The notes under the pieces were generated by a model that was given only the letters and a program-made list of their open reading frames with translations, searched no databases and had not been told where the DNA came from. This document shows, in pieces, positions 1 through 64,000 of a DNA stretch of 64,000 bases. Made by a program: the position numbers and the translations under genes. The first letter of the stretch is position 1. Each line of letters starts with the position of its first letter. The DNA comes from Bradyrhizobium sp. B124 (GTDB lineage Bacteria > Pseudomonadota > Alphaproteobacteria > Rhizobiales > Xanthobacteraceae). The DNA is taken from positions 4,402,001 to 4,466,000 of the forward strand of contig NZ_CP152413.1 of the NCBI RefSeq assembly GCF_038967635.1, given 5' to 3'.

Positions 1-404
1 TAGGCGGCCGCAGCGTCCTGCAGCAGTCCCCGCTCGCTCGGAGATCCGCTCGAGCCGGCGTAGCCGCGGTACGACAACGCCACCAGCCCGGTCCCGTCGG
101 CCGTGATGGCCTTGAAGCGTGCCACGCGGCCGGCAAGGAAATCGCCATTGCCCGGAAAGAACAGCACGACCGGCCGGCCCGGCTTCGCCGGCACGTGCCA
201 GACGATGACCTTCTCGTCGTCAGCCGTGGTGAGAACATGCTCCTCCGCTTCGGGAAGGCCGGCGGCTGCGGGCGCCGTCCGCCCGACCGGCGGGATCGGA
301 AACAGCAATTCGCGCTGCTTGACGTACAGCACCGCCAGTCCGCCGAGATAGACGACGGCCGCGGCGATCACGAGCCATTTCAGGATTGCAAGTACCAGCG
401 CCAT
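1..404 (-). CDS. alpha/beta hydrolase, N-terminal part (cut by left edge)
   Basis: The frame starts with ATG at 404 on the minus strand and is open to base 1, giving 134 visible residues with no stop. The N-terminus is a single hydrophobic anchor (WLVIAAAVVYLGGLAVLY) followed by KQRELLFPIP. Then come a strand-rich stretch with VVLFFPGNGDF, which resembles the oxyanion-hole loop, and ALSYRGYAGSSGSPSE, typical of the membrane-anchored BEM46/ABHD13-like alpha/beta hydrolases. The nucleophile elbow (GxSxG), acid and histidine lie beyond the edge, so activity cannot be judged. It is probably an inner-membrane-anchored serine hydrolase of unknown substrate. The fold is inferred from the visible motifs. 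Confidence 0.8.
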   Translation of the reverse strand, partial: MALVLAILKWLVIAAAVVYLGGLAVLYVKQRELLFPIPPVGRTAPAAAGLPEAEEHVLTTADDEKVIVWHVPAKPGRPVVLFFPGNGDFLAGRVARFKAITADGTGLVALSYRGYAGSSGSPSERGLLQDAAAA

Positions 405-419
405 CACAGGTAGCCGCAG

Positions 420-590
420 CTATGTCTTGCCGCGAAGCTTGAGCAGCTTCTCGACGTCAGCCTTGATGCTGTCGGGGATCGGCCGGCACGCGCACGCCGA
501 CGCATGCGCGACATGCCACTTGATGCGCTGCTCGCGCGTAGCCCGGGGCGGCATGCGATGGTCTCGATGCCACTCCCGGTTCAGCGCCAT
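420..590 (-). CDS. 56-residue conserved small protein
   Basis: ATG at 590 and stop TAG at 420-422 give 56 residues. The protein is basic and contains the signature-like segments ALNREWHRDHRMPPRATREQ, IKWHVAHASACACRPIP and a C-terminal helix (IKADVEKLLKLRG). I recall similar short rhizobial hypothetical proteins with an NREWH...MP..AT..QRI.WH...H...C.CRPIP pattern, so it looks like a real gene. The histidines and the CAC pair could bind metal, but that is inference. It sits between the hydrolase and pntB on the same strand, 11 bases beyond the pntB stop. Function unknown. Confidence 0.7.
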   Translation of the reverse strand: MALNREWHRDHRMPPRATREQRIKWHVAHASACACRPIPDSIKADVEKLLKLRGKT

Positions 591-601
591 TCGCCGCGTG
601 C

Positions 602-1999
602 CTACATCGCCTTGACGATGTTCTCGGTGACCTTCTTGGCGTCGCCGAGCAGCATCATGGTGTTGTCGCGGTAGAACAGCGGGTTGTCGATGCCGGCATA
701 GCCCGACGCCAGCGAGCGCTTGATGAACATCACGGTGCCGGCCTTCCAGACCTGCAGCACCGGCATGCCGTAGATCGGCGAGGTCTTGTCCTCTTCGGCG
801 GCAGGGTTGGTGACGTCGTTGGCGCCGATCACGAACGCGATGTCGGCCTGGGCGAACTCCGAGTTGATGTCCTCGAGCTCGAACACCTCGTCATAGGGCA
901 CGTTGGCCTCGGCCAGCAGCACGTTCATGTGGCCGGGCATGCGCCCCGCCACCGGGTGAATGGCGTATTTCACCTCGACGCCTTCCTTCTTCAGGATATC
1001 GCCCATCTCGCGCAGCGCGTGCTGGGCCTGCGCCACCGCCATGCCGTAGCCGGGCACGATGATGACCTTGGAGGCGTTCTTCATGATGAAGGCGGCATCG
1101 TCAGCCGATCCGAGCTTGGCGGGTTTCTGCTCGCCCGAGCCGCCGCCGGCCGCCGCGGTCTCGCCGCCGAAGCCGCCGAGGATCACCGAGATGAACGAGC
1201 GGTTCATCGCGTGGCACATGATGTAGGACAGGATCGCACCCGACGAGCCGACCAGCGCGCCGGTGATGATCAGCGCCGAGTTGCCGAGCGTGAAGCCGAT
1301 GCCGGCCGCGGCCCAGCCGGAATACGAGTTCAGCATCGAGATCACGACCGGCATGTCGGCGCCGCCGATCGGGATGATCATCAAGACGCCGAGCGCCAGC
1401 GCGATGATGGTGATCAGCCAGAAGTCGAGCGCGCTGCCGCTCATCACCAGGCCGACGATGAAGAACACCAGCGCCAGGGCGAGGACGATGTTGATGACGT
1501 GGCGGAACGGCAGGATGATCGGCGCGCCGCTCATCCGCGCCGACAGCTTCAGGAACGCGATCACCGAGCCGGTGAAGGTCAGGGCGCCGATCGCAACGCC
1601 GAGCGACATCTCGACCAGGCTCTGCGGATGGATGTTGCCGGGCGTGCCGATGTCGAACGCCTCGGGGGCGTAGAACGCGCCGGCGGCGACCAGCACCGCG
1701 GCCATGCCGACCAGCGAGTGGAACGCAGCGACGAGCTCCGGCATCGAGGTCATCGGCACCCGGCGCGCGATGACAGCGCCGATGCTGCCGCCGATCGCGA
1801 TCGCGACGATGACCAGCAGCCAGGCGACGCCGTCGGCCGGCGGATGGCTCGCCAGCGTGGTGGCGACCGCGATCGCCATGCCGATCATGCCGAAGAAATT
1901 GCCCTGGCGCGACGATGCCGGGCTCGACAGGCCGCGCAGCGACAGGATGAACAGCACCCCTGCCACGAGATACAGAACAGCAGCCAGATTGGCGTTCAT
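602..1999 (-). CDS. pntB: NAD(P) transhydrogenase subunit beta
   Basis: The 465-residue product is the membrane beta subunit of the proton-translocating transhydrogenase, which drives NADPH formation from NADH using the proton gradient. The first ~265 residues hold eight or nine hydrophobic helices (starting LAAVLYLVAGVLFILSL). After a glycine-rich linker, domain III binds NADP(H): VPGYGMAVAQAQHA, HPVAGRMPGHMNVLLAEA, GANDVTNPAA and KRSLASGYAGIDNPLF are all present. Length matches the family. It is the last gene of the pntAA-pntAB-pntB operon, 43 bases after pntAB. Confidence 0.97.
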   Translation of the reverse strand: MNANLAAVLYLVAGVLFILSLRGLSSPASSRQGNFFGMIGMAIAVATTLASHPPADGVAWLLVIVAIAIGGSIGAVIARRVPMTSMPELVAAFHSLVGMAAVLVAAGAFYAPEAFDIGTPGNIHPQSLVEMSLGVAIGALTFTGSVIAFLKLSARMSGAPIILPFRHVINIVLALALVFFIVGLVMSGSALDFWLITIIALALGVLMIIPIGGADMPVVISMLNSYSGWAAAGIGFTLGNSALIITGALVGSSGAILSYIMCHAMNRSFISVILGGFGGETAAAGGGSGEQKPAKLGSADDAAFIMKNASKVIIVPGYGMAVAQAQHALREMGDILKKEGVEVKYAIHPVAGRMPGHMNVLLAEANVPYDEVFELEDINSEFAQADIAFVIGANDVTNPAAEEDKTSPIYGMPVLQVWKAGTVMFIKRSLASGYAGIDNPLFYRDNTMMLLGDAKKVTENIVKAM

Positions 2000-2042
2000 C
2001 TCAGGTCCCCCTTTGTCTTCGTCACCCCGAGGTGCACGCCGC

Positions 2043-2360
2043 TCACTTGGCTTTCTTCTTGTACATCGCCAGCATGCGCTGGGTGACCAGGAAGCCGCCG
2101 AAGATGTTCACGCAGGCGAAGATCAGCGCCACGAAGCCGAAGCCGCGGGCCCAGCCCGATCCGCTCGACACCATGCCGACGCCGACCGCGAGCAGCGCGC
2201 CGACCACGATCACCGAGGAGATCGCGTTGGTCACGCTCATCAGCGGGGTATGCAGCGCGGGGGTCACCGACCACACCACGAAGTAGCCGACGAACACGGC
2301 AAGAACGAAGATCGACAGCCGGAACACGAACGGATCGACGGCCTGCGCGAGATGCTCCAT
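2043..2360 (-). CDS. pntAB: NAD(P) transhydrogenase subunit alpha 2 (membrane part)
   Basis: This 105-residue protein starts [15 protein letters not shown], with a good ribosome site (GGAGAGAAG) just upstream of the ATG at 2360. A longer in-frame reading to 2450 overlaps pntAA and is unlikely. It has three hydrophobic helices ([55 protein letters not shown]) and corresponds to the C-terminal membrane segment of single-chain PntA, encoded separately as in Rhodospirillum rubrum and rhizobia. It lies 11 bases downstream of pntAA and upstream of pntB. Confidence 0.95.
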
Positions 2361-2371
2361 GGCTTCTCTCC

Positions 2372-3496
2372 TTACTTCGGCTGGAAGTTGGGATGGATGA
2401 CGGCGCCGTCCCTGGTCAGCGCGGTGGCCTTCACCAGCTCGTCGTCCCAATTGACCGCGAGCGCCTTGCTGGCCTTGTCGACCATCGTCTCGATGAACGA
2501 GAACAGGTTGCGCGCGTAGAGGCTCGAGGCCGACGCGGCGACGCGGCCGGCGACGTTGGTGTAGCCGACGATCTTGATGCCGTCGGTCTCGACCACCTCG
2601 CCGGGTCTCGCGCCCTCGACATTGCCGCCGCGCTCGACCGCGAGATCGACCAGCACGGAGCCGGGCTTCATCGACTTCACCATCTCGCCGCTGACGAGCT
2701 TCGGCGCCGGACGGCCCGGGATCAGCGCGGTGGTGATCACGATGTCCTGCTTCTTGATGTGCTCGGCGGTCAGCGCGGCCTGCTTGGCCTGATACTCCTT
2801 GGACATCTCCTTGGCGTAGCCGCCGGCGGTCTGCGCGTTCTTGAACTCCTCGTCCTCGACGGCGAGGAATTTGGCGCCCAAGCTCTCCACCTGCTCCTTG
2901 GTGGCGGGCCGCACGTCGGTCGCGGTGACGACGGCGCCGAGACGGCGCGCGGTCGCGATCGCCTGCAGGCCGGCGACGCCGACCCCCATCACGAACACTT
3001 TCGCGGCCGGAATGGTGCCGGCGGCGGTCATCATCATCGGGAAGGCCCGGCCAAACGCTTCGGCGCCCTCGATCACCGCGCGGTAGCCGGCGAGGTTGGC
3101 CTGCGAGGACAGCACGTCCATCACCTGGGCGCGGGTGATGCGCGGCATCAGCTCCATCGCAAACGCCGACACGCCGGCATCGGCCATCGCCTTCAGCGCG
3201 GCCTCGTTGCCATAGGGATCCATGATCGCGATCACCAGCGCGCCGCGCTTGTACTTCGCGAGCTCCGAGGCTTCGGGCCGCTTCACCTTGATGATGATGT
3301 CGGCATCCTTGAGCGCATCGGCGCTGACGGTGGCGCCGGCCGCGACAAGCTCCGAATCGGGCAGCCCCGATTTGACGCCCGCGCCCGGCTCAACGGCGAC
3401 CTCGGCGCCCAGCGCCTTGAACTTCTTGATGGTATCGGGCGAAACCGCAACCCGCGGCTCGGACGCATCGATTTCCTTGGCAACGGCGATCTTCAT
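2372..3496 (-). CDS. pntAA: NAD(P) transhydrogenase subunit alpha 1 (NAD-binding, soluble)
   Basis: The 374-residue product is the soluble domain I that binds NAD(H). The N-terminus [20 protein letters not shown] is typical of the alanine dehydrogenase/PntA family. A Rossmann motif ([20 protein letters not shown]) followed by [13 protein letters not shown] marks the nucleotide site, and [13 protein letters not shown] plus [14 protein letters not shown] are family signatures. It ends without membrane helices, which are supplied by pntAB. A GGAGG-like ribosome site precedes ATG 3496. It is the first gene of the three-gene operon, so the promoter should lie in 3497-3638. Confidence 0.96.
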
Positions 3497-3638
3497 GGGC
3501 CCTCCGGCGGCGCGAGCGGCGCACGCGTCTTCAAACTAGCGTTATTTTCGCCAGATTGGATACCCGGTTTTTCCATCCGGGTTTCGACAGGAATTCCGGC
3601 ACCGCCGCGGGACGGCGATGCCGCTAGCCGATCAGGGA

Positions 3639-3791
3639 TCAGACCAGGAAATAGGCCATCAGAGCGAGGAGGATGGCGACGCTGATGGTGCCGTATTTGA
3701 CCAGCACGATAAACCCTTCATAGGTCTGCTCATGCGCCACGTAATCGTTGCCGTCGGCGGTCGTATAGGCCACTTCGCTATGGTCTGCCAT
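3639..3791 (-). CDS. aa3-type cytochrome c oxidase subunit IV
   Basis: ATG at 3791 and TGA at 3639 give 50 residues: a polar N-terminus (MADHSEVAYTTADGNDY, then HEQTYEGFIVLVKYG) and one C-terminal membrane helix (TISVAILLALMAYFLV). This matches the bacterial aa3-type oxidase subunit IV family (PF07835), a one-helix protein of aa3 oxidase in alphaproteobacteria. It lies 142 bases upstream of pntAA on the same strand, a neighbourhood that I recall from other rhizobia. The main oxidase genes are not in this window. Confidence 0.9.
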   Translation of the reverse strand: MADHSEVAYTTADGNDYVAHEQTYEGFIVLVKYGTISVAILLALMAYFLV

Positions 3792-4041
3792 CGCTGTCCC
3801 CAGTCAGAAATTCGCGTTCTGCGAGCCATTACCGCAAACAGGTTGGCAGGGCAACGGCGTGGTCCCGATCGGGCGATTTGAACCGCAAATCGTCCCCGAT
3901 TCACCCCTCGAGCGACGGCCCCGCGGCCGCCCCTCGGGCAGGATTGATCTCCCAAACGCGGGCGTCACGGAACGATCATGCCGCGAGGCGCAAAAAACGC
4001 TGCGCGAATCTGACCCGAGCCAGCCGGCAGGCCGATGGTCA

Positions 4042-6003
4042 TCAGCCCATCGTCTCCAGTTCGTCGATCATGCCGGCGATGACGGACAGGCCGCCGTCCC
4101 AGAATTTCGGGTCCTTGGCGTCGAGCCCGAACGGCCGCAGCAGCTCGGAGTAATGCTTGGTGCCGCCGGCGGCGAGCATGTCGAGATAGCGCTCGGCGAA
4201 ACCGTCGGATGCGTGCTCGTAGACCGCATAGAGCGAGTTCACCAGGCAATCGCCGAACGCATAGGCGTAGACGTAGAACGGCGAGTGGATGAAGTGCGGG
4301 ATGTACATCCAGAACGTCTCGTAGCCCGGCTTGATCTCGATCGCGGGCCCGAGGCTCTCGCCCTGCACGCTGAGCCACAGCTCGCCGATCCGCTCGGCGG
4401 TGAGCTCGCCATTCTTGCGCTCGGTATGAACCGCACGCTCGAATGAGTAGAACGCGATCTGCCGCACCACGGTGTTGATCATGTCCTCGACCTTGCCCGC
4501 GAGCAGCGCCTGGCGCTGCTTGGCGTTCCTGGTCTGCGACAACAGCCGCTTGAAGGTCAGCATCTCGCCGAACACGCTCGCGGTTTCCGCCAGCGTCAAC
4601 GGCGTCGGCGCCATCAGCGCGCCGTTCTTCGCTGCCAGCACCTGATGGACGCCATGGCCGAGCTCATGCGCCAGCGTCATCACGTCGCGCGGCTTGCCCT
4701 GATAATTCATCAGCACATAGGGGTGCGCCGACGGCGTGGTCGGATGCGAGAAAGCACCGGGCGCCTTGCCCGGACGCACCGGCGCATCGATCCAGCGATC
4801 GCTGAAGAAGCGCTCCGCGATCTCGGCCATCTTGGGCGAAAAGCCGTTATAGGCCGACAGCACCATGTTGCGCGCCTCGGGCCAGGCGATCGTGCCGGTC
4901 GCCGCGAACGGCAGCGGCGCGTTGCGGTCCCAGTGCGGCAGCTTCTTCTTTTTGAACCAACCGGCCTTCAACGCGTAGTAGCGGTGCGACAGCTTCGGAT
5001 AGGCCGCGCGCACGGAGGCGACCAGCGCATCGACCACCTCGCGCTCGACCCGGTTGTTGAGATGGCGAGAATCCGCGATATCCTGGAAGCCCCTCCAGCG
5101 GTCGGAGATTTCCTTGTCCTTGGCCAGCGTGTTGGTGATCAGCGCGAAGGTGCGCTCATTGTCCCTGAAGGTCTTGGCGAGCGCCTGCGCGGCCGACTTG
5201 CGCTTGTCGCCGGCCTTGTCCTGCAACAGGTTCAGCGTCGGCTCGATCGCGAGCTCCTTGCCCGCGACCTTGAAGCGCAGGCCGGAGATGGTCTGGTCGA
5301 ACAGCCGGTTCCAGGCCGCGTAGCCGCTCTGTGCCTTTTCGTGGAAGAGCTGCTCGACGCGATCCTCGAGCTGGTACGGCTTGTCCTTGCGCAGATCCTC
5401 GATCCACGGCCGGTAGTGGCCGAGCGTGGGCTCGGCCATCGCGCGCTCGATCACGTCATCGTCAACGCGATTGATCTCGAGCGAGAAGAACAGGAGATGC
5501 ACCGAGGCCGCCGTCAGCCGCTCGGAGACGTCGCCGTAGAATTTCGAGATCGCCGGATCGACGCTGTCGCCGGCATGGACCAGGCCGGCATAAGAGCCGA
5601 GACGGCCAGCCAGATCGTCGATCGCCTCATAGCGCCTGATCGCCCCGGCCAGCCACTTTCCGCCGCCTTCCTTGCCGGTATTTTCGGCAAGCTTGCCCTT
5701 GTAGTCGGTCTCAAACGCGACGCAATCTGCATCCATTTTCTGCAAATCGCGTGCGACTTCCGGCGCGTCGATACCGGAGTAGAGATCTGCCAGATTCCAT
5801 TCCGGAAGCTTGCCGGTCTTGCCGGCCGCCTGTTTCGCCGCCGGGCCGGCTGCGGCCGGTTTGCGTTGCGCGGCCGTCTTGCGCAGCGCGGCTTCCTTGC
5901 GGAGCGCGGCCTTGCTGGGTGCAGACTTGCTGAGAGCAGGCTTGCTGGGAGCAGACTTGCCGGGAGCAGACTTGGGGGAGGCAGTTTTGGAGCGCGAGGT
6001 CAT
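4042..6003 (-). CDS. pepF: M3 family oligoendopeptidase (PepF type)
   Basis: The 653-residue product is a zinc metallo-oligopeptidase of family M3, probably cytosolic. The catalytic motif LAHELGHGVHQVLA lies near residue 443, with the third-ligand region around LTLAETASVFGEMLTFKRLL. Residues ~1-60 are a low-complexity, lysine/alanine/serine-rich tail built from degenerate KSAPSKPALSKSAPSK units and a QRKPAAAGPAAKQAAGK stretch. The peptidase domain begins around KLPEWNLADLYSGIDAPEV. No strong ribosome site precedes ATG 6003, so a start inside the repetitive tail is possible. It stands alone, divergent from the response regulator at 6146. Confidence 0.93.
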   Translation of the reverse strand: MTSRSKTASPKSAPGKSAPSKPALSKSAPSKAALRKEAALRKTAAQRKPAAAGPAAKQAAGKTGKLPEWNLADLYSGIDAPEVARDLQKMDADCVAFETDYKGKLAENTGKEGGGKWLAGAIRRYEAIDDLAGRLGSYAGLVHAGDSVDPAISKFYGDVSERLTAASVHLLFFSLEINRVDDDVIERAMAEPTLGHYRPWIEDLRKDKPYQLEDRVEQLFHEKAQSGYAAWNRLFDQTISGLRFKVAGKELAIEPTLNLLQDKAGDKRKSAAQALAKTFRDNERTFALITNTLAKDKEISDRWRGFQDIADSRHLNNRVEREVVDALVASVRAAYPKLSHRYYALKAGWFKKKKLPHWDRNAPLPFAATGTIAWPEARNMVLSAYNGFSPKMAEIAERFFSDRWIDAPVRPGKAPGAFSHPTTPSAHPYVLMNYQGKPRDVMTLAHELGHGVHQVLAAKNGALMAPTPLTLAETASVFGEMLTFKRLLSQTRNAKQRQALLAGKVEDMINTVVRQIAFYSFERAVHTERKNGELTAERIGELWLSVQGESLGPAIEIKPGYETFWMYIPHFIHSPFYVYAYAFGDCLVNSLYAVYEHASDGFAERYLDMLAAGGTKHYSELLRPFGLDAKDPKFWDGGLSVIAGMIDELETMG

Positions 6004-6145
6004 CTTGTTCGTAACCTTACTTCAGTCGGAAAGATGTCGGCGGCGGCGGAATGAAAGCGGGTTTGCAAGGTTTAAGAGTGCGTTAATCGGCATCGGCGAC
6101 ATTGCCCCGATTCGAGACAGATAAACGTAGCGTGCGGGGAAAACC

Positions 6146-7636
<1,491 letters not shown>

Positions 7637-7941
7637 ACCCGAGGCCGACAGGGCCATACCAGGGAACCTTTTGAACCGTGTCCCGTCGGTGACAGACAAA
7701 GGCTGTGCCGCGTGGCAAAAACGCACGGCCCGAGCGAAATCAGCCGCTTCGAGGTCAGTTTGTCGTGAGTTGCCCCGCAAGGCGCTGGCTGCACAAGAGG
7801 GGCAAATGTATCGTCTGCGTCAATTGCGTGCAGGCATACGAGTCGTTTGAGAAGCCGGCGCTTTCGCGCAAGCTATGAAACCGAATACCGATTTGAACTG
7901 TTCCAGAATCTGAGGGGCAGTTCCACCCAGGGGGTGCGAAA
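7637..7941 (+). other. intergenic stretch of 305 bases
   Basis: It lies between the response regulator and the L,D-transpeptidase, both on the plus strand. I found no convincing short gene, clear terminator or repeat family. The last ~100 bases are relatively A+T rich and probably hold the promoter of the transpeptidase gene. Confidence 0.4.
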
Positions 7942-10200
7942 ATGCGTGACTGTTCGAACAACCGTCGAGGGTTTGACCGCGTATTGATGGCCGTCGCGGC
8001 GACCTTCCTCACGGTGTCCGCGAGCTCGGCCTTCGCGCAGGACACGCCTCGCTCCAGCGCCTCGGAACTGGCAATCGACGCCGCGATCCCGCGCCCCGAA
8101 CCGGCCAATGTGCCGCCGCCCACCGCAAGCGATTTCAAGGCCGACACCACCGCCGCGCTGCCCGACGCAGCCAAGCCGGCGGACGTGAAGCCCGCCGAGG
8201 TGCAGGCCACCGAAGCCAAGCCCGCCGATGCCAAGCCTGTCGATGCAAAGCCGGCAGAACCGAGCGCGACGGCCAAGGCTGTCGAGCCGAAGCCCGCCGA
8301 TGTCGTCACCGCGCCGGCAACCAAGCCCGCCGATGCACCGAAGACCGATACCGCGGTCGCGCCGGCCGCACCCGCCCCTGCAACCGCAACGGCGCCTGTC
8401 GCAGCTCCGGCTCCCGCGACGGCGGCAGCTCCCGCGACCGAACCGGCGAAGGCTGCGAGCAACGTTGCCGCCGAGGATCAGCCGGTCGCCGACAAGCTGC
8501 GCGAGCTGCTCGCCAGCAAGTCGCTGCGCACCTTCGATCGCAAGAACGAACGCGCAGCCGCCGAGAAGTTCTATTCGGCCCGCGAATATGCACCCGTCTT
8601 CACCAAGGCCGGCAAGCTGACCGATGCCGGCAAGGGCGTCATCGCCCGCCTGAAGGATGCGGCCGCCGACGGCCTCGATGCATCAGACTATCCGGTGCCG
8701 GATTTCACTGCTGCGACGACGCCCGATACGCTGGCAGACGCCGAGCTGAAGCTCGCGGCCAGCATGCTGGACTATGCGCGCCAGGCCCAGAGCGGCCGCA
8801 TGCACTGGTCGCAGGTGTCGGCGGACATCCTCTATCCGGAGCACCCGATTGATCCGGCCGAAGTGTTCGCGAATGTGACCTCGGCCAAGGACGCCTCTGC
8901 CGCGCTCGACGGCTACAACCCACCGCAGAAGCTCTACAAGGAGCTGAAGAAGAAGCTCGCCGAGCTGCGTGGCCAGGGCGACGGCCCGGTGATCACGATC
9001 GCCGACGGCCCCGCGCTGAAATACGTTCCCGCGCGCAAGAAGCAGGCCGCGGTCGAGATGGACGATCCGCGCGTGCCGGATCTGCGCAACAAGCTCGGCA
9101 TCACCGAGGATGCCGACAGCACCAAGTATGACGCGACGGTGGCGCGGGCCGTGGAGAAATTCCAGAGCAGCGTCGACCTCAAGGCGACCGGCGTGCTCGA
9201 CGAGCGCACGGTGAAGGCGCTGAACAATCCGAAGCGCGACCGTCAGATCGACACCGTGCTCGTCAACATGGAGCGCTGGCGCTGGCTGCCGCGGCAGCTC
9301 GGCGCCGCCAATGTCGGCAACGCCTATGTGATCCTCAACATCCCCGACTATACGCTGAAGGTGATGCAGAACGGCGCGCAGGTCTGGACCACGCGCGTCG
9401 TCACCGGCAAGCCCGGCCAGCACGCCACGCCGCTGCTGACCGAAACGATGAAGTACATCACGGTCAACCCGACCTGGAACGTGCCGCCATCGATCATCTA
9501 CAACGAGTATCTGCCGGCCCTGCAGCAGGATCCGACGGTGCTGCAGCGCATGGGCCTCAAGCTCGAGCGCAACCGCGACGGCTCGATCCACGTCTCGCAG
9601 CCGCCCGGTGAAGCCAACGCGCTCGGTCGCATCCGCTTCAACTTCCCGAACAAGTTCCTGGTCTATCAGCACGACACGCCGGACAAGTATTTGTTTGCGA
9701 AGGATGAGCGCGCCTTCAGCCACGGCTGCATGCGCGTGCAGAATCCGGATCAGTACGCGTCCGTGCTGCTCAACATCACCGAGCCTAACCAGCACTACAC
9801 GCCGGAGCGGATCCGCAGCATGTACGGCTCGAGCGAAGTCGATCTGAAATTCCCGACGCCGATCCCGGTCAACATCACCTACCAGACCGCGTTCGTGGAC
9901 GACGCCGGCAAGCTGCAAATCCGCAGGGACATCTACGGCCGCGACGCCGCCATGCTGTCGCTGCTCAAGAACAACCGCGGCAAGGATCTCGAAACGGTCG
10001 TGGCGCACGCCCAGCCGAGCTACGCGCGGCCGCCGAGCAGCAGCCTGCCGCCTGGCGTCAACGTCGCCGGCGACAACAGCGGCTTTGGCTCCTCCGGACC
10101 GAACTTCTTCGAGCGCCTGTTCGGTGGATTCGGCCAGCCGGAACCGCAGCCGGTCCGCCGCGGCCAGGCCCAGCAGCAGCGCCGGGTTATCACCCGCTAA
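7942..10200 (+). CDS. L,D-transpeptidase, YcbB/LdtD-like
   Basis: The 752-residue product probably forms 3-3 cross-links in peptidoglycan. Residues 1-33 are a Sec signal peptide (ending SASSAFAQ). Residues ~60-180 are a low-complexity alanine/proline/lysine spacer of AKPADVKPAEVQ-type units, likely an extended periplasmic tether. A scaffold region (DKLRELLASKSL... to QSGRMHWSQVS), a peptidoglycan-binding domain (~375-430, VARAVEKFQSSVDLKATG) and a YkuD catalytic domain follow. The active site is HGCMRVQNP with H594 and C596. The tail is rich in Pro, Gly and Arg. A hairpin follows the stop, and the next gene (DUF882) also acts on the wall. Confidence 0.93.
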   Translation: MRDCSNNRRGFDRVLMAVAATFLTVSASSAFAQDTPRSSASELAIDAAIPRPEPANVPPPTASDFKADTTAALPDAAKPADVKPAEVQATEAKPADAKPVDAKPAEPSATAKAVEPKPADVVTAPATKPADAPKTDTAVAPAAPAPATATAPVAAPAPATAAAPATEPAKAASNVAAEDQPVADKLRELLASKSLRTFDRKNERAAAEKFYSAREYAPVFTKAGKLTDAGKGVIARLKDAAADGLDASDYPVPDFTAATTPDTLADAELKLAASMLDYARQAQSGRMHWSQVSADILYPEHPIDPAEVFANVTSAKDASAALDGYNPPQKLYKELKKKLAELRGQGDGPVITIADGPALKYVPARKKQAAVEMDDPRVPDLRNKLGITEDADSTKYDATVARAVEKFQSSVDLKATGVLDERTVKALNNPKRDRQIDTVLVNMERWRWLPRQLGAANVGNAYVILNIPDYTLKVMQNGAQVWTTRVVTGKPGQHATPLLTETMKYITVNPTWNVPPSIIYNEYLPALQQDPTVLQRMGLKLERNRDGSIHVSQPPGEANALGRIRFNFPNKFLVYQHDTPDKYLFAKDERAFSHGCMRVQNPDQYASVLLNITEPNQHYTPERIRSMYGSSEVDLKFPTPIPVNITYQTAFVDDAGKLQIRRDIYGRDAAMLSLLKNNRGKDLETVVAHAQPSYARPPSSSLPPGVNVAGDNSGFGSSGPNFFERLFGGFGQPEPQPVRRGQAQQQRRVITR

Positions 10201-10242
10201 TCTGCCTCTCCGCCCGATTGGGATAAATATTGAAGTAAAATC

Positions 10243-10271
10243 AACGATCTCGCTCAAAAAGCGAGATCGTT
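10243..10271 (+). terminator. hairpin downstream of the L,D-transpeptidase
   Basis: AACGATCTCGC and GCGAGATCGTT form a perfect 11-bp stem around a 7-base A-rich loop, 43 bases after the stop codon. The following T run is short (TTTAC), so termination may be partial. Confidence 0.6.
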
Positions 10272-10464
10272 TACGTTAACCATTTCCCGTGGGGTCCGGG
10301 GAACAGGGCTATCTTTTGCCACACTCCCCCAGTTAGTTAAGCCCAACTTGGGGGCGGGTCGGTAAACCTCGGTTAACCCTCCCGCTTTAAGAAAGCGTTC
10401 ACCGTCTTCCGCAGGGGGTCTGCGAGGATGCCGACCGAACGCTCGTCGACTGGGTGGGCTCATA

Positions 10465-12075
10465 GTGCTGGCTGTTTTCGCACGCCGCTACAAACCGCTG
10501 TCGCTGCCTAAGGCCGGATACCAAGTCGGCCTGACCGCGCTATTGCTGTTGGCGGGCGCGGGTTCGGTGCACGATGCGACTGCGCTGAACCAGACCCGCA
10601 CCCTCTCCTTCCACCACACCCATTCGGGCGAAGACCTCACCATCACTTTCAAGCGCGATGGCCGCTACGACGAAGCCGCACTGAAGCAGCTCAATCACTT
10701 CCTGCGCGACTGGCGCTCCCAGGATGAGACGGTGATGGACCGTCATTTGTTCGACATTCTCTGGGAAGTCTACAGCGACGTCGGCGGCAAGCAGCCGATC
10801 CAGATCATCTCCGCCTACCGCGCCCCTGCCACCAACGCCATGCTCCGCCGGCGCTCCTCGGGCGTTGCGCGCCACAGCCAGCACATGCTGGGGCACGCGA
10901 TGGACTTCTTCATTCCGGGCGTTCCGCTGGAGCAGATCCGCTTCGCCGGCCTGCGCCTGCAGCGCGGCGGCGTCGGCTTCTATCCGACCTCGGGCTCGCC
11001 GTTCGTGCATCTCGACACCGGCGGCATTCGCCACTGGCCGCGGATGACCCGCGAGCAGCTGGTCCGGGTTTTCCCCGACGGCCGCACCGTCCATGTCCCG
11101 ACCGACGGCACGCCGCTGAAGGGCTATGAACTCGCCAAGGCCGACATTGAACGCCGCGGCAGTGGCGATGATGCTGCGACCATCAGCAAGCCGACCCTGT
11201 TCGCGAAGCTGTTCGGAGCCGGCAAGTCGGGTGACGACGAAGACGAAGGCGCGGCTGCCGTGAACGACAAGCCCGCTGCCACCGTGGTAGCGGGCGCTGC
11301 GCCCGCCAAATCTTCAGATACCAAATCCGCCGAGCCCGTTCCGCTGCCGCGCGCCAAGCCGCAGCAGTTCGCCGCCGCCATCCAGCTCGCCGCCGCCGAC
11401 GCGCAGCTCGTCCCGATGCCGAAGGCCAAGCCGGCGGTGCAGGTGGTGCAGACGGCCGAGAGCACCGCACCGCAATCGCCCGCCGACATCATCAATGCCC
11501 GCGGTTTCTGGGGTGACGAGTCCGCGGCACCGAAGCAGGCATCGGCCGCGCAGATCGCCGCGCTGAAGGCGCGTGAGGCGGTCGGCGGCTCCGATCCGCA
11601 GACCACCGCCAGCACGACCGAGAACTTCAACAAGGCGCTCGCTTATGCGCCGGCTGCGTCGTCGCCGGTCGACCGTGCCAATATCGTCGCCGCGACCGCG
11701 CCGATCCCGCGCAATGTGCGCCCGGCGCGCAATGCGGCAGCGCCGGCCACCGAAATCAACACCGTGGTTGCAAAGGGCACACCGAGCCAGGGCGTCATCA
11801 CGACATCGGCGCGGATCTCGGCCGCCAAGGGCAACGACATCTGGATGCGCGTCGTGATGCTGGCGCCGAGCGCGAGCAGCGGCATGCTGACCACCGTGCT
11901 TGGCGACACCGACATGAACATGATGCGGCAGCACTTCGTGAAGCCGCAGGCTGCCGTCGCTATGACCTTCTCTGAAGATCCGATGATGGGCATGACCTGC
12001 GATCGCTTCTCGGGCTCGGCGACCGCCCTCCTGACCACCCAGTCCTTCGTGCTGCGCACCGCCTCGCTGCGCTAG
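10465..12075 (+). CDS. DUF882 (YcbK-like, M15-type) protein with long C-terminal extension
   Basis: The 536-residue product starts at GTG 10465. An N-terminal hydrophobic segment (VGLTALLLLAGAGSVHDATA) is a signal or anchor. Residues ~45-200 are the DUF882/YcbK domain, related to M15 peptidases. It has SFHHTHSGEDL, IQIISAYRAPATNAML, HSQHMLGHAMDFFI and SGSPFVHLDTGGIRHWPR, which retain the His and Asp residues expected to bind zinc. After ~residue 230 the protein is alanine/proline/lysine-rich and low in predicted structure (several PLPRAKP / PMPKAKP motifs). A small hydrophobic C-terminal domain follows. Its role is likely in peptidoglycan hydrolysis or remodelling, matching the neighbouring transpeptidase. 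Confidence 0.88.
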   Translation: MLAVFARRYKPLSLPKAGYQVGLTALLLLAGAGSVHDATALNQTRTLSFHHTHSGEDLTITFKRDGRYDEAALKQLNHFLRDWRSQDETVMDRHLFDILWEVYSDVGGKQPIQIISAYRAPATNAMLRRRSSGVARHSQHMLGHAMDFFIPGVPLEQIRFAGLRLQRGGVGFYPTSGSPFVHLDTGGIRHWPRMTREQLVRVFPDGRTVHVPTDGTPLKGYELAKADIERRGSGDDAATISKPTLFAKLFGAGKSGDDEDEGAAAVNDKPAATVVAGAAPAKSSDTKSAEPVPLPRAKPQQFAAAIQLAAADAQLVPMPKAKPAVQVVQTAESTAPQSPADIINARGFWGDESAAPKQASAAQIAALKAREAVGGSDPQTTASTTENFNKALAYAPAASSPVDRANIVAATAPIPRNVRPARNAAAPATEINTVVAKGTPSQGVITTSARISAAKGNDIWMRVVMLAPSASSGMLTTVLGDTDMNMMRQHFVKPQAAVAMTFSEDPMMGMTCDRFSGSATALLTTQSFVLRTASLR

Positions 12076-12107
12076 GCTTCTGCCGACAACATCACTTCAT
12101 CAGCTGT

Positions 12108-13871
12108 TCAGGCCGGCAGCCCTGCCTTGAGCAGGCCGGCCTCATAGCGCGCCCGGTCGGGCGCGCGCTTGTAGTGCTGGGTTGCCAGGTGAGCGGCGAC
12201 CGAGAAGGTCGGCTCACGCTTCAGCACTTCGGTGGCATGGGCTGAAGCCGCCACCGCGTTGCCCATCTGCGCCAACGTCGCAGCGAGGAAGGCGTGATGG
12301 GTGTGGTCGGGCCGCGTGATCCGCGAGAACGCCTCGGCCGCGTCGGCGTATTTCTCGGCGCAATAGCAGGCGCGGCCGAGATGACTCCAGAACCGCTCCG
12401 GATGGAACGGATTGAGGCGCATCGCCAGCTTGATCCAGTCGATGCCCTCCTCCGGCCGCCCGAGCCAGGTCAGGAGCTCGCCCTGCTGCACGACGACGAG
12501 GTCGTAGTTGGGATTGAGCGCGAGCGCGCGCTCCTGGTGGAAGGCCGCCTTGTCGTGGTCGTCGCGGTTGAGGTTCAGCGCGGCGAGGATCCGGTGCACG
12601 TCGCTGTCGTTGTCGTCGAGCTTGAGCGCGATCTCGAGCTCGGCCGCCACCTGCGCGAAGGTCGCGTCGCGGTCGTCGCACCAATTGTAGACCCAGGTCT
12701 GCCCGAGCACGCAGGCCCGCCAGGCGTGCGCATGGGCGTAGTTGGGATCGAGCACGATGGCCCGCTCGAGCAAACGCTGCGCCTCCGCATTGTCGTCGCG
12801 CGCCGAGCGATGATGCAGCACCTTGGCGGCGAGCACGCACTCATAGGCCGCCATGTTGTCGGTCGGCTTGCGCTTGACGCGGTCATGGGCGGCGGCCTCG
12901 ACACGCCCCGGCAAGGTCGACACGATCGCGCGCGTCATCTCGTCCTGGATCGCGAAGATGTCGGCGAGCTCGCGGTCGTAGCGTTCGGCCCAGACGTGCC
13001 GGTCGGCCTCGGCGTCGATCAGCTGCACGGTGACGCGGATCCGGCCGCCCGCCTTGCGCACGCTGCCTTCCAGCACATAGTCGACCGCGAATTCCTTCGC
13101 GACGTCCTGCACCTTCACCGCCTTGCCCTTGTACACGAAGGTCGAGTTGCGCGAGATCACGAGCAGATCGTGGAAGCGCGACAGCTCGGTGATGATGTCC
13201 TCGGTGAGGCCGTCGGCGAAGAATTCCTGCTCGGGATCGCCGCTCATATTGACGAGCGGCAGCACGGCGATCGAGGGCTTCTTGGCGACGACAGGGGCGG
13301 CCGCCGCGCTCGGATGGTCAGTAGCGGATCTGGCGCCCGATTCGAGATGGACGCGGAACACCCGGATCGGTCGCGCGATGTTCTTGACGGTCTGGTCGCC
13401 GAGATCCTCGAAGCTCAGATCTTCCAGGCGATCGCCGACCTGATCGCGGACTGCGCCGGAAATGCAGATGCCGCCGGGCTCGGCCAACACCTCGAGGCGC
13501 GAGGCGACATTGACGCCGTCGCCGAAGATGTCGGCACCGTCCACGATCACATCGCCGAGATTGATGCCGATGCGAAACTGCATCCACCGCGCCGGCGCGA
13601 CGTCGGTGTTGCGTTTGGCCATCCGGCGCTGGACCTCGGCCGCGCACAACACCGCATCGACGACGCTGTGAAATTCGACCAGCAGGCCGTCGCCGGTGGT
13701 CTTGATGATGCGGCCGCGATTTTTGCTGATGGCCGGATCGATCAGCTCGATCCGATGGGTCTTGAGGCGCGCAAGGGTGCCCGTCTCGTCAGCCTCCATC
13801 AGGCGGCTAAAGCCGACCATGTCGGCGGCGAGGACCGCAGCGAGCCGACGCTCTGGTCCTGGCACGTCCAT
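12108..13871 (-). CDS. class III adenylate/guanylate cyclase with TolB-like and TPR regions
   Basis: The 587-residue product is a three-part protein abundant in Bradyrhizobium. Residues ~1-165 form a class III cyclase catalytic domain: metal-binding D17 in LAADMVGFSRLM, TTGDGLLVEF with the second acidic position, and FGDGVNVASRLE. Residues ~185-320 are the TolB-N/FlgO-like module common in these cyclases (IAVLPLVNMSGDPEQEFFAD, LEGSVRKAGGRIRVTVQLID). The rest is TPR-like helices (LERAIVLDPNYAHAHAW, ALALNPNYDL). No membrane segment is evident, so it is probably cytosolic. It makes cAMP (or cGMP); the activating signal is unknown. Confidence 0.9.
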   Translation of the reverse strand: MDVPGPERRLAAVLAADMVGFSRLMEADETGTLARLKTHRIELIDPAISKNRGRIIKTTGDGLLVEFHSVVDAVLCAAEVQRRMAKRNTDVAPARWMQFRIGINLGDVIVDGADIFGDGVNVASRLEVLAEPGGICISGAVRDQVGDRLEDLSFEDLGDQTVKNIARPIRVFRVHLESGARSATDHPSAAAAPVVAKKPSIAVLPLVNMSGDPEQEFFADGLTEDIITELSRFHDLLVISRNSTFVYKGKAVKVQDVAKEFAVDYVLEGSVRKAGGRIRVTVQLIDAEADRHVWAERYDRELADIFAIQDEMTRAIVSTLPGRVEAAAHDRVKRKPTDNMAAYECVLAAKVLHHRSARDDNAEAQRLLERAIVLDPNYAHAHAWRACVLGQTWVYNWCDDRDATFAQVAAELEIALKLDDNDSDVHRILAALNLNRDDHDKAAFHQERALALNPNYDLVVVQQGELLTWLGRPEEGIDWIKLAMRLNPFHPERFWSHLGRACYCAEKYADAAEAFSRITRPDHTHHAFLAATLAQMGNAVAASAHATEVLKREPTFSVAAHLATQHYKRAPDRARYEAGLLKAGLPA

Positions 13872-14004
13872 TTGAACGCTCTGCCCGGTTACCTCACCGG
13901 CAGTGTAGCAAATCCCGGGATTTCACCCAAGCCTCGCCAAGAGGATTGGGCGAGTTACCTCGGGCGGGCGCCTTGGCGACGCCAGGACCGGCCCGCCTGC
14001 CGCC

Positions 14005-14277
14005 TCAGAGCATCCCGAGCGCCTGCATATAGGTCTCCAGGATGGTTTCCTGCTCCTGGCGCTCGTTGGCATCCTGCTTGCGCAGGCGCACGATGGTGCG
14101 CAGCGCCTTGACGTCGAAGCCGTTGCCCTTGGCCTCGGCATAGACGTCGCGGATATCGTCCGAGATGGTCTTCTTTTCCTCTTCCAGCCGCTCGATGCGC
14201 TCGATGATGGATTTGAGCTGGTCCTTGGCAAATCGCGTTGCGGGTTCATCCTGAACGGCGGCAGACGTGGTGGCCAT
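14005..14277 (-). CDS. DUF2312 (GapR-like) small protein
   Basis: The 90-residue product starts [20 protein letters not shown] at ATG 14277, with an AGGAG ribosome site upstream. The body is a coiled coil ([20 protein letters not shown]) followed by [20 protein letters not shown] and [16 protein letters not shown], the DUF2312 signature. The Caulobacter member, GapR, binds AT-rich overtwisted DNA and is needed for replication and division. By family, this is likely a nucleoid-associated protein. It is a stand-alone gene. Confidence 0.93.
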
Positions 14278-14451
14278 CGCGTACTCCTGAAATGGCAATG
14301 AAATGTCGCGCGAATACGCGCCACGCGCACCGCTTGTTGCGGGCGACCCTCGATTTTGGAGCACGTCCCGTCAAGGAAACATCGCGCTCATCCACAGCGC
14401 GCCCACAGGAGATGCTGATGGCCACGGAACTGGCGTCACATCAATCGGGAA

Positions 14452-14754
14452 TTAGTGCCCGCTTTGGGCCTTCTTCATCGCCGCGAGCTGCTCCGGCGTC
14501 GCGCCGCCCTGAAACTTCGCCTTCCACTCCTCATAGGGCATGCCGTAGACCGCCTCGCGGCTCTCGTCCTTGCTCACCGCAAGGCCCTTGGCGTCGGCCT
14601 CTTCCTTCATCCAGTTGGACAGGCAATTGCGGCAGAAGCCGGCAAGGTTCATCAGGTCGATATTCTGCACATCGGTCCGGTTGCGCAGATGATCGACGAG
14701 GCGCCGGAACACCGCGGCCTCGAGTTCTGTTCTGGTTTTGTCGTCAATGCTCAT
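14452..14754 (-). CDS. DUF1244 protein
   Basis: The 100-residue protein begins MSIDDKTRTELEAAVFRRLV and carries the DUF1244 core: HLRNRTDVQNIDLMNLAGFC, then RNCLSNWMKEEADA and YGMPYEEWKAKFQ. The CxxC pair (FCRNC) is a hallmark and may bind metal or be redox active, though the function is unknown. It is widely conserved as a single-copy gene in alpha- and gammaproteobacteria. It sits between DUF2312 and DUF1036, all without obvious operon partners. Confidence 0.9.
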   Translation of the reverse strand: MSIDDKTRTELEAAVFRRLVDHLRNRTDVQNIDLMNLAGFCRNCLSNWMKEEADAKGLAVSKDESREAVYGMPYEEWKAKFQGGATPEQLAAMKKAQSGH

Positions 14755-14952
14755 GATCGTGATCCCGGTGTGATGCGCTCACCATATTGATATCAGGTGG
14801 GAATTGTCACAGATTTTGCCATATCGACGCGCAATACGGATCTGTCCGGCCACATTGGCCACGGTCCCGCAGCGTGTGGGGACGGGCGCCCGCCCGTTGA
14901 CAGTGCCTGCCGGGCACGCGAAATCGACAATGATTTGATATAGCTTCGCCGC

Positions 14953-15564
14953 ATGAGCCCAACAGATTCTCTCGCCTCAGCTCCCCGCATCACCCGCCTG
15001 ATCCTGGCCGGCATCCTGCCGGTGGTGCTGGCGCTTGTCGCGGCATGCCTGTGGACGAGCCCGGCGGCCGCCGATTTCCGGCTCTGCAACAACACGTCGA
15101 GCCGGGTCGGGATCGCGCTCGGCTACAAGGACGCCGAGGGCTGGACCACGGAAGGCTGGTGGAATGTGTCGTCGCGGACCTGCGAGACCCTGCTGCGCGG
15201 CAATCTTGTGGCGCGCTACTACTACATCTACGCTCTCGACTACGATCGCGGCGGCGAATGGTCCGGCCAGGCCTTCATGTGCTCGCGCGACAAGGAATTC
15301 ACCATCAAGGGCACCGAGAACTGCCTGGCGCGGGGTTTTGACCGCACCGGCTTCTTCGAGGTCGACACCGGCGAGCAGCGTGCATGGACCGTCCAGTTGA
15401 CCGAAGCCAACGAACAACAGCCGCAGAAAGTACCGGGAATGCCGGGCGGCGTGGCTCCGGGAAGCCCCGGGGCGATGCCGGGCCTGCCCAACCCGCCGCC
15501 GGGCGCAGCGCCTCCGGGCGCGTCGGGTCTGCCGCCAGCCGCACCACCCGGAAACAAACAATGA
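14953..15564 (+). CDS. DUF1036 secreted protein
   Basis: The 203-residue product has an N-terminal hydrophobic export segment (LILAGILPVVLALVAACLW, cleavage likely after SPAAA). The DUF1036 domain (~residues 40-150) follows: ADFRLCNNTSSRVGIALGYK, GWTTEGWWNVSSRTCETLL, YYYIYALDYDRGGEWSGQ, and several conserved cysteines. The C-terminal ~45 residues are a proline/glycine-rich tail (PGMPGGVAPGSPGAMPG). Function unknown; the fold suggests a periplasmic beta-rich protein. Its stop overlaps the start of pyruvate kinase (ATGA at 15561), so the two are probably translationally coupled. Confidence 0.88.
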   Translation: MSPTDSLASAPRITRLILAGILPVVLALVAACLWTSPAAADFRLCNNTSSRVGIALGYKDAEGWTTEGWWNVSSRTCETLLRGNLVARYYYIYALDYDRGGEWSGQAFMCSRDKEFTIKGTENCLARGFDRTGFFEVDTGEQRAWTVQLTEANEQQPQKVPGMPGGVAPGSPGAMPGLPNPPPGAAPPGASGLPPAAPPGNKQ

Positions 15565-16997
15565 GACGACTGCGCCGAATCAAGATCCTTGCAACGCTCG
15601 GCCCGGCCTCCTCAGACAGCGCGATGATCCGCAAGCTGTTCGAGGCGGGTGCCGACGTGTTCCGCATCAACATGAGCCATACCCCGCATGACAAGATGCG
15701 GGAGCTGGTCAAGACCATCCGCAATGTCGAATCGAGCTACGGCCGGCCGATCGGCATCCTGGTCGACCTGCAAGGGCCGAAGCTGCGGGTCGGCGCCTTC
15801 GCGGAAGGGTCGACCCAGCTCAAGAACGGCCAGAGCTTCATTCTGGATTCCGACAAGACGCCGGGCGACAACAGCCGCGTCCAGCTTCCGCATCCGGAGA
15901 TCCTCGCCGCGCTCCGCCCCGGCCACGCGCTGTTGCTCGACGACGGCAAGGTGCGGCTGATCGCCGAGGAAACCTCGCCCGACCGTGCGGTCACGCGCGT
16001 CGTGATCGGCGGCAAGATGTCGGACCGCAAGGGCGTCAGCCTGCCCGACACCGACCTGCCGGTCTCCGCGATGACCCCGAAGGACCGCGCCGATCTCGAA
16101 GCCGCGCTGCCGGAGGGTATCGACTGGGTCGCGCTGTCCTTCGTGCAGCGTGCCGAGGACGTGATCGAGGCCAAGAAGATGATCCGCGGCCGTGCCGCGG
16201 TGATGGCCAAGATCGAGAAGCCGCAGGCGATCGACCGCCTCGCCGACATCATCGAGGTGGCGGATGCGCTGATGGTGGCGCGCGGCGATCTCGGCGTCGA
16301 GCTGCCGCTGGAGCGGGTGCCGAGCCTGCAGAAGCAGATGATCCGGATGGCGCGGCGCGCCGGCCGGCCGGTGGTGGTCGCAACCCAGATGCTGGAATCG
16401 ATGATCCAGGCGCCGGTGCCGACGCGCGCCGAGGTCTCCGACGTCGCCACCGCCGTCTACGAGGGCGCCGACGCCATCATGCTGTCGGCGGAATCCGCCG
16501 CCGGCAAATTCCCGATCGAAGCGGTCTCGACCATGAACCGGATCGGCGAGGAGGTGGAGCGCGATCCGACCTATCGCAGCATGATCAACGCACAGCGCGT
16601 CGATCCCGAGGCGACGGTGGGTGATGCCATTGCCGACGCCGCGCGGCAGATCGCCGAGACGCTCGATCTGTCGGCGATCATCTGCTGGACGTCATCCGGT
16701 TCGACCGCGATCCGCGTGGCGCGCGAGCGGCCCAAGGTGCCGGTGGTCGCGATCACGCCGAACCTCGTCACGGGGCGCAAGCTGTCAGTGGTGTGGGGCG
16801 TGCATTGCGTGGTCGCCGAGGACGCGCATGATCTCGACGACATGGTTGAACGCGCCGGCTCGATTGCATTCCGGGACGGCTTTGCCAAGGCCGGCCAGCG
16901 CGTCATCATCGTCGCCGGCGTGCCGCTCCGCGCGCCCGGCACCACCAACATGCTGCGCATCGCCTCGGTCGGACCAAACGGCGACGCGCAGCTGTAG
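15561..16997 (+). CDS. pyk: pyruvate kinase
   Basis: The 478-residue product converts phosphoenolpyruvate and ADP to pyruvate and ATP. The start MRRLRRIKILATLGPAS at ATG 15561 is chosen because it matches the family N-terminus; a longer in-frame reading to 15384 runs back through the DUF1036 gene. Motifs seen are FRINMSHTPHD, VDLQGPKLRVG, AKIEKPQAIDRL, MVARGDLGVELPLERV (active-site region) and VVATQMLESMIQAPVPTRAE. The C-terminal domain is complete, and no fusion is present. The 4-base overlap with the DUF1036 gene links expression of the two. Confidence 0.97.
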   Translation: MRRLRRIKILATLGPASSDSAMIRKLFEAGADVFRINMSHTPHDKMRELVKTIRNVESSYGRPIGILVDLQGPKLRVGAFAEGSTQLKNGQSFILDSDKTPGDNSRVQLPHPEILAALRPGHALLLDDGKVRLIAEETSPDRAVTRVVIGGKMSDRKGVSLPDTDLPVSAMTPKDRADLEAALPEGIDWVALSFVQRAEDVIEAKKMIRGRAAVMAKIEKPQAIDRLADIIEVADALMVARGDLGVELPLERVPSLQKQMIRMARRAGRPVVVATQMLESMIQAPVPTRAEVSDVATAVYEGADAIMLSAESAAGKFPIEAVSTMNRIGEEVERDPTYRSMINAQRVDPEATVGDAIADAARQIAETLDLSAIICWTSSGSTAIRVARERPKVPVVAITPNLVTGRKLSVVWGVHCVVAEDAHDLDDMVERAGSIAFRDGFAKAGQRVIIVAGVPLRAPGTTNMLRIASVGPNGDAQL

Positions 16998-17012
16998 ATT
17001 CTCGTTTTGACG

Positions 17013-17056
17013 GGTTTTCTTCATGCGAACCGGTGCCCGCTTCGCTCGAAAGCGCT
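17013..17056. repeat. Bradyrhizobium-type short palindromic repeat (GCGAACCGGTGCCC family)
   Basis: The segment from GTTTTCTTCATGCGAACCGG to TTCGCTCGAAAGCGCT matches an interspersed intergenic element that I recall from Bradyrhizobium, with imperfect terminal inverted repeats. It lies in the 78-base gap between the convergent pyk and OsmC genes and could act as a weak shared terminator. Confidence 0.6.
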
Positions 17057-17075
17057 CTAACCCGCCGCGCCGCAA

Positions 17076-17504
17076 TCAGCCCTGCAACACCGCGTCGAGC
17101 GTGATCTTGGTGTTGAGCAGCTTCGACACCGGACATCCGGCCTTGGCCTTGGCGGCCAATTCCTGGAACGTTGCGTTATCGGCGCCCGGGATCTTCGCCG
17201 ATAGCGTCAGGTGCACGGCGGTGATGGCAAAGCCGTCGGCGACCTTCTCCAGGGTCACGTCGGCCTTGGTCTCCATGTGCTCGGCCGTCAGCTTGGCCTC
17301 GCCCAGGATCAGCGACAGCGCCATCGTGAAGCAGGCGGCATGCGCCGCGCCGATCAGCTCTTCGGGGTTCGAGCCGGGCTTGCCCTCGAAGCGGCTGGCG
17401 AAGCCATAGGGGTAGTCCGAGAGCGCGCCGCTCTTGGTCGAGATCGCGCCTTTGCCGTCCTTGATGCCGCCCTGCCATTTGGCCGAACCGTGGGTCGTCG
17501 TCAT
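17076..17504 (-). CDS. osmC: OsmC/Ohr family peroxiredoxin
   Basis: The 142-residue product starts MTTTHGSAKWQGGIKDGKG at ATG 17504 after a GGAG ribosome site. It carries both conserved cysteines of the OsmC fold: AHAACFTMALSL and KAGCPVSKLL. Proteins of this family reduce organic hydroperoxides through a Cys-Cys pair with lipoyl or thiol donors. NPEELIGAAHA and ALSDYPYGFASRFEGKPG place it in the OsmC rather than the Ohr branch. It stands alone, with a TetR gene upstream on the same strand. Confidence 0.93.
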   Translation of the reverse strand: MTTTHGSAKWQGGIKDGKGAISTKSGALSDYPYGFASRFEGKPGSNPEELIGAAHAACFTMALSLILGEAKLTAEHMETKADVTLEKVADGFAITAVHLTLSAKIPGADNATFQELAAKAKAGCPVSKLLNTKITLDAVLQG

Positions 17505-17586
17505 GCGTTGCTCCGTGAGATTGGTTGAACCCAGCCTCAACCTACAACGCCAATGCGACGGAAGTGTTCGCCGTGCAGTCGCGATC

Positions 17587-18261
17587 TCAGGCCCCGACCA
17601 GCGCCTTTGCCGGGGTCGTCGCCTGCACCACAAGGCCACGGGCACGCGCGTCCATCACACCGACCGCGCGCAGCGCGAGCAGCGTCACGGTCTGCACTGC
17701 ATCGCGCAGCTTGATCGGATCGTCGAGATTGGCCGGCGCCAGCGGGCCGACCAGCGCTTCGTGCAGCGCGCCGAGCAAGGCGGTGGCGGCCAGCCCCGTG
17801 TCCTGCGCCGGTAGATGTCCGGCGCGTACGGCGGCATCGATGCGCATGGCAAGCTCGCCGGAAATATCGCGGCGGCTGGCGAGGCGCGAGGCGGTGACGT
17901 CGACATCGACCGGCTCGGCCAGGATGCCCCAGGCCAGCTTGCGCTGCGACAGCACGTGGACCGCAATCGTCGTCACCGCGGCGGCCAGCGCCGATGACGG
18001 TCCGGGCGCGGCCTCTGCGGCGCGCCGGATCGCGGACAATTCGTCACGCGAGACTTCGGTGATCAATTCCGAGATCAGCTCGGCCTTCGACGGGAAATAG
18101 CGATAAACGGTGCCGGCCGCGACATTGGCCCGCACCGCGACGGGTGCGATCTGGACCGCGGCCATGCCGCCCGCCGCCGCCGCGTCGCGCGCAGCCGACA
18201 GGATGGCGCTGCGCCGGGCAGCCAGCCGCTTCACGACCTGATGAGTTCGCCGGTAGACCAT
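17587..18261 (-). CDS. TetR family transcriptional regulator
   Basis: The 224-residue product starts MVYRRTHQVVKRLAARRS at ATG 18261; a longer in-frame start at 18348 adds sequence without family character. The N-terminal helix-turn-helix is clear: ILSAARDAAAAGGMAAVQIA, then VAVRANVAAGTVYRYFPSKAE. The ligand domain (~80-210) is alanine-rich and has no recognised effector signature. It is divergent from a polytopic membrane protein across a 407-base gap, so it may regulate itself and that gene. OsmC, 82 bases downstream, is a second possible target. Confidence 0.9.
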   Translation of the reverse strand: MVYRRTHQVVKRLAARRSAILSAARDAAAAGGMAAVQIAPVAVRANVAAGTVYRYFPSKAELISELITEVSRDELSAIRRAAEAAPGPSSALAAAVTTIAVHVLSQRKLAWGILAEPVDVDVTASRLASRRDISGELAMRIDAAVRAGHLPAQDTGLAATALLGALHEALVGPLAPANLDDPIKLRDAVQTVTLLALRAVGVMDARARGLVVQATTPAKALVGA

Positions 18262-18668
18262 GGCATTCCGTCCCCCACCGTGTGCCCTGGCCGGCGCCCA
18301 CCGGCAGAACACACGCGTCTTCAATGTTTTGAACGATTGATCCCGCAACCGTTTGAAGAAGTGAACAACTATTCAGACTGAATGACAAGCTGGAATTGTA
18401 AGGATTTTGCGACGGCCGCACGCCACCTCCGAACTGGCGGGCCCTCCGGCCGACGGCAGCGCCAGGTGCCGACGGCACTCAGGTCCGGATCGGGCTTCCG
18501 ATGGTAAATCGCGCGCCAAGATGATTGCTCGAAATCGAGACATCCAATCTCGCGCGGACCCACGACATCGCGGTCGCATTTACCCGAATTTATCGGAAGC
18601 CGTGGTCGAGTGCGCCCGACGCCACGTGTGGCGTTGCCTCGATGTCCCCGGCCGAACCAAGAAAGCGC
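18262..18668. other. 407-base divergent intergenic region
   Basis: It separates the TetR gene (minus) from the membrane protein (plus). The TetR-proximal part is A+T richer (around 18320-18410, with TTTGAACGATTG and a related CCGTTTGAAGAAG) and probably holds promoters and a TetR operator. I could not define a clean palindrome and see no gene here. Confidence 0.4.
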
Positions 18669-20168
18669 ATGTCACTCTCCATCACCAGCAGCGTGAGCAG
18701 CCGTAGCGCGGTGCGAGGACTGCTGCCGCTGTGCGCCGCCGTGGGCGCCTATCTGTTCTATCTCTCCGCCGGTGAAATCCTGCTGCGCGATTCCGACACG
18801 GAGTGGCAGATCAAGGTCGGACAGTGGATCCTCGAACATGGCGCAATGCCGACATCAGACGTGTTCTCGTTCACCCGTTTCGGCGAGCCCTGGATCTCGA
18901 GCTCGTGGCTGTCGCAGGTGGCGTACGCCCTCGTATACGGCGGCGATTGGGCCGGGCCGGTGATCCTGACGTCGATCGCGATCGGCGCGTCGGTCGCGAT
19001 CTTCCTGCATCTGTTGAGCCCGTATTTCGATCCGGCGCGTGCACTCCTGATCGCGGCGCTGGCGCTACTGCTGTCGACGATCCACTTCTTCGCGCGGCCG
19101 CATGTGCTCGCGCTGCCGGTGCTGCTGGCGTTCATCGGCGGCCTGATGTCGGCCGCGGATCGCCGCACCCATCCGTCATGGTGGCTGCTGCCGCTGATGG
19201 TGCTGTGGGCCAATCTGCATGGCGGCTTCGTGCTCGGCCTGGCGCTGATCGGGCCGATCGGACTGGAGGCGGTGTGGAGCGCGGAGCCGAGCCGCCGCCG
19301 TCAACTCATCGTGCGATGGGGATTGTTCGGCGTCGCTGCGCTGGCCGCGAGCTGCGTGACGCCCTATGGCTGGAAGAGCCTGCTGGGTGCGACCAAGATC
19401 CTCAGCCTCGGCAAGCTGCTGTCGATGATCGGCGAATGGCTGCCCGCGGATTTCAGCAAGCCCAGCTTCTTCGAGGCCACGCTGCTCGGCCTGATCGGCG
19501 TCATCTGCTATCGCGGGCTGACCCTGTCGGTGCCGCGGATCCTGTTGCTGCTCGGGCTGATCTGGATGGCGCTGAGCCATATCCGTAACATCGAGGTGTT
19601 CGCGTTCATCGCGCCGCTGGTGCTCGCCAAGCCGATCGCCGAACAATGGGGAATGACAGGCGTCCGCGCCGCCCGCTTCGAGGAAGGACGCGCCGTCCCC
19701 GTCGTCACGATCCTGGCTACTATCGCGATGGTGATCGGAGCGTGGGTGACGACGACGATGTTCGTCGCGCAGCACGAGTTCAAATTCCTGCCGGTGTTCT
19801 CGCCGGTTGCCGCGGTCGACGTCCTCCAGCAACACAAGGCGCAACGCGTGTTCAGCACCGCGCCGTTCGGCGGCTACATGGTGAGCCGCGACATGAAGGT
19901 GTTCATCGACGGCCGCGCCGAGCTCTACGGCGAGCAATTCGTGCTCGACTATTACGCCGCGCTCGATGCCCGCGACGTCGGCCAGCTGCTGGACCTGCTC
20001 GACAAATACCGGATCGACGCCACGCTGCTGAGCTCAGACTCTCCGGCCGGAAACGCGCTGGACCACCTCAAGGGCTGGAAGCGGCTCTACAAGGATGACA
20101 TCGCCGTCATCCATGTGCGGTCGGACGAGACGAAGGCCGGCGTGCCGGCAGCAGAAGGTTCGAACTAG
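18669..20168 (+). CDS. polytopic membrane protein, GT-C-like
   Basis: From MSLSITSSVSSRSAVRG at ATG 18669 the product has 499 residues. It shows about ten hydrophobic helices (e.g. GLLPLCAAVGAYLFYLSAGE, ALLIAALALLLSTIHFF, ALPVLLAFIGGLMSA, IATIAMVIGAWVTTTMF). The first loop has an acidic start, LLRDSDTEWQIKVGQWIL, and WISSSWLSQVAYALV. A soluble C-terminal part follows (VFSTAPFGGYMVSRDMKVFI, then DGRAELYGEQFVLDYY). This layout resembles uncharacterised membrane proteins near GT-C glycosyltransferases. The function is not established, and an in-frame upstream start at 18525 is less likely. Confidence 0.8.
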   Translation: MSLSITSSVSSRSAVRGLLPLCAAVGAYLFYLSAGEILLRDSDTEWQIKVGQWILEHGAMPTSDVFSFTRFGEPWISSSWLSQVAYALVYGGDWAGPVILTSIAIGASVAIFLHLLSPYFDPARALLIAALALLLSTIHFFARPHVLALPVLLAFIGGLMSAADRRTHPSWWLLPLMVLWANLHGGFVLGLALIGPIGLEAVWSAEPSRRRQLIVRWGLFGVAALAASCVTPYGWKSLLGATKILSLGKLLSMIGEWLPADFSKPSFFEATLLGLIGVICYRGLTLSVPRILLLLGLIWMALSHIRNIEVFAFIAPLVLAKPIAEQWGMTGVRAARFEEGRAVPVVTILATIAMVIGAWVTTTMFVAQHEFKFLPVFSPVAAVDVLQQHKAQRVFSTAPFGGYMVSRDMKVFIDGRAELYGEQFVLDYYAALDARDVGQLLDLLDKYRIDATLLSSDSPAGNALDHLKGWKRLYKDDIAVIHVRSDETKAGVPAAEGSN

Positions 20169-20204
20169 CCTGCGCCATTGCTTCGTCAAGAATCGCGTGC
20201 CGCC

Positions 20205-20363
20205 TATCCCGTCATCCCCGCGCAAAGGCTTCGCCTTTGTCGCTGGAGGTGCGAGCCTTGCGGCGCAATTGCGCCGCTGGGCGAGCCTCGAAGGATGCAC
20301 GGCCGCACTGTGGCCGATTCATCCTTCGAGACGCCGCTTCGCGGCTCCTCAGGATGACGGGGA
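20205..20363. repeat. intergenic palindromic element, second copy of the family at 39761
   Basis: It begins ATCCCGTCATCC and ends GGATGACGGGGAT, with an inner pair CCTCGAAGGATGCACGGCC / GGCCGATTCATCCTTCGAG. An extra hairpin-rich insert (CAAAGGCTTCGCCTTTG and GCGGCGCAATTGCGCCGC) interrupts the left arm. It is the same family as the near-perfect palindrome at 39761-39872. It lies between the membrane protein gene and a broken gene. Confidence 0.75.
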
Positions 20364-20403
20364 TCGTGCAGAGCGTGGACCCAAGCGCGGCGCACCTCCG
20401 ACC

Positions 20404-20520
20404 TCAATTCCCCGTCTGGAGCTCGCCGAAGCGATCCCAGGTCTTGCCGTTGAAGCGCATCAGCTGCATCTGGTCGACCGGCACATGGTCGGCCGGCGAT
20501 GTGTTGACCTTGACGCGCCC
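20404..20520 (-). pseudogene. C-terminal remnant of a branched-chain amino acid ABC substrate-binding protein
   Basis: Read on the minus strand, the last ~38 codons before TGA at 20404 encode GRVKVNTSPADHVPVDQ, MQLMRFNGKTWDRFGE and LQTGN. NTSP.DH.P...LQLMRF.GKTW.RFG is the characteristic C-terminus of periplasmic Leu/Ile/Val-type binding proteins. An in-frame TAG lies just upstream (around 20533), and nothing upstream of it resembles the rest of such a protein, so this is a decayed fragment. It sits next to a palindromic repeat, which may mark the rearrangement. Confidence 0.7.
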
Positions 20521-20553
20521 CAACGGAGGCCAAGCCTATTCGCCGCGGCGATC

Positions 20554-20967
20554 TCAGCGCTTGCCGCGCTCTTTGACCGGGATCACGAATTTCAGCCCCG
20601 ACCACACCGCATCGACGGCGCAGACCTTGATGTCGACCAGGCCGGACGCGAGCCCGATCTCGCGCACCGCCCTGTCATCAAGGTCGGTCGCGACGCCTGA
20701 GCTCTTCTTCGGCCACGACACCCAGATCATGCCGCGAGGTGCGATCGCGTCCCGGTAACGCTGCAGCTTGGCGGCCAGCCCCCTGGCCTCGGCGGCGAAC
20801 AGATGCACGGCATCGAGCGGCGCCCGCGCGGTCTTCGCGATCCGTACATCAGCAGGCAGTTCGCCGACAATGTCGCCATAGGGAACGGACAACCCGTCGA
20901 CAAAAATACAAAAGCCCGGCTTGAAGCCGAGCTTTTGCACAATCGGTTTGCCGGACGTGCCGGCCAT
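20554..20967 (-). CDS. DUF3052 protein
   Basis: The 137-residue product begins MAGTSGKPIVQKLGFKPG and carries the DUF3052 signatures: DGLSVPYGDIVGELP, APRGMIWVSWPKKSSGVATD, DDRAVREIGLASGLVDIKVC and AVDAVWSGLKFVIP. It is a small cytosolic alpha/beta protein of unknown role. It starts 12 bases after the ftsH stop on the same strand, so it is probably read through from ftsH. A terminator-like hairpin lies inside its first codons (20910-20936). Confidence 0.9.
   Translation of the reverse strand: MAGTSGKPIVQKLGFKPGFCIFVDGLSVPYGDIVGELPADVRIAKTARAPLDAVHLFAAEARGLAAKLQRYRDAIAPRGMIWVSWPKKSSGVATDLDDRAVREIGLASGLVDIKVCAVDAVWSGLKFVIPVKERGKR
20910..20936 (-). terminator. terminator-like hairpin inside the DUF3052 start region
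   Basis: On the minus strand, AAAAGC-T-CGGCT / AGCCG-G-GCTTTT forms a stem with one mismatch around a short loop, followed by GTATTTTTG. It lies 44-70 bases downstream of the ftsH stop but within the DUF3052 coding region (VQKLGFKPGFC). It could trim ftsH transcripts or attenuate DUF3052 expression. Confidence 0.45.
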
Positions 20968-20979
20968 GGCGGGCGAAGC

Positions 20980-22902
<1,923 letters not shown>

Positions 22903-23161
22903 GGTCTTCCTTCGTGGTCGCGCGGATCGCGGCCTCTCTCTAATCCTTGGGCAGGCTCTGTGGGAATCCCCAGGGAATCCATCCCGTCGATGCCCTACAA
23001 TCTAGGTGCCGCTGGGGTCGATGCCAAGGGAACCACGCACGACTATTTACCGCATCCTAGCCCAATTCCCGGTCAAAAGATGACGCAGAATCCGGTGTTT
23101 TTCCGGGGTGGTTAAGCCTCCTTGGCGGATTATGACAGCGCTTGAAACAATCGAACCCGGC

Positions 23162-24196
23162 TCAGCGGGAACGGGCCCGGCGAGGCGGCGCCGGACCAAT
23201 CCTGATGCGGCCGGCGGCGACGCTGATCACCGCTCCGGCAAGCGTCTGTTTCAGCTTGGATTCGCGCTTTCCCAAGGGCTGATTGACGACCTCATCGACC
23301 GCGGCGAGCAGGGTTTCGACCTTGCCGAGTTCGGCCGGCCCCTCATGTCCGGTGCGATCGATGGCGCGCTTGAGCAGACGGAGGCGGATCTCCTCCGGCA
23401 TCACCGCGAACAGCGCCGCGTCGAAACCCGCATCGAGGTTATCCTCGCTTTTCAACGCAAGATAGCGCTCGGCGCCGTCGACCAGCACCTCCAGCGCGGC
23501 GTTGGCGCGCGCGATCCGCGCCGCGAGCCGTGCCAGGTTCCGCGCGTCGCCGCCCTCCTCCGCCAGCATCGGCATCAGCGCGCGCAGCCGCGGCCGCGTG
23601 AAGGACGGATCGCGGTTGGTCGGATCGTCGGCAAAGCTGACGCGCGCCTTCTTCAGCGTCGCGATCAATCGCGCCTTCGCGATATCGAGCAACGGCCGCG
23701 TCAGCATGACGCCGTCGCGCTCGGTCTCGCGCGCCATCGCCGAGAGGCCCGCGACGCCACTGCCACGCAGCATCCGCATCAACAGCGTCTCGGCCTGGTC
23801 GTCACGGGTGTGCGCGGTCAGGATATGCGTCGCGCCGTGCTTGCGCGCGGCTTGCGCGAGCAGGCCATAGCGCGCCTCACGCGCGGCTGCCGGCAGGCCG
23901 GTACTGGGCTTGGGCCCGCTCCAGCGCAAGGTGTGATGCGGCAGGTCGAGGCTTCGCGCCAGCCGTTTGACATCGCGGGCCTCGCGGGCCGCTTCAGCAC
24001 GCAGACCGTGATCGACGGTGACCGCCACCAGCCGCGGTCCCTGCGCCAGCGCGCGGCGCCAGCGCGCGGCCAGCCACATCAGCGCCACTGAATCGGGACC
24101 GCCCGACACCGCCAGCACGATCGCCGGCGCGCGCGCCAGGCCTGCGAACAGGCGCTTGGCGTCGCTTGCCGGGATGGCGGATTGGTCGTTGGACAT
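23162..24196 (-). CDS. tilS: tRNA(Ile)-lysidine synthase
   Basis: The 344-residue product attaches lysine to C34 of the CAU-anticodon tRNA-Ile, so that it reads AUA. The PP-loop motif VLAVSGGPDSVALMWLA lies near residue 32. AVTVDHGLRAEAAREA and HILTAHTRDDQAETLLMRML are further family signatures. ATG 24196 is chosen; a GTG one codon upstream is possible. It is shorter than the E. coli enzyme because it lacks the full C-terminal domains, as is usual in alphaproteobacteria. It lies 51 bases downstream of cpoB. Confidence 0.95.
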   Translation of the reverse strand: MSNDQSAIPASDAKRLFAGLARAPAIVLAVSGGPDSVALMWLAARWRRALAQGPRLVAVTVDHGLRAEAAREARDVKRLARSLDLPHHTLRWSGPKPSTGLPAAAREARYGLLAQAARKHGATHILTAHTRDDQAETLLMRMLRGSGVAGLSAMARETERDGVMLTRPLLDIAKARLIATLKKARVSFADDPTNRDPSFTRPRLRALMPMLAEEGGDARNLARLAARIARANAALEVLVDGAERYLALKSEDNLDAGFDAALFAVMPEEIRLRLLKRAIDRTGHEGPAELGKVETLLAAVDEVVNQPLGKRESKLKQTLAGAVISVAAGRIRIGPAPPRRARSR

Positions 24197-24247
24197 CACA
24201 GAACCAGCAGGTCGCGGAAAGGCCGGAAGCGGCCTCCCCCGGCTGGT

Positions 24248-25306
24248 TTAGCACTTCACGCGCTTCTGCTCGCGGTCAACCGCAGCTTTGACCCCGCCTG
24301 ACGCGCGCGGGTACTTCCGCGTGATCTCGCCGAATGCGGCACAGGCGGCTTCCTTTTCCTTCAGCGCCGCCAGCGACTGGCCGAGCCGCAGCAGAGCGTC
24401 GGGCGCTTTCGCGGACTTGTCGAACTTGGTGGTCACACCGAGGAAGGTTTCCGCAGCATCGCGGTATTGCTGGCGCTGGAAATAGCTTTCGCCGAGCCAG
24501 TACTGCGAATCCGCCACCAAAGGATCGCTCGGATACTTGGTGGCGAAGTTCTTCATCGTCTCTTCGGCGAGCGCATAGTCCTTGCGCTGCATGTAGCCGA
24601 TGCCGAGGTCGAACTCGTCCTTCGGCGTCGCCGACGGCGGCAATGTGGTCAGGGCCGCGCTCGCGCCGGGCGCCCGCTGCGGGCTGGTGTTGCCGAGCTC
24701 AAGCGGCTCGCCCGCTCCGCGGCCGCCGGGCGCGCCGACCGCCGCATCGCTCTGCATCGGCATCTGGCCGCCGAGCACGCGCGGAGCGCCGGGGGCATTC
24801 GGATTCTGGGTCGGATCGAAGGCATCGCCGCGGCCGCGGCGGCCGGGAGCTGCCGCCGGCGCCGGCTCCTGCACGATCGGGGCGGGCGCCGCGATCTGCT
24901 GCTGGTCATAGCCGCCCTGCGGCTGCCGGCCGTTTCCTTGCTGCGGCTGCCGGCCGTTTCCTTGCTGCGGCTGCCCATACCCCTGCTGCGGCTGGGCGTA
25001 GCCGGGCTGCGCCTGCGGGTACCCCTGCTGCGCCGGCGGCACCGCCGCGACACCGGGCTGTGCCGCCGGAGGCTGCCCATTCGGGCCGGGCGGCTGGCCG
25101 CCGAGCTGGCGCAGGCGCTCCTCGAGCTGGCGGTTGCGGTACTGCAGTTCCTCGTTCTGCCCGGTCAGCTGCCGCAGCTGATTCTCCAGCCGCTCGATCC
25201 GCATCTCGGCATCGGAATCGTCGGATTGGGCAAACGCTGGTGCGGAAACGGCGAACAACGCCGCGATCGCCGCGGCGAAGGAAAGAAAATGAAGCCTGGA
25301 TGACAT
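24248..25306 (-). CDS. cpoB: cell division coordinator CpoB (YbgF), Tol-Pal accessory
   Basis: From ATG 25306 the product has 352 residues. A signal peptide (MSSRLHFLSFAAAIAALFAV...APAFAQ) leads to a coiled coil (MRIERLENQLRQLTGQNEEL, then RNRQLEERLRQLGG). Next is a glutamine/proline/glycine-rich linker with tandem QQGNGRQP units (two identical 24-base copies at ~24922-24970). C-terminal TPR repeats follow (DEFDLGIGYMQRKDYALAEE, SDPLVADSQYWLGESYFQRQ, DALLRLGQSLAALKEKEAAC). CpoB couples peptidoglycan synthesis to outer-membrane constriction with the Tol-Pal machine. It is downstream of pal after a strong terminator-like hairpin. An earlier in-frame start (25387) would spoil the signal peptide. 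Confidence 0.93.
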   Translation of the reverse strand: MSSRLHFLSFAAAIAALFAVSAPAFAQSDDSDAEMRIERLENQLRQLTGQNEELQYRNRQLEERLRQLGGQPPGPNGQPPAAQPGVAAVPPAQQGYPQAQPGYAQPQQGYGQPQQGNGRQPQQGNGRQPQGGYDQQQIAAPAPIVQEPAPAAAPGRRGRGDAFDPTQNPNAPGAPRVLGGQMPMQSDAAVGAPGGRGAGEPLELGNTSPQRAPGASAALTTLPPSATPKDEFDLGIGYMQRKDYALAEETMKNFATKYPSDPLVADSQYWLGESYFQRQQYRDAAETFLGVTTKFDKSAKAPDALLRLGQSLAALKEKEAACAAFGEITRKYPRASGGVKAAVDREQKRVKC

Positions 25307-25502
25307 TTTGCCCTGACGACGAGATCGACGTGAAAAGCGCGCGACTTTGAGGGACGGAGTACGCCAGAATTGTGACTTGCAGTTCAAATCCGGGACAGCG
25401 TCGCGGATATCGGTTTAGTACGGACGGTGGAACAAGCAAGCGGCCAATTGCACGCAGCTTCGTTCATCTTGATGAAGCCGGGTCAGGCTCTCACGCGGCC
25501 AA

Positions 25503-25530
25503 AACAAAACCGGCGCCCGAAGGCGCCGGC
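25503..25530 (-). terminator. rho-independent terminator downstream of pal
   Basis: On the minus strand, GCCGGCGCC-TTCG-GGCGCCGG followed by TTTTGTTTT gives a strong GC stem with the stable TTCG loop and a T run. It is 24 bases after the pal stop. It should end most pal transcripts before cpoB. Confidence 0.85.
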
Positions 25531-25554
25531 TTGGAAAACTCGTCCAGGATCGCG

Positions 25555-26049
25555 TCAGGAGCTGGCGTTCAGCACGGTAACGGCGCGGCGGTTCTGCGAC
25601 CAGCACGAGATGTCGTTACAGACCGCGACCGGGCGCTCCTTGCCGTAGGAGATGGTGCGCATGCGGCTCGGATCGATGCCGCGCGAAGCGAGATAGGCGC
25701 GAACCGACTGGGCACGCCGCGCACCGAGCGCGATGTTGTATTCGCGCGTGCCGCGCTCGTCGGCATGACCTTCGATGGTGAAGGAATAACGGTTGTAGGT
25801 CTGCAGCCACTGAGCCTGCTTGTCGAGGGTCGCTGTCGCCTGCGGGCTGAGATCGGTCTGATCACTCTCAAAGAACACACGGTCGCCGACGTTGACCACG
25901 AAATCCTGCTGGCTGCCCGGGGTCGCGGCGCCCCCAATCGCGCCATTGGCGTCCAGCGGGTTCTTGTTGGCGCAGGCACCCATCGACAACGCCACCGCCA
26001 GAACCGCAGCCAGCTTCATACCCTGGAGGATACGCATCTGATGTTTCAT
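25555..26049 (-). CDS. pal: peptidoglycan-associated lipoprotein Pal
   Basis: The 164-residue outer-membrane lipoprotein starts at ATG 26049 after a GGAGG site. The lipobox is ALSMGAC, with C26 as the lipidated cysteine. The OmpA-like domain (~55-160) has FFESDQTDLSPQATATLDKQ, TIEGHADERGTREYNIALG, RRAQSVRAYLASRGI and ISYGKERPV, including the Asp and Arg that bind diaminopimelate. It links the outer membrane to the wall with TolB and TolA. Here pal is separated from tolB by two unrelated genes. Confidence 0.97.
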   Translation of the reverse strand: MKHQMRILQGMKLAAVLAVALSMGACANKNPLDANGAIGGAATPGSQQDFVVNVGDRVFFESDQTDLSPQATATLDKQAQWLQTYNRYSFTIEGHADERGTREYNIALGARRAQSVRAYLASRGIDPSRMRTISYGKERPVAVCNDISCWSQNRRAVTVLNASS

Positions 26050-26319
26050 TCCGGAGCCTCCACGCTCACGCTCTTCGTACTGTCCATTGGGTCTACAGGG
26101 CGATGGTTAAGCGAACGTTCCGTCAACCTTGACGAGACCTTGCTCAACCCGATCAAATGCCAGGCAATGGCGAAAAGCGCCCCCGATGGTTAATGGGTGG
26201 CAAATGTGGCGCGATGGTGAAGGGAAGGCAAGGTTCGCGGGAACCGGCCGCCTTTGCAGGACAATTTAGCCCGCGCGCAACAGTCGATCGATGTCAGATT
26301 GATCAGAACGCCGGTTTGC

Positions 26320-27054
26320 TCAGGGATTCGGCACGATCGAGGCGCGCTCGAACGGACGGACGATACCGTCGGGCTGCAACTGGCCTTCCCGCTCAAACAG
26401 CATCCGCCGCTCGAAGGCGCTCGAGCGCAGGAACGGATAGCGGGCGAGCACACGTTCCCGCACGGTCGGCAGATGCGACGCCATTAACCCGACCGGCTTC
26501 ACGAGCCCCGGGTAGAGCCGCGGCTCCGACCAGGTCTCGTGCAGGAACACACGCCGGTAGAACGCCATGTGCTCGGGCCGGACCGGCGCCAAGCCGTAAT
26601 CGGCGTTGAAATGCACGCCCGCGGTCGAGCCGAGGCGCACCGTGACATAGGGCAGTTCCGGATTGTTCCGCGCCTTGTCGGGGTCCGCAACGAAGCGTGT
26701 CGAATCGATGAAGACCAGACCCTGATCGAGTTTCGGCAGCAGCACATCGCCGAATACGTCGAGCGTCGGCGAGGAGCGCCACTCCGGTGTCGCCACGGTG
26801 ATGCGGATCGAGCTGCAGAGCTCGCCTTGCAGATAGACGCCGAACACCCAGGCGTTCGGCGCATCGTCAAACTGATCGACGACGCGCTCGTCCGCCGAGG
26901 GCCGGATCGCGCCTTCGCGCAGATAGGCACGGTAACGCAGCCGGTAGATTTCGTCTTTCTGTTCGGGGGTCTGAGCGAGACGGTAGTCGACTTGATCGAG
27001 AGGGTCCGCAAGCCTTCCTGTCGCGGGCTTGATGGCTTCGGCCGCGGACCTCAT
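26320..27054 (-). CDS. FeeM-like N-acyltransferase (GNAT fold)
   Basis: The 244-residue product shows the pattern of N-acyl amino acid synthases and autoinducer-synthase relatives: VDYRLAQTPEQKDEIYRLRY, RAYLREGAIRPSADERVVDQ, DDAPNAWVFGVYLQGELCSS, IRITVATPEWRSSPTLDVFG, VFIDSTRFVADPDKARNNPE and ADYGLAPVRPEHMAFYRRVF. FeeM makes long-chain N-acyl tyrosine from acyl-ACP; the products of Bradyrhizobium relatives are not known to me. It may generate a signal or lipid. It lies between pal and the GGDEF-EAL gene on the same strand, inside the Tol-Pal cluster. Confidence 0.8.
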   Translation of the reverse strand: MRSAAEAIKPATGRLADPLDQVDYRLAQTPEQKDEIYRLRYRAYLREGAIRPSADERVVDQFDDAPNAWVFGVYLQGELCSSIRITVATPEWRSSPTLDVFGDVLLPKLDQGLVFIDSTRFVADPDKARNNPELPYVTVRLGSTAGVHFNADYGLAPVRPEHMAFYRRVFLHETWSEPRLYPGLVKPVGLMASHLPTVRERVLARYPFLRSSAFERRMLFEREGQLQPDGIVRPFERASIVPNP

Positions 27055-27223
27055 GTGGTAATCCCCTCAACAACCCAACAACTTCAACGCGCGAGCCAAA
27101 AGATTAACAGCTTCTTAATTTTCGTCAAAGCAATCGAGGCAATACAGTTAACCTCTGACCCCAAGGGTGCATTTCGAGCGGTCGAAGGCTCCCACAACTA
27201 TCGATTGAGGAAATTGCGCTAGA

Positions 27224-29548
27224 TCAAGCGATCGAGCGCGAGGGAACCACGTGCAGCTGGTCGTCGGCCCGTCGGCCGTGCGAGGCATTGAGCAGCTGGC
27301 GGATGCGGACGGCGGGAACCGGCCGGCTGAACAGGTATCCCTGTGCTTCGGTCACAGCGCCGTCGGCGCTGATCAGTTCGAGCTGCTCGTTGGTCTCGAT
27401 CCCCTCGACCACGACCGACATGCCGAGGTCCGCGGACAGCCGCGCCACGCCGCGCAGCAAGGTCAGCGGCCGGTCGCTGTCGATGCCTTCGAGGAAGGAG
27501 CGGTCGATCTTGACCTTCTGCAGCGGGAAATTGTGCAAATAGCTGAGCGACGAGTAGCCGGTGCCGAAATCATCCAGCGAGATCCGCACGCCGAGCGAAC
27601 GCAGTTGCGACAGCACGTCGTGGGTCAGCTCGGTGTTGTGCAGCAGCGAGGATTCGGTGATCTCGATTTCGAGGCGCTGCGCCGGCAGACCGGAGACCTC
27701 AAGCGCGTAGCGGACCTCGCTCAGCACGTCGCGCTGATGGAACTGCTGCGGCGAGAAGTTGACCGCGACGCTGACCGCTTCCGGCCACTTCATGCATTCC
27801 ATGCAGGCCTTGCGCAGGATCCAGCGGCCGAGATCGACGATCAGGCCCATGTCCTCGGCGACCGGAATGATGTCGACCGGTGAGACCGTGCCGCGCACCG
27901 GATGGTTCCAGCGCAGCAGCGCCTCGCAGGTCGAGACCTTGCCGGACTTCAGGTTGATCAGCGGCTGGTAGAACAGCTCGAATTCCTCGTTGGCGAGCGC
28001 CTTGCGCAGATCGAGCTCGAGGATGCGGCGGGCCTCGACAGTCTGGGCCATCTCGTCGCGGAAGAAGCAGAAGGTGCCGCGGCCGTCGGCCTTGGCACGG
28101 TAGAGCGCCATGTCGGCGTTCTTCAGCAGCGTGTCGGCACCGACGCCGGGCGCGGTCATCGCGATGCCGACGCTGGCGCCGATCTCGACCAGATGGTTGT
28201 CGATCTTGTAGCGCTCGCTGAGGCGGTCGACGATGCGCCGCGCCAGCGCGGCGGCGTCCTCATGCGAATGGATGTTCTGCTGGAACACGACGAACTCGTC
28301 GCCGCCGAACCGCGCCACGAAATCCTCCGGACGCAGCATCTCGCGCAGCCGTTCGGCGACCGCGCAGAGCAGCTGGTCGCCGCAGGGATGGCCGAGCGTA
28401 TCGTTGACCTGCTTGAACTGGTCGAGGTCGACGAACAGCAATGCGGAGCGATGGTCACCGTGCTGCATGGCCAGCAGCCGGCCGATCTCGTCGCGGAAAT
28501 TGACGCGGTTGGGCAGCGCGGTCAGCTCGTCGTAGCGCGCGAGATGGCTGATCCTGGCCTCGGCGTCCTTGCGCTCGGTGATGTCCTCGACCAGCAAGAC
28601 CGTGCCGCCGCCTGCCATCGGCTGGAACGTCCAGTCCAGCGAACGGTTCTGGGCCGGATCGGGGTCGCTGGTGACGATGTCGCCGCGCTGCGAGCTCTCG
28701 ATCTCGTAGAGAATCTGTTGTGCGGCCGCGGCCGAGATCGCGCCGGACAGCACGCAGGCATTGCAGATGTCGGTCGCGCTGGCGCCGCGCTGCACGAAAT
28801 CGTCGGACAGCTGCATCATCTCGATGAAGCGGTGGTTCATCACCGCAAGGCGTCCGTCGCCGCGGAACATGCACAGGCCGTGCGGCATGTTGTTCAGGGC
28901 GGTATCGAACTGGCCCGCCAGCGCCGCCTCGCGCTCCTTGGCGATCCAGGCGTTGACGTAGATGCGCTGCAGGCTGGAGGTGAGGTGCCGGATGGCGCTG
29001 AAGAACACCAGGCTGAGCAGCGCAAGGGCGATGTGATAGGGACCGCCGACATACATCAGCGCCGCGATCAGGGGACCGATCGACATCAACAGATGCTGGT
29101 GGAAGATTTGCGGCCGGCCGAAGGTCCGCCCTACCCCCGCCGAGGTGTAGGCGACCACCGTGGTCACGCAAAGCATGTGCGCGGCGGCATCGCTGGTCGT
29201 GAGCAGCACGGCTGCGCCCCAGAGGCCGAGCGTGATGCCGTAGGCGAGACTGCCGATCCGGTAGCGCTTTTCCCACGTCACGGACTCTTCGACGGTGAGA
29301 CCGGAATTGCGCTGCTGATAGCGGTACATCTGCAGCGCGCGCGCCAGACCCACCACGATGAACAGCGGCACACACAACCAGGACAGCAGATTGCCGGTGA
29401 CGAACGCAATCACGGCGCCCGCGATGGCGGGGCCGAAGGCGCCGAAGATCATGGGCGCGGGGTTCATGAACAGGGAATCGACCAGCGCCGCCGAGATCGT
29501 CGGCGACATCGACTGGTCCGGTTCTCCCGTCTGACTTGCAAACTGCAT
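27224..29548 (-). CDS. membrane GGDEF-EAL protein (cyclic-di-GMP turnover)
   Basis: The 774-residue product has an N-terminal membrane region of about five or six helices (~30-190), a PAS-like region around FDTALNNMPHGLCMFRGDGR (~215-330), a GGDEF domain and an EAL domain. The diguanylate cyclase site RFGGDEFVV is intact, with an RPED inhibitory-site motif five residues upstream. The phosphodiesterase site is also intact: CEALLRWNHP, VNFSPQQF, IEITESSLL, LDDFGTGYSSLSYL and KIDRSF. It could therefore both make and break cyclic di-GMP. It is inserted between tolB and the FeeM-like gene. Confidence 0.94.
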   Translation of the reverse strand: MQFASQTGEPDQSMSPTISAALVDSLFMNPAPMIFGAFGPAIAGAVIAFVTGNLLSWLCVPLFIVVGLARALQMYRYQQRNSGLTVEESVTWEKRYRIGSLAYGITLGLWGAAVLLTTSDAAAHMLCVTTVVAYTSAGVGRTFGRPQIFHQHLLMSIGPLIAALMYVGGPYHIALALLSLVFFSAIRHLTSSLQRIYVNAWIAKEREAALAGQFDTALNNMPHGLCMFRGDGRLAVMNHRFIEMMQLSDDFVQRGASATDICNACVLSGAISAAAAQQILYEIESSQRGDIVTSDPDPAQNRSLDWTFQPMAGGGTVLLVEDITERKDAEARISHLARYDELTALPNRVNFRDEIGRLLAMQHGDHRSALLFVDLDQFKQVNDTLGHPCGDQLLCAVAERLREMLRPEDFVARFGGDEFVVFQQNIHSHEDAAALARRIVDRLSERYKIDNHLVEIGASVGIAMTAPGVGADTLLKNADMALYRAKADGRGTFCFFRDEMAQTVEARRILELDLRKALANEEFELFYQPLINLKSGKVSTCEALLRWNHPVRGTVSPVDIIPVAEDMGLIVDLGRWILRKACMECMKWPEAVSVAVNFSPQQFHQRDVLSEVRYALEVSGLPAQRLEIEITESSLLHNTELTHDVLSQLRSLGVRISLDDFGTGYSSLSYLHNFPLQKVKIDRSFLEGIDSDRPLTLLRGVARLSADLGMSVVVEGIETNEQLELISADGAVTEAQGYLFSRPVPAVRIRQLLNASHGRRADDQLHVVPSRSIA

Positions 29549-29732
29549 TGTGAGAGCGCGCGTCCTTTTCAGCTCGCACTCTTACTGGTCGCAGGTGAAG
29601 TCTTTCTGAGGGAACATCGTTAGCGAGTCGTTGCCACGACCCATTGGCAACCGAAATTCGGCATAAGTTTCAGTGCGCTAGGTAAGAAGTGCCGACCGCT
29701 CCGGAGTTCCCCGGAGCAGCTCTGTGCGGGCC

Positions 29733-31067
29733 TCACGACAACAGCGGGGACCAGGCGGGATCGGAGGCAAAACCGGGGGTCGGCACCCGCAATTCGTTGC
29801 GCCCGGAGACGTCGATGGTGAACAGCGACGGACCGCTGTTCCCGCCGGGATCGCGGAAGAACATCACGACGCGCCCGTTCGGCGCAAAGGTCGGGCCCTC
29901 ATTGTGGAAGCCCGAGGTCAGGATGCGCTCGCCGGAGCCGTCCGGCTTCATGATGCCGATCGCGAACTGCCCGCCGCCCTGCTTGGTGAAGGCAATGTAG
30001 TCGCCGCGCGGCGACCACACCGGCGTCGAATAGGTGCCGTCGCCGAACGAGATGCGCTGGGCCGCACCGCCGGTTGCCGGCATCACGTAGATCTGCGGCT
30101 TGCCGCCGCGATCGGACTCGAAGCAGAGCCGCGTGCCGTCGGGCGAGTAAGACGGCGAGGTGTCGATCGCCGGCGTGTCGGTCAGCCGCGTCATCGACTT
30201 CGAGCGCAGATCCATCACGAACAGGTTGGAGTTGCCGCCCTGCTGCAGGCTCATGATGACGCGCTGGCCGTCGGGCGAGAAGCGCGGCGAGAACGACATG
30301 CCCGGGAAGTTGCCGACGATCTCGCGCTGGCCGGTCTCGATGTTGAGCAGATAGACGCGCGGGTCGCCCTGCCCGAACTCCATATAGGTGATTTCCTGGG
30401 TCGACGGCGAGAAGCGCGGCGTCAGCACGAGATCCGAGCCGCGGGTCAGATAGCGCACATTGGCGCCGTCCTGGTCCATCAGCGCGAGGCGCTTGACGCG
30501 GCGATCCGCAGCACCGCTCTCGTCGACGAACACGATGCGGGTATCGAAATAGCCCTTCTCGCCGGTCATGCGCTCGTAGATCTGGTCGGAGATGATGTGC
30601 GCGATCCGCCGCCAGTATTCGGCCGAGGTGTCGTACTGCTGGCCGGCGAGCTGCTGGCCGGTGTTGACGTCCCAAAGGCGGAACTCCGCCTTCACGCGCC
30701 CGTTGCCCTGGCGTGTCATGCGGCCGGTCACCAGCGCCTGCGCGTTGATGCTCTTCCAGTTGTTGAAGTTCGGCGCCGCGTCGATGTTGATCTGCTTCTC
30801 GAGATAGGCGGCCTGATCGATCGGCGCGAACAAGCCGCTGCGCTTCAGGTTGTTGGTGATCACCTGCGTGACGCCGACGCCGACTTCGGCGTCGCCAGGC
30901 GTGCCGGCGGCGAAGTTCGGGATCGCGATCGGCACCGGCGCAAACTCGCCTTCTGGAATCGGGATTCGCTTCGGGCCAGCCTGCCCGAAAGCGCTCCGGC
31001 TTCCGGCAAGCGCGCCGAGAGCGGCGATTCCGGAGATCATCTGTCGACGGTCGAGGCGAAATTTCAT
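29733..31067 (-). CDS. tolB: Tol-Pal translocation protein TolB
   Basis: The 444-residue periplasmic beta-propeller binds Pal. The start [20 protein letters not shown] at ATG 31067 gives a compact signal peptide with an RR pair; ATG 31094 (MTNTND...) is an alternative. An N-terminal alpha/beta domain precedes WD-like repeats: [80 protein letters not shown]. It lies 71 bases downstream of tolA in the same operon. Confidence 0.96.
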
Positions 31068-31138
31068 GGTCCGCAAATCATTCGTGTTGGTCATTGTCGG
31101 TAACTTTGCTTGCCGTTGGCCAGGCGACGCGGTTGTCC

Positions 31139-32071
31139 TCAGGTCTTCCGTTCCGTGAACACCGGCGCGAAATACTTCCATTCCTCGAAGAAGGCCGCCG
31201 GCAGTCGATACGGCTGGCATTCGATGATCGCCCGCAGCGCGCTCTCCTGATAGACGCGCAAATAGGGCGTTGCCGGCGTGCCTTCCGGCACCGGCGCGGC
31301 TTCAAGCGTGCCATCCCGCTTCAGCTTGATCTCGAATACGGCCTCGGTCTGCATCGCCTCGATGCCGCCATAGGGCTTCTTCCAGCAGCGCTCGACCTGC
31401 TGCTTGAACATCGCGCCCCAGGTCGCGGAGTTGTCGGCGGCCTTGCCCTTCGCCGTGCCGAGCGCAGCGTTGGCATTGAGCGCATCGCCGGTCGCCGCGG
31501 CCCGTGTCGGGTCGCGCTTGTCGAGCAGGGCTGCGATCTTGCTCTGGTCGAAGGTGCGCTCTTTCGGCTTCTGCTCCGGCGGTGGCTTGGCAGCCTGCTG
31601 GACCGGCTTCGGCGGCGGCTTCTTCTCTTCCTTCTTGATCGCTTCAGCGATCGGGTCGGGCTTCTCCGGATCGGGCTTCTTCTCGACCGGCTTCGGCTCT
31701 TCCTTCGGCTTGTTCTCGACCTTCTTCGGCGGATCCGGCTTCTTGTCTTCCGGCTTCTCGACCTTCGGCGTCGGTGCCGGCGCGGTTTCGGTCACCACCG
31801 GCGGCTTCTTTTCCTCAACCTTGCCGACCATGTCGTCGACCGGCTTGGCTTCGGCGACCTTGTCGACCAGCGGCTTGGGATTTTCCTTCTTGCCGTCCTT
31901 CTGGCCGGTCATGACATGGGAGAGCTGATCGGCGGAGACCACATCAACCGCGACGGACTCTTCTTCCGGCATCACGTAGGCCCTGGTCGAAAACGACACG
32001 AGGCCCCACCCGATCACGAGGACGTGCAGGACAATCGATGCCGCCAGAGTCTTGTCGACCTTGACCTTCAA
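31139..32071 (-). CDS. tolA: TolA-like energy-transducing protein
   Basis: The 310-residue product starts at TTG 32071, after a strong GGGGAG ribosome site. One N-terminal membrane helix ([19 protein letters not shown]) is followed by a long, charged lysine/proline/glutamate region (~70-190, [20 protein letters not shown] and similar). The C-terminal TonB/TolA-like domain ends with [37 protein letters not shown] and [19 protein letters not shown]. It links TolQR in the inner membrane to TolB and Pal. It is between tolR and tolB. Confidence 0.93.
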
Positions 32072-32104
32072 ATCAGGCTCCCCGTGCCTTGCCGCACATT
32101 GGCC

Positions 32105-32572
32105 CTATCCACCTTCCGGGATGATGACGATATTCGCCTTGAATCCCGCCGCCCGGACCTCCCCGAGCAATTTCATCATATCCGTGTAACAGACATCCTT
32201 GTCGCCACGGAGATAGACCACCTTTTCGGCATCCGACCGGGCGTCTCCGATCGCCTTGATCTTGGCCGGAAAGTCGGCGGCCGTGACCGGCGCGTCGCCG
32301 AGATAGAGCTCGACATTCGAGTTGCAGCCGCCGCCGGTGCGCTTCACCGACAGCGTCAGGGGCGGCTGGTTCGACGAGATCGACTTGCCGCCGCTCGCGA
32401 CCGGCAGGTCGATGTCGATGTTCGACGTCATCAGCGGCGCCGCGACCATGAAGATGATCAGCAGCACCAGCATCACGTCGACCATCGGCGTGACGTTGAT
32501 CTCGGCCATGACCGGCTTGCGCCCGCGGCGGCGTCTGCCACTGCCGCCGGACCCTGCCATGCTCATCGCCAT
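32105..32572 (-). CDS. tolR: TolR proton-channel subunit
   Basis: The 155-residue protein has a basic, glycine-rich N-terminus and one membrane helix (VDVMLVLLIIFMVAAPLM). The preceding MAEINVTPMVDVMLVLL motif contains the conserved Asp needed for proton flow. The ExbD/TolR periplasmic domain follows (VYLRGDKDVCYTDMMKLLGE, then VRAAGFKANIVIIPEGG). It works with TolQ to energise TolA. It lies 33 bases upstream of tolA and 95 bases downstream of tolQ, a gap that contains a palindromic repeat. Confidence 0.96.
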   Translation of the reverse strand: MAMSMAGSGGSGRRRRGRKPVMAEINVTPMVDVMLVLLIIFMVAAPLMTSNIDIDLPVASGGKSISSNQPPLTLSVKRTGGGCNSNVELYLGDAPVTAADFPAKIKAIGDARSDAEKVVYLRGDKDVCYTDMMKLLGEVRAAGFKANIVIIPEGG

Positions 32573-32619
32573 GATCGTGCGCTCACAACAGTGACCATCA
32601 TAAGTTCAGTTCTTTGTTT

Positions 32620-32670
32620 GAGCATGATCCTTTCGGAAAACCGGTCTCCACTTTTCCGGATCATGCTCTA
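32620..32670. repeat. Bradyrhizobium-type GAGCATGATCC palindromic element
   Basis: GAGCATGATCCTTTCGGAAA at the left and TTTCCGGATCATGCTCTA at the right are near-perfect inverted arms around CCGGTCTCCACT. This is one of the commonest interspersed intergenic repeats of Bradyrhizobium. It sits between tolQ and tolR, and the outer CTA of its right arm is the tolQ stop codon (TAG on the minus strand). Confidence 0.8.
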
Positions 32671-33381
32671 GCCCCGCTCGTCGATCTGACGCGACAGGAT
32701 GGCGGAGAACTCGTCGGCGAACCCCTCCAGGCGCGCGGCCTGCCGGTTCACCTCCGAGGTGAACTTATTGTAGAAAATAGTCGCCGGAATTGCGGCAATC
32801 AGGCCGATTGCGGTGGCAAACAGCGCTTCCGCGATACCGGGCGCCACCACCGCCAGGGAGGTGTTTTTCGAGGCCGCGATCGACTGGAAGCTCGACATGA
32901 TGCCCCAGACGGTGCCGAACAGGCCGACAAAGGGGCCCGCCGAGCCGACGGTCGCCAGCACCAGCAGCCGCCGTTCCAGCCGCTCCACTTCCCGGGCGAT
33001 CGAGACGTTCATGACCTTCTCGATCCGGGCCTGCAGGCCGGCAAAGGACCGGGACTGGCTCTCGAAGGAGCGCTTCCACTCCCGCATCGCCGCCACGAAA
33101 CAGGCCGCCATCGACTGGGTCGGCTTGGCCGAGAGCGCCCGGTAGAGTTCCTCGATCGACTGGCCGGACCAGAACGCCTGCTCGAACTTGTCCATCGCCC
33201 GCTTGGTGCGGGCATAGAGCAGGATCTTGTCGATCGCGATCGCCCAGACCCACACCGAGCAGGACAAAAGTCCCAACATCACGCATTTGACGACCCAATG
33301 GGCCTGCCAAAACAGCGCGATCAGCGACACATCGCTCGATGCCAGTGGCAGAGTTGACTGAGCCACGTCGGCGGGATTCAT
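32668..33381 (-). CDS. tolQ: TolQ proton-channel subunit
   Basis: The 237-residue product starts MNPADVAQSTLPLASSD at ATG 33381 after a GAGAGG ribosome site; a longer reading to 33444 is less likely. It has three membrane helices (AHWVVKCVMLGLLSCSVWVW, LLVLATVGSAGPFVGLFGTV, APGIAEALFATAIGLIAAIP) and the MotA/TolQ/ExbB signatures GSAGPFVGLFGTVWGIM and AIGLIAAIPATIFYNKF. It is first in the tolQRAB cluster; no ybgC precedes it in this window. Its last codon and stop abut the palindromic element. Confidence 0.96.
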   Translation of the reverse strand: MNPADVAQSTLPLASSDVSLIALFWQAHWVVKCVMLGLLSCSVWVWAIAIDKILLYARTKRAMDKFEQAFWSGQSIEELYRALSAKPTQSMAACFVAAMREWKRSFESQSRSFAGLQARIEKVMNVSIAREVERLERRLLVLATVGSAGPFVGLFGTVWGIMSSFQSIAASKNTSLAVVAPGIAEALFATAIGLIAAIPATIFYNKFTSEVNRQAARLEGFADEFSAILSRQIDERG

Positions 33382-33716
33382 CGGCAATATCCTCTCAACG
33401 CAAGTGTCCCCATCAGGCGGGCCGCCAATCGGCACCGATTCCACGGCCGCATCAGGCGCGGCGAAACTGCGCGAAAGCCTCTTGCATCTGTCGCATGGGG
33501 GGCCCGTCCAAAGCCGGGCCCTGCTTCCCCTGCCAACATGTCAAAACGAGGGCTTTTCACGCGGCATTCCGACCCTAACCAAACGCTAATCATGGTTAAG
33601 GCGAGGTTACCAAAGGGAAATTTGGAGGCGGGAAATGCCGTCGGCGGAGGGGGTTGGCGGGTTCCGCAGATGAATGGATTCGGCGGATAGTGATGCCAGG
33701 CGCCCCCTCCCCGCGC

Positions 33717-33833
33717 CGTCCTGGCGAAAGCCAGGACCCATAACCACCGCAAACGGTGATGGAGCGGATCGTGGCCCCGGCGTCGTGCAACAATTGAGAT
33801 TTGGGGTAATGGGTCCTGGCTTTCGCCAGGACG
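33717..33833. repeat. inverted pair of GTCCTGGC hairpins
   Basis: CGTCCTGGCGAAAGCCAGGA followed by CCCA at 33717-33740 is matched by its exact complement at 33810-33833, giving 24-base arms. Each arm is itself a hairpin (GTCCTGGC-GAAA-GCCAGGAC). This nested form is typical of rhizobial intergenic palindromes. Confidence 0.85.
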
Positions 33834-33869
33834 ACACCGATCGTGTGGCAGGGCCTACATCCACAATCG

Positions 33870-33989
33870 TCGTCCCGGCGAAGGCCGGGACCCATTCTCC
33901 GCAGCAGCCGTTGTGAAAGGGACCCGTTGTTCCAGCGTCGCACAGCAACAGTCATTCGTGGTTATGGGTCCCGGCCTTCGCCGGGACGA
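33870..33989. repeat. inverted pair of GTCCCGGC hairpins
   Basis: TCGTCCCGGCGAAGGCCGGG plus ACCCAT at 33870-33895 is matched by its exact complement at 33964-33989, giving 26-base arms. Each arm folds into GTCCCGGC-GAAG-GCCGGGAC. It is a sequence variant of the pair immediately to the left. Confidence 0.85.
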
Positions 33990-34054
33990 CACCGAGTATG
34001 TTGCGTCATTTGTGAATCATACTTCCGCACTCTCGCGGCGCATTTCGCCCGAGC

Positions 34055-34379
34055 TCTGCTCTTCGTTCGACCCTCTCGCAGAGGGCGCAGGGAAAGCAGG
34101 GTGCCGATCGCACCCATGGGCCCCCGTGCAAAAGGTCGAAAGCACGGGGTAGGACCACAGGTGTCACCGGAGCAATCCGGCTTTCCCTGCGCGATGGGTT
34201 ACGGCGCCTCTCTATCCGCCGTCATTCCGGGGCGTGCGCAGCACGAGCCCGGAATCCATCAGGCCGCATCACTGGCGGATGAATGGATTCCGGGTTCTCG
34301 CGGAGCCTGTCATCGGGCGCGCGTTCGCGCGACCCGTTGGCGAGCCCTCAGGTGCGCAATTGCGCACCGGGGAATGACG
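34055..34379. repeat. composite interspersed repeat
   Basis: The left part (about 34055-34210, with CTCGCAGAGGGCGCAGGGAA and CCGGCTTTCCCTGCGCGATG) belongs to a family seen across Bradyrhizobium intergenic DNA. The right part is a palindromic element bounded by CGTCATTCC (34220) and GGAATGACG (34379), with inner arms CCCGGAATCCATC / GATGAATGGATTCCGGG. It ends 14 bases from the crcB stop. Confidence 0.65.
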
Positions 34380-34393
34380 ATGGAGTGAATGTC

Positions 34394-34780
34394 TCAGGTC
34401 AAATGCCTGATGATCGCAAGCCCGGCGAACAGACCCGCGATCGACAAGGCCACCGAGCCCGCGACATACAGCGCCGCAAGGCCGAGTTCGCCGCGCTCAT
34501 AGAGCACCGCGGTGTCGAGCGAGAAGGCGGAGAAGGTGGTGTAGCCGCCGAGGATGCCGGTCATCAGGAACAGCCGCCAGGGCTGCGAGGCCTCGCCCTT
34601 GAAGGCGAGATAGCCGGCGATCAGGCCCATCACGGTCGAGCCCGTGATGTTGATGATGAAGGTGCCGTATGGAAACGCGGTGCCGATGCAGCGCGCGCAG
34701 GTGACGTTGATCAGGTGCCGCAACGTTGCGCCGAGACCGCCGCCGAAAAAGACGATGAGATAGCTTGCCGCGTTACCCAC
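34394..34780 (-). CDS. crcB: fluoride channel CrcB/Fluc
   Basis: Starting at GTG 34780, after a GGGGG ribosome site, the product has 128 residues, normal for the family. A longer reading to 34942 runs through a repeat and is rejected. It has four hydrophobic helices with FFGGGLGATLRHLINVTCAR, FPYGTFIINITGSTVMGLIA and TGILGGYTTFSAFSLDT. These include the conserved Asn and the Phe-rich TTFSAFS motif of dual-topology fluoride channels. No fluoride riboswitch pattern was found upstream, where a repeat occupies the leader. Confidence 0.93.
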   Translation of the reverse strand: MGNAASYLIVFFGGGLGATLRHLINVTCARCIGTAFPYGTFIINITGSTVMGLIAGYLAFKGEASQPWRLFLMTGILGGYTTFSAFSLDTAVLYERGELGLAALYVAGSVALSIAGLFAGLAIIRHLT

Positions 34781-34831
34781 CAATGCCCCCGCTGGTGTGT
34801 GGAGAAGCTCACAATACGCGCCGCTCAAAAG

Positions 34832-34997
34832 CCCACCCTCCCCTGGAGGGGGAGGGTCGGATCGCATGAAGCGAAGCGGAATGCGATCCGGGGTGGCGTG
34901 ATCTCTCAACACGGACAGTGTCGCGCGTGGATAGACCGTCACCCCACCCCGCCGCTCATTTCATTCGCGTCGACCCTCCCCCTCCAGTGGAGGGTAA
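34832..34997. repeat. CCACCCTCCCC inverted element
   Basis: CCCACCCTCCCCTGGAGGGG leads to GGAGGGTCGGATCGCATG on the left. The right side mirrors it with TCACCCCACCCCGCCGC, GTCGACCCTCCCCCTCCAGT and GGAGGG. Left and right arms are imperfect complements. It fills most of the gap between crcB and sodB, downstream of the sodB stop. Confidence 0.7.
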
Positions 34998-35025
34998 GAG
35001 GGTCGAGCCGAATTGCGATATGCGC

Positions 35026-35625
35026 TCAGCCGGCCTTGCCGAACAGTTCGTCGACGTAATCCCAGTTGACGAGGCTGTCGACGAACGCCTTCAGATAGTC
35101 CGGACGGCGGTTGCGGTAGTCGATGTAGTAGGAGTGCTCCCAGACGTCGACGCCGAGGATCGGCACCGCGCCATGGACCAGCGGGTTCTCGCCGTTCGGG
35201 GTCTTGGCGATCTCGAGCTTGCCGCCCTTGACCTGCAGCCAGGCCCAGCCGGAGCCGAACTGGCCGACGCCGGCGGCGGCGAAGTCGGTCTTGAACTTCT
35301 CGAAGCCGCCGAGGTCCTCGTTGATCTTCTTCTCCAGCCGGCCGGGCAGCTTGCTGCCGCCGCCATTCGGCTTCATCCACTTCCAGAAGTGGATGTGGTT
35401 GTAGTGCTGACCGGCATTGTTGAAGACGGCCGCGTTCTTGCCGAACGAGCCCTTCACGATCTCCTCGAGGGACTTGCCTTCGAATTCGGTCCCCTTGATC
35501 GCGTTGTTGCCGTTGGTGACGTAGGCCTGGTGATGCTTGTCGTGGTGAAACTCCAGCGTTTCCTTGGACATGTAGGGCGCAAGGGCGTCGTGGGCATAGG
35601 GCAGATCGGGTAGCGTGAAGGTCAT
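35026..35625 (-). CDS. sodB: superoxide dismutase, Fe/Mn type
   Basis: The 199-residue product dismutates superoxide. Metal ligands are visible in context: the first His in LEFHHDKHHQAYV, the second in NNAGQHYNHIHFWKWM, and the Asp/His pair in GVDVWEHSYYIDYRNRRPDY. The family segment GSGWAWLQVKGGKLEI is intact. No signal peptide, so it is cytosolic. The choice between Fe and Mn cannot be settled from the motifs that I can read, and rhizobial SodB may use Mn. It is a single-gene unit. Confidence 0.96.
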   Translation of the reverse strand: MTFTLPDLPYAHDALAPYMSKETLEFHHDKHHQAYVTNGNNAIKGTEFEGKSLEEIVKGSFGKNAAVFNNAGQHYNHIHFWKWMKPNGGGSKLPGRLEKKINEDLGGFEKFKTDFAAAGVGQFGSGWAWLQVKGGKLEIAKTPNGENPLVHGAVPILGVDVWEHSYYIDYRNRRPDYLKAFVDSLVNWDYVDELFGKAG

Positions 35626-35760
35626 GGGGTAATGTCCAACAGAGGGTGGGAGACTACACTTAACGGGTCCCCCTTATAGAAGGTTCCACGGCGGAGAAAC
35701 ACCGCATTTTCGGATCGTGTATGACAGATCGGCGCAGCCGAAGACCAGGGACCTGAGACG

Positions 35761-36291
35761 ATGAGCATCGAAATCGACATTCTCAACGGAGATGCGTCGT
35801 GGCGGCGCGCCGAGCCACTGCTCCGGGCGGTCTGGAGCCCGGATATCATGGAGAACAAGCAGTGGGCTGACATCAAATGGGCTCACGCGGATTTGCGCGT
35901 GTTTCTCGATGCGCCTGACGACGGCGGGCTCGCCTGCCACGTCGGTATCTACTTCCGGACCATCACCTGGAATGGCCACAAGGTGCATGTCGGCGGCATC
36001 GGCGGGGTCGCGACCCGCGAGGACTGCCGGCACCGCGGCTATGCGTCACTCGCGTTGGATGCCGCCGTGCACACCATTCGTGCCAATGACGCGGTGAAAT
36101 TTGCAATCTTATTCTGCGAGCCGCACAATTTCGCATTCTACCAGTCGCGCGGCTGGCATCCCTTCGCCGGCGAAGTCACTTGCGAACAGCCCTCCGGGCA
36201 GATCCGCTTCGAGGCGATGGCGCCGTTCGTCAACGACATCGTCCGCGCGCCGCGCCAGGGCAAGATCGACCTATGCGGCCTGCCGTGGTGA
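35761..36291 (+). CDS. GNAT family N-acetyltransferase
   Basis: The 176-residue protein starts at ATG 35761. The acetyl-CoA loop is near IGGVATREDCRHRGYASLAL (a V-x-x-x-x-R-x-x-G-x-A pattern), followed by a beta-bulge region FAILFCEPHNFAFYQSRGWH. Its layout, ending IDLCGLPW, recalls the aminoglycoside 2'-N-acetyltransferase branch, but the substrate is not known. It is divergent from sodB with a 135-base gap. Confidence 0.85.
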   Translation: MSIEIDILNGDASWRRAEPLLRAVWSPDIMENKQWADIKWAHADLRVFLDAPDDGGLACHVGIYFRTITWNGHKVHVGGIGGVATREDCRHRGYASLALDAAVHTIRANDAVKFAILFCEPHNFAFYQSRGWHPFAGEVTCEQPSGQIRFEAMAPFVNDIVRAPRQGKIDLCGLPW

Positions 36292-36427
36292 CCCCTGCGC
36301 GGGCGCGGGTGGCGAGCACTAGCCCGAACACGTAACATGTCGATCATCATTTATTGATTGCGAGCCTGGTTCACTGGCGTCGAATTGCAGTGCGCCCCTC
36401 TCCCGGTTGCGAAGTGAGCCGTGACGC

Positions 36428-37813
36428 ATGACCATCGATGCCTCGATCGACGACATCAACCCGGCCGCGGCCACGCCTGCGGTGCCGGTCGATCACTTGC
36501 TGACGGCGCCGATCCTGCCGACGCTGCTGCGGCTGGCGGTCCCCAACACGATCGCGATGTTCGGTTCGACGCTGGTCGCGGTCGCCGAGACCTCCTATAT
36601 CGGCCGGCTCGGCACCGAGCCGCTGGCCGGCATCGCGCTGGTGTTTCCGTTCGCGATGCTGACGCAGATGATGTCGGCCGGTGCGATGGGCGGCGGCGTC
36701 TCGTCGGCGATCAGCCGCGCGCTCGGCGCCGGTGATCGCGACCGCGCCGCCGACCTGGCGCTGCATGCGGCGATCATCGGTGGGTGCGCCGGATTGTTCT
36801 TCACCGTGATGATGCTGGGCTTCGGTCAAAACTTCTATGCGCTGCTCGGCGGACGCGGCGGCGTGCTCGAACAATCGATGCATTACTCTCAGGTGCTGTT
36901 CTCCGGCGCGATCTCGATCTGGCTGGTCAACACGCTCGCCTCCGTCGTGCGCGGCACCGGCGACATGCGCGTCCCCTCGATGACGCTGATCACCGTGTCG
37001 ATGATCCAGATCGCAGTCGGCGGCGTGTTCGGTCTCGGGCTTTTCGGCATGCCGAGCTTCGGCATGCGCGGCGTCGCCGCGGGCCAGCTCACGGCGTTCA
37101 CATGTGGCGCGATCTTTCTCGCCTGGTATCTCGCCTCTGGCCGCAGCCGGCTGAAACTCGACTTCGCCGCCTTCGGCTTCCAGCGCGCGATGTTCCTGGA
37201 CATCCTGAAAGTGGGCGCGATCTCCTGCCTGTCGCCGCTGCAGAGCGTGCTGACGATCCTGATCTTCACCAAGATTTTGGCGGGCTTCGGCACCGAGACG
37301 CTGGCCGGATACGGCATGGGCTCGCGGCTGGAATTCCTGCTGATCCCGATCGCATTCGCGGTCGGCGTCGCCTCGGTGCCGATGGTCGGCATGGCTGTTG
37401 GTGCGGGACTGGTGACGCGGGCCCGCAAGGTGGCGTGGACCGCCGGCACCGTCGCCGGACTTGTCGTCGGGCTGGTCGGACTCGTGGTCGCGCTCAAGCC
37501 GACGCTGTGGATTGCGCTGTTCACCACCGATCCCGGCGTGACCGCCGCGGCCTCGTCCTATTTCGCGCTGGCCGGTCCGGGATTCGGCTTCTTCGGCGTC
37601 GGCGTCTGCCTGTATTTTTCCTCGCAAGGCGCGGCCAAGGTCGGCGGGCCGGTGCTGGCCGGGACCATCCGCCTGCTGCTGGTCGGCATCGGCGGCTGGT
37701 GGCTCGCTGCCGCGAGCGCCCCGGCGTGGACGCTGTTTGCGCTGGTCGGGGTTGCGATGGTGGCATTCGGCCTCGCCACCATCGTATCGATCAAGCTGAC
37801 CCGTTGGGGATAG
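36428..37813 (+). CDS. MATE family efflux transporter
   Basis: The 461-residue product has about twelve hydrophobic helices in two similar halves. Motifs include RLAVPNTIAMFGSTLVAVAE, TSYIGRLGTEPLAGIALVFP, MGGGVSSAISRALGAGDRDR and, in the second half, TKILAGFGTETLAGYGMGSR. Such proteins export cationic drugs or metabolites using sodium or protons. An N-terminal tail of ~35 residues precedes the first helix. No local regulator is evident; it is a single gene, plus strand, 136 bases after the GNAT gene. Confidence 0.93.
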   Translation: MTIDASIDDINPAAATPAVPVDHLLTAPILPTLLRLAVPNTIAMFGSTLVAVAETSYIGRLGTEPLAGIALVFPFAMLTQMMSAGAMGGGVSSAISRALGAGDRDRAADLALHAAIIGGCAGLFFTVMMLGFGQNFYALLGGRGGVLEQSMHYSQVLFSGAISIWLVNTLASVVRGTGDMRVPSMTLITVSMIQIAVGGVFGLGLFGMPSFGMRGVAAGQLTAFTCGAIFLAWYLASGRSRLKLDFAAFGFQRAMFLDILKVGAISCLSPLQSVLTILIFTKILAGFGTETLAGYGMGSRLEFLLIPIAFAVGVASVPMVGMAVGAGLVTRARKVAWTAGTVAGLVVGLVGLVVALKPTLWIALFTTDPGVTAAASSYFALAGPGFGFFGVGVCLYFSSQGAAKVGGPVLAGTIRLLLVGIGGWWLAAASAPAWTLFALVGVAMVAFGLATIVSIKLTRWG

Positions 37814-38008
37814 ACCCGGAGGGCCGGGGCTTACGTTGCGCTTTCGGTCGCGACAAGGCACCGCCACCCTTCCGAGCCTTGCCGGAGCATGGCGGCCTCG
37901 GAAAAAAGCTATAAAATTTTTCCGGATCGTGCCCGCCCGATCGCGCGATTATTACATTGCAGAAATCTTTCGACTTGTTATGCAGGCCGACCTCTTGGGG
38001 AACACGTC

Positions 38009-38452
38009 ATGGCCTGCAAATTCGGATTCGTGATCGCAATCATTGCGACGGCACTCGCTGTGCCTGCCGCGCATGCGCAGGGCGCGCCTGAGCCTTTCGG
38101 CGTCTGGCAGACCCAGGCCGGCGATGCCCGCGTCAAGGTCAGCAAATGCGGCGGCGGCATCTGCGGCGTGGTGGTGAGCCTGCGCGACCCGATCGATCCG
38201 ATGACCGGCAAGCCGCAGGTCGACAACAAGAATCCCAATCCGTCGCTGGCCAACCGGCCGATCATCGGGCTGCCGCTGTTCTCCGGCATGCAGCCGGTTG
38301 CCGCGGGCAAATGGTCGGGCCAGATCTACAATGCCGACGATGGCGGCACCTATGCGAGCAGCGTCTCGGTCACCGGCGAGAGCACGCTGCGCGTCGAAGG
38401 CTGCGTCGGCGCGTTATGCGGCGGCGAGACCTGGACGCGCGTGGGACGGTAA
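38009..38452 (+). CDS. DUF2147 periplasmic protein
   Basis: From ATG 38009 the product has 147 residues, with a signal peptide (GFVIAIIATALAVPAAHAQ). The DUF2147 domain follows: FGVWQTQAGDARVKVSKCGG, GICGVVVSLRDPIDPMTGKP, GLPLFSGMQPVAAGKWSGQI, YNADDGGTYASSVSVTGEST and CVGALCGGETWTRVGR. It is predicted to be a small beta-rich periplasmic protein with two Cys pairs. Function unknown. Upstream, an A+T-rich stretch around 37900-37990, with an inverted repeat CGGAAAAA / TTTTTCCG, probably includes the promoter. Confidence 0.88.
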   Translation: MACKFGFVIAIIATALAVPAAHAQGAPEPFGVWQTQAGDARVKVSKCGGGICGVVVSLRDPIDPMTGKPQVDNKNPNPSLANRPIIGLPLFSGMQPVAAGKWSGQIYNADDGGTYASSVSVTGESTLRVEGCVGALCGGETWTRVGR

Positions 38453-38523
38453 ACGCGTGGCGGGATTTTCCTTCACCTCCCCCGCAAGCGGGAGAGGGAG
38501 CAGAATCCCTATGTTGCAACAAG

Positions 38524-39672
38524 TCATACCGCGCGCGTCTTCAGCACGGTGGCGGCGGAGGCGTAGCCGCCGCGGGCGCCGTCGATGAAGTGGACGTGGT
38601 CGGCGCGCATCACCGACGGCGTGAAGCAGGTCATCATCGCGGCATCCTGCTCGTGCAGGCCGTAGCGCACGATGCCCTGCGCGGCGGCGGCAACCAGCCG
38701 CTGCTCGAGCTCGGCGGCGAGCTCCGGCGTGCAATCCAGGATCATGCGCAGGCCGTCGTCGAACTTACGGAAGTCGGAATTCTCGACCAGCTGCCGCACA
38801 TAGTTTTTCGGCACGAACTTGCCGACCGGGATATTGAACCGCATCAGCGTATAGGCCCACAGCGTGAACGCGAGCACCGTGGCACGGCGCAGTGCAAGCG
38901 AGCCACCGCGCCGCGCACGCGCCTCGTACTCCATTCCCTGAGGCGGCCAGCGCAGCGGCGGGCCATTTGCAGGCACCGGCCGTCCAGCCTCCGGGCTCTT
39001 CTCGACCAGCACGACAATATCCTCGATCACCTTGCGGAAGGACGCGGGATCGGCATCTTTCGCCGGCAGCACCAGCACCGAGAGGATGACGCCGCGCGCC
39101 GAGGGCATCACCTCGAAGTGGCAGGACAGGCCGGACAGATCGGGCTGCGTGCCCTCAGGCGCCGGATCGAGCGCGAACTCGCCGCGCTTCATCGCGGCAT
39201 CGGCAAACGCAAGACCGCCGCCGGAAAACATCGCATAGGACAGATTGGCCGACGGCCCGAAGCGCGCGACGCGCACGTCGGCGCCGGCGGCGCGGATCGC
39301 CGCGATCGGCACCAAGGCCACCCGCAGCACCAGATCGAGATCATCCCGCACCCAGCGCGCGGTCGCGGCCAGTGCCTCGCGCGCGCTGTCGAGATCGGCG
39401 GGCGCGACCGCGAAGCTCGCGCCATCGCCGCCGAACACGAACGGGAATTCGCGGCCATCCAGCGCATTGGTGACGGCGGCGACCACCGCGGCGCCGGCCA
39501 TGTTGACCGCCTTGTAGCGCTGCGCCGCGATCGCCTTGGTCGACTCGACGATATCGGCGACGCCGACCGTCCAGTCATCGGGCAATGGCGCATACAGCGC
39601 CGGATCCATCAGGCGCGCGAAGCCGCGAAACACCGGAATGCCACCGTAGAAGATCTCGCTGCCGCCAGCCAT
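38524..39672 (-). CDS. DUF3095 protein, cyclase-fold relative
   Basis: The 382-residue protein starts MAGGSEIFYGGIPVFRGFAR at ATG 39672. The N-terminal half has WTVGVADIVESTKAIAAQRY and FPFVFGGDGASFAVAPADLD. These resemble the first metal-binding strand and the GGDG turn of class III nucleotide cyclases. MSAR-type residues and a helical C-terminal half (YVRQLVENSDFRKFDDGLRM) match DUF3095. Catalysis has not been shown for the family to my knowledge. It is flanked by two repeats, with no operon partner. Confidence 0.82.
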   Translation of the reverse strand: MAGGSEIFYGGIPVFRGFARLMDPALYAPLPDDWTVGVADIVESTKAIAAQRYKAVNMAGAAVVAAVTNALDGREFPFVFGGDGASFAVAPADLDSAREALAATARWVRDDLDLVLRVALVPIAAIRAAGADVRVARFGPSANLSYAMFSGGGLAFADAAMKRGEFALDPAPEGTQPDLSGLSCHFEVMPSARGVILSVLVLPAKDADPASFRKVIEDIVVLVEKSPEAGRPVPANGPPLRWPPQGMEYEARARRGGSLALRRATVLAFTLWAYTLMRFNIPVGKFVPKNYVRQLVENSDFRKFDDGLRMILDCTPELAAELEQRLVAAAAQGIVRYGLHEQDAAMMTCFTPSVMRADHVHFIDGARGGYASAATVLKTRAV

Positions 39673-39760
39673 CGCAACGCCGCGCTGTTTCCGCCCTGAA
39701 GATGCTCTAGCAGATACGCAACGGTTTGGGACCGGGTTTTGGCAGCACGGACGGAGCGAA

Positions 39761-39872
39761 ATCCCGTCATCCTGAGGTGCGAGCGGAGCGAGCCTCGAAG
39801 GATGCACGGCCCGGGCCGGCGGCCGATTCATCCTTCGAGGCTCGCTCCGCTCGCACCTCAGGATGACGGGAT
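39761..39872. repeat. perfect 44-base inverted repeat
   Basis: Bases 39761-39804 (ATCCCGTCATCCTGAGGTGC through GAAGGATG) are exactly complementary to 39829-39872, with a 24-base GC-rich centre (CACGGCCCGGGCCGGCGGCC plus GATT). The same family occurs at 20205-20363 in a diverged form. It lies 19 bases beyond the htpG stop. Confidence 0.92.
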
Positions 39873-39891
39873 AAGAGGGCTACGAGTGCCC

Positions 39892-41754
39892 CTACTTCCC
39901 CAATCCCCGCAGCACGAGCTGGTTCATGCGGCTGGCGAAGGCGGCCGGGTCGTCGGGCATCTCGCCGTCGAGGATCTGCGCCTGCTCGAACAGCAGGAGC
40001 GACAGATCCTTCGCCTGCGCGCTGTCGGTCGCGAGCGCCGCGACCAGCGGATGGCGCAAATTGATCTCGAGGATCGGCTTGGTGATCTCACCGCGGTTCT
40101 GCTGGGCGAGCAGCCGCTCCAGCGCGCGGTCGCGCGCATCGCCGCCGGCGACCAGGCACGATGCGCTCTCGGTCAGCCGCTGCGAGGCACGGACATCGGA
40201 GACGCGCTCGCCGAGCGCGTCCTTGATCACGGCGATCGTGGTCGCGGCATCGGCAGCGGGCTCGTCCTTCTTGTCCTGCTTGTCGTCGGCGAGCGGGATC
40301 AGGCCGAAATCGACATCGCCCTGGCTCAGCGACTTCAGCGGCTTGCCGCCGAAGTCGAGCGGTGCCGAGGTCCAGAACGCATCGACGGGATCGGTCAGCA
40401 GCAGCACCTCGATGCCGCGGGCGCGTGCCGATTCCAGTTTCGGGTTCGACTTCAGCCGCTCGACGCTGTCGCCGACCAGATAATAGATCTCGGTCTGGTT
40501 CGGCTTGAAGTCGTCGACAACCTGCTTCAGCGAGCGCTTCTCGCCCGACGTCGTGGTGAAGCGCGCCAGCGCCAGCAGCTTTTCGCGGCGCTCGAAATCC
40601 TCCCACAGGCCTTCCTTGATGACCGGGCCGAACGCGTCCCAGATCTTGGTGAAGGTCTCCGGCTCCTTTTCGCCGAGCGTTTCCAGCTCGCCGATCACGC
40701 GGCTGGTGACGGCCTTGCGGATCTGGGCGAGCTGCGGATTGTTCTGCAGCATCTCGCGCGAGATGTTGAGCGGCAGGTCTTCGCTGTCGATCACGCCGCG
40801 GATGAAGCGCAAGTACGCGGGCAGCAGCTCGGCATCGTCGGCGATGAAGACGCGGCGGACATAGAGCTTGACCTTGCCCTTGCGTTCGACCTGGAACAGG
40901 TCGAACGGCTTTTGCGACGGCGCGAACAGCAGCACGGCATAGGACTGCCGGCCCTCGGCGCGGTAATGCAGCGTCATCGCCGGCTCGTCGAACGCACCCG
41001 CGATCTGCTTGTAGGCCTGCGCATAGTCCTCAGGCGTCAGCTCGGATTTCGAGCGCTGCCACAGCGCGCTCGCCGAATTGATCTGGCGCGGCTCGCCTTC
41101 CTCCGGCACCAGGAGGATCGGGAACTGGATGTTGTCGGAATATTCGCGGACGATGCGCTCGATCTCGTAAGCCTCGAGATATTTGGCGGCGTCCTTCTTC
41201 AGATGCAGCACGATCTCGGTACCGCGCGCGACGCGCTGGGCGGCCTCCTCGCTGGCCGGCGCGATCTCGAAACCGCTGCCGCCCTCCGACGACCATACCC
41301 AGACTTCATCCGAGCCGGCGCGGCGGCTGGTGACGACGATCTTCTCGGCGACCATGAAGGCGGCATAGAAGCCGACGCCGAACTGGCCGATCAGATTGGC
41401 GCCGTCCTTGGCCTCGGTGAGCTTCGACAGGAACGATCTGGTGCCGGAGCGCGCGATGGTGCCGAGATTGTCGATCAGCTCCTGACGCTCCATGCCGATG
41501 CCGGTATCGACCACGGACAACGTATTGGCCGCCTTGTTCGGGACGATCCTGATCTCCGGCGGCGTGCCGTCGGTGATCAGGCCGGGATTGGCGATCGCCT
41601 CATAGCGCAACTTGTCGCAGGCGTCGGATGCATTCGAGATCAGCTCGCGCAGGAAGATATCGGTCTCGGAATAGACCGAATGCACCATCAGGTGCAGCAA
41701 TTCGGCAACCTCGGCCTGGAACGGCTGGGATTCGGCGGCGGCGATTGTGGTCAT
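39892..41754 (-). CDS. htpG: molecular chaperone HtpG (Hsp90)
   Basis: From ATG 41754 ([20 protein letters not shown]) the product has 620 residues, a normal length. The N-terminal ATPase has [40 protein letters not shown] and [15 protein letters not shown]. The middle domain has [20 protein letters not shown] and [22 protein letters not shown]-terminal dimerisation domain follows. A longer reading to 41943 has no family support. A possible heat-shock promoter lies just upstream (41795-41822). Confidence 0.97.
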
Positions 41755-41794
41755 GCAGAAACTCGGACAAACGGTAGGTGGCGGGAAAGCCCTG

Positions 41795-41822
41795 ATATAG
41801 CGCGATCGCGCCGCCTGGCAAG
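41795..41822 (-). promoter_or_regulatory. possible sigma-32-type promoter of htpG
   Basis: On the minus strand, CTTG (41822-41819) and CTATAT (41800-41795) are 18 bases apart and end 41 bases upstream of the htpG start. This loosely resembles alphaproteobacterial RpoH promoters (CTTG... then CCTATNT-like). Only eyeballed. Confidence 0.35.
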
Positions 41823-41839
41823 ACGAGCGGGGGGAACCG

Positions 41840-42646
41840 TCAGTCCGAGATCGCGGCGAGATAGCGCTCGACCGAACGGTCGAACGCCGCCTTGGCATCG
41901 GTTGCGATGTTCTTGCCCCACCAGGCGCCGTAGATCCGATCATACGCCAGCGGCGCGACCGTGCGCGCGATGCGGCGGACTGATGAAGCGTTGAGCGGGA
42001 TGTAGTTTGGGTAGGAATACATGAAGCTGACCGAGCGGCGGTCCATCGCCACCATCGCGATGTCCCCGGTCAGGAGCGCGCCGCGGCCGTCCGCCCCCTG
42101 GCGCCAATGCAGCATGGTGGCGCCGGCGAAATGGCCGCCGCCGCGCACCAGCAGGATATCATCGGAGATGCGATGGCTGTCGCCCTGCCACGGCACGATC
42201 GACGAGTAAGGCCGCGTCACCCATTGCGCATCGTCGCCATGCAGATAGACCGGCGCATCGTCGAACGCCGCGCTCCAGTCGGCGACCGCGCCATAGTAAT
42301 GCGGGTGCGAGATCGCGATCGCCTTCAGCCCGCCGAGCGACCTGACATGCGCGATCGCCTCCGCGGTCGCCAGCGGCACGCAGTCCCACATCACGCAGCC
42401 GCCGCGGTCCGGCACCAAGAGCGCACGCTGCCCGATCGCAAAGGACGGCTCGAGCGCCAATCCAACCAGACCGAGATCGTCGCGCCAGACCAGCTTATGC
42501 CGCAGCGCCAGTTCCTCGCGCGTCAGCCAGACCTGTCCCTTCCAGTTCACATACTGCCGCTCGTCCTCGCAGATCGGGCAGGATGACGGCGGCGCCGCGG
42601 TTTCAGGAAATTGCGCGCCGCATTGTTCGCAAGTCCAGAGAGGCAT
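41840..42646 (-). CDS. metallo-beta-lactamase-fold protein with N-terminal zinc ribbon
   Basis: From ATG 42646 ([20 protein letters not shown]) the product has 268 residues. A short zinc ribbon comes first (CEQC...CPIC, residues ~5-28). The MBL-like domain follows. The first metal motif is [13 protein letters not shown], where the usual HxHxDH is HPHYYG, so the second site is altered. Later candidate ligands lie in [15 protein letters not shown] and [13 protein letters not shown]. Related bacterial and fungal proteins with HPHFY motifs exist, but their substrates are unknown to me. Confidence 0.82.
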
Positions 42647-42706
42647 CGAGACCACACGCGTTGGGATGAAGCTGATCCCCTGATCTACGTCAGCAGCGCA
42701 ACGCGT

Positions 42707-43687
42707 TCAATGCCGGCGCCCAAGTTCCATCTGCATCTCCACTGGAGCCGCGCCGAACTTCCGGCGGAACGCGCGGTGGAAATAGGACAGGTCGTTGAAG
42801 CCGACCGTATAGGCGATATCGCTGACCTTGCGGCCGGCGCCCTGCGCATGCAGCAGCAGCCGGCGTGCCAGCAGCAGGCGCTGCTCCAGGACATATTCCG
42901 AGAACGTGGTCCCTTCGGACGCGAACAGGCGTTGCGCTTGGCGCGTGCTCAGCGCGTTCGCCCTTGCTATGGCCTCGATCGTGAGCTTGCCATTGTCGAG
43001 ATTCTTCAGAACATCGGCCTTCATCAGATCGAGCCGCGCCTTCGCCACGCCGTCCCTTGCGGCGAGCTCCTTCTGCTCGGCACTGCTGCCGAGCACGAGG
43101 CCGACCAGATCGGCCAGATGATGCGCCGCCGCCTGCTGGCCCGGCACGTCGAGATCGCCGGCAAGCTCGGTGCAGAGCGCCGAATAGCGCTCGATCATCG
43201 CGCTCAACGCCGGCTCGCGCCCGAGCGGGCGCGCCAGTTGCGTCTCCGCCATGGGGGCGACCTGGAGCAATAGGCGCCGCGGAAACCGCGTCGTCGTAAA
43301 GTTGCCGGACTGGGTGAGATCGGCGGTGCCGATGATATTCATCTCGGTGAGGCACATCTGGCCGCGCTTAAGCTCGATCGCCTTGCTGCCTTGTGTGACC
43401 TGCACCATGCCGCGCGTCGCTGATATCAGCACCAAATCGTCGCAGCCGTCGCTCAGAAGCGCGCGGGTACGCGCAAAGCGGGCCGAGCCGCCGCGCGGCG
43501 TCGCGATCGCGACCGAATGCAGCAGCGTGAATTCGTTGTGGCAATCGATGCGGTTGTCGTCGGTCGGTCCGACGTCGAGCCGGCAGAAGCCGCGGCAGAT
43601 GCCCTCGCGCCACGCTTCATAGGCCGGGCCTTTCGCCAGCCCGTGATGGAAGATCGAGAACCGGTTGGGCACCTGTGTCTCGGACAT
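42707..43687 (-). CDS. AraC family transcriptional regulator
   Basis: The 326-residue product has an N-terminal AraC-binding-like domain with RGGSARFARTRALLSDGCDD and LVLISATRGMVQVTQGSKAI. Its C-terminal double helix-turn-helix (~220-320) has LTIEAIARANALSTRQAQRL and VSDIAYTVGFNDLSYFHRAF. It belongs to the branch with the NFTTTRFPRRLLL core, similar to regulators of catabolic operons. It is divergent from a sigma-factor gene with a 174-base gap, so the two may share a control region. Confidence 0.92.
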   Translation of the reverse strand: MSETQVPNRFSIFHHGLAKGPAYEAWREGICRGFCRLDVGPTDDNRIDCHNEFTLLHSVAIATPRGGSARFARTRALLSDGCDDLVLISATRGMVQVTQGSKAIELKRGQMCLTEMNIIGTADLTQSGNFTTTRFPRRLLLQVAPMAETQLARPLGREPALSAMIERYSALCTELAGDLDVPGQQAAAHHLADLVGLVLGSSAEQKELAARDGVAKARLDLMKADVLKNLDNGKLTIEAIARANALSTRQAQRLFASEGTTFSEYVLEQRLLLARRLLLHAQGAGRKVSDIAYTVGFNDLSYFHRAFRRKFGAAPVEMQMELGRRH

Positions 43688-43861
43688 GATCCGTGCTCCG
43701 AAAGCGCGATCGATCGAAACGAGGCGACGAACGATCGCGTTCTTCCCGGCGTGCGCATGTCGTTCCTGTCCCTACGCTTGGCGCGACGGTCCACGACTCC
43801 GGCGGGGAGCCTGATACCACTCCGCCGATTGACGGTAAAGCTATTCACGAGATGCAACCCT

Positions 43862-44434
43862 ATGATGCGTGGTGCGAAAGCCGGGAATAAAACGGCGCAG
43901 CAGTTTCGTGACGCCGCCCTGCCATGGCTCGACGATGCCTATGCGTTCGCCCAGGTGCTGATGCGAACCGAGGCGGACGCCGAACAGGCGGTGCAGGACT
44001 GCTACCTGCGCGCACTGCGCCAGTTCGGCGGCTTTCGCGGCACCGCCATCAGGCCGTGGCTGCTCGCGATCCTCAAAGCCGTCTGCCAGGAAAAACTTGG
44101 CGAGGAGCTCGGCCGCCGCGGCTCGCCCACGGACGATGCCGGCACCAAGGAAACGTCCAGCCGGCGCGCCCCGGCGACGATCCGGCAACTCGTCGACGAC
44201 CTGCCCGCGCCGCTCGGCGAGGTCATCGCACTGCGCGAAATGATCGATCTCTCCTACAAGGAGATCGCCGAAGTCACCGGCGTTCCCGTCACCACCGTGA
44301 TGGCGCGGATCGCGGAGGCCCGCGGCCTGCTGCTCGCAGCGCGGCGAGCGGCACAAGCGTCCGCGACACCAGCGGCGGCGAGGCCCGCGGGCGGTGCGGC
44401 AAAACTGACGGTCTACCGCCCGAACGCCTGTTGA
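43862..44434 (+). CDS. ECF-type RNA polymerase sigma factor
   Basis: From ATG 43862 (MMRGAKAGNKTAQQFRDAAL) the product has 190 residues. Region 2 includes LPWLDDAYAFAQVLMRTEAD, AEQAVQDCYLRALRQFGGFR and IRPWLLAILKAVCQEK. Region 4 includes LPAPLGEVIALREMIDLSYK, EIAEVTGVPVTTVMARIAEA and RGLLLAARR. The start is uncertain because no strong ribosome site is visible, and the frame is open upstream to 43517. No anti-sigma factor is adjacent. Its 3' end overlaps the asparaginase gene by 22 bases, tail to tail. Confidence 0.87.
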   Translation: MMRGAKAGNKTAQQFRDAALPWLDDAYAFAQVLMRTEADAEQAVQDCYLRALRQFGGFRGTAIRPWLLAILKAVCQEKLGEELGRRGSPTDDAGTKETSSRRAPATIRQLVDDLPAPLGEVIALREMIDLSYKEIAEVTGVPVTTVMARIAEARGLLLAARRAAQASATPAAARPAGGAAKLTVYRPNAC

Positions 44435-45513
44435 ACCGCCGAGGACTCGGTGACGCCGTTGGCGATCAGGAGCTCAAGCAGGACGCGCGCCTTCTGCGGA
44501 TTGAGATCGAGCGAGACGGCGAAGCCGAGCTTGTCGTCCTCGACCTCGACGTTGCGGTTGACATAGCCCGAGCCGACCCGGGTCGAGCGCACCACCACGA
44601 CACCCTGCTTCGCCGCGGCCGCCAGCGCATCGATCGCGCCCTTCGATGAATTGCCGTCACCGACGCCGGCCAGCACGATGCCCTTGGCGCCGCGCTTGAC
44701 CGCATCCTCGACCTCCGCGGCATCCATGTTGGCGTGCGAATAGATGATGTCGACCCGCGGCAAGGGCGGCGCGTCCGGCAGCTTCAGCTTGGCAGTTTTG
44801 ACCGGTGCAGCCGGTTGCAGGAAGCGCAGCGAGCCGGTGTCGACATAACCGACCGGACCGGCGTCGGGCGAACGGAACGTATCGACGCTGGTGGTATTGG
44901 TCTTCTGCACCCAGCGCGCGGCATGGATGGTGTCGTTGAGCACCACGAGCACGCCGCGGCCGCGGGATTCCGGCGCCGATGCGACCCGCATCGCCTCGTA
45001 GAGATTGGCCGGGCCATCGGCCCCGATCGCGGTCGATGGCCGCATCGATCCGACCAACACGACCGGCATGTCGGTGTCCAGCACGTTTTGCAGGAAGAAC
45101 GCCGTCTCCTCCATCGTGTCGGTGCCATGCGTGATGACGACGCCGTCGACTTCCTTGTTGTCGATCGCCGCGCGGATGCGCTTGACAAGGTCGAACCAGA
45201 CCTTGTCATTCATGTCCTGCGAGCCGATCGACGAGATCTGCTCGGCCGAGATCTGGGCGAGTTTGTCGATGCCTGGAATGGCGGCGATCAGGTTCGCCGC
45301 GCTGACCTTGCCCGAATCATAGGCATTGCCGGCGCGTGCATTGGCCTGGCCCGCGATGGTGCCGCCGGTGCCGAGCACGAGCACGCGGGCCAGCGCATCG
45401 CCGGCAGGCGATCGTTGTGCAATAGCCGGCGACGCAAGCCCGATCACAAGGGCTGCGGCAACGCCGACGATGGTGCGTGCGGAACGAGCCGATCGAAACG
45501 AGTGCAGCGTCAT
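44413..45513 (-). CDS. ansB: periplasmic type II L-asparaginase
   Basis: The 366-residue product starts at ATG 45513 after GGGGGAAGA. It has a signal peptide (ARTIVGVAAALVIGLASPAIAQ). Active-site motifs are complete: VLGTGGTIAGQA with the nucleophilic Thr, and VVITHGTDTMEETAFFLQ with the second Thr, Asp and the start of the Lys loop (VGSMRPSTAIGADGPANLYE). It hydrolyses asparagine to aspartate and ammonia in the periplasm. It is a single gene whose 3' end overlaps the sigma factor by 22 bases. Confidence 0.96.
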   Translation of the reverse strand: MTLHSFRSARSARTIVGVAAALVIGLASPAIAQRSPAGDALARVLVLGTGGTIAGQANARAGNAYDSGKVSAANLIAAIPGIDKLAQISAEQISSIGSQDMNDKVWFDLVKRIRAAIDNKEVDGVVITHGTDTMEETAFFLQNVLDTDMPVVLVGSMRPSTAIGADGPANLYEAMRVASAPESRGRGVLVVLNDTIHAARWVQKTNTTSVDTFRSPDAGPVGYVDTGSLRFLQPAAPVKTAKLKLPDAPPLPRVDIIYSHANMDAAEVEDAVKRGAKGIVLAGVGDGNSSKGAIDALAAAAKQGVVVVRSTRVGSGYVNRNVEVEDDKLGFAVSLDLNPQKARVLLELLIANGVTESSAVQQAFGR

Positions 45514-45739
45514 TTCTTCCCCCAGCGACAGATTGTCTAGTCACAACTCGTGGTTTTATCGCGCAAGAAATGGACAAACTTGCGGCGGAAAGCATTGGGG
45601 CAAGATTCCGACATTCCCGGCCGCTCTCACCCAGTACCCCGGGAACACCGCCTTGTTCGCCGGCGTTCCTGCAAAATGTTGACACCGCCGGAATGGCGGC
45701 GCACATTTTTTCGAAGATTATTCGAAATATGGACCCGCC

Positions 45740-46912
45740 ATGCATTTCGAGCTTCCCGACGATCTCCACGTTCTGCAAAGCCGGGTGCGCGAATTCGTGC
45801 GCAGCGAGCTCAAGCCCCACGATGCCGCGATCGAGGCAACCGGCGAGGTGCCGGAGAGTGCGATGGCCGGCCTGCGCAAGATGGGATTGTTCGGCACCAA
45901 CACGCCGAAGCAATTTGGCGGGCTCGGCCTCTCGATGCTCGGCAGCTGTATCGTGATCGAGGAGCTCGCGAAGGCGCACGCCGCCTTCTACTATCTGATC
46001 GGGGTGAACGTTCATATCGGCTCGAAGGCGATCGAGTTCTTCGCGCAGCCTGGGGTTCGCGACAGATGGTTGCCCGAGCTCGCCAGCGGCCGCATGATCG
46101 GCGCCTTCGCGCTGACCGAGCCGAGCGCCGGATCGGATGCCGCCCGCATCCAGACCAGGGCGCGGCGCGACGGCGATCATTACGTGCTCGACGGCCGCAA
46201 GACCTACATTACCAATGCGCCGGTCGCCGGCGTCTTCACGGTGTTCGCCACGCTCGACCCGTCCGCGGGCGCGAAGGGCATTGCGGCGTTTGTCGTGGAC
46301 GCGAAGACGCCGGGCCTTTCCATCGGCCGCCTGGTCGAGATGGCCGCCGGCCGCGGCTCAGCGCATGCCGAGGTGGACTTCGAGGACTGCCGCGTTCCGC
46401 GCGAAAACATGCTCGGCCAGGAGGGTGAAGGATTTGCCATCGCGATGCGGTGCCTGGATGCCGGGCGCACGCATTGGGGCGCCTATTGCGTCGGCGCAGC
46501 GAGCCAGCTGCTGGACTACGCGCTCGATCATGTCTCGGAGCGCGAGACGTTCGGGCGCAAGCTGCGCGACCATCAAGGCATCGAGTGGCAGATCGCCGAC
46601 ATGGCGAGCGCGCTGCATGCCGCGCGCCTGGTCGCCTATGAGGCGGCCTGGCGCTACGACCAGGGCGACGCCGCCGCCCGCACCGCCGCGGCGGCACTGT
46701 CCAAATATACCGGCGCCGACATGGTGCAGCGGGTGGCCGACATGACCATGCAGCTGTTCGGTGGTGCCGGTTATTCCAGGGACCTGCCGATCGAGCGGAT
46801 CTGGCGGGAAACGAGGGTGGTCCGCATTCTGGATGGCACATCCGAGATCATGCGGCAGATCATCGCCCGCAACGCGTTCCGCAACCATGAACGGCGGAAC
46901 GCGCCAATCTGA
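45740..46912 (+). CDS. acyl-CoA dehydrogenase family protein
   Basis: The 390-residue flavoprotein has the standard fold: FVRSELKPHDAAIEATGEVP, FGGLGLSMLGSCIVIEELAK, FALTEPSAGSDAARIQTRAR (FAD/substrate region), KTYITNAPVAGVFTVFATLD, RETFGRKLRDHQGIEWQIAD and MTMQLFGGAGYSRDLPIERI. The position usually held by the catalytic Glu (YEGT in medium-chain enzymes) reads ILDGTSEIMRQ, i.e. Asp. The helix-G alternative (Glu in isovaleryl-CoA type) reads CLDAGRT. Either Asp is the base or the substrate differs. A TetR gene follows 72 bases downstream. Confidence 0.93.
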   Translation: MHFELPDDLHVLQSRVREFVRSELKPHDAAIEATGEVPESAMAGLRKMGLFGTNTPKQFGGLGLSMLGSCIVIEELAKAHAAFYYLIGVNVHIGSKAIEFFAQPGVRDRWLPELASGRMIGAFALTEPSAGSDAARIQTRARRDGDHYVLDGRKTYITNAPVAGVFTVFATLDPSAGAKGIAAFVVDAKTPGLSIGRLVEMAAGRGSAHAEVDFEDCRVPRENMLGQEGEGFAIAMRCLDAGRTHWGAYCVGAASQLLDYALDHVSERETFGRKLRDHQGIEWQIADMASALHAARLVAYEAAWRYDQGDAAARTAAAALSKYTGADMVQRVADMTMQLFGGAGYSRDLPIERIWRETRVVRILDGTSEIMRQIIARNAFRNHERRNAPI

Positions 46913-46984
46913 CAACGGCCTCTTCCACTTTATGTTGCAATAGTTCTTGGTGATCCACTTCCGCTGTCTTACTGTTTTTGCGGG

Positions 46985-47611
46985 ATGGAGAAGGAAGTGG
47001 CTTCGGGGACGACGCTCAAGCTCAAGCAACAACGCAGCCGCGATCGGCGCGAGCAGATCCTCTCGGCAGCGACCAAGCTGTTCGGCCAGCGGGGCATCGA
47101 CGGCACCTCGCTCACCGAGATCGCTACCGTCGCGAAAGTACCGCTCTCCAGCATCTACGATTATTTCGAGGACAAGCGCGCGCTGGTGCTGGATGTGCCC
47201 GAGGGCAATTTCGAAGCGTTGTATCAGAAGACCGAGCCGCTGCTGGTGAAGGGCGGCGACCCCGTCGAGCAGCTTCGCATCATCTTCCTGACCAACTTCC
47301 AGTACATCAAGGACAACCCGAGCTGGGGCCGCGTGTTCTTCCTGGAGATATGGCCGAGCGTCCTTGCCGCCGAGCCGCGGGTCAAGAAGGCGGTCGACAA
47401 ATATGCGCTGCGCTACGTGCAGCTGATCAAGCAGGCGATCCGCGCCGGCACCTATCGCCGCAACCTCGATCCCTACACCGCGATGTCGCTGATGATGGGC
47501 GGCATGTGCCACCTGACCGCGGTCTGGCTGCTCTATGGCCGCAAATACGATCTGGTGAAGAAGGGCAAGACGCTGTTCACCACGCTGCACAACGGGTTCG
47601 TTCAGCGTTAG
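46985..47611 (+). CDS. TetR family transcriptional regulator
   Basis: The 208-residue product has its helix-turn-helix at residues ~20-65: DRREQILSAATKLFGQRGID, TSLTEIATVAKVPLSSIYDY and FEDKRALVLDVPEGNF. The ligand domain has a TetR_C-like layout (YIKDNPSWGRVFFLEIWPSV, then IKQAIRAGTYRRNLDPYTAM). It lies downstream of, and in the same direction as, the acyl-CoA dehydrogenase gene. It is probably a local regulator of that gene, as in fatty-acid or isoprenoid-catabolism units; this is inferred from position only. Confidence 0.9.
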   Translation: MEKEVASGTTLKLKQQRSRDRREQILSAATKLFGQRGIDGTSLTEIATVAKVPLSSIYDYFEDKRALVLDVPEGNFEALYQKTEPLLVKGGDPVEQLRIIFLTNFQYIKDNPSWGRVFFLEIWPSVLAAEPRVKKAVDKYALRYVQLIKQAIRAGTYRRNLDPYTAMSLMMGGMCHLTAVWLLYGRKYDLVKKGKTLFTTLHNGFVQR

Positions 47612-47931
47612 CTGCGCCGGTGCGCGGCTCCAACTCTCGTAGGATGGGTAGAGCGCAGCGAAACCCATCATTCGTTAGGCCGGCACGGAGTGATGGGTTT
47701 CGCTGCGCTCTACCCATCCTACGCTACCATACTATGCACCAGGAATCGTCATGCCCGGCGTTGGCTTCGGCGGCACGAATGATTTGAGGCCAAATTCAGC
47801 ACTGTTTGACCTGCCGTCGAGACGATCCCTTTCCCAGAAAACCAATACACAACCGTCGAAATCCTGTTCTAGTATGATGCGATGGGCGACCCGCGGATGG
47901 ACTCGCGGGCACTGGGGATGGGAGCGAACCG
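47612..47931 (+). other. 320-base intergenic region before opgC
   Basis: Apart from the 86-base inverted repeat at 47638-47723, I see no gene. The part from ~47790 to 47880 is A+T richer and probably contains the opgC promoter. Confidence 0.45.
47638..47723. repeat. perfect 33-base inverted repeat
   Basis: CGTAGGATGGGTAGAGCGCA and GCGAAACCCATCA on the left (47638-47670) are exactly complementary to 47691-47723, with a 20-base centre. This family (TAGGATGGGTAGAGCGCAGCG) is an interspersed intergenic element of Bradyrhizobium. It sits just after the TetR stop and could act as a terminator-like structure. Confidence 0.92.
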
Positions 47932-49101
47932 ATGGACGTCAAGGCTGTTCTGCCGCCGCGTGGCCGCGACTATCGCCTCGATCTGCTGCGCGGCTTCGCC
48001 AACTGGGCGATCTATCTCGATCACATCCCGAACAACGCGGTGAACTGGATCACGCAGAAGAATTTCGGCTTCAGCGACGCGGCCGATCTGTTCGTCTTCA
48101 TCTCCGGCTACACCGCGTCCTTTGTCTATGCGCGGGTGATGCTGGAGCGCGGGACCGTGATCGGCGCCACCCGGCTGATCAAGCGGGCGTGGCAGATCTA
48201 TGTCGCGCATGTCCTGCTGTTCGTGATCTACATCGCCGAGATCGGCTATCTCGCGCAGCGCTATCACGACCCCAATCTCGAGAACGAATTCAACGTCGCC
48301 GGCTTCATGCAGAACCCGGCCGAGACGCTCTATCAAGGCCTGCTGCTGGCGTTCAAGCCGGTCAACATGGACGTGCTGCCGCTCTACATCGCGCTGATGC
48401 TGGTCTATCCGCTGGTGCTGTGGGCGATGCTGCGGAAGCTCAACCTGACGCTGGCAGCCTCGTTCCTGCTCTATCTGGCCGCACGGCATTTCGGCTGGAA
48501 TCTGCGCGCCTATCCAGGCGGCTCGTGGTACTTCAACCCGTTCTGCTGGCAGTTCCTGTTCGTGTTCGGCGGCTGGTTCGCGCTCGGCGGCGCCAGCGAA
48601 TCGATCACATTCATCCGCTCGCGCGCCTTTCTGTGGCTCGGCGGCGCCTATCTGTTGTTCGCACTGATCATGACACTGGCGGGCCGATTTCCGGAGCTGG
48701 GCCAGGCGATGCCGTCCTGGCTCTACGACGCCTTCAATCCGAACGACAAGACCAACCTCGCGCCCTATCGCGTGCTGCACTTCGTGGTGCTGGCCTTCTT
48801 CGTCACACGCTTCCTGCCGCGCGAATGGGCCGGATACGAATGGCCGATATTCCAGCCGATCATCAAATGCGGCCAGCAGTCGCTCGAGGTGTTCTGCTCG
48901 GGCGTATTCCTTGCCGTGGTCGCGCATGTGGTGCTTGTCGAGGTCTCGGGCAGCCTCTGGATGCAGATCCTGGTCAGCGCGATCGGCATCGTGCTGATGA
49001 CCGTGCTCGCCTATTACCGCTCCTGGTCGAAGAAGATCGACAAGGCGCCGAAGCCGCCCGTGGCTGCGCAGGCGCAGGCGGCTGCGAAGCCGGCGGAATA
49101 G
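47932..49101 (+). CDS. opgC: OpgC family membrane protein
   Basis: The 389-residue product starts at ATG 47932 with RGRDYRLDLLRGFANWAIYL, then DHIPNNAVNWITQKNFGFSD and AADLFVFISGYTASFVYARV, the OpgC signature. About ten membrane helices follow (e.g. MLVYPLVLWAMLRKLNLTLA, WLGGAYLLFALIMTLAG). OpgC of E. coli and rhizobia transfers succinyl groups to osmoregulated periplasmic glucans. The C-terminal ~30 residues are alanine/lysine-rich. The AlaX gene starts 11 bases downstream. Confidence 0.92.
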   Translation: MDVKAVLPPRGRDYRLDLLRGFANWAIYLDHIPNNAVNWITQKNFGFSDAADLFVFISGYTASFVYARVMLERGTVIGATRLIKRAWQIYVAHVLLFVIYIAEIGYLAQRYHDPNLENEFNVAGFMQNPAETLYQGLLLAFKPVNMDVLPLYIALMLVYPLVLWAMLRKLNLTLAASFLLYLAARHFGWNLRAYPGGSWYFNPFCWQFLFVFGGWFALGGASESITFIRSRAFLWLGGAYLLFALIMTLAGRFPELGQAMPSWLYDAFNPNDKTNLAPYRVLHFVVLAFFVTRFLPREWAGYEWPIFQPIIKCGQQSLEVFCSGVFLAVVAHVVLVEVSGSLWMQILVSAIGIVLMTVLAYYRSWSKKIDKAPKPPVAAQAQAAAKPAE

Positions 49102-49112
49102 GCGCGTCATCG

Positions 49113-49823
49113 ATGTCGCGTGCCTTCTATCACGATCATCCCGAAATCCTGCAGCTCGAAGCCGAGGTGCGCGACGCAAGGCCCGGCGCCGTCCTCGTCG
49201 AACGCTCGCCGTTTTTTCCCGGAGGGGGCGGGCAGCTTCCGGACCAGGGTGTCCTGAGATGGTCCGGCGGCGTGCTGCCGGTGACCGCCCTCGCGCGTGA
49301 CGAACGCGGCCTCTGGCACACGGTCCCGGGCGACAGCCTGATCTCCGGCAAGGTCATGCTCGAAGTCGAGCCGGCATTTCGCGAGCTGATGTGCGAACTG
49401 CACACGCTTGCCCACGTCGTCAACGCGCTGGTCTATACGCAGTTCGGCGGCGCGCTTCTGACCGGCGCGCAACTCAATGCCGACGGCAGCTTCCGGGTCG
49501 ACTTCGATCTGCCCGGCGCCGACAATGAACGACTGCGGGCGCTTGAGACGCCGCTGAACGACATCATCCGGCAGGACCTTCCGGTGAGCGCCGCTTTCAT
49601 GGCGCATACCGAAGCAGAAGCCACACCCGGATTGTTTCGCAGCAAGGCTGTCGCTCCACCGGTCGGGGAGGATGGCCTTGTCCGGATCGTCGAGATCCTC
49701 GGTCTCGACCGGCAGGCCTGCGGCGGCACCCATCTGACGTCGACCGGGCAGGCCCGCCCTGCGCGCATCGTCAAGATCGACAACAAGGGCCGCCAGAATC
49801 GCCGGATCAAGGTTGCGGTCTGA
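49113..49823 (+). CDS. alaX: alanyl-tRNA editing protein (AlaX type)
   Basis: From ATG 49113 (MSRAFYHDHPEILQLEAEVR) the product has 236 residues. It is a free-standing version of the AlaRS editing domain: SPFFPGGGGQLPDQGVL, the zinc motif CELHTLAHVVNALV (HxxxH) and the second zinc motif DRQACGGTHLTST. Such proteins hydrolyse Ser- or Gly-tRNA(Ala). It starts 11 bases after opgC in the same direction, so probably in one transcript. A longer open frame from 47751 is the opgC antiphase and is rejected. Confidence 0.93.
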   Translation: MSRAFYHDHPEILQLEAEVRDARPGAVLVERSPFFPGGGGQLPDQGVLRWSGGVLPVTALARDERGLWHTVPGDSLISGKVMLEVEPAFRELMCELHTLAHVVNALVYTQFGGALLTGAQLNADGSFRVDFDLPGADNERLRALETPLNDIIRQDLPVSAAFMAHTEAEATPGLFRSKAVAPPVGEDGLVRIVEILGLDRQACGGTHLTSTGQARPARIVKIDNKGRQNRRIKVAV

Positions 49824-49862
49824 CCGGCTCTCCCAAGCCGTGTGGCTGGAGCGCGGCGTGTC

Positions 49863-50429
49863 TTACCTCTGATAGATCTTGAGCGTTGTGATCATTTGCT
49901 TGAGTTCGGCGACATATTTGTCGGCATAGTCCTTGTGCACCGACAGAGTGACGAGGATACCGAGCTCTGATGTGTTGGTGGCGAGATAGTAGGTGTCGAA
50001 ATTGGGTAGTTCCGAACCGGAATGCAGCGCCTCGACCCATTGGTGCGAACCAATCGTCGTGCGTCCGACAGAGCGGACGTCGGACAGCTTGCCGGTCGCT
50101 TCGTCTCCGATCCTTTGCCGCTGCTTCAGGTGGTCCTCGTAGGCCTGCAGATTGTCCTGCGAATTGCGCTCCTTCATCGCGATGATCGCGATGGCCGCAT
50201 GGGGAGGCTTGCCGGGCGGCGAGCAGACAAATTCACTGTCGTCCTGTTCGCACCACCAGCCGCGCGCCAGTTCCATGTCAAACGCCGCGGCTCGGAACAC
50301 GTCTCGCGGCGGCGCGACCAGGATACGCGACGCTGAATATCCGGCGCCGCCGAGCACGGCCGCGCTCACGACAAACGATGCCAGCGTTGCGGTCACAAGG
50401 CGCGCGCTGCCGGAGATGTCCACCCTCAA
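49863..50429 (-). CDS. membrane-anchored protein of unknown function, TIR partner
   Basis: The 188-residue protein has one N-terminal hydrophobic segment (LVTATLASFVVSAAVLGGAG, residues ~11-30), so it is anchored in the membrane or exported. The rest is polar, with FDMELARGWWCEQDDSEFVC, SPPGKPPHAAIAIIAMKERN, GSHQWVEALHSGSELPNFDT and KDYADKYVAELKQMITTLKI. I recognise no family. Its start overlaps the stop of the TIR gene by four bases (ATGA at 50426-50429), so the two are made together. The length and charge suggest a periplasmic partner. Confidence 0.75.
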   Translation of the reverse strand: MRVDISGSARLVTATLASFVVSAAVLGGAGYSASRILVAPPRDVFRAAAFDMELARGWWCEQDDSEFVCSPPGKPPHAAIAIIAMKERNSQDNLQAYEDHLKQRQRIGDEATGKLSDVRSVGRTTIGSHQWVEALHSGSELPNFDTYYLATNTSELGILVTLSVHKDYADKYVAELKQMITTLKIYQR

Positions 50430-52021
50430 TTCTCCTGCTGTTCGATCCAGCGCTTGAGATCGGCGGCGAGCCGCTTGAGGCCAGCCCCCGCATCGGAAGC
50501 TGCGATCGCGTCGACGCTGCTGAGGGCCCCCTGTTTGGCCTCCGCGGCAGCAGCGGCGTTTCCGCGCTTGCGCTCGATCATGAGCGTGTATGCCTGGGCG
50601 ATAGCCACCTCATATGCGACGGATACATCGGCGGGCTTGCCGTCATCGGATGAGCCGGCACCGACAGCAAGCTTGAACTGCTCGGCCGCGAGATCCGGCC
50701 GATCAAGCGTGACATATTGCTGACCCGCCAGCCGGAACAGGCGCACCCGCCATGCGACGACCTGATCGTCTTCGGTGCGTCCGTCGGACCTGCGGGCGTC
50801 GAGCAAGCGCTTCAGCGCGTCGGCACCAGCGGAATAGCTGTCGGCCGCCTCCTGGTGGCGATTTGCGGCAGCGTGCAGGTCGCCGGTCTGGCCCTGCGCC
50901 TCGGCCTCGAACCGGACAATTTGCGCGCGCCCATCATGCTCCTTGCCGAGCCGCCGGGCGTCCTCGAGCAGATCGGCATATGCGTGGCTGGCGCCATCCA
51001 TATCTTTCTGTCGCATCAGGTACTCGGCATAGGCCTGGCGTGCCTGCAGGAGAGCCAATGCCGCATCAACGCGCGCGCGGCTCTGATGACTCAGCGCCGC
51101 GCGTTCAATGGCGTCGCTGAATTCCTTGCGCGCCTCCTTGTCTTCGTGCAGTGCCTCGCGGCGGGCTCCGCGCTCGAGCCGGCAGGTTACAACCCCGTTG
51201 ATCGGGGGATCGTTCGTCGTCCCTTGATCCGCCTTGTCGAGCAGATCGCAACCGCGGCCGATGATGAGCCGGCGTGTCCGCGAAGTGGAAGCATCACCGG
51301 CGCTCAGATTGACCGCCTCCTCAACCATGCTGGATGCCGCGAACATGCTGTCGTCGTTGGCACGGATCGCCTTGTGCTGGTTGATCAAGGCGACCACGCT
51401 GAGACTGCCCACCGCGAGCAGCGTTCCAAGCGTCGCGCCCGCGACGGCGCCCAACTGCGTCTGCTGCCGCTTCTCCTCTTCCTGCCGGAGCCGGGGCATC
51501 TCGTCGGGCGGGATGTTGAACAGGGGCGCGACGATCTTCAGCTTTTCCGCGCTCAGGCGGACGACCCGCGAAAAGCTCAGGAACCAGAAGCGTCCCGCGC
51601 CTCTCAAATCGACGATCTCGATATTCGGGAACGTTTCCTTCAAGCCGCCGGGCAGCGGTCCGTCGAAATCGCCTGCGCCTCTGGCGACGATGACGTTGCC
51701 GGCTCCGGGGCCGGTGGCGAAATCCCGGATCTCGCGCTCGATCCAGTCCTCGACACCTCCCGGGCGCCGCATCGCGTTCGGCGTCGCGACGACAATGAGG
51801 TATCGCGAGGACAGCAGCGCCGGCCTGATGCTTTGCTGGTAGAAGTCGCTGGTGCCCCGCTCATAGGCCGAATCGAGATAGACGCGCAGCTTCCGGCCAT
51901 AGACGTCGCGCAGCGCGGCAGGAAGACGAAAGCCGACAAGCGCGCGTCTCAGCCACCGTGCAACGGCAATCCCGTCGGACCGGCGGTAGGAAATGAATGC
52001 GTCATAATTGAACTCAGGCAT
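50426..52021 (-). CDS. TIR-domain membrane protein with TPR-like region
   Basis: The 531-residue product begins MPEFNYDAFISYRRSDGIAV, the box 1 of a TIR domain (~1-160). YERGTSDFYQQSIRPALLSS, RYLIVVATPNAM and the helix EDWIEREIRDFA follow. In that helix a Glu sits at the position of the NADase catalytic Glu in active TIRs. A membrane helix comes at ~195-215 (GAVAGATLGTLLAVGSLSVV). The C-terminal half is helical and repetitive (e.g. ALLQARQAYAEYLMRQKDMD, AAEQFKLAVG), like TPRs, probably on the periplasmic side. It may sense a signal outside and act inside. It overlaps the small partner gene by four bases. Confidence 0.87.
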   Translation of the reverse strand: MPEFNYDAFISYRRSDGIAVARWLRRALVGFRLPAALRDVYGRKLRVYLDSAYERGTSDFYQQSIRPALLSSRYLIVVATPNAMRRPGGVEDWIEREIRDFATGPGAGNVIVARGAGDFDGPLPGGLKETFPNIEIVDLRGAGRFWFLSFSRVVRLSAEKLKIVAPLFNIPPDEMPRLRQEEEKRQQTQLGAVAGATLGTLLAVGSLSVVALINQHKAIRANDDSMFAASSMVEEAVNLSAGDASTSRTRRLIIGRGCDLLDKADQGTTNDPPINGVVTCRLERGARREALHEDKEARKEFSDAIERAALSHQSRARVDAALALLQARQAYAEYLMRQKDMDGASHAYADLLEDARRLGKEHDGRAQIVRFEAEAQGQTGDLHAAANRHQEAADSYSAGADALKRLLDARRSDGRTEDDQVVAWRVRLFRLAGQQYVTLDRPDLAAEQFKLAVGAGSSDDGKPADVSVAYEVAIAQAYTLMIERKRGNAAAAAEAKQGALSSVDAIAASDAGAGLKRLAADLKRWIEQQEN

Positions 52022-52274
52022 CGAGTTCGACGGGCTGATTGAAACGAGGCCGCGGGTCCGAACTGGCCGGATCGCGCATCTGAACCGAAATTGACGCGAA
52101 AAGAATCTTCACCGGATCGGCAAGCAAATTAAACACGTTGTAGTGGCCCGATCAATCGTCGTCTCGCCAGGCGAGCATCGCCGCTGTCCAGGTCCCGGTC
52201 GCGCCTGGGGATCATGCCGCGGTTCGCTCGACGGGGAGCGAACGGCTTGTTAAGCCGCGTGCCGCAAGGACAAT

Positions 52275-53804
52275 TTGAGTCGGGACATGACCGTAGCGAT
52301 CGAGATGGGACAGACGACGGCCGGCGCTTCGGCGGCCATCGACCTCGAGGAGCTATTGGCCACGCGCCTCCTGGTGCAGGGCAACTCGGGTTCCGGCAAA
52401 TCCCATCTGCTGCGCCGGCTGCTGGAACAGAGCGCGCCATGGGTGCAGCAGACCATCATCGATCCCGAGGGTGACTTCGTGACCCTGGCCGAGCGATTCG
52501 GCCACCTCGTCATCGATGCCGAGGACCATACCGAGCGCAGCCTGCAGGTCGCCGGCGAGCGCGTACGCATCCATCGCGTCTCGACCGTGCTCAATCTCGA
52601 GGGGCTCGACGCCGAGAACCAGATGCGGCGCGCCGCGGCCTTCCTCGGCGGCATGTTCGAGGTCGCCCGCGACCACTGGTATCCGATGCTGGTGGTGGTG
52701 GACGAGGCGCAGCTGTTCGCGCCGGCGATCGCGGGCGAAGTTTCCGACGAGGCGCGCAAGCTCTCGCTCGGCGCGATGACCAACCTGATGTGCCGCGGCC
52801 GCAAGCGCGGGCTTGCCGGGATCATCGCGACCCAGCGGCTGGCCAAGCTCGCCAAGAATGTCGCGGCCGAAGCATCGAACTTCCTGATGGGCCGGACTTT
52901 CCTCGATATCGACATGGCGCGCGCCGCCGACCTGCTCGGCATGGAGCGGCGGCAGGCGGAGGCGTTCCGCGACCTGGAGCGCGGACAATTCATGGCGCTG
53001 GGACCCGCGCTCTCCCGCCGTCCGCTGGGCCTCCGCATCGGTCCGACCGACACCCAACCGCGCAACGCGGCGCCGCGGCTGATGCCGCTGCCCGAAGCGG
53101 CGCTTGAGGATGCACGCGCCATCATCCTCGCGGCCCCGCCGCCCGAAACAACGGCCAGACCGCCGCGCCGCGCGCCGTCGCCCGACCTGCTCAGCCAGTT
53201 GATGGCCGCCAAGCCAACAGTACCGGAGCAAGATCCCGAAGCCGCGGAACCGCCACTCAGCGCCGAGCAGCTGGCCGAACGGCGTGAGCGGCTGGATCGC
53301 ATCCTGCGCGCGATCCTCGCCGAGCCCGACGCCGGCTTCCGCGCCATCGGCGTGCTCTATCAGGAGTTCGTGGTCCGCTGCCGGATCGAAGGTCTCGGTG
53401 CCGTCGTGCCCGAGCTGACCGATTTCCGCCGCATGCTGACGCGCGCCCGCGCCGGGCTCGGCGCCGAGATGGCGGAGGACCACGCTTGGCAGGATGTCTC
53501 GCTGCGTGCCGCCATCCTGCCCGAGGACATGCAGGGCGTCTTCATGATGATCGCGCGCGCCGCGAAGGAAGGCTGGCCCTGCCCGAGCGATGCCGCGATC
53601 GCCCGCGCCTATGGCACGCACTCGCTGCGCCGCGCCCGGCATCTTCTGACCTACATCGAGGAGCAGGGCCTGATCGTCTGCCAGCTTGACGGTGCCGGCC
53701 GGCGGATCGTGACACTCGTCGAACTCGCCTGGGCCACGGCCGCAGCCGACCCGAATGCCGACGAAGTACTGGCGGAAGCGGCCTCCAACAGCTCGACTCC
53801 GTAA
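52275..53804 (+). CDS. HerA-like ATP-binding protein (DUF87)
   Basis: The 509-residue product has Walker A GNSGSGKSHLLRRLLE (~residue 36), an early DPEGDF motif, and Walker B YPMLVVVDEAQLF. A motif NLMCRGRKRGLAGIIATQRL follows and is typical of HerA/FtsK-like ATPases. After a proline-rich linker (~280-320) the C-terminal ~180 residues look like helical and winged-helix modules (LRRARHLLTYIEEQGLIVCQ). It could be a DNA-translocating or DNA-regulating ATPase; no nuclease partner (NurA) is adjacent. It is divergent from the TIR gene with a 253-base gap. Confidence 0.88.
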   Translation: MSRDMTVAIEMGQTTAGASAAIDLEELLATRLLVQGNSGSGKSHLLRRLLEQSAPWVQQTIIDPEGDFVTLAERFGHLVIDAEDHTERSLQVAGERVRIHRVSTVLNLEGLDAENQMRRAAAFLGGMFEVARDHWYPMLVVVDEAQLFAPAIAGEVSDEARKLSLGAMTNLMCRGRKRGLAGIIATQRLAKLAKNVAAEASNFLMGRTFLDIDMARAADLLGMERRQAEAFRDLERGQFMALGPALSRRPLGLRIGPTDTQPRNAAPRLMPLPEAALEDARAIILAAPPPETTARPPRRAPSPDLLSQLMAAKPTVPEQDPEAAEPPLSAEQLAERRERLDRILRAILAEPDAGFRAIGVLYQEFVVRCRIEGLGAVVPELTDFRRMLTRARAGLGAEMAEDHAWQDVSLRAAILPEDMQGVFMMIARAAKEGWPCPSDAAIARAYGTHSLRRARHLLTYIEEQGLIVCQLDGAGRRIVTLVELAWATAAADPNADEVLAEAASNSSTP

Positions 53805-53866
53805 TCAGTCGCTGGGCGACGAAGCGTTCGGTCTTGCATGGAATCCCAGAAGCGTCGCAAGACACG

Positions 53867-53894
53867 AAAAGGCCCGCCGGGAGGCGGGCCTTTT
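53867..53894. terminator. bidirectional terminator between the HerA-like and giant-repeat genes
   Basis: AAAAGGCCCGCC-GGGA-GGCGGGCCTTTTT is a 12-bp stem ending in T5 on the plus strand. It also gives a T4 run on the minus strand. It lies 63 bases after the HerA-like stop and 73 bases beyond the giant gene's stop, so it ends both convergent transcripts. Confidence 0.9.
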
Positions 53895-53966
53895 TGTTTC
53901 TGCCGGTTGAGGGATCTGGTTGCGGTGGGCCCGCGACAGGCCCACACAGCCCCTCATCTTCAGGCC

Positions 53967-56900
53967 TCACGCATGCTGTGGCTGCGCCAGCTGGCTGACC
54001 TGCGTCGCCGGCGGATCGACAACCAGGGTCCCGCCATGGCCGTCACTCGAGGTCGCGAAGGTCGAGGCCATGTAGTTGCCCAGCAGCATGATACTCGCCG
54101 TGACGGTGCCGTCCGTCACCGTGAGCGTGCCGCTCGCACTGGTTCCGCTGAAGGTCGGCGTGTGAACGCTCGCAAAATTGATGTTCGCGAAATCGATCGC
54201 ATCCGAACCCGTCATCCCGGCGACGGTTCCGCTAAAGCTCGCGGAATTGTCGAGCTTCAGCGTCCCCGTCGACCCCTGGAACGTCACGCCGGCATTCGAC
54301 CCCCCGGTCAATTCCAAGGTGCCGCCCGGCACGATGTTGGCGCTGCTCGGGCTCTCTCCCGTCACATTGAACGACTGCCAGGCCCCCCACGCGGTGCCGT
54401 CATTCGCCCGGATCCAGAGTTGGTCGGTGCCCGAGCCGGCCTGATAGGTCGCCTGGGAAAGCTGTGCCGCAGTGACGTCGATCTCGGTATTCGCTTGCTG
54501 GTTCACTCCGTTGATGTTCCAGCGCCCGTTGGTGTTGGAATCCCACAGCGCATATTTCGTGATGGCATCGCCGTCGGCGTCCGTCGCCGTGACGAGGTTC
54601 GCGGCAGCAAAGGTCTGCCCCGAGACCGTCACAACGTTGGCGACCGAGACCGTCGGTGCCTGGTTGGTTGCGGTGGCCGTGAACGACTTCCACGTACTCC
54701 ACTCGCTGCCGTCATTGGCCCGCACGAAGAGCGTATCCGACGGCGAGCCGCCGGGGCCGTACACGTAGCTGACCTGTGAGAGATTCGCCGCCGAGACATC
54801 GATCTCGGCGCTGGCCGCCTGGGCGACGCCATTCACCACCCAGTGGCCATTTCCACCGGTGTCCCAGAACGCATACTGGGTGATCGGATCGCTCTCGGCA
54901 TCCGAGGTCGAGAACAGGGTCGAGGCCGCCACCGAATGGCCGTGAATGCCACTGACGTTCGATGCCGTCACGACCGGAGCCGTGTCGGGGCCCGGCGTTG
55001 CCGTGAATGCGGTCCAGGCGCCCCACTCGCTGCCGTCATTGGCCCGCACATAGAGCGTATCGGGCGTCGAGTTGCCGGGGCCGAACACGTAGCTCACCTG
55101 CGAGAGGTTCGCCGCGGCAACATCGATTTCGGCGTTGGCCGCCTGGGCGACACCATTCACCACCCAGTGGCCATTGCCGCCGGTGTCCCAGAACGCGTAC
55201 TGGGTGATCGGATCGCTCTCGGCATCCGAGGTCGAGAACAGACTCGAGGCGAGAGTCGACGTCTCACCGTGGACCGCGGCCACGTTCGCCGCCGTCACGA
55301 CCGGAGCCGTGTCGGGGCCCGGTGTTGCCGTGAATGCGGTCCAGGTGCTCCACTTCGATCCGTCGTTCGCCCGCACATAGAGCGTGTCGGGCGTCGAGTT
55401 GCCGGGACCGAACACGTAGCTGACCTGCGACAGGTTCGCCGCGGACACGTCGATCTCGACGTTTGCCGCCTGGGCGACACCATTCACCACCCAGTGACCA
55501 TTGCCGCCGGTGTCCCAGAATCCGTACTGGGTGATCGGATCGCTCTCGGCATCCGAGGTCGAGAACAGGCTCGAGGCGAGAGTCGACGCCTCGCCGTGAA
55601 CCGCGGCCACGTTCGCTGCCGTAACGACCGGAGCAGTATCGTCCCCCGGCGTTGCCGTGAACGCTGCCCAGCTGCTCCACTTCGATCCGTCATTCGCCCG
55701 CACGTAGAGCGTATCGGGCGTCGAGCCGCCCGGTCCGAACACGTAGCTGACCTGCGAAAGATTGGCCGCGGCAACATCGATCTCGACGTTTGCCGCCTGG
55801 GCGACGCCATTCACCACCCAGTGGCCATTGCCGCCGGTGTCCCAGAACGCAAACTGGGTCATCGGATCGCTCTCGGCATCCGAGGTCGAGAACAGGCTCG
55901 AGGCGAGAGCCGACGTCTGCCCATGGGCCGCTTTCACGTTCGCCGCAGTCACGGTCGGGGCAGTATCGACCCCCGGCCCTGCCGTGAACGATGTCCAGGT
56001 ACTCCACAGGCTGCCGTCGTTTGCCCGCACGAAAAGCGTATCAGCCGTCGAGCCGCCCGGACCGAACACGTAGCTGACCTGCGACAGGTTCGCCGCGGCA
56101 ACATCGATCTCGGTGTTGGCCGCCTGGGCGACACCATTCACCACCCAGTGGCCACTTCCGCCGGTGTCCCAGAACGCATACTGGGTCATCGGATCGCTCT
56201 CGGCATCCGAGGTCGAGAACAGGCTCGACGCAAGAGCCGACGTCTGCCCATGGGCGGCGGTCACGTTCGCGGCCGTAACAACCGGAGCAGTATCGACCCC
56301 CGGTGTTGCCGTGAACGACTTCCAGGCCCCCCACAGGCTGCCATCGTTGGCCCGCACGTAAAGCGTATCGGGCATCGAGCCGCCGGGCCCGAACACGTAG
56401 CTCACCTGCGACAGGTTCGCCGCGGCAACATCGATCTCGACGTTTGCCGCCTGGGCGACGCCATTCACCACCCAGTGGCCATTGCCGCCGGTGTCCCAGA
56501 ACGCGTACTGGGTGATCGGATCGCTCTCGGCATCCGAGGTCGAGAACAGGCTCGACGCAAGCGCCGACGTCTGCCCATGGGCGGCCGTCACGTTCGCGGC
56601 CGTAACGACCGGAGCGGTATCGATCCCCGGTGTTGCCGTGAACGACTTCCAGGCCCCCCACAGGCTGCCGTCATTCGCCCGCACGTAGAGCGTATCGGCC
56701 ATCGAGCCGCCGGGGCCGAATACGTAGCTCACCTGCGACAGGTTCGCCGCGGCAACATCGATCTCGACGTTGGCTGCCTGCGCGACACCATTCACCACCC
56801 AATGGCCATTTCCACCGGTGTCCCAGAACGCATACTGGGTGATCGGATCGCTCTCGGCATCCGAGGTCGAGAACAGGCTCGACGCGAGAGCCGACGTCTG

Positions 56901-59900
56901 CCCATGGGCGGCCGTCACGTTCGCGGCCGTAACGACCGGAGCGGTATCGACCCCCGGTGTTGCCGTGAACGACTGCCAGGCTCCCCACAACGTTCCGTCG
57001 TTCGCCTTGATGAACAGCGTATCGGGGGCTGACCCTGTCGGCCCGAACACGTAGCTCACCTGCGACAGGTTCGCCGCCGGAACATCGATCTCGACGTTGG
57101 CTGCCTGGGCGACACCATTCACCACCCAGTGGCCGCTTCCGCCGGTGTCCCAGAACGCGTACTGGGTCATCGTGTCGGGATCCGGATCGCTCACCGTGAA
57201 CAGGCTGGATGCGGCAATCGACGTCTGGCCGTGCGCCGCAGTGACGTTGGCTGCGTTCACGGTTGGCGCGGTGTCGACAAACGCCTTTGCGGTAAACTGG
57301 GTCCAGCCGCTCCAAGCCGTGCCGTCATTGGCTCGTACGAAGAGGGTATCAGTCGAACCGCTCGGACCGAACACGTAGCTCATCTGCGACAGGTTCGCCG
57401 CCCCAATATCGATCTCGGCGTTGGTCGCCTGCGCGACGCCGTTGAGGACCCAGTGTCCGTTACCTTGGGTGTCCCAGAACGCGTATTGGGTGATGGGATC
57501 GCCATCGGCGTCCGTGACCGAGAACAGGCTGGAAGCGAGCGCAGAGCTCTCGCCAAAGATTGCCGTTACATTGGGCGCTGACGTGACCGGTGCGACGTCG
57601 GCACGCGTCGTGACCAGCGTGCCGGTGCCGCCATCGGTGCCGACGCTGAACCGGACGCCAGGGGTTTGATTAAGCTGCAGATCAAAGGAGGAAGCCCCCT
57701 CGGTGACATGCAGGATGTTGCCCGCGAGCAAGGACGCCGATCCGCCGGACACGAAATTGAGGCCAGCCAAATCGATGCTGTCGCCCAGCACCAGACCGCT
57801 GATGGTGGTGCCGGCCAAAGATGTGCCATCGACCTTGAGCTGCCCGCCGGAACCGCTGAATGCGATGCCGCTCGCGAGGCTTCCCGCCTGCAATTCGACC
57901 ACGCCGCCGGAGATCGTCACCACCCCTGCGGAGCCGCCGGACGATACAATCTCACTACCACCAGCGAGCACGAAGACGTTGCTCGTCGTCGTGCCTGCAA
58001 GATTAAGCGCGCCACCACTCGACACCGCAATGTCGTGCGCCGTGCCTCCGGCGGCAATGTTGAACACGCCGCCACTGGAAACGGTCAGGTGATCCAGCGC
58101 GCCGCCCGAAAGGACGTTGACCGTGCCGCCGGAGACGGCGGTCCCGGAGCCCACGGCGCCGTTGACAACACCACCTGAGAAGACGTTCTCAACACCACCG
58201 GCATAAACGCCCACGCGGCTGAGCACGGTGCCCGACACATTGAATGTGCCGCCGCTGGAGACGCCGACGAAAGCCGCCGAGCCGCCGGCCAGCACGTTCA
58301 ATACGCCGCCTGCGCTGACGCCGGTGCCTGAACTGACGGCTCCGGTGATCAGTCCACCGGACAGCACGTTCTCGACACCGCCGCTCGTGACGCTGGCATT
58401 GCTCAGCACGGTGCCGGCAACATTGAAGATGCCGCCGCTCGACACGCCGACAAAGGCGGCCGTGGCGCCGGCCGACAGGTTCAACGTACCGCCCGAAATT
58501 CCAGTCCCGGATCCGCTCGCGCCGGAGATCGATCCTCCGGACAGGACATTCTCTACGCCGCCGGCGTAGACACCGGTATTGCTCAGTACCTTGCCTGCGA
58601 CATTGAAGATGCCGCCGCTCGACACACCGACGTGCACAGCCGAACCACCGGCCAGGACGTTCACGACGCCGCCGGCGGAAATGATGGTCGCCGCACTCGA
58701 TGCGCCGGAGATGAGCCCGCCGGACAGCACGTTCTCGGTACCGCCGCTCGAGACCAGCGTGTTGCTGATGATTGTACCTGCAACATTCAGGGTGCCGCTC
58801 GACACCGTAAGGTCATGTGCCGTGCCACCAGCCGAGACATTCAGAGTGCCGCTCGAAACTGTCAGATGATCCAGCGCACCGCCCGAAAGGACGTTGACGG
58901 TACCACCGGACACGCCCGTCCCGGAGCCCGGGACACCGGTGACAACACCACCCGAGAGAACATTCTCAACGCCGCCGTCAATGACGGCCGTGTTGCTGGT
59001 GATGGTGCCTGCAACATTCATGGTGCCGCCACTCGACACCGCAATGTTGTGCGCCGTGCCGCCAGCGGAGACATTCAGCGTGCCGCTCGACACCGTCAGG
59101 TGATCCAGCGCGCCGCCCGAAAGGACATTGACGGTACCGCCGGAGATGCCGGTCCCGGAACCGGTCACGCCGGTGACAACACCACCCGAGAGAACGTTTT
59201 CAACGCCGCCGTCATAGACAGCGACATTGCTGAGTACGGTGCCCGACACGTTGAACGTGCCGCCGCTCGAAACACCGACATAGGCCGCCGAGCCACCGGC
59301 CAGAACGTTCAGCGTACCGATAACCCCGGTCCCCGAGCTGATGGCGCCGGTGATCAGACCGCCGGACTGCACGTTCTCGACGCCGCCGGCAAACACCATG
59401 CCGTTGCTGAGCACGGTGCCCGCGACATTGAACGTGCCGCCGCTCGACACGCCTACAAAGACCGCTGAGCCCCCGGCCAGAAGGTTCAATGTGCCGCCAG
59501 CAATGCCGGTCCCTGAGCCGCTGGCTCCGCTGATCAGTCCGCCGGACAACACGGTCTCGACACCGCCCGCCAGGACGCCTGTATTGCTGGTGAGGGTGCC
59601 ACCCACGCTGAGCACGCCGCCGCTCGAGACAGTGATGTGGTCGGCGGTGGCGCCGGCTTCGACGATGACCCGCCCGGAATCGCCAACACTCGTCGCCGAG
59701 CCGCCGGCGAGAATGTCGAGCAGACCGCCGCCCGAAACTTGCACGCCCGACGCGAGGCCACCCGACGAAACGGTCTCAACGCCGCCGCTGAGCACGAATT
59801 GATTGGTGACGATGCCGCTGTCGTTCAGCGCACCGCTGGCATAGACGAACATCGCCGTCGCGGTAGCGCCCGACTGCACGTTCACCGTGCCGCCGGAGAT

Positions 59901-60842
59901 CGCGGTGCCAAAGCCTCCGGACACACCCTGCACCACGCCGCCCGACAGCACGTTCTCGACGCCGCCGCTAAACACCCCGACCGTGCTCAGCACTGTGCCG
60001 GCGACATTGAAGACACCGCCGCTCGACACCCCAATGTTATATACCGTACCGCCAGCGGAGACATTCAGCGCGCCGCTCGAAACCGTCAGGTGATTCAGTG
60101 CACCACCTGCTAGGACGTTCACGATACCGCCGGATACGCCGGTCCCGGAGCCGGTCACGCCGGTGACGACACCACCGGAGAACACGTTCTCAACACCGCC
60201 GTCGTAGACCGCCACATTGCTGAGCACGGTGCCCGACACGTTGAACGTGCCGCCGCTCGAAACACCAACGAACGCCGCCGAGCCACCGGCCAAAACGTTC
60301 AGTATGCCGCCGGCGGAAACGCCAGTGCCTGAGCTGACCGCCCCCGAAATGAGACCGCCCGACAGTACGTTTTCGACACCGCCGCTACGGACCCCAATCA
60401 TGCTGAGCGTCGTGCCGGCGACGTTGAAGACGCCACCGCTCGAAACCGACAGGAATGAAGCCGAGCCGCCCGCCAGCACATTGACGGTGCCGCCGGAAAT
60501 GCCGGTGCCCGAGCCGATGGCTCCGGAGATGAACCCGCCGGCCTCGATGTTCTCGACGCCGCCGGTGAACACCGCGGTGAAGCTGTTGACGGTCCCCGCC
60601 ACGTTGAGCGTGCCGCCACTCGAGACGGCGAAGCGATCGGCCCCGCCGCCCGCGCTGACGACGGCACTGCCGCCGCTTGAAATCGTGGTCCCTACCGCGT
60701 AGCCGCCGGCGTCGACCAGGAGCTGGCCGCCACTCAGCGTCGTCGAGACTGCCGAGCCCCCGCTGAGGACCTCGAGCGTATTGCCTCCCGTTTCGATTAG
60801 TCCTGAGCTGGTAATACCCGAGCCTACAGACGTCGTGCTCAT
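53967..60842 (-). CDS. giant strand-loop-strand repeat protein, probable type I secretion substrate
   Basis: The 2291-residue product starts MSTTSVGSGITSSGLIETGG, with no signal peptide. Residues ~1-995 are AIDA-type strand-loop-strand repeats, about thirteen super-units of GGVENVLSGG..GSGTGISGG..VNVLAGGSA..VGVSSGGTFNVAGTVLS. Residues ~996-1081 form a small module (GGQLKVDGTSLAG... LGDSIDLAGLNF). Ten tandem 109-residue repeats follow (1086-~2165), each with TQYAFWDTGGNGHWVVNGVA and TLYVRANDGS. The C-terminus (~2166-2291) repeats the first module (GSTGTLKLDNSASFSG... GSDAIDFANINF) and ends DPPATQVSQLAQPQHA. There is no autotransporter barrel and no Ca-binding GGxGxD run that I can see. By neighbourhood (heptosyltransferase, HlyD) it is a glycosylated T1SS-exported adhesin. 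Almost free of Cys, as expected for such proteins. Confidence 0.9.
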   Translation of the reverse strand: MSTTSVGSGITSSGLIETGGNTLEVLSGGSAVSTTLSGGQLLVDAGGYAVGTTISSGGSAVVSAGGGADRFAVSSGGTLNVAGTVNSFTAVFTGGVENIEAGGFISGAIGSGTGISGGTVNVLAGGSASFLSVSSGGVFNVAGTTLSMIGVRSGGVENVLSGGLISGAVSSGTGVSAGGILNVLAGGSAAFVGVSSGGTFNVSGTVLSNVAVYDGGVENVFSGGVVTGVTGSGTGVSGGIVNVLAGGALNHLTVSSGALNVSAGGTVYNIGVSSGGVFNVAGTVLSTVGVFSGGVENVLSGGVVQGVSGGFGTAISGGTVNVQSGATATAMFVYASGALNDSGIVTNQFVLSGGVETVSSGGLASGVQVSGGGLLDILAGGSATSVGDSGRVIVEAGATADHITVSSGGVLSVGGTLTSNTGVLAGGVETVLSGGLISGASGSGTGIAGGTLNLLAGGSAVFVGVSSGGTFNVAGTVLSNGMVFAGGVENVQSGGLITGAISSGTGVIGTLNVLAGGSAAYVGVSSGGTFNVSGTVLSNVAVYDGGVENVLSGGVVTGVTGSGTGISGGTVNVLSGGALDHLTVSSGTLNVSAGGTAHNIAVSSGGTMNVAGTITSNTAVIDGGVENVLSGGVVTGVPGSGTGVSGGTVNVLSGGALDHLTVSSGTLNVSAGGTAHDLTVSSGTLNVAGTIISNTLVSSGGTENVLSGGLISGASSAATIISAGGVVNVLAGGSAVHVGVSSGGIFNVAGKVLSNTGVYAGGVENVLSGGSISGASGSGTGISGGTLNLSAGATAAFVGVSSGGIFNVAGTVLSNASVTSGGVENVLSGGLITGAVSSGTGVSAGGVLNVLAGGSAAFVGVSSGGTFNVSGTVLSRVGVYAGGVENVFSGGVVNGAVGSGTAVSGGTVNVLSGGALDHLTVSSGGVFNIAAGGTAHDIAVSSGGALNLAGTTTSNVFVLAGGSEIVSSGGSAGVVTISGGVVELQAGSLASGIAFSGSGGQLKVDGTSLAGTTISGLVLGDSIDLAGLNFVSGGSASLLAGNILHVTEGASSFDLQLNQTPGVRFSVGTDGGTGTLVTTRADVAPVTSAPNVTAIFGESSALASSLFSVTDADGDPITQYAFWDTQGNGHWVLNGVAQATNAEIDIGAANLSQMSYVFGPSGSTDTLFVRANDGTAWSGWTQFTAKAFVDTAPTVNAANVTAAHGQTSIAASSLFTVSDPDPDTMTQYAFWDTGGSGHWVVNGVAQAANVEIDVPAANLSQVSYVFGPTGSAPDTLFIKANDGTLWGAWQSFTATPGVDTAPVVTAANVTAAHGQTSALASSLFSTSDAESDPITQYAFWDTGGNGHWVVNGVAQAANVEIDVAAANLSQVSYVFGPGGSMADTLYVRANDGSLWGAWKSFTATPGIDTAPVVTAANVTAAHGQTSALASSLFSTSDAESDPITQYAFWDTGGNGHWVVNGVAQAANVEIDVAAANLSQVSYVFGPGGSMPDTLYVRANDGSLWGAWKSFTATPGVDTAPVVTAANVTAAHGQTSALASSLFSTSDAESDPMTQYAFWDTGGSGHWVVNGVAQAANTEIDVAAANLSQVSYVFGPGGSTADTLFVRANDGSLWSTWTSFTAGPGVDTAPTVTAANVKAAHGQTSALASSLFSTSDAESDPMTQFAFWDTGGNGHWVVNGVAQAANVEIDVAAANLSQVSYVFGPGGSTPDTLYVRANDGSKWSSWAAFTATPGDDTAPVVTAANVAAVHGEASTLASSLFSTSDAESDPITQYGFWDTGGNGHWVVNGVAQAANVEIDVSAANLSQVSYVFGPGNSTPDTLYVRANDGSKWSTWTAFTATPGPDTAPVVTAANVAAVHGETSTLASSLFSTSDAESDPITQYAFWDTGGNGHWVVNGVAQAANAEIDVAAANLSQVSYVFGPGNSTPDTLYVRANDGSEWGAWTAFTATPGPDTAPVVTASNVSGIHGHSVAASTLFSTSDAESDPITQYAFWDTGGNGHWVVNGVAQAASAEIDVSAANLSQVSYVYGPGGSPSDTLFVRANDGSEWSTWKSFTATATNQAPTVSVANVVTVSGQTFAAANLVTATDADGDAITKYALWDSNTNGRWNINGVNQQANTEIDVTAAQLSQATYQAGSGTDQLWIRANDGTAWGAWQSFNVTGESPSSANIVPGGTLELTGGSNAGVTFQGSTGTLKLDNSASFSGTVAGMTGSDAIDFANINFASVHTPTFSGTSASGTLTVTDGTVTASIMLLGNYMASTFATSSDGHGGTLVVDPPATQVSQLAQPQHA
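54352..57587 (-). repeat. ten tandem 327-base repeats inside the giant gene
   Basis: Each unit encodes 109 residues, from VVTAANVTAAHGQTSALASS to SFTATPGVDTAP. Units 3 to 8 are nearly identical at the nucleotide level; for example the block CCAGAACGCATACTGGGT recurs every 327 bases. Outer units 1, 2, 9 and 10 are more diverged. This is typical of repeat expansion by recombination in surface proteins. The fold resembles cadherin/Ig-like VCBS-type modules with acidic loops (SDAESDP), which may bind calcium. Confidence 0.92.
57860..60800 (-). repeat. strand-loop-strand (AIDA-type) repeat region
   Basis: About 2.9 kb encodes Gly/Ser/Val/Asn-rich short repeats with the core (V/L)xVSSGGxxNVxAGGxAxxxxV, expected to stack as a beta-solenoid. 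Blocks such as GGTGCCGCCACTCGA and CCGCCGGACAGCACGTTCTC recur many times. Repeats of this kind carry heptose on Ser in AIDA-I and TibA. Confidence 0.9.
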
Positions 60843-60851
60843 GGCAGCGTG

Positions 60852-60867
60852 CCCCCCAAAAAAAAAA
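60852..60867 (-). repeat. C6/A10 homopolymer just upstream of the giant gene start
   Basis: On the plus strand CCCCCC (60852-60857) is followed by ten A (60858-60867); the giant-gene mRNA therefore has U10 then G6, 10-25 bases before its ATG. It lies in the 45-base gap between the heptosyltransferase stop and the giant gene. The G run overlaps the expected ribosome-site position. Confidence 0.85.
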
Positions 60868-60887
60868 TGGTCAGTTCTTGAAATAGG

Positions 60888-62198
60888 CTAGAGCTTGAAT
60901 CCAGGAATCGTCCTGATCACCGACTTCACATGGTCCACGGTGATCAGCCTTGTGCACTCGAACTGACGCGGCGTCCCCTTGTGGCGAGGGCACCAGAAAA
61001 AATCCTTGTGGTCGAATCGAACCGCCGGATCGTTCCAGCAGCTGTTGCAGGCGTGATAGTTGATCACGCGGTAGGGCGTAGCAAATTCATTTGTCGGATG
61101 CGTGAAGCCCGCGATCATGACGACCGGGGTGCCGACCGCCCAGGCCAGCCAGGCAAGTCCGCTGGAAAGGCCGATGAAAAAGTCCGCGTGGTTGAGCAGA
61201 TTCGCCCGCTCCTGAATCGGGCGGTCACCGGTCCAGTCCTCCGCGCCGTTCGGAATGTGATTCCATACCAGCTCGTGGCCGTGCGTCGGCTTCTGATCGA
61301 TGCAGATCACGCGATAGCCGGCCTGCTTGAGAAAGCTGGTCAGTTCGCGCCAGCCGTTCGGGTTGTTCCAGTACTTGCATTGCGTGGTGCTCTGGACCGC
61401 GATGCAAACGTAGGGCTCGGCGATGGGCCTTTGATCATCGGCCAGCGAGATGCGCGGCGCCACCTCGGTCGGATCGACGCCGAGGATGTATCCGGCAGTG
61501 CGGTGCAGTCCCACAAAGCGGAAGTCGCACGGCTGGTAGACGAAATTCTTGTCGTCGAAAAACAACCCGACGCTGTACGTCGCGTAATATCGGTCGGTTT
61601 GGATTTCCTCATGCGTGACGAAGTTGATCTCCGGATACGCATCGCGAAACAGCGGAATCAGCTTCTCCGCCATTGCGCAGGTCAGCTTGCAATTGTGAGC
61701 TTTCCTGAACTTCTCCACATAGGGAAACCAGCCGATCGTGTCGCCCAGGGTGCCGACCGGAAGCTGGATCAGGACGTGACGATCCGTCGCGTTGTACTCA
61801 TGCGAGAAGATGACATCCTCGCCCTGCAAGACCTCGATACGGAAACGAATGTAGTAGCGCTTTGAGCTGTTGACGCGTCCGCCCGCGAACTGCGTCTCGA
61901 ACAGGACATTCCCGGTCTCGGCGTCCCAAAGACGCACACGCCAAGGACCTTCGGCTTCGGGACAAACGACCCGGGCGCCGTCGTTGAAGTCGAATCGCAG
62001 TCCTTTGGGACCGACTTGCGTGGGCAGTTCAGCGGCCGCCGGATAGGCACGCTTGGGTGTTTCGGCATCCGGCGCAGCAGCGTCCGGCTTGGCAAGTACG
62101 GCACTGGTCGACCGATCAACGATGACTTTGGGTTGGTCGGCCACATGGTCAATCGGACGCTTCAGCCCGATCGCCGGCGCGACGGCAATCGCATTCAC
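60888..62198 (-). CDS. autotransporter-type O-heptosyltransferase
   Basis: The 436-residue product starts at GTG 62198, with an AGGGGAT ribosome site. After a ~55-residue disordered N-terminus come LRFDFNDGARVVCPEAEGPW and RVRLWDAETGNVLFETQFAG, then the GT-B core: LIQLPVGTLGDTIGWFPYVE, YVCIAVQSTTQCKYWNNPNG, FIGLSSGLAWLAWAVGTPVV and MIAGFTHPTNEFATPYRVIN. A CX2CX15CX11C cluster (CNSC ... WC ... EC) near the C-terminus matches the cysteine iron site of the Aah/TibC family. These enzymes add ADP-heptose to Ser of strand-loop-strand repeats. It lies 45 bases upstream of the giant repeat gene on the same strand. Confidence 0.92.
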   Translation of the reverse strand: MNAIAVAPAIGLKRPIDHVADQPKVIVDRSTSAVLAKPDAAAPDAETPKRAYPAAAELPTQVGPKGLRFDFNDGARVVCPEAEGPWRVRLWDAETGNVLFETQFAGGRVNSSKRYYIRFRIEVLQGEDVIFSHEYNATDRHVLIQLPVGTLGDTIGWFPYVEKFRKAHNCKLTCAMAEKLIPLFRDAYPEINFVTHEEIQTDRYYATYSVGLFFDDKNFVYQPCDFRFVGLHRTAGYILGVDPTEVAPRISLADDQRPIAEPYVCIAVQSTTQCKYWNNPNGWRELTSFLKQAGYRVICIDQKPTHGHELVWNHIPNGAEDWTGDRPIQERANLLNHADFFIGLSSGLAWLAWAVGTPVVMIAGFTHPTNEFATPYRVINYHACNSCWNDPAVRFDHKDFFWCPRHKGTPRQFECTRLITVDHVKSVIRTIPGFKL

Positions 62199-62345
62199 GA
62201 ATATCCCCTGCCCTAAAATATAAAGACCGCTAAAAATGCGGGCAGAAGGTAAGCGAGATTGACAACCGCGTCAACGGACGAAAACCTTAGCGAGTACCCC
62301 CTCTCGCGGCCGCTCCGGAACCGCAGAAACAAAGAAACACAAGCG

Positions 62346-63149
62346 ATGAGCCGCAATCCCAGCAAGGTCCCATTTGTGATCGCAGCGTCGGCGCATGGCC
62401 CGCTGATCGTCAACCGGCTGGACTACCACACCGCGGGCGACCATATCTTTGGCGTGGGGATTCAGATCCTCGAGCACGGCGCCTTCGACGTCACTGAAAT
62501 CGAACTTACGAAGGGTCTTCTTGCACTGCGAAGAACCTACCGAGGGGATGGCGTGGTGGCCATCGACTGCGGGGCGAACATCGGCGTTCACACCATCGAA
62601 TGGTCCAAGCAAATGGACGGCTGGGGTTCGGTCCTTGCCATCGAGGCGCAGGAGCGGGTCTACTACGCCCTTGCCGGCAACATCGCCATCAACAACTGCT
62701 TCAACGCGCGGGCGATGCACGCGGTTATTTCGTCGGAAACCGGCAAGACCTGGGTGCCGACCTTAAGCCATCAGGAACCCGCCAGCTTCGGAAGTCTGGA
62801 GGTGACGCAACGCCCCGGCACGGAGCAGATCGGCCAGAAGATCGATTATTCCGAGGCCAAAGGCTCTGAGACGACGATGATCACCCTGGACTCCCTGAAT
62901 CTGAGCCGCTGCGATCTGATCAAGATCGACGTCGAAGGGATGGAGTTGAAGGTGCTGGAAGGAGCCAGCGCCACGATCCGGCAGCATCACCCCGTCATTC
63001 ATGCGGAATTCATCAAGACCGACAAGGCCGCACTGGTTCGCAAGCTGAACGATCATGGATACCGGACCTACGACGCGGGGCAAAACTGCCTTGCGATCCA
63101 TGAATCCGACCCGACCCTGAGCCACGTGGAATCGCGAACCACGTCATGA
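62346..63149 (+). CDS. FkbM-family SAM-dependent methyltransferase
   Basis: From ATG 62346 (MSRNPSKVPFVIAASAHGPL) the product has 267 residues. Motif I is GDGVVAIDCGANIGVHTIEW; later FkbM signatures are VLAIEAQERVYYALAGNIAI, LSRCDLIKIDVEGMELKVLE and HPVIHAEF. Relatives methylate sugars in O-antigens and glycans. It is on the opposite strand to its neighbours, convergent with the HlyD gene (21 bases between stops) and divergent from the heptosyltransferase (147-base gap). An upstream TTG start (62259) is possible but adds no homology-like sequence. Confidence 0.9.
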   Translation: MSRNPSKVPFVIAASAHGPLIVNRLDYHTAGDHIFGVGIQILEHGAFDVTEIELTKGLLALRRTYRGDGVVAIDCGANIGVHTIEWSKQMDGWGSVLAIEAQERVYYALAGNIAINNCFNARAMHAVISSETGKTWVPTLSHQEPASFGSLEVTQRPGTEQIGQKIDYSEAKGSETTMITLDSLNLSRCDLIKIDVEGMELKVLEGASATIRQHHPVIHAEFIKTDKAALVRKLNDHGYRTYDAGQNCLAIHESDPTLSHVESRTTS

Positions 63150-63170
63150 CGGCCTGACCGCCGAATTCTT

Positions 63171-64000
63171 TCACCGCTCGCGGAGAGCATCCTGCCGGTA
63201 GCGCATGATCGGCGACAGCAAATAGCTCATGATGCTGCGGGCGCCCGTCCTGATTTGGACGGTTACGGTCATTCCCGGTGAAAGGTTGATCTCCTTGTCA
63301 TCGACGACCATCTTGGTCCGGTCGATCGAGACATGCGCGATATACACCGGCCCCTGCCCCTTTGGCTCGCTGCTTTCCTCCGGCGCTCCGCCATTGGGCT
63401 CGCGGGCTGGATCCCGCGCCTTGTCGCGGGAGACGGAATCGGGCGAGACGCTGACGATCTTGCCGTGCAGCAGGCCGTAGCGCGTGAAGTTGAAGGTATC
63501 GACCTTGATTTCGGCGTCCTGGCCGGGGTGCACGAAGCCGATATCGCGATTTGAAACCATCGCTTCGATTTCAAACAGATTGTCGCTGGGTACGACGACC
63601 GCGAGCGTCTGGGCGGCGGTTGCGACGCCGCCGACCGTGTGCACGGCCAGTTGCTGCACCACGCCATCGATGGGGGCGGCAAGTTTTTGAAGGCTGGTCC
63701 GGTGCTCAGCTTTGGACACTTCGTCCTTGAGGCTGCCAGCCTTCTGCGTCGCCTTGGCGAGATCATCGTACAGGCGGTGCCGGTATTCCGAGACAAGCTT
63801 GGCGCGCGTCTCTGCGAGCGCGGCGACGGCCGCGTTGGCCTCCTCGAGCTTGCTCCGTTGCACCAGGACGTCCTGCTGCATCCCGACGAGTTCCTGGAGC
63901 TCCTGCAAGTATTGCAGCTTTGAACCGTACTCCCTATCCGCCAGGTACTTGCGAACGCCGACCCGCTCCTGCAGGACCGGCAGTAGAGCTTCAATCTTGG
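63171..64000 (-). CDS. HlyD-family type I secretion adaptor, C-terminal part (cut by right edge)
   Basis: The frame is open from the right edge to TGA at 63171, showing 276 codons. The visible part begins in a long coiled coil (KIEALLPVLQERVGVRKYLA ... EEANAAVAALAETRAKLVSE), typical of the periplasmic hairpin. The lipoyl/barrel region follows: LAAPIDGVVQQLAVHTVGGV, ATAAQTLAVVVPSDNLFEIE and AMVSNRDIGFVHPGQDAEIK. It ends LSPGMTVTVQIRTGARSIMS and YLLSPIMRYRQDALRER, the usual HlyD C-terminus. Such adaptors link an ABC exporter to a TolC-like channel. The exporter gene is probably just beyond the edge. Confidence 0.93.
   Translation of the reverse strand, partial: KIEALLPVLQERVGVRKYLADREYGSKLQYLQELQELVGMQQDVLVQRSKLEEANAAVAALAETRAKLVSEYRHRLYDDLAKATQKAGSLKDEVSKAEHRTSLQKLAAPIDGVVQQLAVHTVGGVATAAQTLAVVVPSDNLFEIEAMVSNRDIGFVHPGQDAEIKVDTFNFTRYGLLHGKIVSVSPDSVSRDKARDPAREPNGGAPEESSEPKGQGPVYIAHVSIDRTKMVVDDKEINLSPGMTVTVQIRTGARSIMSYLLSPIMRYRQDALRER

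Follow-up and report, generated by a model that had tools for sequence, protein, structure and literature searches.

A TibC/Aah-type heptosyltransferase gene linked to type I secretion genes in Bradyrhizobium sp. B124

The closest described systems are those of Escherichia coli in which the enzymes TibC and Aah are paired with the targets TibA and AIDA-I. Both targets are type V autotransporters with a signal peptide and a barrel, and the enzyme family takes its name from autotransporters. The family description in part of PMC4358343 calls the target encoded beside such a BAHT enzyme "often" an autotransporter, and part of a 2021 review holds that these enzymes probably recognize folded or partly folded beta-helices (PMC8151025). 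Public annotation carries the family name over to loci that are linked to an exporter. The candidate target described here, from Bradyrhizobium sp. B124, has neither the signal peptide nor the barrel.

We analyzed a 64,000-nucleotide stretch of DNA (the window), which corresponds to positions 4402001-4466000 of a single 9.17-Mb contig whose nearest named relatives are Bradyrhizobium. A minus-strand gene series enters the window past its right end in the order ABC exporter, HlyD, 972-base gap, heptosyltransferase, and a giant protein of 2291 amino acids (Table 1). The exporter gene and hlyD overlap by 17 bases. The locus probably encodes a type I secretion system that has a cytosolic O-heptosyltransferase of its own; the 2291-aa chain would be heptosylated and then exported in one step. 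Elsewhere in the window, a 531-aa protein (50426-52021, minus strand) matches TIR below the threshold (PF13676 22 bits, cut-off 28).

Table 1. Coordinates of the locus, in window positions
Feature	Position	Strand	Basis
Giant protein, 2291 aa, candidate heptosylated type I substrate (passenger)	53967..60842	-	TIGR04415 109.5 bits (cut-off 30, 10 stretches); no Cys; no Sec-like N-terminus
Strand-loop-strand half, residues ~1-1010, candidate O-heptosylation region	57813..60842	-	
Cadherin-like repeats, residues ~1101-2150	54393..57542	-	PF16184 58.4 bits (cut-off 25.5); limits by eye
C-terminal domain, residues 2176-2291, candidate type I secretion signal region	53970..54317	-	profile match 189 bits
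TibC/Aah-type O-heptosyltransferase, 436 aa, GTG start assumed	60888..62198	-	TIGR04414 654.7 bits (cut-off 200)
Iron-finger C384-X2-C387-X15-C403-X11-C415 of the heptosyltransferase	60954..61049	-	aligned to TibC
972-bp gap, hlyD to heptosyltransferase gene	62199..63170	-	
HlyD-family type I adaptor	63171..64000, onward to window-equivalent 64583	-	TIGR01843 407 bits (cut-off 208.65)
HlyB-type ABC exporter	window-equivalent 64567-66708	-	TIGR01846 1024.5 bits (cut-off 725.55)

The heptosyltransferase and its donor

Judged by its sequence, the enzyme belongs fully to the TibC/Aah (BAHT) family. Besides the match given in Table 1, it matches PF21129, PF01075, and the PDB entry for TibC (4rb4, E 7.8e-139). 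The first-pass annotation had reported a CX2CX15CX11C cluster in this same-strand upstream gene, and the alignment bears this out, with the four cysteines falling on TibC Cys339, 342, 358, and 370. The catalytic Asp110 of TibC corresponds to Asp153, the sugar-binding residues Thr226, Lys230, Arg286, and Trp305 correspond to Thr271, Lys275, Arg331, and Trp350, and Phe368 is kept. The tip of the beta-hairpin thumb remains hydrophobic with one substitution (F265 and V266 in TibC, L310 and V311 here). At the position of TibC Pro300 the enzyme carries Ser345, whose equivalent in AAH is Ser294. As described in part of PMC4358343, Pro300 sets the donor choice of TibC, and AAH accepts both forms of ADP-heptose. 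The target beside the B124 enzyme has no PF03797 barrel and thus departs from the autotransporter neighbor of the family; since the literature says "often", this does not bar the enzyme from membership.

Type I export could be correct even if the 2291-aa protein is not heptosylated, either because the donor is missing or because the enzyme uses another sugar or target. Throughout the B124 genome, no GmhA was found over the cut-off (TIGR00441 best 22 bits; PF13580 best 25.4, cut-off 27). In addition, two large neighboring proteins tested in loci with a PrtD-type exporter (see below) gave no TIGR04415 match, so BAHT-family enzymes may have other targets. However, HldE is over the cut-off in the same genome, and frames read by eye as HldD and an LPS heptosyltransferase adjoin it. 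The catalytic and donor-binding residues are conserved, Ser345 is shared with the enzyme that takes both ADP-heptose forms, and the heptosyltransferase and strand-loop-strand genes are only 45 bases apart. We regard type I export of a substrate that the enzyme does not heptosylate as very unlikely.

The 2291-residue protein and the search for a barrel

The first-pass annotation described the 2291-aa protein as a strand-loop-strand repeat protein. The repeats were found, but as a label for the whole protein this is too simple because they are confined to residues ~1-1010 and are followed by cadherin-like repeats and a C-terminal domain. SGG motifs number 48 in residues ~1-1010 and 1 in the remainder, and 1000 shuffles of the former region gave a mean of 8.8 and a maximum of 19. 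The cadherin-like part contains a tandem DNA array (54676-57539, period 327, 8.8 copies). The calculated pI is 4.05, which is the floor of the calculator. In its N-terminal half, the protein has the AIDA/TibA-like beta-helix repeats of a type V passenger.

The earlier statements that this protein lacks a Sec signal peptide and a C-terminal barrel both held. By hydropathy there is no Sec-like N-terminus, with the highest 15-residue mean in the first 75 residues being 1.06, and its two paralogues have no Sec-like N-terminus either. A profile search of the protein found no PF03797 barrel. The locus might nevertheless be that of an ordinary autotransporter that is glycosylated in the known way and has its barrel encoded elsewhere, and eight PF03797 barrels are indeed over the cut-off in the B124 genome. 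However, all eight are at least 400 kb from the locus.

Barrels were also sought in related loci. None of 15 chosen C-termini matched PF03797 (the 2291-aa protein and 14 similar ones, two of which, in L042 and L114, have no exporter in the available DNA), nor did any of a further 18, six of which have Hint_2. All 17 Burkholderiales C-termini that were scanned are PF03797, which says nothing on barrel frequency because they were chosen after looking barrel-like. A barrel profile made from 17 Burkholderiales barrels recovers the four alphaproteobacterial barrels of the B124 genome that were tested; an earlier profile, made from four barrels of this genome, matched its own seeds only. With the HMMER filters off, neither profile matched any of the 33 exporter-linked loci described below, yet this run still gave 17 barrel loci, with weak matches in L082 (a cut fragment) and L140. 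With the filters on, the combined profile missed a known barrel (L139). Given these results and the N-termini of the three giant proteins, a barrel encoded elsewhere is extremely improbable.

The C-terminal domain, which ends in ...QVSQLAQPQHA, is conserved together with its tail (61/73 by pattern; the structure match was tied). Its core is internal in 35 of 119 other proteins, and P0015 of the B124 genome contains a weak internal copy. A pure secretion signal was rejected on these grounds, and since the core also occurs internally, we only infer a signal role for residues 2176-2291. No family could be assigned to the domain from its fold (Foldseek best E 4.4e-3; PDB sequence search best E 0.062). 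The 2291-aa protein contains no RTX nonapeptides (0 GGxGxD), a feature that is common but not universal among type I substrates. Giant proteins of varied architecture (P0136-P0254), some of them RTX proteins, have a short tail of the QPHA or PQHA type at their C-terminus.

The two paralogues, of 1997 and 1968 aa, are encoded at a second locus (L023, G000:C1:953214-966200), and their C-terminal tail is that of the 2291-aa protein. They are preceded by two heptosyltransferase fragments (residues 1-34 and 335-419); intact relatives lie elsewhere, including the gene in the window. This gene may serve the 2291-aa protein and, in trans, both paralogues.

The exporter and its linkage to heptosyltransferase genes

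The HlyD adaptor that had been noted near the right end of the window was recovered. The first-pass annotation had also proposed looking for an ABC exporter to the right of position 64000, and an HlyB-type gene lies immediately past that end, as predicted. The N-terminal C39-like domain of the exporter (PF03412 57.5 bits) has Asp-Ser at the place of the cysteine in the C39 peptidase motif. Because of this replacement, the domain is probably non-cleaving. For a TolC-type outer-membrane protein, the genome holds two TIGR01844 matches over the cut-off, both unlinked. The gap between hlyD and the heptosyltransferase gene has no Rfam match at gathering score and no promoter- or terminator-like excess, and a gap of 413-954 bases between stop-to-stop frames recurs in 14 other loci with the same gene order.

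The TIGR04414 family is patchily distributed. Matches over the cut-off were found in 26 of 195 Bradyrhizobium-genus genomes, 5 of 385 in a class sample, and 8 of 398 in a phylum sample, with B124 counted in each. We surveyed 113 loci, comprising 80 named relatives and 33 regions fetched from these samples (fragments, G049, and G897 were left out), and 102 non-redundant loci remained after 11 duplicates were dropped. The named loci were the best 80 of 334 relatives, ranked by how closely they resemble alphaproteobacterial sequences, and the shares reported here therefore do not apply to the family as a whole.

An ABC exporter and HlyD are present within the available DNA of 33 of these 102 other loci (24 HlyB-type and 9 PrtD-type), an autotransporter barrel is present in 17 (16 of them Burkholderiales), and no locus has both. 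The remaining 52 have neither, 26 of which have <7.5 kb on one side. When only the 63 loci with enough flanking DNA on both sides are counted, 24 have an exporter, 13 a barrel, and 26 neither. A survey of Bradyrhizobium for the gene set had been proposed as a second check, and the set recurs there as predicted: 26 of the 34 non-redundant loci other than that of B124 have an ABC exporter and HlyD (17 HlyB, 9 PrtD), 8 are without them, and none has a barrel. By comparison, the chance that HlyD lies no farther than 10 kb to either side of a gene picked at random is ∼1.4% as calculated from the six HlyD over the cut-off in the B124 genome alone. The exporter-linked arrangement is also found in Xanthobacteraceae, Reyranella, Enhydrobacter, and a Rhodospirillales bacterium, and is not peculiar to B124.

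Exporter, HlyD, and enzyme genes stand in line in 14 HlyB-type loci, HlyD and exporter genes diverge from the enzyme gene in nine, and the order enzyme, exporter, HlyD occurs in line in one, from Rhodospirillales. The nine PrtD-type loci have exporter, HlyD, and enzyme in line with abutting frames (distances in the survey are between stop-to-stop frames, with start codons unassigned). The variety of gene orders argues against one frozen accident.

Several loci have additional features. The PrtD-type loci (L084:5753-15837 and eight alike) belong to photosynthetic-type Bradyrhizobium (BTAi1 and others) and have a long HlyD, and in one of them the enzyme frame ends in a fused region with a weak TPR match. 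Two heptosyltransferase frames are present in each of L087, L092, L101, and L141. In L045, L102, and other loci of Acetobacteraceae and Rhodospirillales, strand-loop-strand proteins that end in Hint_2 adjoin the heptosyltransferase, and a heptosyltransferase and Hint proteins are also described in a polyketide cluster in part of PMC8776678.

Adjoining the B124 exporter is a divergent gene for a 1000-aa protein (window-equivalent 67298-70300; L004:5298-8300) with HExxH at residue 135. It too is Cys-free and has the same cadherin-like repeats as the 2291-aa protein (51% identity), and the exporter probably serves it as a second client. Perhaps the exporter serves this protein and other substrates, the heptosyltransferase pair is a mere neighbor, and the 2291-aa protein remains in the cell or gets out by another route. 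However, a relative of the HExxH protein's N-terminus is found by the exporter in only 12 of the 24 other HlyB-type loci, whereas exporter and heptosyltransferase are together in all 24, as the definition of the class dictates, and in three gene orders. Among the 12 loci where no such relative is seen, some are on contigs that stop too early to judge (L037, L052). The shared repeats suggest rather that both proteins are substrates, and the reading in which the heptosyltransferase pair is a mere neighbor seems quite unlikely.

In a quick tree, all 34 exporter-linked rows, including B124, fall in one 55-row group (SH-aLRT 96) with 21 unlabelled and no barrel rows. A single change separates exporter from barrel when the unlabelled rows are left aside, against 13 when they are treated as a third state. 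Two such trees were made, both unrooted; the first holds five long-branched rows, and the second, from which these figures come, omits them. The first-pass annotation saw a system "rewired" to type I secretion. The linkage to an exporter is supported, but the direction from type V to type I is not given by these data, since an unrooted tree does not tell which route came first.

Proposed mechanism and known systems

We propose that the cell makes the 2291-aa protein with no N-terminal signal and that its strand-loop-strand half would fold, at least partly, into a TibA-like beta-helix in the cytosol. The TibC-like enzyme, probably an iron-containing ring, would add heptose to the serines in SGG turns. 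The HlyB-type exporter, HlyD, and the unlinked TolC would then engage the C-terminal domain and tail, and the chain would cross both membranes in one step and serve as an adhesin, either at the surface or in released form. A type I signal sits at the C-terminus, so export could not start until the chain was complete. This delay, which an N-terminal Sec signal does not provide, would give the enzyme time to glycosylate. ABC exporters are held to move unfolded chains, and how a glycosylated helix is undone for export is a question that this locus poses in a clean system.

A more elaborate reading is that the alphaproteobacterial enzymes form a separate branch tied to type I secretion, with O-heptosylation built into the steps before ABC export. 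On this reading the enzyme would be an export chaperone that also glycosylates: it would hold the substrate and pass it on to the exporter, either as a ring or, in photosynthetic Bradyrhizobium, as a TPR-like fusion in line with the PrtD-type exporter. We consider this unlikely.

If the locus is a type I system with its own heptosyltransferase, as we favor, then a single glycosylation module is used by two secretion routes that are unrelated to each other, and soil and plant-associated Alphaproteobacteria possess heptosylated beta-helix adhesins. Among the questions listed in part of the 2021 review are whether a folded target is needed, what happens to the barrel while the sugars are added, and by what means the glycosylated domain is released and unfolded for export (PMC8151025). 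These would become testable here, where there is no barrel or competing N-terminal signal. In our searches of open PMC papers, no listed entry names a type I link for BAHT enzymes (the literature used is PMC3125207, PMC4358343, PMC8151025, PMC3034196, and PMC8776678). Glycosylation within the type I class has a precedent in the cyanobacterial RTX proteins SwmA and oscillin, which are described as glycosylated; the portions of PMC3034196 that treat them mention no BAHT enzyme or strand-loop-strand repeat.

The B124 locus resembles the TibC/Aah systems in several respects: its enzyme belongs to their family and shares their catalytic and sugar-binding residues and the spacing of the iron-finger, its candidate target is a beta-helix protein with SGG turns, and the genes for enzyme and target adjoin. 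Its enzyme differs from TibC in having the AAH-like Ser345 rather than proline and Leu310 in place of Phe265. With HlyB/HlyD secretion of RTX proteins it shares the TIGR01846 and TIGR01843 subfamilies, the absence of an N-terminal signal, and a Cys-free, acidic, giant substrate. Unlike those systems, its substrate is without the RTX nonapeptide and the locus has a dedicated O-heptosyltransferase. RTX toxins are acylated on lysine by HlyC in the cytosol before type I export. The modification proposed for B124 would likewise be made on a type I substrate in the cytosol before export, but it would place heptose on serine rather than an acyl group on lysine.
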